Below, piece after piece: positions 1 to 33,788 of a DNA stretch of 33,788 nt. The position numbers and the translations under genes were made by a program. Numbering within the stretch: position 1 is the stretch's first letter; each line of letters starts with the position of its first letter. This DNA is from Candidatus Niyogiibacteriota bacterium (GTDB taxonomy: Bacteria; Patescibacteriota; Minisyncoccia; JACROR01): assembly GCA_016214345.1 (NCBI GenBank), contig JACROR010000020.1, forward strand, positions 1 through 33,788. The letters are read 5' to 3'. The notes beneath the pieces were generated by a model that saw nothing but the letters and a program-made list of their open reading frames with translations, was not told where the DNA came from and made no database searches.

Positions 1-1
1 T

Positions 2-421
2 CCGGAGACGACAAATTCTGCTACCGTATCTGCTTCGTCGGTTTTATCCATTGAAGGTATCACGGCATTCTTTAATTCCATGGGCGCGTCCATTTCCAAT
101 GGCATTGTGCAAGCCACGGAATTTATCGCAAATAAAGTCACATCAAAGAAAATTGTGACCAATGGACTGGAAATGACGGATTCCGTAACCGGCGATATTT
201 ATTGTGTGCGAATTTCCAACGGCGAATGGAACAAGTTTAAGGGCACTTGCGGGGAATTTATCTCCGAGCCTATGCCCGTCATAGAACCCGCGCCTGTTGC
301 GCCCACGCCAATTTTAGAGCCTGCGCCTACAGATATAGCCACAACCACGCCAACAGCAACTACCACCACAACGATCGAAACTCCGATTATTGATACCGCC
401 ACCACCACACCACAAATTTAA
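2..421 (+). CDS. C-terminal part of a surface/tail-fibre-like protein with Pro/Thr-rich tail (5' truncated by window edge)
   Basis: Frame stays open to the window start (PETTNSATVSASSVLSIEGITAFFNSMGAS...); segment KIVTNGLEMTDSVTGDIYCVRISNGEWNKFKGTC followed by low-complexity P/T repeats. Confidence 0.6.
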   Translation, partial: PETTNSATVSASSVLSIEGITAFFNSMGASISNGIVQATEFIANKVTSKKIVTNGLEMTDSVTGDIYCVRISNGEWNKFKGTCGEFISEPMPVIEPAPVAPTPILEPAPTDIATTTPTATTTTTIETPIIDTATTTPQI

Positions 422-446
422 ATATTTAAAAATTTAAACAGAATTT

Positions 447-908
447 ATGGCTACAGTTAGAAAATTTGAAGACTTGCTTTGCTGGCAAAAATCCAGAGAA
501 CTAGTGAAAGCAACTTATGGCGCACTTAATAATTGCCGCGATAATGGCTTTAAGGACCAAATCCAGCGCGCCGCAGTTTCCGTGATGTCAAATATTGCTG
601 AAGGTTTTGAAAGCGGCACCAAACAAGAATTTTTAAACTATCTTTTTATAGCCAAAGGGTCGGCAGGAGAGGTGCGGGCGCAACTTTACGCGGCGCACGA
701 TATCGGTTATTTAAATATTGAAAAATTTAAATATTTAAACGGCTTGGCGACGGAATGTTCAAAATTGATTTCCAGTTTTGTAAAAGGATTAAAAACTTCA
801 AATTTTCAAGGACTGCAATACAAGGCCGCGCCCAAAGAAGATCCGATTAAAGAATTGACTCGCGAACGAAGTCCGGAATTGTTTAAAAAATTTTATCCAA
901 ACGGTTAA
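447..908 (+). CDS. Four-helix bundle protein (23S rRNA intervening-sequence protein family)
   Basis: Motifs KFEDLLCWQKSRELV, QIQRAAVSVMSNIAEGFESGT, FLNYLFIAKGSAGEVRAQL typical of the family. Confidence 0.9.
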   Translation: MATVRKFEDLLCWQKSRELVKATYGALNNCRDNGFKDQIQRAAVSVMSNIAEGFESGTKQEFLNYLFIAKGSAGEVRAQLYAAHDIGYLNIEKFKYLNGLATECSKLISSFVKGLKTSNFQGLQYKAAPKEDPIKELTRERSPELFKKFYPNG

Positions 909-943
909 CGATACAGGTTTAAATATTTAAAAGTTTAAATAAT

Positions 944-1588
944 ATGCGTTTAGGCAAAAAATTTTTTGAACAAAATACGCTCAAAGTGGCACGAGAATTG
1001 CTCGGCAAAACGCTGGCGCGCGAATGGCACGGAAAGAAGCTTCGCGGTGTTATTTGCGAAACCGAAGCCTATAAAGGATTTAACGACAAGGCATCGCACG
1101 CCTGCCTGTCCGGTAGGCAGGCATCGCGTGGAATAACGCCCAGAACCGCTCTCATGTTCGGCGAAGCGGGAAGAGCATATGTTTATATGATTTATGGAAC
1201 GCATCACTGCCTAAATATAGTTACGGAAAAAAACGGTTATCCGGCCGCCGTACTTATCCGCTCCATTCGGCTATCCGATAGCCGAAAAGAGATCAACGGA
1301 CCGGGAAGGGTTTGTAAATTTTTCCATATTGATAAAAAGCTTAATGGCGAGGATGTAATCAAAAGCCGCAAACTTTGGATAGAAGATGCGCAATCTAATT
1401 TAAAAATTACAAGATTTAAAAATTTAAAGATTTTCCGCCCAAGGCGCCTGCCTACCGAGCAAGCAGGGATCAGCCTCGGGCTGACAAAATTTAAAAGTTT
1501 AAAAATAAAAAGAGCGCCGAGAATAGGCGTTGATTACGCCGGTGAATGGAAAAACAAGCCATGGAGATTCTATGTCGCGAATATTTAA
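944..1588 (+). CDS. DNA-3-methyladenine glycosylase (AAG/MPG family) carrying repeat-derived insertions
   Basis: ETEAYKGFNDKASHA...RGITPRTALMFGEAGRAYVYMIYGTHHCLNIV, INGPGRVCK, RAPRIGVDYAGEWKNKPWRF. Confidence 0.93.
   Translation: MRLGKKFFEQNTLKVARELLGKTLAREWHGKKLRGVICETEAYKGFNDKASHACLSGRQASRGITPRTALMFGEAGRAYVYMIYGTHHCLNIVTEKNGYPAAVLIRSIRLSDSRKEINGPGRVCKFFHIDKKLNGEDVIKSRKLWIEDAQSNLKITRFKNLKIFRPRRLPTEQAGISLGLTKFKSLKIKRAPRIGVDYAGEWKNKPWRFYVANI
1101..1121. repeat. 21-bp CCTGCC-family palindrome inside mag
   Basis: cctgcctgtccggtaggcagg; 9-3-9 hairpin with two G-T wobbles, loop CCG. Confidence 0.9.
1266..1286. repeat. 21-bp 9-3-9 palindrome inside mag
   Basis: TTCGGCTAT-CCG-ATAGCCGAA. Confidence 0.85.
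1414..1484 (+). repeat. Composite repeat copy A (AT-rich block, two hairpin blocks, nested 21-mer) inside mag
   Basis: atttaaaaatttaaagattttccgcccaaggcg + cctgcctaccgagcaagcagg + gatcagcctcgggctga. Confidence 0.9.
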
Positions 1589-1632
1589 AAATTTAAAGAT
1601 TTTCCGCCCAAGGCGGATCAGCCTCGGGCTGA
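1583..1632 (+). repeat. Composite repeat copy B (same element lacking the 21-mer) spanning the mag stop codon and downstream
   Basis: tttaaaaatttaaagattttccgcccaaggcg + gatcagcctcgggctga. Confidence 0.9.
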
Positions 1633-1644
1633 AAAGTAATTAAG

Positions 1645-4359
1645 ATGGAAAATAATCTTTGGCACGCAAAAAACCCGAAAGAAATAGCGGCACAATTCCA
1701 TTCCGATCTCAAAAACGGATTGTCTTTTGAGCAGTACAAAAATTTCCTGAAATTATACGGCCCGAACACAATCGAAAAGAAAAAGCGATTTTGGCTGGCC
1801 GATCTCCTGTGGCATCAAATAAAAAGCCCGTTGGTTTTTATTTTGATTTTTGCGGGTATTGTAGCGATAATGCTTCGTGAATGGTCAGATGCCGCGGTCA
1901 TAGGCATAACTTTAATAATAAATACCGCGGTAGGCGCGCTTCAAGAAGGCAGGGCGGATAAGGCGTTTGATAAATTAAAAGATTTGGTAAGACGGCGCTC
2001 TATCGTGATGCGCGAAGGAAAAGAAATGGAAGTTGACTCCGAGACGCTCGTTCCGGGCGACATTATAATAGTAAGAGCGGGGGATCGCGCCGGCGCGGAC
2101 GCGAGAATCATTGAATCTAAAACTTTGTCCGCCAATGAATCCGAACTTACCGGCGAATGGATGCCATCGGAAAAACACGCAAACATGGTAGCGGAAACTA
2201 TGCGCATAACCGAAAGGACAAATATGCTATGGATGGGCACCACCATGACAGAAGGGTGGGGCAAAGCGATCGTTGTTAATACCGCGAAATACACGGAGCT
2301 TGGCAAAATAGCGGCTTCTTTGGAAGAAACTGAGGCATTACCCGCGCCTTTTCAAAAAGGTATTAAACGATTGGCGCATTATATCGCCGCCATCATTGTT
2401 GTAGCATCTATTATTATTTTCGCCGTCGGCACTATGAAAGGGCAAAACATATCGCAAATGTTTTTAGTCGCCGTGGCAATATCGGTCGCGGCCATACCGG
2501 AAGGACTTCCCATAGCCACCACGGTCATATTGGCGATCGGAATGGGGCGCGTGTTAAAAAGAGGAGGTTTGATACGCAGTTTGGCGGCTACTGAAACATT
2601 AGGGTCAACCAGCATAATATTGACCGACAAAACCGGAACCCTTACCCGCGCGGAAATGGAAGTGTCGGACATAATAACGCCGGAAGAAATTTTGCGGTCT
2701 AAACGCCCGGAAGAAAACGAACTTCTGCCATCCAAATTATACGCCTTGGAAATCGGCATATTATCCGCCGACGCCTTCATAGAAAATCCTGAAGCGGAAT
2801 TAAAAAATTGGATAATACGCGGCAAGCCTACGGAAACCGCCTTGTTGCGGGCAGGTATTCACGCGGGCCTTCATCCGGCAGAGATCATAAAACGCGATCC
2901 GCGGCTGGATTTTTTGCCTTTTGACGCGGAACGAAGATTGGCGGCATCTCTCAATAAAATAGAAAAAGGATCGCAACTTTCCGCGGCGGGCGCTCCGGAA
3001 AAAATTTTAAATATCTGCGCCCGCGTAAAAATTGGCAATAAAATTTTTCAATTAAGCGGCAAAATGCGCGAACAATTGGTCCATGCCTATCAAAAAGCAA
3101 CCGGCGGAGGATCGCGCGTTTTAGGGTTGGCTTACAAAACAAATCATTGGAAAGCAATGTTCGGCAAAACCGATAAAACGGATGCCGGAGAAGATCTTTT
3201 GGGAGGCGATTTTATTTTTGTGGGATTCGTGCTGCTTCACGATCCTCTGCGAAAAGACGCCAAATACGCGATAAATGAAGCCGGGAAAGCGGGACTTCGT
3301 CCCATCATGATGACCGGAGACCATCCTGCCACCGCGTTTGCCGTAGCGGAACAGGTGGGATTGATAGATACGGACAACCGTCATGACGCGAAAGATGACA
3401 GGATCATGGACGGAGAAAGATTGGAAAAAATGAACTCCGACGATCTGGAAAAAATAATAGACAAAATTGATGTTTACGCGCGGGTCCTGCCGCATCAAAA
3501 ACTGAAAATAGTGGAAGCGTGGCAAAGAAGAGGAGAAGTGGTGGCGATGACCGGAGACGGAGTGAACGACGCGCCGGCGCTCAAACGCGCGGACATAGGC
3601 ATAGCGCTGGGATCCGGAACGGATGTGGCCAAAGAGGCGGCTGATCTGGTGCTTTTAAGCAATAGTTTCAGCGTAATAATCGCGGCCATAGAAGGGGGTA
3701 GGGTTATCGTGGATAATTTAAGAAAGGTGGTAACTTTTCTTTTGAGCACGGGCTTCACGGAAATTATTTTGATAGGCGGCGCGCTTATGGTGGGATTGCC
3801 TTTGCCGGTGCTTCCCGCGCAAATTCTCTGGGCGAATCTGATTGAAGAGGGTTTTATGAATTTCGCTTTCGCGTTTGAACCGAAAGAAGATGACGTCATG
3901 GAACGCGACCCCCGCGCCCATTCGTCGCGGAAAATTCTTACGCGGGAGATGATGTGGATCATTTTCGGCATAGGCATGATCACTAATTTCTTTTTGTTCA
4001 TATTGTTTACCGCGCTCATTTATTTGGAATATCCCATACAAGAGATCCGCACCATGATGTTCGCGGGCCTCGTCATAGACGCCATTTTTTTCGTTTATCC
4101 GCTAAAAAATTTACACGAACCTCTATGGAAAATAAATTTATTTTCCAATCCTTATCTGTTGATAGCCAACGCGGCGAGCATCATACTTTTGGCATTAGCG
4201 TTAACTTTCCCACCGTTACAGCGCCTGCTTTCGTTAGTTCCCATAACTATGGGAGAGCTTTCGGTAATACTTGGTTTAGGTGTTCTTGATCTGATAGCGC
4301 TTGAAACGGCGAAGTTTTATTTTATAACAAAGGAGGAAAAACGGCTAAAAATTGTATAA
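1645..4359 (+). CDS. Cation-transporting P-type ATPase (Ca2+-ATPase-like, P2 type)
   Basis: ILTDKTGTLT phosphorylation motif, VAAIPEGLP, MTGDHPATA, AMTGDGVNDAPALK, multiple TM segments. Confidence 0.95.
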   Translation: MENNLWHAKNPKEIAAQFHSDLKNGLSFEQYKNFLKLYGPNTIEKKKRFWLADLLWHQIKSPLVFILIFAGIVAIMLREWSDAAVIGITLIINTAVGALQEGRADKAFDKLKDLVRRRSIVMREGKEMEVDSETLVPGDIIIVRAGDRAGADARIIESKTLSANESELTGEWMPSEKHANMVAETMRITERTNMLWMGTTMTEGWGKAIVVNTAKYTELGKIAASLEETEALPAPFQKGIKRLAHYIAAIIVVASIIIFAVGTMKGQNISQMFLVAVAISVAAIPEGLPIATTVILAIGMGRVLKRGGLIRSLAATETLGSTSIILTDKTGTLTRAEMEVSDIITPEEILRSKRPEENELLPSKLYALEIGILSADAFIENPEAELKNWIIRGKPTETALLRAGIHAGLHPAEIIKRDPRLDFLPFDAERRLAASLNKIEKGSQLSAAGAPEKILNICARVKIGNKIFQLSGKMREQLVHAYQKATGGGSRVLGLAYKTNHWKAMFGKTDKTDAGEDLLGGDFIFVGFVLLHDPLRKDAKYAINEAGKAGLRPIMMTGDHPATAFAVAEQVGLIDTDNRHDAKDDRIMDGERLEKMNSDDLEKIIDKIDVYARVLPHQKLKIVEAWQRRGEVVAMTGDGVNDAPALKRADIGIALGSGTDVAKEAADLVLLSNSFSVIIAAIEGGRVIVDNLRKVVTFLLSTGFTEIILIGGALMVGLPLPVLPAQILWANLIEEGFMNFAFAFEPKEDDVMERDPRAHSSRKILTREMMWIIFGIGMITNFFLFILFTALIYLEYPIQEIRTMMFAGLVIDAIFFVYPLKNLHEPLWKINLFSNPYLLIANAASIILLALALTFPPLQRLLSLVPITMGELSVILGLGVLDLIALETAKFYFITKEEKRLKIV

Positions 4360-4368
4360 TTTCAAAAC

Positions 4369-5322
4369 ATGTTTATAGCATTAACCGCATTTTTAATATC
4401 TTTTCTTTTGTTGGCCAAACCAGGAACATTGCTGGTCCGTTCTGCCACTTATTTGGCGCGTTTTTTCCATCTGTCCGAATACAGCATCGCCTTTATTTTT
4501 ATGAGTATCGGCACTTCGATGCCGGAATTTTTTGTAGGCATTTCTTCCGCCATAAGCGGCACATCCGCGCTTTCTTTGGGAAATATCATGGGGGCCAATT
4601 TTATAAACATGACTTTAGTGCTGGCGGCAACTGCCTTAATAGCGGGTGAAGTAACCATTGACGGAGCATTGTCCAAACAAAACTTCTGGTTAGTGGCGGT
4701 GCTCGCTTTTTTACCTCCGTTGCTCGCGTATGACGGTATAATTTCACGGGGAGACGGCGTGGTGCTTTTGGCATCATTTGGCATTTATATGTGGAAAGTG
4801 GTGGGCGAGAAAGAATATTTTACCAAAACACTTAACAATATAACAACGGAGAAAAATTTTGCGCAAAACGCTCTTGCCAGTTTATCAAAATTTTTTATAG
4901 CGATTAGCCTGTTGCTTTTAAGTTCGGCCTTAGTGGTATGGTCCGGCACGGCATTGGCGCGCGACCTCTCTTTCAATCTATTGTCTTTCGGCGTGTTGTT
5001 CGTGGCGATTGGTACCACATTGCCGGAAATCGCGCTCGGAATAAGAGCGGCTATGCTCGGTCACGCGTCCATGAGTATGGGCAATATCTTGGGTTCCGTG
5101 TCTTTTAACGCGGCATTTATAACCGGAGCGGTAAGCATCATAAGGCCAATACCGGTAGCGGCAGGAGCGCATCTGGCGCTTATCTCCGCGGCGTTGCTCG
5201 CGGCCTTTATTTTGTTTAATATATTCATATACGTAAATAGCTCCGTATCGCGAAAGGAGGCATGGTGGCTTGTCGGATTATACGCCGCTTTTTTTGCAAC
5301 AGAAATGTTTTATCTGAATTAA
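4369..5322 (+). CDS. Calcium/sodium antiporter (CaCA family, YrbG-like)
   Basis: Two alpha-repeats: GTSMPEFFVGISSAISGTSALSLGNIMGANFINM and GTTLPEIALGIRAAMLGHASMSMGNILGSVSFNA. Confidence 0.9.
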   Translation: MFIALTAFLISFLLLAKPGTLLVRSATYLARFFHLSEYSIAFIFMSIGTSMPEFFVGISSAISGTSALSLGNIMGANFINMTLVLAATALIAGEVTIDGALSKQNFWLVAVLAFLPPLLAYDGIISRGDGVVLLASFGIYMWKVVGEKEYFTKTLNNITTEKNFAQNALASLSKFFIAISLLLLSSALVVWSGTALARDLSFNLLSFGVLFVAIGTTLPEIALGIRAAMLGHASMSMGNILGSVSFNAAFITGAVSIIRPIPVAAGAHLALISAALLAAFILFNIFIYVNSSVSRKEAWWLVGLYAAFFATEMFYLN

Positions 5323-5326
5323 CGCT

Positions 5327-5349
5327 ACCTGGCTATCGGATAGCCAGGT
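5327..5349. repeat. 10-3-10 palindrome between antiporter gene and rmuC
   Basis: ACCTGGCTAT-CGG-ATAGCCAGGT. Confidence 0.9.
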
Positions 5350-5355
5350 GAAAAC

Positions 5356-6408
5356 ATGAATTATATATTTTTAGCGGTAATAATAGTGGGCGTGGGGATT
5401 ATTGCGATGGCAGCGATGTTTATTTATTTTTCTCGCAACAAAGATAACAAGGATGGCAAAGAAAATCAAGCGCTTTTGATGCTCCAAAATCAACTAACTG
5501 AAATTACGCGGACACTGGATATAAAATTGGGGGAGTCCACCAAGGCGATGCAGGGACAATTCGGAGAATCGGCAAAAATCATACGCGATGTAACCGAGCG
5601 GCTCGCCAAATTTGAAGAAACCAACCGGCAAGTGGTCAATTTTGCCGAACAATTGCAATCGCTCCAAGACATTTTACAAAATCCCAAACAACGCGGCGTT
5701 CTGGGAGAATATTATCTGGAAACGGTTTTGAAAAATGTTTTACCGCCCGGACGATTTCAGATGCAATATAAATTTGCCGATGGCGAAATAGTGGACGCGG
5801 TGATTTTTTTGGATCAAGATAAAGTTTTGCCGATTGACTCCAAATTTTCGCTGGAAAATTACAACCGTATTTTGGGAGAACATGACAAAACCGAACGCGA
5901 ACGGCTGGAAAAAGTTTTCAAACAAGACCTGAAAAACCGCATTGATGAAACTTCAAAATATATACGGCCCAAAGAGGGAACCATGGATTTCGCTTTTATG
6001 TTCATACCCTCCGAAGCGATATATTATGACTTGTTGATAAATCAGGTGGGCGCGGTTAAAAGCAACACTCGCGACCTCATAGAATACGCTTTCGGGCAAA
6101 AACACGTGATAATAGTGTCTCCGACCTCGTTTATGGCTTATTTACAAACGGTATTACAGGGATTGCGAGCTTTGAAAATAGAAGAATCCGCCAAAGAAAT
6201 ACGAAAAAGGGTGGAAGAATTGGTTAGACATCTTAGCAGCTATGAGCAATTCATGACGCGGCTGGGCGGCAATCTGGGAGCGGCGGTCAACACTTATAAC
6301 GCTTCTTATAAAGAATTCGCCAAGATAGACAAGGATGTTTTGCGCATAACCGGAAAAGGCATGGATACTGAAGTAAAACAACTGGACAGGCCTGAAGAAA
6401 TAAGCTAA
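5356..6408 (+). CDS. rmuC: DNA recombination protein RmuC
   Basis: N-terminal TM, coiled coil, then QRGVLGEYYLETVLKNVLPPGRFQMQYKF, PIDSKFSLENYNRI, FMFIPSEAIYYDLL, IIVSPTSFMAYLQTV. Confidence 0.93.
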   Translation: MNYIFLAVIIVGVGIIAMAAMFIYFSRNKDNKDGKENQALLMLQNQLTEITRTLDIKLGESTKAMQGQFGESAKIIRDVTERLAKFEETNRQVVNFAEQLQSLQDILQNPKQRGVLGEYYLETVLKNVLPPGRFQMQYKFADGEIVDAVIFLDQDKVLPIDSKFSLENYNRILGEHDKTERERLEKVFKQDLKNRIDETSKYIRPKEGTMDFAFMFIPSEAIYYDLLINQVGAVKSNTRDLIEYAFGQKHVIIVSPTSFMAYLQTVLQGLRALKIEESAKEIRKRVEELVRHLSSYEQFMTRLGGNLGAAVNTYNASYKEFAKIDKDVLRITGKGMDTEVKQLDRPEEIS

Positions 6409-6434
6409 TATATATTTCATTAACGTAATTGATC

Positions 6435-6809
6435 ATGGAAAAGAAAACCAGCACAAAAAAAGCGCCGACTGCCGCGAAACCGGTAAAAACGGAAGACTTT
6501 TTCGCTATCGTGGAAACGGGCGGCAAACAATACTTAGTTCAGCCTGGAACCACATTGAAAGTGGAAAAATTGCCCCCGCCAATGAAGGGAGGGGAAATTA
6601 AATTTGATAAAGTATTGCTTATAAAAAATGCCAAAGGAGTCCAGCTCGGCCATCCGTATATAGACGGCGCCGCGGTTATGGTCACCTGGCAGGGAGACGG
6701 CAGAAATAAAAAAGTGATGGTATTCAGATACCATTCCAAGACGAGATATAGAAAAAATAAAGGCCATAGGCAGGCCTTCACGAAAGTTACGGTGAATGAT
6801 CTAAGATAA
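6435..6809 (+). CDS. rplU: 50S ribosomal protein bL21 with N-terminal lysine-rich extension
   Basis: FFAIVETGGKQYLVQPGTTLKVEKL, VLLIKNAKGVQLGHPYIDGAAV, YHSKTRYRKNKGHRQAFTKVTV; ATG at 6435 preferred over TTG at 6429. Confidence 0.93.
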   Translation: MEKKTSTKKAPTAAKPVKTEDFFAIVETGGKQYLVQPGTTLKVEKLPPPMKGGEIKFDKVLLIKNAKGVQLGHPYIDGAAVMVTWQGDGRNKKVMVFRYHSKTRYRKNKGHRQAFTKVTVNDLR

Positions 6810-7457
6810 TTATTTGCGGTTTTTCAAGGCATTATCCAAAGTAGACCGATCGGAAAATTCCAAATATGATCCAGTGGATAATCCGCGTCCCAAGCGGGTT
6901 ATTTTAATTTTTCCCGACTCCGTAAAATTTTCCAAAATCTTTTCCACGTAAGCCGCAACCGCGTCTCCTTCGTTGGTGGCCGAGGTGGCGAGAATCACTT
7001 CTTTTATGGTTTTGGATCTTTTTATCCGATCATGAAGTTCTTTAAGGCGGACCTTGTCCGTCTCCGATTGAAAAGGAAGCGCGATTTCCCCCAGAACATG
7101 AAATAGCCCGCTATAGACTCCCAATTTTTCTATATTTTCCAGATCCACGTCTTTTTCCGCGATTAAAATGGCGGGGGAGTCGGCGTGAGTGGCGCACGCT
7201 ACGCAAACAGCGCCTGCCTGTCCGGTAGGCAGACCTGCCTGTCCGGTAGGCAGGCCAGCTTCTTTTCCTTCAAACGCGCGGAAACATTCGGGACATCGTC
7301 TTGCCAGCTTTTTCATTTCTAAAAAAGCTCCGGCGAATTCTTCCAAAATTTCCGGTTTTTCATCCACCAGGGAATATACGAAACGGCGCGCCTGCCGCGG
7401 ACCTATGCCGGGCAAACGTTCAAAAAGCAAAGATAATTTTTTAAGCGCGTCATGCAT
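6810..7457 (-). CDS. recR: Recombination protein RecR with 14-aa tandem repeat insertion in the zinc-finger loop
   Basis: LFERLPGIGPRQARRFVYSLV, CPEC...CVAC finger, Toprim ILIAEKDVDLENIEKLGVYSGLFHVLGE, ITRLGRGLSTGSYLEFSD; start at MHDALKK rather than the longer ORF. Confidence 0.93.
   Translation of the reverse strand: MHDALKKLSLLFERLPGIGPRQARRFVYSLVDEKPEILEEFAGAFLEMKKLARRCPECFRAFEGKEAGLPTGQAGLPTGQAGAVCVACATHADSPAILIAEKDVDLENIEKLGVYSGLFHVLGEIALPFQSETDKVRLKELHDRIKRSKTIKEVILATSATNEGDAVAAYVEKILENFTESGKIKITRLGRGLSTGSYLEFSDRSTLDNALKNRK
7213..7254. repeat. Two tandem 21-bp-period CCTGCC-family palindromes inside recR
   Basis: cctgcctgtccggtaggcag / a / cctgcctgtccggtaggcagg. Confidence 0.93.
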
Positions 7458-8841
7458 AATTTTCGTTTTTTTCCATATTGCTGAAACTCGCGATATTTTC
7501 GTTAAAATAAAGAGTGGTATCGCCGGTCGGCCCATTCCTATGTTTGGCTATCTCAATATCCACCTGATTTTTCCTGTCAGTGTTTTCCCGATATTTATCT
7601 TCACGATACATTAACATAACTACATCAGCGTCTTGCTCAATGGAACCGGAATCACGCAAATCGGAGAGCCGCGGCTTGGGAGGGCTCCTTTGGTCAACGG
7701 CGCGCGATAATTGCGCCAAAGCCAAAATAGGCACATTTAATTCTTTGGCCATAGCCTTCAACGATCTGGACACCTCGGTGATATGCGTAACCATATTATC
7801 AATATATCCTCTCTGGGGCTGTATTAACTGCAAATAATCAACCACTACCAGACCCAAGTCATGCTCCGCCTTAAGGCGTCTCGCCATAGCCCTCATTTGT
7901 AAGATGGTATTTGATCCTTCATCGTCAATAAAAATAGGCGCTTCGGAAAGCCTGCTTAACGCGGATTGAATCTGCGCAAGATCTTCTTCATTCGCGGCTA
8001 ACTTGCCGCTTCTTAAAGAATGCATATTAACGCGCGCTTCTGCTGAAATTAATCTGTCTACGAGTTGTTCAATGGACATTTCCAAACTAAAAATGCCCAC
8101 GGGACGTTTTTCGTTTATAGCGACATAGCGGGCGATATCCAAACCCAAAGAGGTTTTTCCGAAAGAAGGACGGGCCGCGAGTATTATCAAATCGGATTTT
8201 TGCAAACCGGAGAGCACATTGTCCATGCCGTGAAATCCGCTTTTTACTCCCCGTAATTCTCCTTTGTGCGCGTACGCGTGTTCAATGCGATTCCATGCTT
8301 CGCCCAAAGTGGATTTAACCGCCATAAAATTCTGCCGGAGCGATCGCTCCGAGATTTTGAATATTTTTTTCTCCGCGGTTTCCAGTAAAGCTCCCACGTC
8401 TTCATTTTCCTGGTAGCCAAGTTCCGAGATTTGTCCGGAGACATCTATTAAATTGCGCAATACCGCTTTTTTTCTGACTATCTCCGCGTAATGCGCGACA
8501 TTGGAGGCGGTAGGGACGGAATTAACCAAAGAAGTAAGATAGGTCGTGCCACCGATCGCATCCATTAAATTACTTTCTTTAAGACGAATGGAAACGGAAA
8601 GCAGGTCAATGGGCGCGCGCCTGCTGAAAAGCTCAACCATGCTTTCATAGATCTGGCGATGGTTCGTATTATAAAAATCTTCGGCGTCTAAAATGTCTAC
8701 CACTTTTATGATAGCTCTGCCGTCCAACATTAAAGATCCCAAAACCGATATCTCCGCCTCCAGATTTTGAGGCAGCATACGGAGAGAAGTATTAGCAATG
8801 CCGGAATATGGTCCTTTGGAAGAGTTCTTTTTTAATGCCAT
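7450..8841 (-). CDS. dnaB: Replicative DNA helicase DnaB
   Basis: MLPQNLEAEISVLGSLMLD, Walker A AARPSFGKTSLGLDIA, SLEMSIEQLVDRL, VVVDYLQLI, LSDLRDSGSIEQDADVVMLMYR; start at MALKKNSS. Confidence 0.95.
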   Translation of the reverse strand: MALKKNSSKGPYSGIANTSLRMLPQNLEAEISVLGSLMLDGRAIIKVVDILDAEDFYNTNHRQIYESMVELFSRRAPIDLLSVSIRLKESNLMDAIGGTTYLTSLVNSVPTASNVAHYAEIVRKKAVLRNLIDVSGQISELGYQENEDVGALLETAEKKIFKISERSLRQNFMAVKSTLGEAWNRIEHAYAHKGELRGVKSGFHGMDNVLSGLQKSDLIILAARPSFGKTSLGLDIARYVAINEKRPVGIFSLEMSIEQLVDRLISAEARVNMHSLRSGKLAANEEDLAQIQSALSRLSEAPIFIDDEGSNTILQMRAMARRLKAEHDLGLVVVDYLQLIQPQRGYIDNMVTHITEVSRSLKAMAKELNVPILALAQLSRAVDQRSPPKPRLSDLRDSGSIEQDADVVMLMYREDKYRENTDRKNQVDIEIAKHRNGPTGDTTLYFNENIASFSNMEKNENYA

Positions 8842-8929
8842 GTTCACAATATAGCAAAGTTTAAATGGGCTCTCAAGACGTGAATTCACACAAAGTCTTA
8901 ATAAGATGTGAATTTGCCGAGGCAAAACC

Positions 8930-8954
8930 TTGCCCGACATACGATGTCGGGCAA
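8930..8954. repeat. 11-3-11 palindrome in the cysS-dnaB intergenic region
   Basis: TTGCCCGACAT-ACG-ATGTCGGGCAA. Confidence 0.9.
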
Positions 8955-8985
8955 TAACAAAAAAGCCTGATTTTTAAGCCATATT

Positions 8986-9004
8986 CCATAGGTGCCACCT
9001 ATGG
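8986..9004. repeat. 8-3-8 palindrome directly downstream of cysS
   Basis: CCATAGGT-GCC-ACCTATGG. Confidence 0.8.
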
Positions 9005-9008
9005 GAAC

Positions 9009-10379
9009 CTATAAGAAAACTCTTTTTAGGCGTGGCCCCTCGGGTGTATCCTCAACTATCCATCCTTTTTCAGCCAAATCACGTCTTAAGATGTCTGTTT
9101 CTTTCCATTTTTTGTTACGCCTTAAAACTTCCCGTTCTTCCACCAAACGTTTTATATCTTCCGGCGCCTCTTCTTCTTTGATCTTATTCAGGCCCAGCCC
9201 CATCACTTTATCCGTCCACAATAAATCTTTAAGACTTACCGAACCTATGTTGTCCCATAAAAGAGCCAGAGCTTTCGGAGTATTCAGGTCATCGTTAATG
9301 GCTTCCAAAAATTGTCCGGTAAATTTATTTGCGCGCGGCACTTCGTTAGTTTTATCCCGCGGCTCCTTTTGTAATTTCAACACTACATTGTACAAGCGTT
9401 CACGGGCGGACTTGGCCGCGCTCAACGCTTCTAAACTGAATAACAGGGGAGAGCGGTAATGCGCGGTCATGACCAAATATCTGTAATCCATGGGATGAAA
9501 ACCCCTGGATCCGAGTTCGCTTAGAGTCATTAAATTGCCTTCGGATTTTCCCATTCGTTTGCCACCGGCGATCAGCAAATTGCCATGTATCCAAAAATTC
9601 ACGAATTTTTTCCCGGTCGCGGCTTCGGCTTGCGCTATTTCATTGGTATGATGCACGGGAATATGATCAATGCCGCCGCAATGAATATCAAATTGTTCGC
9701 CTAAATGCTTCATGCTCATCGCGGAACATTCTATATGCCATCCGGGAAATCCTTTGCCCCACGGAGACTCCCATCCTATTTCATTGAATTTCAATAAAGC
9801 AAAATCACGCGGATTTTTTTTCTCCGAATTTTGTATTCTGCTTTGAATATCGGCCGCGTTCGTCTGAACCAATTTTCCGTAATCAACAAAAAGAGCGGTA
9901 TTGAAATAAACGCCGTCACTCGTGGTATAAACATACCCTTTATCTTCCAATCGTTGGATGAGCGCCACCTCTTCTTTTATATATTCGGAGGCCGCGCACC
10001 AAATGTCGGGCATTATGATATTTAATTTTGCCAAATCTTTTTTAAAAGCCGCGGCATAAAATTCCGCCACCTCTTTCATGGCATCAAGCGTGAACGGTTT
10101 GCCTTCGCGGCGCAACGCCTTAGCCATTTTGTCTTCACCTTCATCGGAATCCGAAGTAAGATGCCCAATGTCGGTAATGTTCATAACATGCCGGACCGCG
10201 TAATCATTCAACAAAAGAGCGCGCTTCAAAATATCTTCAAAAATATAGGTGCGCAAATTGCCCACATGCGCGTAATCATAAACCGTGGGGCCGCATGTGT
10301 ATAAGCCAACCTCTTTATCGCGAATAGGTTCAAAAACTTCCTTTTTTCGGCTTAATGAATTATATAAAGTCAGCCGCAT
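9009..10379 (-). CDS. cysS: Cysteine--tRNA ligase
   Basis: LYTCGPTVYDYAHVGNLRTYI, WESPWGKGFPGWHIECSAMSMKHLGEQFDIHCGGIDHIPVHHTNEIAQ, KRMGKSEGN (KMSKS-like). Confidence 0.96.
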   Translation of the reverse strand: MRLTLYNSLSRKKEVFEPIRDKEVGLYTCGPTVYDYAHVGNLRTYIFEDILKRALLLNDYAVRHVMNITDIGHLTSDSDEGEDKMAKALRREGKPFTLDAMKEVAEFYAAAFKKDLAKLNIIMPDIWCAASEYIKEEVALIQRLEDKGYVYTTSDGVYFNTALFVDYGKLVQTNAADIQSRIQNSEKKNPRDFALLKFNEIGWESPWGKGFPGWHIECSAMSMKHLGEQFDIHCGGIDHIPVHHTNEIAQAEAATGKKFVNFWIHGNLLIAGGKRMGKSEGNLMTLSELGSRGFHPMDYRYLVMTAHYRSPLLFSLEALSAAKSARERLYNVVLKLQKEPRDKTNEVPRANKFTGQFLEAINDDLNTPKALALLWDNIGSVSLKDLLWTDKVMGLGLNKIKEEEAPEDIKRLVEEREVLRRNKKWKETDILRRDLAEKGWIVEDTPEGPRLKRVFL

Positions 10380-10441
10380 ATTACTTAAATATAGTATAGT
10401 CCGGCTTTCTGGACAAACAAAATGGCTTTTGAGATAATAGG

Positions 10442-10471
10442 ATATATGAAATGCTGCGGCATTTCATATAT
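10442..10471. repeat. 13-bp-stem hairpin directly upstream of the S41 peptidase start
   Basis: ATATATGAAATGC-tgcg-GCATTTCATATAT, ending 4 nt before ATG 10475. Confidence 0.85.
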
Positions 10472-10474
10472 TTT

Positions 10475-11755
10475 ATGGATAAACCTTTTTGGCACAGAAT
10501 AAGACCCATATTAAAAAAAGCCGGTGTCGCAACGGCGGCTTTTTTGGCAGTAGCCGGCATATTTTTGAGCGGCGTTTATTTCGGCTATTATAAACGGCCC
10601 GCCATAGACAAAGTCTTCGCAATCACCAATAAAGAGTCCGCTCTGTACGCATCCGGTTCAAACTTGGATTTTGACCCATTTTGGAAGGCGTGGAGTTTGC
10701 TGGAAAACAAATATGTGGCCAATGACGGGATAGACCGGCAGGCCATGATCTGGGGCGCTATTGAAGGAATGACGAAATCATTGAATGATCCTTATACCGT
10801 GTTTTTTCCTCCGACAGAAAAAGAGATATTTGAGAGCCAAATAAAAGGCGATTTTGAAGGAGTAGGCATGGAAATCGGAATAAGAAAAAATATTTTGACC
10901 GTAATCGCTCCGCTTAAAAATACGCCCGCTGACCGCGCCGGAATAAAATCCGGTGATAAAATCGTAAAAATTAACGATAAAGTAACGTCCGATCTTACCG
11001 TGGACAAGGCCGTAAAACTTATCCGTGGGCCAAAAGGAACCACCGTGGTCTTGACCATACTAAGAGATGACGAAGAAAAAACACGCGAAATCAGCGTCAC
11101 GCGAGACCGCATAGAAATTCCGGTCATGGATACTCAAAAAATTGAGGCGAAAGCGGACGGCGATAAGTCAGCCGCCACGCCAAAAGGAATTTTCGTCATG
11201 CGCCTGTACAGTTTCGGCGAAAATTCCGGAACGGCTTTCAGATCCGCCTTACGGGAAATGGCGCTAAGCGGCAACCAAAAACTTATTTTAGATCTGCGCT
11301 CCAATCCCGGAGGATATCTGGAAATGGCGGTGGACATAGCAAGCTGGTTTTTACCAATGGGTAAAGTCGTGGCCAGAGAAAAATTCGGCGATGACAAAGA
11401 AATTTTGTATAGAAGCAGGGGATACGGAGCGCTGGAAAATGTTCCCCTGGTAATTCTCGTGAATGAAGGATCGGCTTCGGCATCGGAAATTTTGGCCGGC
11501 GCGCTCCAAGAAAACGGCAAAGCAACCCTGGTAGGCGCCAAAACATTCGGCAAAGGATCGGTGCAGGAATTGATGCCTATAACCGATGATACAGCGCTCA
11601 AAGTAACCATAGCGCGCTGGCTGACACCCAATGGAAAATCCATATCCGAAAAGGGATTGGAACCGGATGTTTTGGTACAAATAAGCGAACAGGACAGCGC
11701 AAATCATAAAGATCCACAAATGGATAAAGCGGTGGAAATATTAAAAAATCTCTAA
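10475..11755 (+). CDS. S41 family carboxyl-terminal processing peptidase with PDZ domain
   Basis: [82 protein letters not shown] (Ser), [11 protein letters not shown] (Lys). Confidence 0.94.
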
Positions 11756-11762
11756 AGCTTCG

Positions 11763-11891
11763 ATGAAGGTCATACTATCGCGAGACATTCCGGGCATAGG
11801 ACGCAAAGGCGAAATTAAAAACGTGCATGACGGATATGCCCGCAATTTTTTGTTGATTAAAAAATTAGCCCACCATAATGTCCAAACTTGA
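11763..11891 (+). CDS. rplI: Ribosomal protein bL9, N-terminal domain (frame-split; below the ORF-track length cutoff)
   Basis: Manual translation [42 protein letters not shown], matching the bL9 N-domain pattern MKVIL...G.G..G....V..GYARNFL. Confidence 0.8.
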
Positions 11892-12120
11892 AAATTTGGA
11901 AATTATAATAAAAGAAAAAGCGAACGACAAAGGCCATTTATTCGCCGGCGTTGATGAAAAACGCATTTCCGAATCATTATCCGAACATCACATCAAAGGA
12001 TTTTCCGCTAAAGATATCGCGCTCCCCGAGCCGATCAAAGAAATAGGGGAATACGACGTCAAAATAAAAAAAGACGGGCAAGAAGCCGCCATCAAATTAA
12101 AAATCCAACCAAAAAAATAA
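11878..12120 (+). CDS. rplI: Ribosomal protein bL9, C-terminal domain (other half, +1 frame)
   Basis: [47 protein letters not shown] matches the bL9 C-domain pattern (GKLFGSV...I...I....G..I.....I.LP..IK..G.Y.V.v). Confidence 0.8.
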
Positions 12121-12125
12121 TACCG

Positions 12126-12404
12126 CTAAACCGCGATCACATCCACCACCTTGGCTTTTCGTTTGGATCCGTCAAAGCAAGCTTTCGTGGTATTGCGAAA
12201 TTTAACAGTTCCCTCGGCAACCGCGTAAAGAGTATGATCTTTGCCACAACGGACATTTTTACCGGCAAGTATAACGGTGCCTCGCTGACGGACTATAATA
12301 GAACCGGGGCGCGCGTGTCGTCCATCAGATAATTTAATTCCCAGATATTTTGGTTGCGAATCCGTAAGATTGCTGGTTGATCCGCCTGATTTTGTATGCG
12401 CCAT
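12126..12404 (-). CDS. rpmA: 50S ribosomal protein bL27
   Basis: [69 protein letters not shown]. Confidence 0.95.
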
Positions 12405-12447
12405 ATTAAGTTGAAATAGTTATGTCTATAAATACGCAATAAATTAT

Positions 12448-12831
12448 ATGTTAGCAGAAAGAATTAATAAGTTCAAGACCGCGCTGGAAGAGCGTAAAAA
12501 CGACCTATTTACGGCCGCGGCCATTGTTCTAATAGCAATCATCGGCTTTGGCCTGGGCCGGTTATCCGCTATTTATGAACGAAAAACGCCCGTTACCGTG
12601 GAATATTTGAATGATACCGGAACGACAACGAACGCTATGACTTCAAATAAGGATGAAAATACCGGCTTCAGCGTCAACAATACAGGCATAGTTGCGAGCA
12701 AAAACGGCAGCAAATATTATCCGGCTGATTGTCCGGCAGCTGCCCGCATTAAAGAAGAAAACAAGATACGATTCAATTCAGCGAAAGAGGCGGAGGCGGC
12801 CGGCTACTCCGCGTCCGTAATGTGCCAATAA
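12448..12831 (+). CDS. Single-pass membrane protein with C-terminal Ada-like metal-binding motif
   Basis: N-terminal TM (DLFTAAAIVLIAIIGFGLGRL); C-terminus SKYYPADCPAAARIKEENKIRFNSAKEAEAAGYSASVMC. Confidence 0.65.
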   Translation: MLAERINKFKTALEERKNDLFTAAAIVLIAIIGFGLGRLSAIYERKTPVTVEYLNDTGTTTNAMTSNKDENTGFSVNNTGIVASKNGSKYYPADCPAAARIKEENKIRFNSAKEAEAAGYSASVMCQ

Positions 12832-12854
12832 TGCGAACGTTATTCCAACTTTTT

Positions 12855-12886
12855 CAGTCATTTTCTCCATATGGAGAAAATGACTG
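12855..12886. repeat. 32-bp perfect palindrome between convergent genes
   Basis: CAGTCATTTTCTCCAT/ATGGAGAAAATGACTG, no spacer. Confidence 0.92.
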
Positions 12887-12891
12887 GATAT

Positions 12892-14061
12892 TTAAATCGT
12901 TTCCGTTTTTATGGTTTTGCGAGAAACAGTGAGCGTTTTGGTTTCTTTTTCGCCATTTAGCGCTTCCGTCTGAATTTTTTGCCGCAACGGCGAAGGCAGG
13001 GAATTAACCACTTCTTCCAATTTTCTGTCATCAACTTTTAACGCGTCAGCCCATTTTCCGGCCGCCTCCAGCATTGGACGTATTTTTTCCACATCATAGA
13101 TCGCGTGCCTTTTGACGGTTCTGGTGATATAGCCGTTATTCCCAAATACGCGCTCCACGCCATTTTGGTTCAAATACGCGTGTATGATCCCTTGGAGCGT
13201 TTTTATTTGCGCGCTATTTTCCTCGGATGCTTTTTTCAATGCCAAATATTCATTGGCAATGCCCCTGATCTCTTCTTCGCCCAAGGCATCTTTCTTATAA
13301 AGATGCTGCCACATGGGGCACACTTCTTTATAACCGCACCAATCACAAAGCGGTCCGGGTATGGCGGGGAAGTCCTGATCTTTCACCCGTTCTTCAATTT
13401 CATTTATGGTGGAAATTATGGATGCTTTGGTTTTCTCCAAAGAATCCGCGTCGCGTTCGGTTGAGATCTTCTCGTTGTGCTTTAAAAAATACAAACTTAA
13501 TTTTATGTTCTTTGCTTCCAAATGAGGCCAGCGACGCAAAAGCCCTAAATGGTATATGGACATCTGTAAATTATGGTCCAAAATATTTTGCGATGGCATT
13601 TTACGCGCCGTTTTGTAATCTATTATCTCGTAGGTATGGTCGTCTATTTTATCTATGCGGTCTATAATGCCGGCTAAAACGTGTTTTTCTCCTGTTTCCG
13701 GATCGGCCAATTCCACGTCAAAACGGGATTCCAAGTCCACAACATGAAAATTCCACGGCTGATTTTTGGCATAAAACTGTTTCAACAATTCCAAGCCGTC
13801 CTTATAATACGCCTCTTCTTCACCAGTTTGCCACGCGATTTTTATTTTTTTCTCCTCCCAGCGAGTTATAAAAAAATTTATAACCTCGTCTAAGGTGGGG
13901 TAGAGAGGGGTCTTTTGGAACATACATCTAAGGGCTTCATGCACAATCGTGCCAAAAACCGCCTCCTTGCTTTTAGGAGCTTTGAGTTTGTCTATGTTCT
14001 GATATTTATATTTGAGCGGACAGGTTTTGTATGTGTCTAACGCCGAATATGAAGTACGCAT
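12892..14061 (-). CDS. PD-(D/E)XK superfamily nuclease (RecB-family exonuclease-like)
   Basis: SYSALDTYKTCPLKYKYQNI, FGTIVHEALRCMF, LAGIIDRIDKIDDHTYEIIDYKTARK, and cysteines CDWCGYKEVCPMW. Confidence 0.88.
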   Translation of the reverse strand: MRTSYSALDTYKTCPLKYKYQNIDKLKAPKSKEAVFGTIVHEALRCMFQKTPLYPTLDEVINFFITRWEEKKIKIAWQTGEEEAYYKDGLELLKQFYAKNQPWNFHVVDLESRFDVELADPETGEKHVLAGIIDRIDKIDDHTYEIIDYKTARKMPSQNILDHNLQMSIYHLGLLRRWPHLEAKNIKLSLYFLKHNEKISTERDADSLEKTKASIISTINEIEERVKDQDFPAIPGPLCDWCGYKEVCPMWQHLYKKDALGEEEIRGIANEYLALKKASEENSAQIKTLQGIIHAYLNQNGVERVFGNNGYITRTVKRHAIYDVEKIRPMLEAAGKWADALKVDDRKLEEVVNSLPSPLRQKIQTEALNGEKETKTLTVSRKTIKTETI

Positions 14062-14121
14062 AGGTATATAATACTACATTAGCTTTAAAAGCCGCCACTT
14101 TCTTGGTATTATAGAAAAAAT

Positions 14122-14907
14122 ATGAACAATGAAACATCAAGATCGCTTAAATTAGTATGCCTCAATGTGTGGGCCGGAATGATAGAAAAACCTCTTATGG
14201 ATTTTTTAGTAAAATCCGCCGAAGATACGGACATATTTTGTTTGCAAGAAGTGGTGCGAAGAAATGACGGCGTGGGCGACATATACCACAAAATATCATC
14301 TGCCTTGCCGGATTTCAGTATTTATTTCGCGCCCATGATATCTGATCTGTCCCGATACAAATTAAGCAACATCACCAACCTAAATACCAAAGACGCCGCC
14401 ATCGGACCCGCAATCTTGATCCGCAACGATCTTATGATCGAAAAAAACGGCGACCTCGCCGTGTTCGGGGAATATGAAAAGATCCGGCATATAGCCGGAC
14501 AAAAACATGAATTTCTGGCGCATAATATTATATATGCCGTGGTGGCGATGAACGGTAAAAAATATACGATCTGCAATTTGCATGGTCTTCCTGCTTGGCC
14601 AAAAACCGACACGCCGGAACGATTGAAACAATCTCAAAAAATAAAAACATTCATGGATGCCTCGCCATCTCCCAAAATACTTTGCGGAGACTTCAATATA
14701 TCTCCCGAAGCAAAAAGCATGCGCATATTGGAGGAGGGGATGATTGATCTTATAAAAACGTACAATATTAAAACTACCAGACTTCCGGAAGCAGACGATA
14801 AATTTTCCGATTATATTTTGGTTTCGCCCGATATTAAAGTAAAAGAATTTTCCGTGCCACAAATCAGAATATCAGATCATCTGCCGCTTATAATGAAGTT
14901 TCGCTAA
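14122..14907 (+). CDS. Endonuclease/exonuclease/phosphatase family protein
   Basis: LVCLNVWAG, DIFCLQEV, YTICNLHG, LCGDFNISPEA, FSDYILVSPDIK, ISDHLPLIMKF. Confidence 0.88.
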   Translation: MNNETSRSLKLVCLNVWAGMIEKPLMDFLVKSAEDTDIFCLQEVVRRNDGVGDIYHKISSALPDFSIYFAPMISDLSRYKLSNITNLNTKDAAIGPAILIRNDLMIEKNGDLAVFGEYEKIRHIAGQKHEFLAHNIIYAVVAMNGKKYTICNLHGLPAWPKTDTPERLKQSQKIKTFMDASPSPKILCGDFNISPEAKSMRILEEGMIDLIKTYNIKTTRLPEADDKFSDYILVSPDIKVKEFSVPQIRISDHLPLIMKFR

Positions 14908-15022
14908 TCATGACGGATGTAGTTCGTGCAGGGAGAGGGTGTCTTTTTATATATTCTTATCGTCGCACAATATACATTTTACGACGTTAAAATAATCCGA
15001 CCCGCCAACTGGCGGACTAAAC

Positions 15023-15298
15023 CTACTTTTCTCCCGGAATAGCGCTTTGGCCGGACTTTATCTTATCCATGGCGCCCACAAAAGGCTTCCATAGAATATC
15101 CACCCATAACTGCCAAGCTACTTTAACCGGACTATGAAGATAATTATCCCACAACCAATTTGAAAAATTCCACGCCACAGAAAAGTTATCCTTCACTATT
15201 CTATTATTCACAACATCCAGCAATCTCACTCCCATAAGACTTACTATGACCAATAATAAAACTAAAATTATCACAAATTGTATAAAACCGTTATTCAT
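15023..15298 (-). CDS. Small membrane protein of unknown function
   Basis: 91-aa ORF with N-terminal TM (IQFVIILVLLLVIVSLMGV). Confidence 0.5.
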   Translation of the reverse strand: MNNGFIQFVIILVLLLVIVSLMGVRLLDVVNNRIVKDNFSVAWNFSNWLWDNYLHSPVKVAWQLWVDILWKPFVGAMDKIKSGQSAIPGEK

Positions 15299-15319
15299 AT
15301 TTTATATTATACCATAGTC

Positions 15320-16600
15320 TTATAAGTAATCCAAAGGATTCAAATAACCTCCGTAAGGCAATAGCGCGCATCGTCCGGATGCGGATGGCCCAAAACGTAT
15401 TTCTCCCGCCTTTCCGGCGGCATAAACCGTAAAATGCAAATGTGGCCCGGTAGTATAGCCGGTATTGCCGCCATAAGCGATAAGTTGGCTGCGACTGACA
15501 CGTTCCCCGTCTGAAATTTTTATTAAAGATAAGTGGGCGTAAAGCGTCGCTAAATTATTCGGATGTTCTACGACTATCCATTTTCCATACGATCCTCCCG
15601 GACACGACAAATCCGAATTTCCCGTCCGTAAAACCACCCCTTCATCCGCCGCGTAAATCGGCGCTCCCACGGATGCCCGCAGATCAATGCCATTATGCCC
15701 GCCCCCCTTATAAACATCCGAATTATATTGCGCGAATTGCGTAAGCCCGAAACCCTGCGTTATGTAAGGATTGGCCACCGGCCAAGCCAGTACGCCTTTT
15801 CGCGCCACGGGCAACGCTGACGGATCGATCAATTTGCGCAATTCATTTTCTATGGCGGATATTTCGTTTAAAATATCCACTCGTTCTTTTTCCCGCGCGG
15901 CAAGCATTTTCTGGTATTCTGTTTCTTTATTTTTGGTGTCTTTGAGTAAAATATTCTTATCATTGTACGCATTTTTCTGAATAACTTTCCGATCCGTCAG
16001 TTCGCCCTTTAAATCTAAAAGATTGGCTTTTTCATTTTGCCGCCTGGCTTCGGTGTTTTGCAAATCCTCTTTAATTTGACGGAGTGAGGCTAAATTATTT
16101 CCCACGCTATTTTGCAGATCTTCCATGTATTTCAATTCATTGAAAAAATCCGACAATTGATCGCGCGCCAAGAGTATTTCCACCAACGACTGCGACTCCG
16201 TTTCATAAACATTGCGAAGGGCTTGCGCCAACGCGCCGCGATTGCTGTTTATTTCTTCCTCTTTATCGGCGATTTCCAAAAGCAGTTTTTCTATTTCCAA
16301 TTCTGCTTTACCTATTTTACTTTGCGTATATTTTATATCCGCGTTCAATTTGAAAACGGTCGCGTTAATGGTTGAAATTTGGTTTTTCAAAGTCTTTGCC
16401 TGACTTTCCGTGGCATCTATCTTAGACCTGTATTGCGCGATTTCTTCTTCCAGTGCTTTTATTTCCTGATTGCGCTGTTCTATTTTACTTCTAAGATCGT
16501 CTGCTTGCGAAGCTCTCGCGTATCCGCTCATAAATAATGCCGCGATAAAAAACACGGCCATTATGTAACTCATTATTAATTTATCGTGTTTTCGCGGCAT
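15320..16600 (-). CDS. EnvC-like murein hydrolase activator / M23 (LytM) peptidase with coiled coil
   Basis: Signal-like N-terminus, long coiled coil, then GGGHNGIDLRASVGAPIYAADEGVV, VVEHPNNLATLYAHLS, GNTGYTTGPHLHF. Confidence 0.92.
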   Translation of the reverse strand: MPRKHDKLIMSYIMAVFFIAALFMSGYARASQADDLRSKIEQRNQEIKALEEEIAQYRSKIDATESQAKTLKNQISTINATVFKLNADIKYTQSKIGKAELEIEKLLLEIADKEEEINSNRGALAQALRNVYETESQSLVEILLARDQLSDFFNELKYMEDLQNSVGNNLASLRQIKEDLQNTEARRQNEKANLLDLKGELTDRKVIQKNAYNDKNILLKDTKNKETEYQKMLAAREKERVDILNEISAIENELRKLIDPSALPVARKGVLAWPVANPYITQGFGLTQFAQYNSDVYKGGGHNGIDLRASVGAPIYAADEGVVLRTGNSDLSCPGGSYGKWIVVEHPNNLATLYAHLSLIKISDGERVSRSQLIAYGGNTGYTTGPHLHFTVYAAGKAGEIRFGPSASGRCALLPYGGYLNPLDYL

Positions 16601-16609
16601 AAATATTAA

Positions 16610-18010
16610 TTATCCAAAAAGCGCTACGGCGCTTTTTACGCGCGTTAAAACCTCGGATCTGCCCAAAACAGCGGCCATTTCAAAAGGCCCGGGAGAATGT
16701 TGTTTACCGCATAGAGATACCCTGAAGGGCCACAATACGTCGCCTCTGCCCTCTTTTTCGGCATACGGCATAATCTCTTTTTCCAAATTTTCTTTGGTAA
16801 AATTACTGTCCAAAACAGAGTCCGCCAAGTCATTTATTTTATTCAAATGTCGCACAATATCAGAAGCGTTCTGTTTCCCCTTCCAACGAAGCATTTCTTT
16901 AGGATAAAAGGGGTTCTGAAAAAAATAATCCACAAATTCCGGCACATCGCTGAATTTAACTATCCGATCCCTTACCAAATCAATGATGCGTGTCCATAAT
17001 TTTTCATTATTTTTAATGATCTCCCGCCACTCTGTCGGCAAAAAATCCGCCGCTATCTTCGCGACATCTCGCGCGTCCATGGATTTTATATATTCCTTGT
17101 TCATCCAATTTAATTTATCAATATCAAAAACCGCGCCCCCTTTCTGAATCCGTTCAAAAGAAAATTCTGCCACTAATTCCTCGCGCGAAAAAATTTCACG
17201 GTCTTCCCGCCCATGCCACCCTAAAAGAGCAATAAAATTTATGAGCGCGTCCGCCACATATCCGTCTTTTTTATATTCATTAATAGAAGTCGCGCCGTCG
17301 CGCTTGGACATCTTTGAACGATCCTTACCCAAAATAAGCGGCAAATGCGCGTAGCGCGGCGCCGGAATATTTAACGCTTGTTGTATCAATACCTGCTTCG
17401 GAGTATTAGGAATGTGATCTTCGCCGCGTATTACATGTGAAATTTGCATTTCATAATCGTCTATTACCACGGCAAAATTATACAAGGGGGCCTGTAGATG
17501 TTTTGCCAGAGAAAAATCTCCCAAAAGCGATGCCTTAAAACTGATCTCGCCGCGAATCATATCATTGAATTTTATATCGCCATCAAAATTATTTTTAAGA
17601 CGAATAATACCGGTATTCGCTCCGCCTTCGCGCCATTCACAAATATGCCGTGGAGCGTCTTTCCGCTTCATTTGCTCTTCTCGTTCACGGGCAAGCTCCT
17701 CCTCGCTGTGCGAACAATAAAAAGCCTTCTTTTCTTCAAGAAGTTTTTTTAAAAATTTCTCGTAAAGTTCCAGGCGTTCCGATTGCCTGTATAATGTTTT
17801 ATTATCCCAATCAATTCCCAACCAACGCAATCCGTCTATTATATCCTTTTCAAATCTCGGATCCGAGCGTTCCAAATCCGTGTCTTCAACGCGCAAAACA
17901 AATTCCCCCTTATTTTGCTTGGCGAAAAGCCAACTAAACAAAGCGGTGCGCGCCGTACCGACATGAAGCATGCCTGTAGGCGAAGGAGCAATACGTGTCC
18001 TAATTTGCAT
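16610..18010 (-). CDS. gltX: Glutamate--tRNA ligase
   Basis: RTRIAPSPTGMLHVGTARTALFSWLFA, FVLRVEDTDLERS, HVIRGEDHIPNTPKQVLI, SKMSKRDGATSI. Confidence 0.96.
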   Translation of the reverse strand: MQIRTRIAPSPTGMLHVGTARTALFSWLFAKQNKGEFVLRVEDTDLERSDPRFEKDIIDGLRWLGIDWDNKTLYRQSERLELYEKFLKKLLEEKKAFYCSHSEEELAREREEQMKRKDAPRHICEWREGGANTGIIRLKNNFDGDIKFNDMIRGEISFKASLLGDFSLAKHLQAPLYNFAVVIDDYEMQISHVIRGEDHIPNTPKQVLIQQALNIPAPRYAHLPLILGKDRSKMSKRDGATSINEYKKDGYVADALINFIALLGWHGREDREIFSREELVAEFSFERIQKGGAVFDIDKLNWMNKEYIKSMDARDVAKIAADFLPTEWREIIKNNEKLWTRIIDLVRDRIVKFSDVPEFVDYFFQNPFYPKEMLRWKGKQNASDIVRHLNKINDLADSVLDSNFTKENLEKEIMPYAEKEGRGDVLWPFRVSLCGKQHSPGPFEMAAVLGRSEVLTRVKSAVALFG

Positions 18011-19130
18011 GTTCCAGCGCCAAATCTATTAATGCGCGGGCGATTTTTTGCGCCGCGTCAATTTTGGCAAAACGCTCTGCCGCGAACTTCATTTCACGCA
18101 ACTTATCTTTGTCACGGAGCAGTTTTTCCACCTCCGAAAGCAAAATATGCGGTTTTAGATTTTTTTCTTCCAAAATGTTTGCCGCGCCGGCTTTCACGAA
18201 AATATACGCATTTTGTCTTTGGTGGTCATTCGCGGACTCTTCCAAAGGAATCAAAATGCTCGGGATCCCCCACGCCGCTATTTCAAAAATCGCTCCAGCG
18301 CCGGAACGCGACAAGATCAGGCTCGTCACCTGCGAAAGATTGCGTAAATCTCCTTCCGATAAAAACGGCGCGGGATGATATCGTTTTGCGTAAGCTGATT
18401 TTTCCAAAATAATTCCAACGCGCTGTTTAATGGATTGAAAATTTGCCGCGCCACACTGATGCACGATATTAAAAGACCCCAAAAGCGACGGCAAAATTTC
18501 CAACACCACATCATTTATGCGCTGCGACCCCTGCGATCCTCCTAAAATAAGAATGGTGGGAATATTTTTTTCCAAATCAAAAACCCGAAGAGCCTCATCT
18601 TTGTTACCTCCGATCAAATTCCGCCTTATGGGATTGCCGACTAAAGCGACTTTTTCCGCCGGAAAATATTCACCGGTATCTTCAAAAGAAATCGCGATGC
18701 GCCTCGCGAAACGCCCAGCCCAACGATTAACTAATCCGGGCGTCGCGTCTGATTCATGCACGAGCATGGGAATGTGAAAAAACACCCCACTCACCAACGC
18801 CGGAAAAGCCGCGTATCCGCCTTTTATAAAAATCGCGTCAGGCATCTCCCAAAACAAACCCCACAAGGCGCGAAGCACGCCCAAACCAGTTTTAAAAACA
18901 TCCACTAAATTCATTAAAGAAAAATATCTTCGTAATTTTCCGGCTGGCGATTTTTTGAAAATTATCCCCTCTTCGCGAAGCATTTCCGCGTCATATGGAG
19001 CATCTGACATCAGGATCAGATCCATGCGGGCTATACGCTCGCGCTCCGCCAATTCACGAAGCGATCTGGCAACAGCTATTATGGGATAAAAATGTCCGCC
19101 GGTCCCTCCTCCGGCAAGTAATATTTTCAT
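18000..19130 (-). CDS. murG: MurG, undecaprenyl-PP-MurNAc-pentapeptide GlcNAc transferase
   Basis: ILLAGGGTGGHFYPIIAVA, FIKGGYAAFPAL, LVHESDATPGLVNR, LILGGSQGSQRIN, SRSGAGAIFEIAAWGIPSILIPLEESANDHQRQNA. Confidence 0.96.
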   Translation of the reverse strand: MKILLAGGGTGGHFYPIIAVARSLRELAERERIARMDLILMSDAPYDAEMLREEGIIFKKSPAGKLRRYFSLMNLVDVFKTGLGVLRALWGLFWEMPDAIFIKGGYAAFPALVSGVFFHIPMLVHESDATPGLVNRWAGRFARRIAISFEDTGEYFPAEKVALVGNPIRRNLIGGNKDEALRVFDLEKNIPTILILGGSQGSQRINDVVLEILPSLLGSFNIVHQCGAANFQSIKQRVGIILEKSAYAKRYHPAPFLSEGDLRNLSQVTSLILSRSGAGAIFEIAAWGIPSILIPLEESANDHQRQNAYIFVKAGAANILEEKNLKPHILLSEVEKLLRDKDKLREMKFAAERFAKIDAAQKIARALIDLALEHAN

Positions 19131-19147
19131 GATTTATTAATAAATAA

Positions 19148-20248
19148 TTACGCCTGGCAATATTTGGAAATATTGAGCGCTATGCCCGCCTCCAAAAGCG
19201 ACAACGCGAGAGACGACCCTCCTTGGCTTATAAAAACCAGGGGCAATCCCGTCAAAGGAAGGAGTCCGATAAGCGCTCCCATATGAATCAATACCTGTAC
19301 TACTATAAGTATAACAATCCCGGACGCCAAAAGTCTACCGAAATTATCCGGCGCATTCCTCGCGATATAAAGTCCGCGCCACAAAAAAAACATAAAAGCG
19401 CCAAGGAGAACCAAACCGCCAAAAAATCCAAATTCCTCGGCTATTACCGCGAAAATAGAATCACCGGTGGATTCCGGCAAATAATCAAATTTCTGCAAGC
19501 TCTTGCCGAATCCGCGTCCGAAAAATCCGCCGGAACCGATCGCTATCAAAGATTGATGCAACTGATACCCCGCGCCGCTCAAATCATACTCCGGGTTGAT
19601 AAAAACTAAAAAGCGCGTTAACCGGTAAGGCTCCAGCGCTACCAAAACGGACAAAAGTATTAACCCCGAAGCTATTAAAAGCAAAATGTGCGATTTTTTA
19701 GCTCCACCTATGAAAAACAAAAGCATGGAGGTAATGGCTATAACCCCGAAAGTTCCTACATCCGGTTCTAAAACAAGCAAAATACCGACTAAGCCAGCCA
19801 TAACGATAAACGGCAACAATCCGAACTTCAAAGATTTTATTTGTTCTTTGCGAGCCGCCATCCATGACGCCAAATACACGACAAACGCGAATTTCATGAA
19901 TTCCGACGGCTGAAAAAAGAAAAATCCTAAATTAAGCCAGCGTTTCGCTCCACCATGGGTAAAACCCAACTGCGGCACGTAAACCAGCAAAAGCAAAACA
20001 ATTCCCGCTAAAAAAAGCGGAAAGGCGATCTTCTGCCAAAACTTATAGTGAGTACGGATGCCGATCCAAAACAAAATACCGCCGATCCCGAAACCAAAGA
20101 TTATCTGGCGGTATAAATAACTGTAAAAACTTTCACCTTCGCGCACCGCGGCGCCGAGCGACGCCGAAGCCAGAGCCAAAAATCCGAACAAAACCAAAAA
20201 AAAGACTGTTCCCAAAAAAAACCTGTCCGCGCTTTTATCTATTCTCAT
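19148..20248 (-). CDS. ftsW: Lipid II polymerase/flippase FtsW (SEDS family)
   Basis: YRQIIFGFGIG, GGAKRWLNLGFFFFQPSEFMKFA, VLEPDVGTFGVIA, GAGYQLHQSLIAIGSGGFFGRGFGKSLQKFDYLPESTGDSIFAVIAEEFGF. Confidence 0.95.
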   Translation of the reverse strand: MRIDKSADRFFLGTVFFLVLFGFLALASASLGAAVREGESFYSYLYRQIIFGFGIGGILFWIGIRTHYKFWQKIAFPLFLAGIVLLLLVYVPQLGFTHGGAKRWLNLGFFFFQPSEFMKFAFVVYLASWMAARKEQIKSLKFGLLPFIVMAGLVGILLVLEPDVGTFGVIAITSMLLFFIGGAKKSHILLLIASGLILLSVLVALEPYRLTRFLVFINPEYDLSGAGYQLHQSLIAIGSGGFFGRGFGKSLQKFDYLPESTGDSIFAVIAEEFGFFGGLVLLGAFMFFLWRGLYIARNAPDNFGRLLASGIVILIVVQVLIHMGALIGLLPLTGLPLVFISQGGSSLALSLLEAGIALNISKYCQA

Positions 20249-21834
20249 CCTTTTTTAACAACTTGACCGTTTAAATTATCACCGTTAAAAAGCGCGTTCT
20301 CTATCACGGGACGGCCGTTAACCAACACCCATTCCATTCCTTCCGCGAACAAAAACGGATTGGAATAGGTGGCGACATCGCGCACGCGCTCCGGATCAAA
20401 CACGACCACATCCGCCATGTATCCTTTTTCCAGCACTCCCCTATTTTTCAATCCCAAAATTGACGCGGGCAAGCCGCTCATTTTATAAACCGCCTCCTCC
20501 CAGCTCAAAAGTTTTTTCTCTTTTACGAATTCCTCCAAAACACGGGGGAAGGCGCCAAAAGACCTGGGATGCGGCAAGTCGCGTTCAAGGCCATCACCTC
20601 GTCTGTTGTATCCCACGCCATCGGACGCTACGGCAGAAGACTCCCAGGACAAAAATTTCGCCAAATTATCCGGATTGATCACTTCATTGAAAATTCCCAC
20701 TCGCAGGTCATTTATATCCAAAAGATCCAGCATCACATCCTCGGGACGCTTGCCCGCGTTATCCGCCAACCGCGAAACGCTCTTTCCCATTACATCCGCC
20801 GCGCCACCACCCACGGATGCTATAACTATACGCTCATAATGAAGCGTCATATCAACAAGCGACGCCACCAAAAGTTTTCGTTTCTCCGGAGTACGTATGA
20901 GCTCCAAGATTTCTTTTTGCCCGCCCGCGAGAGCCCAGGTCGGCAAAAGCATGAATAAATTTGACCCCGTGCTTATATACGGAAAAACATCCGCGCTTAC
21001 TGCGAGGCCCTCTTTTTTTGCTTCATCCAAAAGAGACACCACATCTTCCGCGTGTTCCCATGCCCGGCGACCCACGGCTTTTAAATGTGAAATGTGGCAC
21101 GAAGCGCCCTCTTTTCGCGTAAAACCTATTAATTGCGACAAAGACGGCAAAATATTTACGCCCTCGTCTTTCAAATGATGCTTAGCCAGCGCGTTATTTT
21201 CTGCCACAACTTGTAAAAGCGCGTCTATTTCCTCATCGCTTGCCATCTCGCCATAAGCGGCGCCCAAACTTGTGGACATTCCAAAGGCTCCGGCTTTGAG
21301 TGATCGCGAGAGCAAAAGCCGCATCTGATCTACTTCCGTCTGATTAGGAATGCGGCTTTCCAGACCTAAAACGCCTTTTCGCAAAGTTCCGTGTCCGACC
21401 AATGTCCCGAAATTAACGCCAAATTTATGCCCTTCCAATTCTTTTAAAAATTCGTCCATTCCCTGCCAATTGATATTTATTTGTGAAATATCAACCCAAC
21501 GTTCAATACCCTGAATGTCTCCGCCGGAAACCAATGGCGCGAGAGACGCGCCGCAATTTCCTCCCAATATGGTAGTAACTCCCTGGCGAAGCAAGCTCTC
21601 TTGGCTCGGATCCAAAAAAAGCCGCCAATGCGTGTCGGAATGATTGGTGAGGTCCACAAAACCGGGGGCGACATATTTGCCGGACGCGTCTATTTCCATA
21701 AGACCGGAAGCGCCGCCCGGCTCTCCCACGAATTTAATTTTATTACCGTCAATACCAACATCGGCGCGGCGTATCGCTCCACGCTTACCATCCAATACCA
21801 TGCCGCCTTTGATCAAAATATCATAACGAGCCAT
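20245..21834 (-). CDS. N-acyl-D-amino-acid deacylase / D-aminoacylase-like amidohydrolase
   Basis: DILIKGGMVLDG, APGFVDLTNHSDTH, LLRQGVTTILGGNCGASLAPL, KHLKDEG, CHISHLKAVG, GYMADVVVFDPERVRDVATYSNP. Confidence 0.9.
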   Translation of the reverse strand: MARYDILIKGGMVLDGKRGAIRRADVGIDGNKIKFVGEPGGASGLMEIDASGKYVAPGFVDLTNHSDTHWRLFLDPSQESLLRQGVTTILGGNCGASLAPLVSGGDIQGIERWVDISQININWQGMDEFLKELEGHKFGVNFGTLVGHGTLRKGVLGLESRIPNQTEVDQMRLLLSRSLKAGAFGMSTSLGAAYGEMASDEEIDALLQVVAENNALAKHHLKDEGVNILPSLSQLIGFTRKEGASCHISHLKAVGRRAWEHAEDVVSLLDEAKKEGLAVSADVFPYISTGSNLFMLLPTWALAGGQKEILELIRTPEKRKLLVASLVDMTLHYERIVIASVGGGAADVMGKSVSRLADNAGKRPEDVMLDLLDINDLRVGIFNEVINPDNLAKFLSWESSAVASDGVGYNRRGDGLERDLPHPRSFGAFPRVLEEFVKEKKLLSWEEAVYKMSGLPASILGLKNRGVLEKGYMADVVVFDPERVRDVATYSNPFLFAEGMEWVLVNGRPVIENALFNGDNLNGQVVKKG

Positions 21835-22125
21835 AAATAAATTAGTGCCTAATTTTTAATCCGCCAACTGACAGATTAGAAATAATATAACCCTGATTAA
21901 ATTATACAACATTACCGCGCTACGCAAAATGGAAAACTGCCGCTAAATTAGTGGGCAAGTTATGATGTATAAAAATTATTTGCGGTCCCAACCGGAGAAT
22001 CCTTTGCCTTATATGGGCAAAGCCCGGGATTATGCTATGCCTGTGGCATACAGCATAACCCTTCGACTCCCCACGCAAGCCAAGCAGTTGGCTTACTATG
22101 GAACCTTCGTTCGCTTCGCTCACTT

Positions 22126-22198
22126 CGGTCCCATGGGGAGTCGAACCCCAGTTTTATGGATGAGAACCATATGTCCTAGGCCACTAGACGATGGGACC
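22126..22198 (-). tRNA. tRNA-Glu (anticodon CTC)
   Basis: Minus strand folds as GGTCCCA/TGGGACC acceptor, TATGG-TTCTCAT-CCATA anticodon arm, TGGGG-TTCGACT-CCCCA T arm; no encoded CCA. Confidence 0.93.
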
Positions 22199-22288
22199 GT
22201 GCATTGATTATTATAACAAAATTTAGTATAATAATCCCAAATATAGTAGCATTTTGACAATCACCGTTCAACCAATCAAGGAGGAACT

Positions 22289-22669
22289 ATGGAGATCTGG
22301 ACCCGACAAAATACCGGCGAAAAACATGTCTGGAAAAAACAGCCATTCGGCAATTTCCCCGATAAAAATAAAAGCTTAAGAGAGGCCGTTCTAGAACACT
22401 TGGAATACCGTAACAATGGCCAATATCCGGAAATATATTGGATCGTATTTTCCGCGAAAGAAGAAGAAAAAATGAACGCTCTGGCAATGTTAGTAATGCC
22501 TTACCAGATACTCGCGCCTTATCCGGCAGCCGAAACTTTTTTAAAATATTTGCTTGATTTTGTTGACCGCATGCACGCTAGCGCGCCCGTGGTCGTGTAT
22601 ATATCCGAAAATCCGAATGAATTTGTGGTTCCCCCGTTTCGGCTGGCACTCATGTTCAGAATAAAATAA
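22289..22669 (+). CDS. Hypothetical protein, 126 aa, isolated plus-strand gene
   Basis: Strong Shine-Dalgarno AAGGAGGAACTATGG directly upstream and a rho-independent terminator directly downstream. Confidence 0.72.
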   Translation: MEIWTRQNTGEKHVWKKQPFGNFPDKNKSLREAVLEHLEYRNNGQYPEIYWIVFSAKEEEKMNALAMLVMPYQILAPYPAAETFLKYLLDFVDRMHASAPVVVYISENPNEFVVPPFRLALMFRIK

Positions 22670-22674
22670 TGATC

Positions 22675-22705
22675 AAAAATCTGCCGTTTGAAACGGCAGA
22701 TTTTT
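22675..22705. terminator. Bidirectional rho-independent terminator
   Basis: AAAAATCTGCCGTTT-g-AAACGGCAGATTTTT perfect 15-bp arms; lies between convergent orphan gene and murF. Confidence 0.85.
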
Positions 22706-22718
22706 TATAATAAATTTT

Positions 22719-24026
22719 TTATTTTTTACTTTTCCAAAAAGCATCTTGACGGACCAGCAATTTATCGGCATTTTCCGGGTGCAACATAACTTCTTCCACC
22801 ACCCGTTCCATTCGCATGCTCTGCGAGCCTTTCACCAAGATCAAATCGCCGTCCTCCATAATCTTTTGTAATTTCAATCCCGCCTCCGTGGAATCGGAAA
22901 ACTCAAAAATATGCCCAACCTCAAATCCCCCCTCCCTCGCCTCTTCGGCGATAAATTTTGAACGCGGACCAACCACCAATAAAATGTCTATGATATTTTT
23001 TAACCGCTTTCCGATCTCTTTATGCGCCTCAATGGTAAATTTCCCCAATTCCAACATATCACCCAACACGGCGATTTTTCTTTTGGCCGGAATATCGCGC
23101 AAAGTATCTATCGCGGCATGCAGCGCCTGCGGAGAAGAATTGTAAGTATCATCCAAAAGGATCGCCCCTTTTATGCCTTCAATTAGTTTCAGTCGTCCTG
23201 GCGGAGAGTCATAGAGCGACAACGCTTCGGATATCTCTATCAGATTCATGCCTTCCGCCAAGCCCACGGCAATCGCGGCAAGCGCCGCGTAGACCTGCTG
23301 TCTGCCGAAAACCCCGTGAATGCGAACCGGCACCGTCGCCCCCTGATGATCTACTTTGAAAGACACGCCCAAAGGGATCGCCCTTCCTCCATCTTCTTGA
23401 TAAATAACCTGATAATTGGACGCCCTGACATCGGCATGTTCTCCGAATCCGAAAGTCAAAACCTGGCTTCGCGTCTTTTCTTTCATATCATAAACGGTCG
23501 CGTCATCAAAGTTGAGAATGGCCCAATCACGCACGCCCAAAAAACGCAAAATCTTAGCCTTCTCCCGCGCCACTGCCTCTGAACCGGCGAAAAATTCAAT
23601 ATGCACCGGCACTTCGCCGATTGCCGTAACCACGGCAATATCCGGCGTAACCAAATCTTCCATGCGCGCGATATCGCCCGGCCGATCCACACCCATCTCC
23701 AACACCAGCGTTTTGGGGTATTCTTCTTTGCGCGTAAATACCTGCTTAAAGCCATTCCATAAAACCAAAAGCCAGCCAATGGGCGAAGACCACGCGGTTT
23801 TTTGTCCCAAAATATCCAAAGGCACGCCCAATTCGCTATTGTAACTTTTCCCACTCGCCCGCACGGACGAGGTCTTGCTCAAAACAGCGGCAATAGCGCC
23901 CTTAGTGGAAGTTTTGCCGACACTGCCGGTAATGGCAATAACCCGCGGATGGTATTTTTTCATCACCAGCTCCGCTTCGATCCGCAAAATCTTCGTTATG
24001 ATTAATTTTATCGCTGATTTAAACAT
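22719..24026 (-). CDS. murF: UDP-N-acetylmuramoyl-tripeptide--D-alanyl-D-alanine ligase MurF
   Basis: VIAITGSVGKTSTKGAIAAVL, TLVLEMGVDRPGDIARM, LNFDDATVYDM, LLDDTYNSSPQALHAAID, AVLGDMLELG, LVKGSQSMRMERVVEEV. Confidence 0.94.
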   Translation of the reverse strand: MFKSAIKLIITKILRIEAELVMKKYHPRVIAITGSVGKTSTKGAIAAVLSKTSSVRASGKSYNSELGVPLDILGQKTAWSSPIGWLLVLWNGFKQVFTRKEEYPKTLVLEMGVDRPGDIARMEDLVTPDIAVVTAIGEVPVHIEFFAGSEAVAREKAKILRFLGVRDWAILNFDDATVYDMKEKTRSQVLTFGFGEHADVRASNYQVIYQEDGGRAIPLGVSFKVDHQGATVPVRIHGVFGRQQVYAALAAIAVGLAEGMNLIEISEALSLYDSPPGRLKLIEGIKGAILLDDTYNSSPQALHAAIDTLRDIPAKRKIAVLGDMLELGKFTIEAHKEIGKRLKNIIDILLVVGPRSKFIAEEAREGGFEVGHIFEFSDSTEAGLKLQKIMEDGDLILVKGSQSMRMERVVEEVMLHPENADKLLVRQDAFWKSKK

Positions 24027-24070
24027 TGGATTCTCCCTACTCTTATTTTACAACAATTTTAACGTTAATC

Positions 24071-25795
24071 TTATCTGTCCGGCAAAATCTGATAATAATT
24101 CAATAAAAAATGCATGGCATCCATAAAAGTCGCGGTCAATGATTGAGAAGCATACCTGACTCCCTGCGGTTTTTCAAGGTAAAGAAATATCAAAAATTTA
24201 GGGTCAAATCCCGGGGCGTAACCAAAAAACGTATGCACCATTTCGTCAGAATACCCTCCGCCGCCCGATTTAGGAATAAACGCCGTGCCGGTTTTAGCGG
24301 CCATAGTATAATGAGGATCTTTCACCGTACCGCCCGCCAGCGCTTCATCCACCACGCGAACCAACATGCGGTTTATGATTTCGGAAGTTTCTTTTTTCAA
24401 AACACGGCGAACTTCTGTTGGTTTTGTAATCTCGTCCGGTTGTCCAGGTTTGATAATTCTGTCCACTATATACGGCTTCATAATGACCCCGCCGTTCGCC
24501 AACGCGGAAAAGGCGCGCGCCGCGCCAAGAGCGGTCACCGAAATCCCCTGGCCGTAGGACGCGGTGGCGTATTCAATATCGCGATTCGTATCCAAATTGG
24601 ACATGCTTCCCACCACTTCATCGGGCAACTCAATGCCCGTCTTTTCATCAAGCCCGTAATTAACCATATAATCGTAAAAATTTTCCTTGCCCAGCTGTTG
24701 CATGGCAAAAACCGCGCCAGTATTCAAAGACTCATCCAAAACTTTTTGCATATCAACTTCTCCCCTGCCTTTTCCGTCGTAATTCGCTATGCGTCTGCCG
24801 TTTAACACCAAAAATCCGTAATCGTGGTATTTAGTTTCCGGAGTAATAACGCCCCGGTCTATCGCCGCGGCGAGCGTCAGCGGCTTAAATACCGAGCCTA
24901 TTTCGTAAACTTTTTCTACCGACGGATTCATGAAAGCATTGATATTTTTGGTGTCCTGATAATTATTGGGATCAAAATCGGGCAAGGCCGCCATGGCAAG
25001 AATTTTTCCGGTGGACGGCTCAATCACTATGCCGCCCGCGCTCTCCGCACTCCACTTTTTTTTGACGTCACTTAACGCTTTTTCTAAAAACAATTGCGCG
25101 TCTATGTTCAAGGTGAGCACTATATCATTACCTTCTTCCGGCGCTTCAAATATTCTTTTCCACAGATCAATCAAAAAACCCTGCGCTGAACGCGCGCCCT
25201 GCGCATATCCGCCCTTACCCGACAATTGGCCGTCAAAATACCGCTCTATGCCGTACCGCCCCTCCAATTTATCGCCATTATAACCTACAAATCCAATCAC
25301 TTGAGACGCCGCCTCGCCCGCCGGATAATAACGCCACTCTGCCGGCACAATACCTACTCCTTCAATGTTCAAATTTTTAATTTTCTCAGCCGGTTCGCGG
25401 CCCACATGAGAAACTATAATTTCATACGGATCATCTTTTTTTGCCAAACGCCCCATAAAATAATCGCGATCCATAGTTATTATTCCGCTAATTCGCTCAA
25501 ATAAAGCATCCGTGTCCGCGCGCCTGTCATTTAACATCTTCGGATTAACATAAATGTCATATCCCTCTTTAACGCCGGCGACCGCGACGCGCTCACCTTC
25601 TTTGTTCTGAATATAAATACTGCCGCGGCGCGGAGCCAGTTCCTTGGAATAATTATGCTGACGACCGGCCAGCACTTGATAATAATCTCCCGACACAATC
25701 TGTAAAAAAAACAAGCGGGTCATAACCAGGCCGGCCGCGGATACTAAAATTATAAATATCCATTTAATTCTTCCGACGCTCGTTCTATGCATCAC
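24071..25795 (-). CDS. ftsI: Penicillin-binding protein FtsI-like (division transpeptidase)
   Basis: APRRGSIYIQNKEG, EIGSVFKPLTLAAAID (SxxK), DESLNTGAVF (SxN), AAKTGTAFIPKSGGGGYSDEMVHTFFGYAPG (KTG). Confidence 0.93.
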   Translation of the reverse strand: MMHRTSVGRIKWIFIILVSAAGLVMTRLFFLQIVSGDYYQVLAGRQHNYSKELAPRRGSIYIQNKEGERVAVAGVKEGYDIYVNPKMLNDRRADTDALFERISGIITMDRDYFMGRLAKKDDPYEIIVSHVGREPAEKIKNLNIEGVGIVPAEWRYYPAGEAASQVIGFVGYNGDKLEGRYGIERYFDGQLSGKGGYAQGARSAQGFLIDLWKRIFEAPEEGNDIVLTLNIDAQLFLEKALSDVKKKWSAESAGGIVIEPSTGKILAMAALPDFDPNNYQDTKNINAFMNPSVEKVYEIGSVFKPLTLAAAIDRGVITPETKYHDYGFLVLNGRRIANYDGKGRGEVDMQKVLDESLNTGAVFAMQQLGKENFYDYMVNYGLDEKTGIELPDEVVGSMSNLDTNRDIEYATASYGQGISVTALGAARAFSALANGGVIMKPYIVDRIIKPGQPDEITKPTEVRRVLKKETSEIINRMLVRVVDEALAGGTVKDPHYTMAAKTGTAFIPKSGGGGYSDEMVHTFFGYAPGFDPKFLIFLYLEKPQGVRYASQSLTATFMDAMHFLLNYYQILPDR

Positions 25796-26133
25796 CTCAT
25801 GGAAACATTAATAATGGCCAGCTTACCATCCTCCGCCGTCACAAAATGAGGGCTGTCAACCTGAACAAGCCCATATTTTTCCGCCGTTCCATTATTCAAA
25901 GAAGTGAGTTTTTGTATATAAACAGATTCAACGCCCTGATAAGCGCTCCGCGTCAAATTCAATTCAGAAGAAAGACGCCCTTCCGCGTACCCCTCGGAAA
26001 GCCGCATATTTACGAAATATATGTAAAGTACGGAAAGTAATGCCAAAGACGCGACCAATAACCACATCAGAAAAATCAGCTGTGTTTCATTTTTATTTTT
26101 TATGTTATTTATGATTTTCTGATCTATGGTCAT
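25792..26133 (-). CDS. FtsL-like small bitopic membrane protein
   Basis: 113 aa, one TM, position between rsmH and ftsI; overlaps ftsI start by 4 nt. Confidence 0.65.
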   Translation of the reverse strand: MTIDQKIINNIKNKNETQLIFLMWLLVASLALLSVLYIYFVNMRLSEGYAEGRLSSELNLTRSAYQGVESVYIQKLTSLNNGTAEKYGLVQVDSPHFVTAEDGKLAIINVSMR

Positions 26134-26153
26134 TTTATTTTTTATTGATAGTT

Positions 26154-27050
26154 TTATCGCATGGAAATTTTTACTGCTGCCCGCAATTTTGCTGATCGCG
26201 CTCGCGGATTTCGCAACAATTCTTCTTTTACCGCCACTATCGGTTTTTTAGTCAATATTTCCGCTTCGTCGTTCTGCTTGTTGTCTCTGAAAAAATTTTT
26301 AACGATCCGGTCTTCCAGCGAATGAAAAGAGATGACCGCCATTCTGCCGTTTGGAGAAAGCAGATTCCACCCTCCCGCCAACCCTTCCCGTAAAACGCCC
26401 AATTCGTCATTTACCGTTATACGCAAAGCTTGAAAGGCGCGCGTGGCGGGATTTATTCTTCCTCGCTCATAATTTTTAGGGACAGCCGATCGGATAATTT
26501 CCGCCAATTCCACCGTGCGGCGAATTCGCCCTCTTCGTCTCTCTTCCGCGATACGCCGCGCGATCCTTCCAGCAAACCGCTCTTCGCCATAAACGCGGAT
26601 AATTTCTTTCAAGCGGTCCTCCGGCCAATCATTCACGATCTTTTCCGCGGTCAAATCTTCCGGCCCCAGATCGCGCCTCAAAGTCATAAGAAGCGGCTCG
26701 TCTTTCGTAAAAGAAAATCCCCTACCCGACTCTTCCAATTGCAAAGAACTGAATCCCAGATCATACAAAATTCCATCAACCGTCCCCGCATACTCCGAAA
26801 GCAAACTACCGATATCGCGAAAATTTCCGTGGATAAATTCCGTTCGCTTATCTTTGCCGAATTTTTGGCGCAATCTTTCTATCATCTCTTCGTCTTGATC
26901 AAGGCCGATCATTTTTCCGTCTTCCGGCAATCGTTTCAAAATCTCCTCCAAATGGCCTCCGCCGTCCGCCGTCGTGTCCACAAATATTTTACCTTGCGAA
27001 ATATCCAGCAACCGTATAACTTCTTCTAAAAGAACGGGCACATGCGCCAT
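26154..27050 (-). CDS. rsmH: 16S rRNA (cytosine1402-N4)-methyltransferase RsmH
   Basis: HVPVLLEEVIRLL, FVDTTADGGGHLEEIL, GILYDLGFSSLQLEESGRGFSF, NPATRAFQALRITVNDEL, SFHSLEDRIVKNFF. Confidence 0.96.
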   Translation of the reverse strand: MAHVPVLLEEVIRLLDISQGKIFVDTTADGGGHLEEILKRLPEDGKMIGLDQDEEMIERLRQKFGKDKRTEFIHGNFRDIGSLLSEYAGTVDGILYDLGFSSLQLEESGRGFSFTKDEPLLMTLRRDLGPEDLTAEKIVNDWPEDRLKEIIRVYGEERFAGRIARRIAEERRRGRIRRTVELAEIIRSAVPKNYERGRINPATRAFQALRITVNDELGVLREGLAGGWNLLSPNGRMAVISFHSLEDRIVKNFFRDNKQNDEAEILTKKPIVAVKEELLRNPRARSAKLRAAVKISMR

Positions 27051-27053
27051 AAA

Positions 27054-27488
27054 TTAATACGCGCCCAACTCGCCCAAACGCTCCGCCAAAACATCGGCAT
27101 CTTTTTCAACTTCATCGCGATATTTGTTCCATCTCTCCTCGTCCCAAATTTCCAAGCGTTTATAAACTCCGCAAATTATCACTTTTTCTTTAAGCTCCGC
27201 GTATTTTTTCAAATAATCCGGAATTAAAATTCTTCCCAACTGATCCATGTCTGCCTCGGACGCGCCAGCCAGAAAAAATCTCGCGTTATCTCTCTTATCT
27301 TTTTGATTCATGGACAGAGTGCTTAATTTTTCGGCAAATTTGCTCCACTCATAAAGCGGATAAACAAAAAGGCACTTGTCCAGGCCCCTGGTAATGATCG
27401 CCTGCTTGCCCAATTCCTTCCTGAACTTGGCAGGCAAGGAAACTCTTTTTTTGGCGTCTAATGTATGTGTAAATTCACCGATTAGCAT
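27054..27488 (-). CDS. mraZ: Transcriptional regulator MraZ
   Basis: MLIGEFTHTLDAKKRVSLPAKFRKELG, ARFFLAGASEADMDQLGRILIPDYLKKYAEL; start at MLIGEF. Confidence 0.94.
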   Translation of the reverse strand: MLIGEFTHTLDAKKRVSLPAKFRKELGKQAIITRGLDKCLFVYPLYEWSKFAEKLSTLSMNQKDKRDNARFFLAGASEADMDQLGRILIPDYLKKYAELKEKVIICGVYKRLEIWDEERWNKYRDEVEKDADVLAERLGELGAY

Positions 27489-27490
27489 AG

Positions 27491-27581
27491 TTATGCACTT
27501 TATCCACAGATTTATCCACAATTTCCCACTACACTAATATCATATCCCACTTTACCAAGTGCGTCAAAACACTTATACACA
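27491..27581 (+). promoter_or_regulatory. DnaA-box cluster upstream of mraZ
   Basis: TTATCCACA at 27500-27508 and 27512-27520, TTATACACA at 27573-27581 (all TTATNCACA), near-match TTATGCACT at 27491-27499; all same orientation. Confidence 0.7.
27507..27550 (-). promoter_or_regulatory. Putative MraZ operator (repeated GTGGG/GTGGA boxes)
   Basis: On the minus strand GTGGG starts at 27550 and 27529, GTGGA at 27519 and 27507 (spacings 21, 10, 12). Confidence 0.45.
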
Positions 27582-27681
27582 CCGCCTAAATAGGTTTTAG
27601 TTGTTAATTCGCCGGCTGGCGGATAGGTTTTAAGAGTAATTCCAAAATTCCAAGGCGGCACCTTGGAATACTATCCGGCTA

Positions 27682-27701
27682 CCTGCCTGCCGGCAGGCAG
27701 G
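27682..27701. repeat. CCTGCC-family palindrome nested in a CGGCTAT-type hairpin
   Basis: cctgcctgccggcaggcagg, perfect palindrome; removing it leaves CGGCTAT-TGG-ATAGCCG. Confidence 0.85.
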
Positions 27702-27721
27702 TTGGATAGCCGAAAAACAAA

Positions 27722-27752
27722 AAAACCAGTCCGCCTAGGGCGGACTGGTTTT
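27722..27752 (-). terminator. Rho-independent terminator downstream of lysS
   Basis: AAAACCAGTCCGCC-TAG-GGCGGACTGGTTTT perfect arms, T-rich tract on the minus strand. Confidence 0.9.
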
Positions 27753-27762
27753 ATCTTGAAAT

Positions 27763-29232
27763 TTATTCTCGCGGGCGCAGAGTCGGGAAAAGGATTACTT
27801 CGCGAATATTGTGCGTGTTGGTTAAAAGCATTATCAAACGATCAATGCCCAAACCAACGCCTCCGGCTGGCGGCATGCCATATTCCATGGCTTCCAGATA
27901 ATCATCATCGGATGGCGAAACTTCCGCCTCGCCCTCCCTTCGTTTTTTGTCCTGTTCCAAAAATCTCGCGCGTTGATCCACGGGATCATTTAATTCCGAA
28001 AAAGCGTTCACCAGCTCCAATCCGCCGATAACCAGCTGAAAACGATCTATAAAACGCGAATTTGCCGGATGCCTCTTAGCGAAAGGAGAAGCGCCAACCG
28101 GATAATCCACAATGAAAGTCGGCTGAATCAACCGCGGACGACAAATTTTTTTGTAAATGTTATCCATTATTTTTTCAGCGCTATCCGAAGGTTCAACCGC
28201 GACTCCCAATCTTTGCGCGGTCAAGGACAAATCTTCTCTTGAACCGATTTCGGGATTGATGATCAGCGCGTATTTTTTCAGCAATTCAAAGTAAGAGATC
28301 ACAGCAAACTTTTTGGAAAAATCTATTTTCATTTCCTGATATTCAACGGCTGTTTTTTTAATTACCTTTTTCACCAATAATCTAAGCATTTTTTCCACAA
28401 ACACGCGCTGATGCGCCGCGTCAGAATATGCCTCATAAAATTCAAGCATGGTAAATTCCGGATTATGCGTCACGTCTATGCCTTCATTGCGAAAATTTCT
28501 ACCTATCTCGTAGACCTTATTCAATCCGCCCACCAGCAATTTTTTCAAATATAATTCCGGCGCTATTCTCAAAAAAATATCCACATCAAGCGCGTTGTGA
28601 TGCGTCTTGAAAGGAATGGCCGTAGCGCCTCCCGCCAAAGGCTGGAGCATCGGGGTTTCCACTTCCATATATCCGTTGTCATCCAAAAATCCGCGCAATT
28701 CGGAGATAATTTTGGAACGAATCAAAAATCTTGCTTTTACCTCCTCGTTCATCAAAATATCCAAATATCTGCGGCGATATCGTTCTTCCACGTCTTGCAG
28801 GCCATGCCACTTTTCGGGCAACGGCCGCAAACTCTTGGCAAGCATTTTCCAAGAATTGGCTTTTAAGGTTTTTTCATTTTTTTTAGTAAGAAACAGGCGT
28901 CCCGTGATTGATATAAAATCACCAATATCAGTCTGGCCATTGAACAAGCCAAACATTTCGTCTCCCAGATCGTCCTTTTTAAAATACGCCTGCAATTTGG
29001 CCGTACCGTCATGTAGATCGCAAAAAATAGAACCGCCGTGTTCGCGTCTTGCCAAAACACGCCCTGCCACATTAAAAGGCCGGGTACGTTTTTTTAGCTT
29101 GTTGAAATCAGCAACCGCCTCTTGAAGTGGAATAAAAACAGGCGTCTCCACCGGATAAGCGTCCATTCCGGCTTCTTTTAATTTATTTAATTTTTCCACT
29201 CGCCCTTGGCGAATTTCTTCCAAAGAAGACAT
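27763..29232 (-). CDS. lysS: Lysine--tRNA ligase (class II)
   Basis: YRRRYLDILMNEEVKARFLIRSKIISELRGFLDDNGYMEVETPMLQPLAGGATAIPFKTHHNALD, GRNFRNEGIDVTHNPEFTMLEFYEAY, GMPPAGGVGLGIDRLIMLLT; start at MSSLEEIR. Confidence 0.95.
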   Translation of the reverse strand: MSSLEEIRQGRVEKLNKLKEAGMDAYPVETPVFIPLQEAVADFNKLKKRTRPFNVAGRVLARREHGGSIFCDLHDGTAKLQAYFKKDDLGDEMFGLFNGQTDIGDFISITGRLFLTKKNEKTLKANSWKMLAKSLRPLPEKWHGLQDVEERYRRRYLDILMNEEVKARFLIRSKIISELRGFLDDNGYMEVETPMLQPLAGGATAIPFKTHHNALDVDIFLRIAPELYLKKLLVGGLNKVYEIGRNFRNEGIDVTHNPEFTMLEFYEAYSDAAHQRVFVEKMLRLLVKKVIKKTAVEYQEMKIDFSKKFAVISYFELLKKYALIINPEIGSREDLSLTAQRLGVAVEPSDSAEKIMDNIYKKICRPRLIQPTFIVDYPVGASPFAKRHPANSRFIDRFQLVIGGLELVNAFSELNDPVDQRARFLEQDKKRREGEAEVSPSDDDYLEAMEYGMPPAGGVGLGIDRLIMLLTNTHNIREVILFPTLRPRE

Positions 29233-29280
29233 AAACCGCGATTTATTAATACTGATAATAAAAACATCAGCTCTGCATAA

Positions 29281-29502
29281 AACACTTGAAGCCGAGCGTT
29301 TTTGAAACACTGGGCTGGCCTGCCTGCCGGCAGGTATGGGTCATTAGTGTGGAAACAAGAAGAGTTCTCCCGCATGACAGCCTATATTTCTAAATGCCGT
29401 TCCGGCTACATTATTGTGCCTCTCCATCCCAGTCATACGGGAATACTCTTCTTGTTTTCTAAAATAGAGGCTGTGTTGAAAAGGCGCTCGGCGAAAAGTG
29501 TT
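29281..29502. repeat. Long imperfect inverted repeat (fold-back element) in the lysS-greA intergenic region
   Basis: Arms 29281-29298/29485-29502 (aacact..gccgagcg / cgctcggc..agtgtt) and 29352-29378/29432-29459 (gaaacaagaagagttctcccgcatgac / gtcatacgggaatactcttcttgttttc). Confidence 0.75.
29319..29335. repeat. CCTGCC-family palindrome (short variant)
   Basis: cctgcctgccggcaggt, in the left arm of the fold-back element and without a counterpart in the right arm. Confidence 0.7.
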
Positions 29503-29564
29503 GCGTTTACTTGTTGAGCTTGTCACACAGTATTATTGTAACAAAAAAACCTGACAATTAAAAA

Positions 29565-29592
29565 CTCCCGACAAACCTCGCGGTTTCGGGAG
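29565..29592 (-). terminator. Rho-independent terminator downstream of greA
   Basis: ctcccga..aaacc/ggttt..cgggag stem, followed on the minus strand by GTTTTTAATTG. Confidence 0.75.
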
Positions 29593-29636
29593 CAAAAAAT
29601 CAATAACGTAATGTCAAAACAAAGGATTAATGTTCT

Positions 29637-30110
29637 TTATAAAATATCTAAAATCTTAAAGCAAATCGCGCCTTTGGGTGTTAACACCTTTGCCTCCTCC
29701 CCCCTTCTCTTGCCCAAAAGAGCCTTGCCTATCGGAGATTCATGGGAAATTTTGTTTATTTCGGGTCTGGCCTCTTCAGGACCCACAATAAAAAATTCAT
29801 GCGTACTTCCAACATCCACTTTTTGAGCCACGACTTTAACCCCCACATTTACCTTATCCGTCGCGTGATCTTTGGATATAACCACGGCGCGCTGGATCAG
29901 ATCTTTAACTTCGGCTATGCGGATTTCATTGGCAGTTTGAGCTTCTTTTGCTTCTGAATATTCGGAATTCTCTGACAAATCTCCCAATGATTTGGCGTAT
30001 TCAAGACGCGCGGCTATTTCTTTGCGCGATGTATCGCTTAATATCTTTAGCTCTTCTTCCAGCTTCTTCAAACCCTCCTGGCTAATATATTCTGAGTCGT
30101 CACGAATCAT
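29637..30110 (-). CDS. greA: Transcription elongation factor GreA
   Basis: ISQEGLKKLEEELKIL, IAARLEYAKSLGDLSENSEYSEAKEAQ, SPIGKALLGKRRGEEAKVLTPKG. Confidence 0.95.
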   Translation of the reverse strand: MIRDDSEYISQEGLKKLEEELKILSDTSRKEIAARLEYAKSLGDLSENSEYSEAKEAQTANEIRIAEVKDLIQRAVVISKDHATDKVNVGVKVVAQKVDVGSTHEFFIVGPEEARPEINKISHESPIGKALLGKRRGEEAKVLTPKGAICFKILDIL

Positions 30111-30205
30111 AAATATTTTAAAAATTTAGTTATCTAACTCTGATACGGGCGCTTTAATTCTACAATACTATATTAAAAAAGCCTCCGTGTCAACTCCCTG
30201 CGTCT

Positions 30206-30226
30206 CTTGGACACCGAGTGTCCAAG
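30206..30226. repeat. 21-bp 9-3-9 palindrome
   Basis: CTTGGACAC-CGA-GTGTCCAAG, downstream of mrdA. Confidence 0.85.
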
Positions 30227-30231
30227 CTGCT

Positions 30232-31983
30232 TTAATTTGGAAGTCGGACTTCCAAATCTTTATTTTTCAAATATTCCGGACGATGAACTTTGATCCATTC
30301 ATATAACTGTCGCGCCGCGAATGGAGCGCCTACAAGATTGTGAACACTTCCGCGTTCCAAAACGATACTCATGGCCAAATTCGGTTTATCGTACGGCGCG
30401 AACGAAATAATCCACGAATTTACATAATCTTTGCCAATCTCCGCCGTGCCGGTTTTTCCGGCCAGATCTATTCCCAATCCGGAGAGCGCCGCCGCCGTTC
30501 CAAATTCAGCCGCCATGCGCATTCCCTCCTTAACCGCGGTAAAATATTTCTTATCTATATTTATGGGATCTTCATATTTCGCTTTCGCCTCATAAGATAT
30601 TCCGCCATCAATATTTTTTATCTCCTTTACCATATACGGACGGACCCTTATCCCGTCCTGGCTTATGGCGGATACGATTGAAGCCATCTGCAACGGCGTT
30701 ACCTGAAGCCATCCCTGCCCTATGCTTAAATTATAAGTATCGCCCACCCGCCAAATTTTATCGGCAAGCGTTTGCGCCTTCCATTCCGGATCAGGAATAA
30801 AGCCCTGCGCTTCCGGCGACAAATCAACTCCGGTGCCGTTGCCCAACCCGAAAATTTTCAAATATTTATTTATGCGAGAAACGCCCAAACCTCCTACATC
30901 GTCAAATCCGCCGCCGATCGTATAAAAATAAACATTGGAAGAAACAGCCAGCGCGTGCCTTAGATCAACCCATCCCTGCGGACGCCAATCATAAAATACG
31001 GATGGTTCTTTGGGATTATACGGGTTCGGAACGGATATACTGCCGGAACTGAAGATTTGTTTATTTTCATCAACCACGCCTTCGGCAAGCGCCGCCAGCG
31101 CCATCACCGGCTTTATAATTGACCCGGGCGAATAAAGGCCGCTTATGGCGCGAAAGAAAAAAGGATTTCTTGGATTGGACATTAAAGACCGCACCTCGGC
31201 AGGATCGCCGCGAGAAAGCGCGTTAGAGTCATATTCCGGCCAACTGGTCATAGCTAAAATCTCACCGGTCCGCGGATTCATTACCACTCCGGCTCCCGCG
31301 TTAAATCCTCTGTCTTGAATTACACCGTCTAAAATACGGAATAATTCCGATTGCAATTCCGCGTCTATGGTCAAGGTGATGTTCTGCCCGTCTCGGGGCG
31401 GTTTTTGCAAACTGGCCGATATTATCCGCTCTTTAGAATCCACTTCTACCAAACGACTTCCCGCGTCTCCCGCCAACACATCATTATATTGTCTTTCCAC
31501 GCCCGCTTTGCCCGCAAACCCTAAAGAATTATCCGAAACATATCCCAAATAACCCAGTACGTGAGCTAATCCCAACATAGAAGTATAAACGCGAACCGGC
31601 TCTACGGCCGCTTCTTCGCCCGGAACCGCCGCATCAGCGCCAGAAGATAACGCGGCGCTATTCCAACTTAATTGCCTGCCGGTACGGTCATAAATTACGC
31701 CTCGCGCCGGTGGAAGCGTCACGGCACGCAAACGATTCAGGTAAACTTTATCCGCAAAATCAGATCCGCGCACCACATCTAAAAAACCCACTCTGCCTAA
31801 AAGCGCCAAAGAAAGCAGCCCAAAAAACACCGCCAGAAAAAGCGGCGTTTTGAAAGTAATGGCTTTTTCCATAACCCCCTCCAAACTTTCCCGCTCCCAT
31901 CCCGGCATATTTTTTGCATCCATGAAAATTTCATCGGGCGTTATATCCGAATTAACGAATTTTTTTCTTTTTTTGAAAAACAT
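30232..31983 (-). CDS. mrdA: Penicillin-binding protein 2 (elongation transpeptidase) with short N-terminal region
   Basis: PARGVIYDRTGRQLSWN, LYSPGSIIKPVMAL (SxxK), AVSSNVYFY (SxN), AGKTGTAEIG (KTG); next to mreD/mreC/mreB. Confidence 0.93.
   Translation of the reverse strand: MFFKKRKKFVNSDITPDEIFMDAKNMPGWERESLEGVMEKAITFKTPLFLAVFFGLLSLALLGRVGFLDVVRGSDFADKVYLNRLRAVTLPPARGVIYDRTGRQLSWNSAALSSGADAAVPGEEAAVEPVRVYTSMLGLAHVLGYLGYVSDNSLGFAGKAGVERQYNDVLAGDAGSRLVEVDSKERIISASLQKPPRDGQNITLTIDAELQSELFRILDGVIQDRGFNAGAGVVMNPRTGEILAMTSWPEYDSNALSRGDPAEVRSLMSNPRNPFFFRAISGLYSPGSIIKPVMALAALAEGVVDENKQIFSSGSISVPNPYNPKEPSVFYDWRPQGWVDLRHALAVSSNVYFYTIGGGFDDVGGLGVSRINKYLKIFGLGNGTGVDLSPEAQGFIPDPEWKAQTLADKIWRVGDTYNLSIGQGWLQVTPLQMASIVSAISQDGIRVRPYMVKEIKNIDGGISYEAKAKYEDPINIDKKYFTAVKEGMRMAAEFGTAAALSGLGIDLAGKTGTAEIGKDYVNSWIISFAPYDKPNLAMSIVLERGSVHNLVGAPFAARQLYEWIKVHRPEYLKNKDLEVRLPN
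30235..30257. repeat. 10-3-10 palindrome forming the 3' end of the mrdA CDS
   Basis: ATTTGGAAGT-CGG-ACTTCCAAAT; encodes LEVRLPN immediately before the TAA stop. Confidence 0.9.
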
Positions 31984-31991
31984 GCTTCAAC

Positions 31992-32465
31992 TCAAAAACT
32001 AATTGCGATACGCCGATAAATAAAAGATGCCAAAAAATGAAGACTAAAAATGATCGCTAAACCAAATATGCCGTAAAACAAAATAATAAAACCTCCGTAC
32101 CAAAATTGCCGCATGAAATAAACGCCCGTGTGCCAATTAAAAATAATGAAACCGGCCATATTTAAAATAAAAAAGGCGGAAAGAAGCGTTATGGATTTTC
32201 CTACGACACTAAACGCATTATCTTCCTGGAAAAAATTACTTATGATCTCGGAAAGCAAAATAAGCGCCGCGAATATGACCGTAAAAAAACCGAACGGCAT
32301 GCCACTAACCGTATCCAGCGCCACACCGATAAGTATCGCTTCGGCAAACAAACGAAAACGGGCGATACTATAAGCGATCATTCCGAATACCAAAGACCAC
32401 GGCAATATGAATATTCCCAGCATCATTAGCAATAAAAAAGATATCCTCTGAACCGTGTTTAACAT
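31992..32465 (-). CDS. mreD: MreD-like rod-shape membrane protein
   Basis: Hydrophobic 157-aa protein between mreC and mrdA; EAILIGVALDTVSGMPFGFFTVIFA. Confidence 0.75.
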   Translation of the reverse strand: MLNTVQRISFLLLMMLGIFILPWSLVFGMIAYSIARFRLFAEAILIGVALDTVSGMPFGFFTVIFAALILLSEIISNFFQEDNAFSVVGKSITLLSAFFILNMAGFIIFNWHTGVYFMRQFWYGGFIILFYGIFGLAIIFSLHFLASFIYRRIAISF

Positions 32466-32480
32466 TCTTGGAAAATGAAT

Positions 32481-33275
32481 TTATTTTATTATCAAAACCG
32501 ACCGCAAATACCAAATATTCAAGGGAACGCGCGAAACCAATGTTTGAAAAAAATCCGAGCTTTTATGTTCCGCCTTTTCCACAAATCCAACCAAATACGG
32601 AATACGGCTGGCGGTAAAAATACGCTCCCCCACGGTTATAGGAGCGTCTTTGGGCAAAGAAGCGGTCATCATTTCCGCGCCGCCTCCGGATAATATCGCG
32701 GATATGCCGGAATTTTCCAAATACACGTTGGTTTCTTGCCCAAAATTGGAAACCAATCCTACCCTGCTTTCATGGCCGAACACCTCGGTAACACGCCCTA
32801 AAAATATGGAGCCTGGTGTTATAACATTCATGCCAACCTCTACGCCATCCGACGATCCGGCATCCACCAAAAAAACGCCATACATGGTTTCGGGCGGAAC
32901 CAAAACTATATTCGCCAAGATCTTCTGATCCGGCTGGCGTCCCAAAATTATTTTCAGATCTTCATTTTCTTTGCGCGTAATCTCCAAATTTTCTATGTGT
33001 CCTTTTAAATTATCCAGCGCCTCCCTTAAATCGTCATTTTCTTTTTGCAAGCGCGTCTTATCCGCCAAAGCGAAACCAACGCTCTCTATGGAACTTTTTA
33101 CGGAAGAAGACGCGCCGAAAACCGGCTTCAAAAATCCCAAAACAGTATCAGCGACCATGCGTTCCAATGTGTCGCCATAAACAATCAACAATAAAATCAG
33201 CGCCACAAAAGCGCCCATGATAATCCTGAAACCGATATTGGAATAAGTCCTATTGCGGAGGTAATTCGTCTTCAT
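32481..33275 (-). CDS. mreC: Rod shape-determining protein MreC
   Basis: N-terminal TM, coiled coil, VPPETMYGVFLVDAGSSDGVEVGMNVITPGSIFLGRVTEVFGHESRVGLVSNFGQETNVYL. Confidence 0.9.
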   Translation of the reverse strand: MKTNYLRNRTYSNIGFRIIMGAFVALILLLIVYGDTLERMVADTVLGFLKPVFGASSSVKSSIESVGFALADKTRLQKENDDLREALDNLKGHIENLEITRKENEDLKIILGRQPDQKILANIVLVPPETMYGVFLVDAGSSDGVEVGMNVITPGSIFLGRVTEVFGHESRVGLVSNFGQETNVYLENSGISAILSGGGAEMMTASLPKDAPITVGERIFTASRIPYLVGFVEKAEHKSSDFFQTLVSRVPLNIWYLRSVLIIK

Positions 33276-33788
33276 GATCGATCAAAGCATCCCTTAAAGA
33301 ATCTATGTCTTCCAAAATAATTCCCGTGCCACGCACCACGGCAGTAATAGGATCTTCGGCGACTTTGACGGGTATTTTAGTTTCATTTTCTATAATCTTG
33401 TCCAGTCCGCGCAACAACGATCCTCCGCCGGCAAGCATTATTCCTCGGTGCATAATGTCCGCCACAAGTTCCGGAGGGGTTTCTTCAATCAATTCTTTTA
33501 CGGCATTCACCAAAAGACGCGTAGATTTAGAAAGCGCCTCTCTGATATCGGAATCCGTGACTATCACTTCGCGCGGCAATCCGGTAACCAAATCTCGTCC
33601 GCGTACCGTAGATTCCATCGGCGCTCCCCCCTTCCATGCCGAACCTATGGCAATTTTAATATCTTCAGCCGTTCTCTCGCCTAAAAGAAGCTTGAACTCA
33701 TCTCTCGCGTAATTGATTATGTCTTGATTGAATTTATCTCCCGCTACGCGTAAATTAGTAGCCTTTACTATTCCTCCCAAAGACATAA
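33250..33788 (-). CDS. mreB: Rod shape-determining protein MreB (C-terminal part; continues beyond window)
   Basis: INYARDEFKLLLGERTAEDIKIAIGSA, VRGRDLVTGLPREVIVTDSDIREAL, MHRGIMLAGGGSLLRGLDKII, VAEDPITAVVRGTGIILE. Confidence 0.95.
   Translation of the reverse strand, partial: MSLGGIVKATNLRVAGDKFNQDIINYARDEFKLLLGERTAEDIKIAIGSAWKGGAPMESTVRGRDLVTGLPREVIVTDSDIREALSKSTRLLVNAVKELIEETPPELVADIMHRGIMLAGGGSLLRGLDKIIENETKIPVKVAEDPITAVVRGTGIILEDIDSLRDALIDHEDELPPQ

Follow-up and report, generated by a model that had tools for sequence, protein, structure and literature searches.

The division-cluster promoter of this Patescibacterium carries exact matches to the DnaA box woven into the operator of the repressor MraZ, and the best explanation, which we consider probable on sequence grounds, is that MraZ repression and DnaA control meet at this one promoter. 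DnaA likely binds at the boxes; that DnaA is the binder, the sign of its regulation and its competition with MraZ are what we infer. For Paceibacteria at large we lean slightly towards the view that sites for DnaA and MraZ overlap within a single promoter, a built-in coupling of replication to division that would have been kept across many lineages of ultra-small bacteria. In about 40% of the class members sampled, the division-cluster promoter has a DnaA-box element at a nearly fixed place, intertwined with the MraZ operator, and we found no prior link of DnaA boxes to mraZ in the open-access literature searched. The element bears on how bacteria tie division to the initiation of replication, and its natural variants (sense, antisense and absent) offer a concrete, testable site in bacteria whose cell cycle has hardly been studied.

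The mraZ promoter and its operator

The window, the whole stretch of 33,788 nucleotides that was analysed, contains three genes whose order is the head of a division and cell-wall cluster, with lysS as the upstream neighbour of mraZ:

27054..27488, minus strand: mraZ, 144 amino acids (Pfam PF02381 MraZ, E = 1.2e-37; PDB relatives 1n0e, 9qlr, 9qlg and 9sx6)
26154..27050, minus strand: rsmH (mraW), the gene after mraZ (Pfam PF01795, 1e-93)
24071..25795, minus strand: ftsI-like penicillin-binding protein of the division cluster (Pfam Transpeptidase and PBP_dimer)

We took the ATG at 27488 (minus strand) as the start of mraZ; the open reading frame listing had an earlier TTG start. Relatives of the MraZ protein at 54–71% identity belong to Candidatus Tagabacteria, Niyogibacteria, Giovannonibacteria, Sungbacteria and other Parcubacteria, and the host is a Patescibacterium of the Paceibacteria/Parcubacteria kind. 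The spacer between lysS and mraZ also holds, at 27684–27755 of the window, a palindromic CTGCCTGCCGGCAGGCAGG and a strong hairpin flanked by A/T runs (AAAACCAGTCCGCCTAGGGCGGACTGGTTTT), probably the lysS terminator.

Between 3 and 93 bases ahead of the mraZ start codon, the plus strand has TTATCCACA twice, at 27500 and at 27512, and TTATACACA once, at 27573, the last being the third exact match to TTATNCACA; TTATGCACT lies alongside them at 27491. The three exact TTATNCACA boxes span 82 bp and match the consensus TTWTNCACA. The sequence-only reading had described three perfect boxes plus TTATGCACT in one orientation, exactly as we find them, and its expectation of about one such 9-mer per window agrees with the mean of 1.10 in dinucleotide-preserving shuffles; the window has five TTATNCACA, a number reached in 0 of 100 shuffles. 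Across the whole genome (691 kb, 32 contigs) we counted 42 TTATNCACA against 14 for the pattern read backwards, and the cluster upstream of mraZ is the only TTATNCACA trio within 100 bp in these 691 kb.

These boxes are distributed over a promoter whose elements, all on the mraZ strand, are given below, with repeat offsets counted from the first base of the −10 and GTGG starting at −6, +15, +25 and +37:

27573..27581, minus strand: upstream element TTATACACA (TGTGTATAA on the mraZ strand), a putative DnaA box lying 5 bp ahead of the −35
27562..27567, minus strand: −35 hexamer TTGACG, from sequence, with a 17-bp spacer to the −10
27547..27550, minus strand: MraZ repeat GTGG at −6 (102 hits over 151 promoters, a peak partly favoured by the promoter finder)
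27539..27544, minus strand: −10 hexamer TATGAT, from sequence
27526..27529, minus strand: MraZ repeat GTGG at +15, inside AGTGGGAAATTGTGG (78 hits over 151 promoters)
27512..27520, minus strand: MraZ repeat at +25 and at the same time an exact DnaA box, TGTGGATAA (109/156 promoters have GTGG at +25, in 34 cases as TGTGGATA)
27500..27508, minus strand: off-register repeat at +37, an exact DnaA box TGTGGATAA (GTGG at +37 in 36/156 promoters, 26 of them TGTGGATA)
27491..27499, minus strand: degenerate fourth unit AGTGCATAA at +46 (TTATGCACT on the plus strand); relatives, for example the same-family genome G001, carry GTGGATAAC at +46

Read along the mraZ strand, the order is TGTGTATAA (27581–27573), TTGACG, the 17-bp spacer, TATGAT, GTGGGAAATT, GTGGATAAATCT, GTGGATAA and AGTGCATAAC, followed by T and the ATG. 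Transcription of mraZ is predicted to start at about 27532.

Immediately ahead of the mraZ gene the window thus has direct repeats of GTGG/TGGG on a single strand, spaced by about 10 bp. We counted GTGG upstream of mraZ in the window and 100 relatives (101 regions) and found 463 copies on the mraZ strand versus 65 on the other; the distances between pairs of GTGG, a measure independent of promoter calling, peak at 10, 21, 31 and 41–43 bp. Counted from the −10, GTGG in class promoters peaks at −37, −27, −16, −6, +15, +25, +35 or +37, +46 and +57, the −6 peak being in part a product of the promoter finder, which scores GTGG close to the −10 favourably. In the phylum's other classes GTGG stands at −6, +14/15, +24/25, +34/35 and +45, with no peak at +37. 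We regard the cluster as almost certainly the promoter and MraZ autoregulatory operator of mraZ, and on sequence we read the boxes at 27512 and 27500 as repeats of the array turned into TGTGGATAA. The MraZ array around the downstream boxes had been overlooked by the sequence-only reading; this array alone explains their common orientation and near contiguity.

The operator resembles those of E. coli and Mollicutes in having direct repeats on one strand below the −10 of mraZ's own promoter. With E. coli it shares the spacing of about 10 bp between GTGG repeats, which stand at +13, +23 and +33 in an array without DnaA boxes, and the 15 bases of AGTGGGAAATTGTGG are identical upstream of mraZ in E. 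coli K-12. Eraso et al. 2014 reportedly described the E. coli operator as TGGGN repeats. For Mollicutes, AAAGTG[T/G] repeats (Fisunov et al. 2016) are quoted in PMC8475190. Unlike these two operators, the present one has its third repeat shifted by 2 bp (+37 rather than +35), its second and third repeats read as exact DnaA boxes, and an extra box lies upstream of the −35.

An upstream box at a nearly fixed position across the class

We examined 89 class promoters, selected regardless of whether they had a box. In 34 of them the 45 bp ahead of the −35 contained an exact TTATNCACA, compared with 0.19 (maximum 1) in dinucleotide shuffles, and none of the 89 had a reversed word in that interval. 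Together with the named loci these promoters form a non-redundant set of 151, in which 61 have an exact upstream TTATNCACA (31 antisense, 31 sense) and about 60% do not; these promoter sequences are related, and the counts are not independent events. The positions are narrow, at −42 to −40 from the −10 for antisense and about −38 for sense boxes in the 151 promoters. Exact upstream copies numbered 49 against 0.02 for permuted words, and when MraZ proteins were clustered at 80% identity, 47 of 108 clusters had an upstream box. One-base variants of this box concentrate at positions 1, 3 and 5 (22 of 28), where DnaA boxes tolerate change.

Under a loose promoter pattern such a box accompanies 37% of mraZ-type promoters versus 1.4% of other promoters in the same DNA, and under a strict pattern 12/46 versus 4/41, the last figure including L019, which is itself an mraZ promoter. 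In other classes of the phylum 9/59 mraZ promoters have a box, at scattered positions, so that the fixed upstream element mainly characterises this class. The boxes upstream of mraZ that the sequence-only reading had proposed to look for in relatives recur (61/151 class promoters with an exact upstream box). Its proposal that DnaA acts directly on the division cluster finds support in the box at 27573, which belongs to a class-enriched upstream element found in both orientations, and is plausible for the two downstream boxes. Chance as the origin of the cluster is ruled out by the shuffles, the genome-wide uniqueness of the trio and the enrichment in class promoters.

In some relatives (minus strand of L246 and L266) a promoter-like site faces the other way, with its −35 next below the mraZ upstream box as well, an arrangement in which one box could serve two promoters.

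MraZ and probable DnaA sites as separate layers

A simpler account would have MraZ alone bind, the DnaA-box look reflecting a lineage-specific MraZ preference for GTGGATAA. It would fit the single strand and the near-10.4-bp register of all boxes in the window, the phasing of sense upstream boxes with the MraZ repeats (GTGG at −37), and the E. coli array, which is the same but has no DnaA boxes. One in two upstream boxes, however, is antisense and occupies an almost constant position, and these antisense boxes are outside the MraZ array because its repeats share one strand. The upstream box of the window, TGTGTATAA, has T where the MraZ core needs G and is without GTGG. In 156 promoters the ATAA extension of GTGG (TGTGGATA) was concentrated at −37 (22/36), +25 (34/109) and +37 (26/36), was rare at +35 (4/32) and −27 (2/13), and was never found at −16 (0/29), −6 (0/106) or +15 (0/81); it therefore reflects no general MraZ preference. 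The antisense boxes and the position-restricted ATAA weaken MraZ preference as the source of an artefact, and dnaA loci, which have no GTGG array, are enriched in this word too, as described below. We judge the MraZ-only account unlikely, and some sense upstream copies may double as MraZ repeats.

That the word is a DnaA box is suggested by the dnaA loci themselves. We scanned 250 bp upstream of dnaA and the dnaA–dnaN spacer in 31 class genomes and found 23 TTATNCACA sites in 16/31 loci versus 1.2 in shuffled sequence. The commonest 9-mer with at least three G/C around dnaA in these genomes was TGTGGATAA, followed by TTTTCCACA; TTATCCCCA occurred seven times against 0.13 shuffled, and GTGGN6GTGG was absent around dnaA in the 31 genomes. 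The host genome's own dnaA spacers held no exact box, only near matches. Separately, GGGGATAAC elements (TTATCCCC) recur downstream of the −10 in class mraZ promoters (for example L029, L036, L087 and L220), mostly at about +57; the GGGGATAAC word is enriched at dnaA loci (7 of 31), and comparison of these sites suggests a DnaA-box variant of the class.

Domain IV residues R399, R407, D433, H434 and T436 (E. coli numbering), which we take to be the positions by which E. coli DnaA reads its box, are conserved or nearly so in the class. The sole dnaA of the host genome is split (L009 551–1671, contig C8, about 74757–75877): a stop after ...EFIASYI and a frameshift into REDFNGSYPYIGQKFGGRDHTT, with TAAGAGAG at the junction, leave it about 92 codons short of its counterpart in the same-family G001 (L216), with part of the DNA-binding domain missing, and relatives are intact. 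This break may be an assembly error, a deletion in a sub-population or a real lesion; if it is real, DnaA binding in this organism would be impaired.

For the two proteins acting together we propose the following. With high confidence, and as an arrangement of a known kind, MraZ would bind GTGG repeats one helical turn apart on one strand, from the promoter interior into the leader and covering the −10 and the transcript start, and so repress its own operon. The lineage would have added DnaA boxes to this operator, one just upstream of the −35 and usable either way round, and one or more further boxes among the downstream repeats, two of which are exact boxes here. From the upstream box, at roughly −41 to −49 relative to the predicted start, DnaA would be in a position to contact RNA polymerase, either activating transcription or getting in the way. 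At +25/+37 it would overlap MraZ and the initially transcribed region, competing with MraZ and blocking transcription when abundant. A dual response is plausible, in which a few DnaA molecules activate and many repress. Expression of the division genes would then track the level or state of DnaA and thus be tied to replication initiation. Seven genomes in our set are without mraZ, and only three of these retain rsmH, in copies that are incomplete or at or near contig ends.

In B. subtilis, ftsL lies within the mraZ-rsmH-ftsL-pbpB operon. Its promoter region is DnaA-bound in vivo (Goranov et al. 2005, cited in PMC8203912), a DnaA link to a homologous operon like the one proposed here; the part of PMC8203912 that bears on it describes no conserved architecture of box plus MraZ repeats there. 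DnaA-regulated promoters include those of E. coli nrdAB and dnaA and of Caulobacter ftsZ, gcrA and mipZ (review PMC8203912), and E. coli nrdAB is activated by few DnaA molecules and repressed by many (PMC8203912). With these the mraZ promoter has boxes beside the core promoter in common, and Caulobacter ftsZ, like the mraZ cluster, is a division gene as a proposed DnaA target. The present case differs in that the putative target is mraZ, at the head of the division cluster, and the boxes overlap the operator of another repressor.

Origin, titration and other box sites

Dense DnaA boxes away from dnaA might instead mark a chromosomal or secondary replication origin at mraZ, the other option offered by the sequence-only reading. 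In the host, dnaA-dnaN is on another contig than mraZ and has an AT-rich spacer. The host genome is in 32 contigs, and we judged GC skew in G056, a complete, single-contig relative whose mraZ promoter shows the same trio, at 60079, 60148 and 60169. In 20 sampled stretches of G056, two of which were N, skew is below zero as far as 532 kb and above zero from 560 kb on, with dnaA at 551.6 kb; one interior stretch, at 320 kb, does not follow this trend. The opposite turn falls between 52 and 160 kb, and mraZ (60.4 kb) is on that side, about 345 kb from dnaA by the shorter arc. Inspection found no AT-rich unwinding element with a DnaA-trio beside the boxes. The candidate tract TTTCCCACTACACTAATATCATATC, earlier likened to an origin spacer and trinucleotide tract, is on the mraZ strand the −10 TATGAT (27544–27539) plus two GTGGG repeats. 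The skew minimum thus lies at dnaA, as the sequence-only reading had allowed, and the lack of conservation at mraZ that it had paired with such a minimum is clearly not what we see. An oriC at mraZ is ruled out by GC skew and the location of dnaA in G056, and we find an origin of either kind at this locus scarcely credible.

The boxes share with datA/DARS-type clusters that they are DnaA boxes away from the origin. Unlike the boxes here, such clusters are not known to form part of a division operon's core promoter. DnaA might nevertheless bind in a datA-like manner, for titration or replication timing and with little effect on mraZ transcription. The mraZ promoter of G056 is the densest TTATCCACA cluster of its chromosome and no TTATCCACA lies within 15 kb of its dnaA, and titration is established for non-origin boxes in E. 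coli (PMC12371093). The nearly fixed position relative to the −35 and −10 nevertheless points to promoter function, and three to five boxes are few beside the genome's other boxes; we consider titration as the main role quite improbable and retain DnaA control of the promoter as the preferred reading.

A transcription factor other than DnaA could also use the TTATCCACA word at the mraZ promoter. In the host genome, intergenic TTATCCACA is found ahead of a B12-type ribonucleotide reductase (nrdJ), a prepilin gene, the divergent pair of pilM and a comF-like gene, and a UvrD-type helicase (loci L151 (1429), L155 (1451), L154 (1376) and L146 (1567)), a set atypical for one known DnaA regulon. Identity to the DnaA consensus, DnaA-like positional tolerance and enrichment at dnaA nonetheless make DnaA the economical choice, and we hold another factor to be very improbable. 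A box-like word lay in the 250 bp upstream of nrdJ in 5/14 genomes, which is weak as a check on a regulon; a DnaA regulon including competence and pilus genes is possible in the host genome, judging from these sites.
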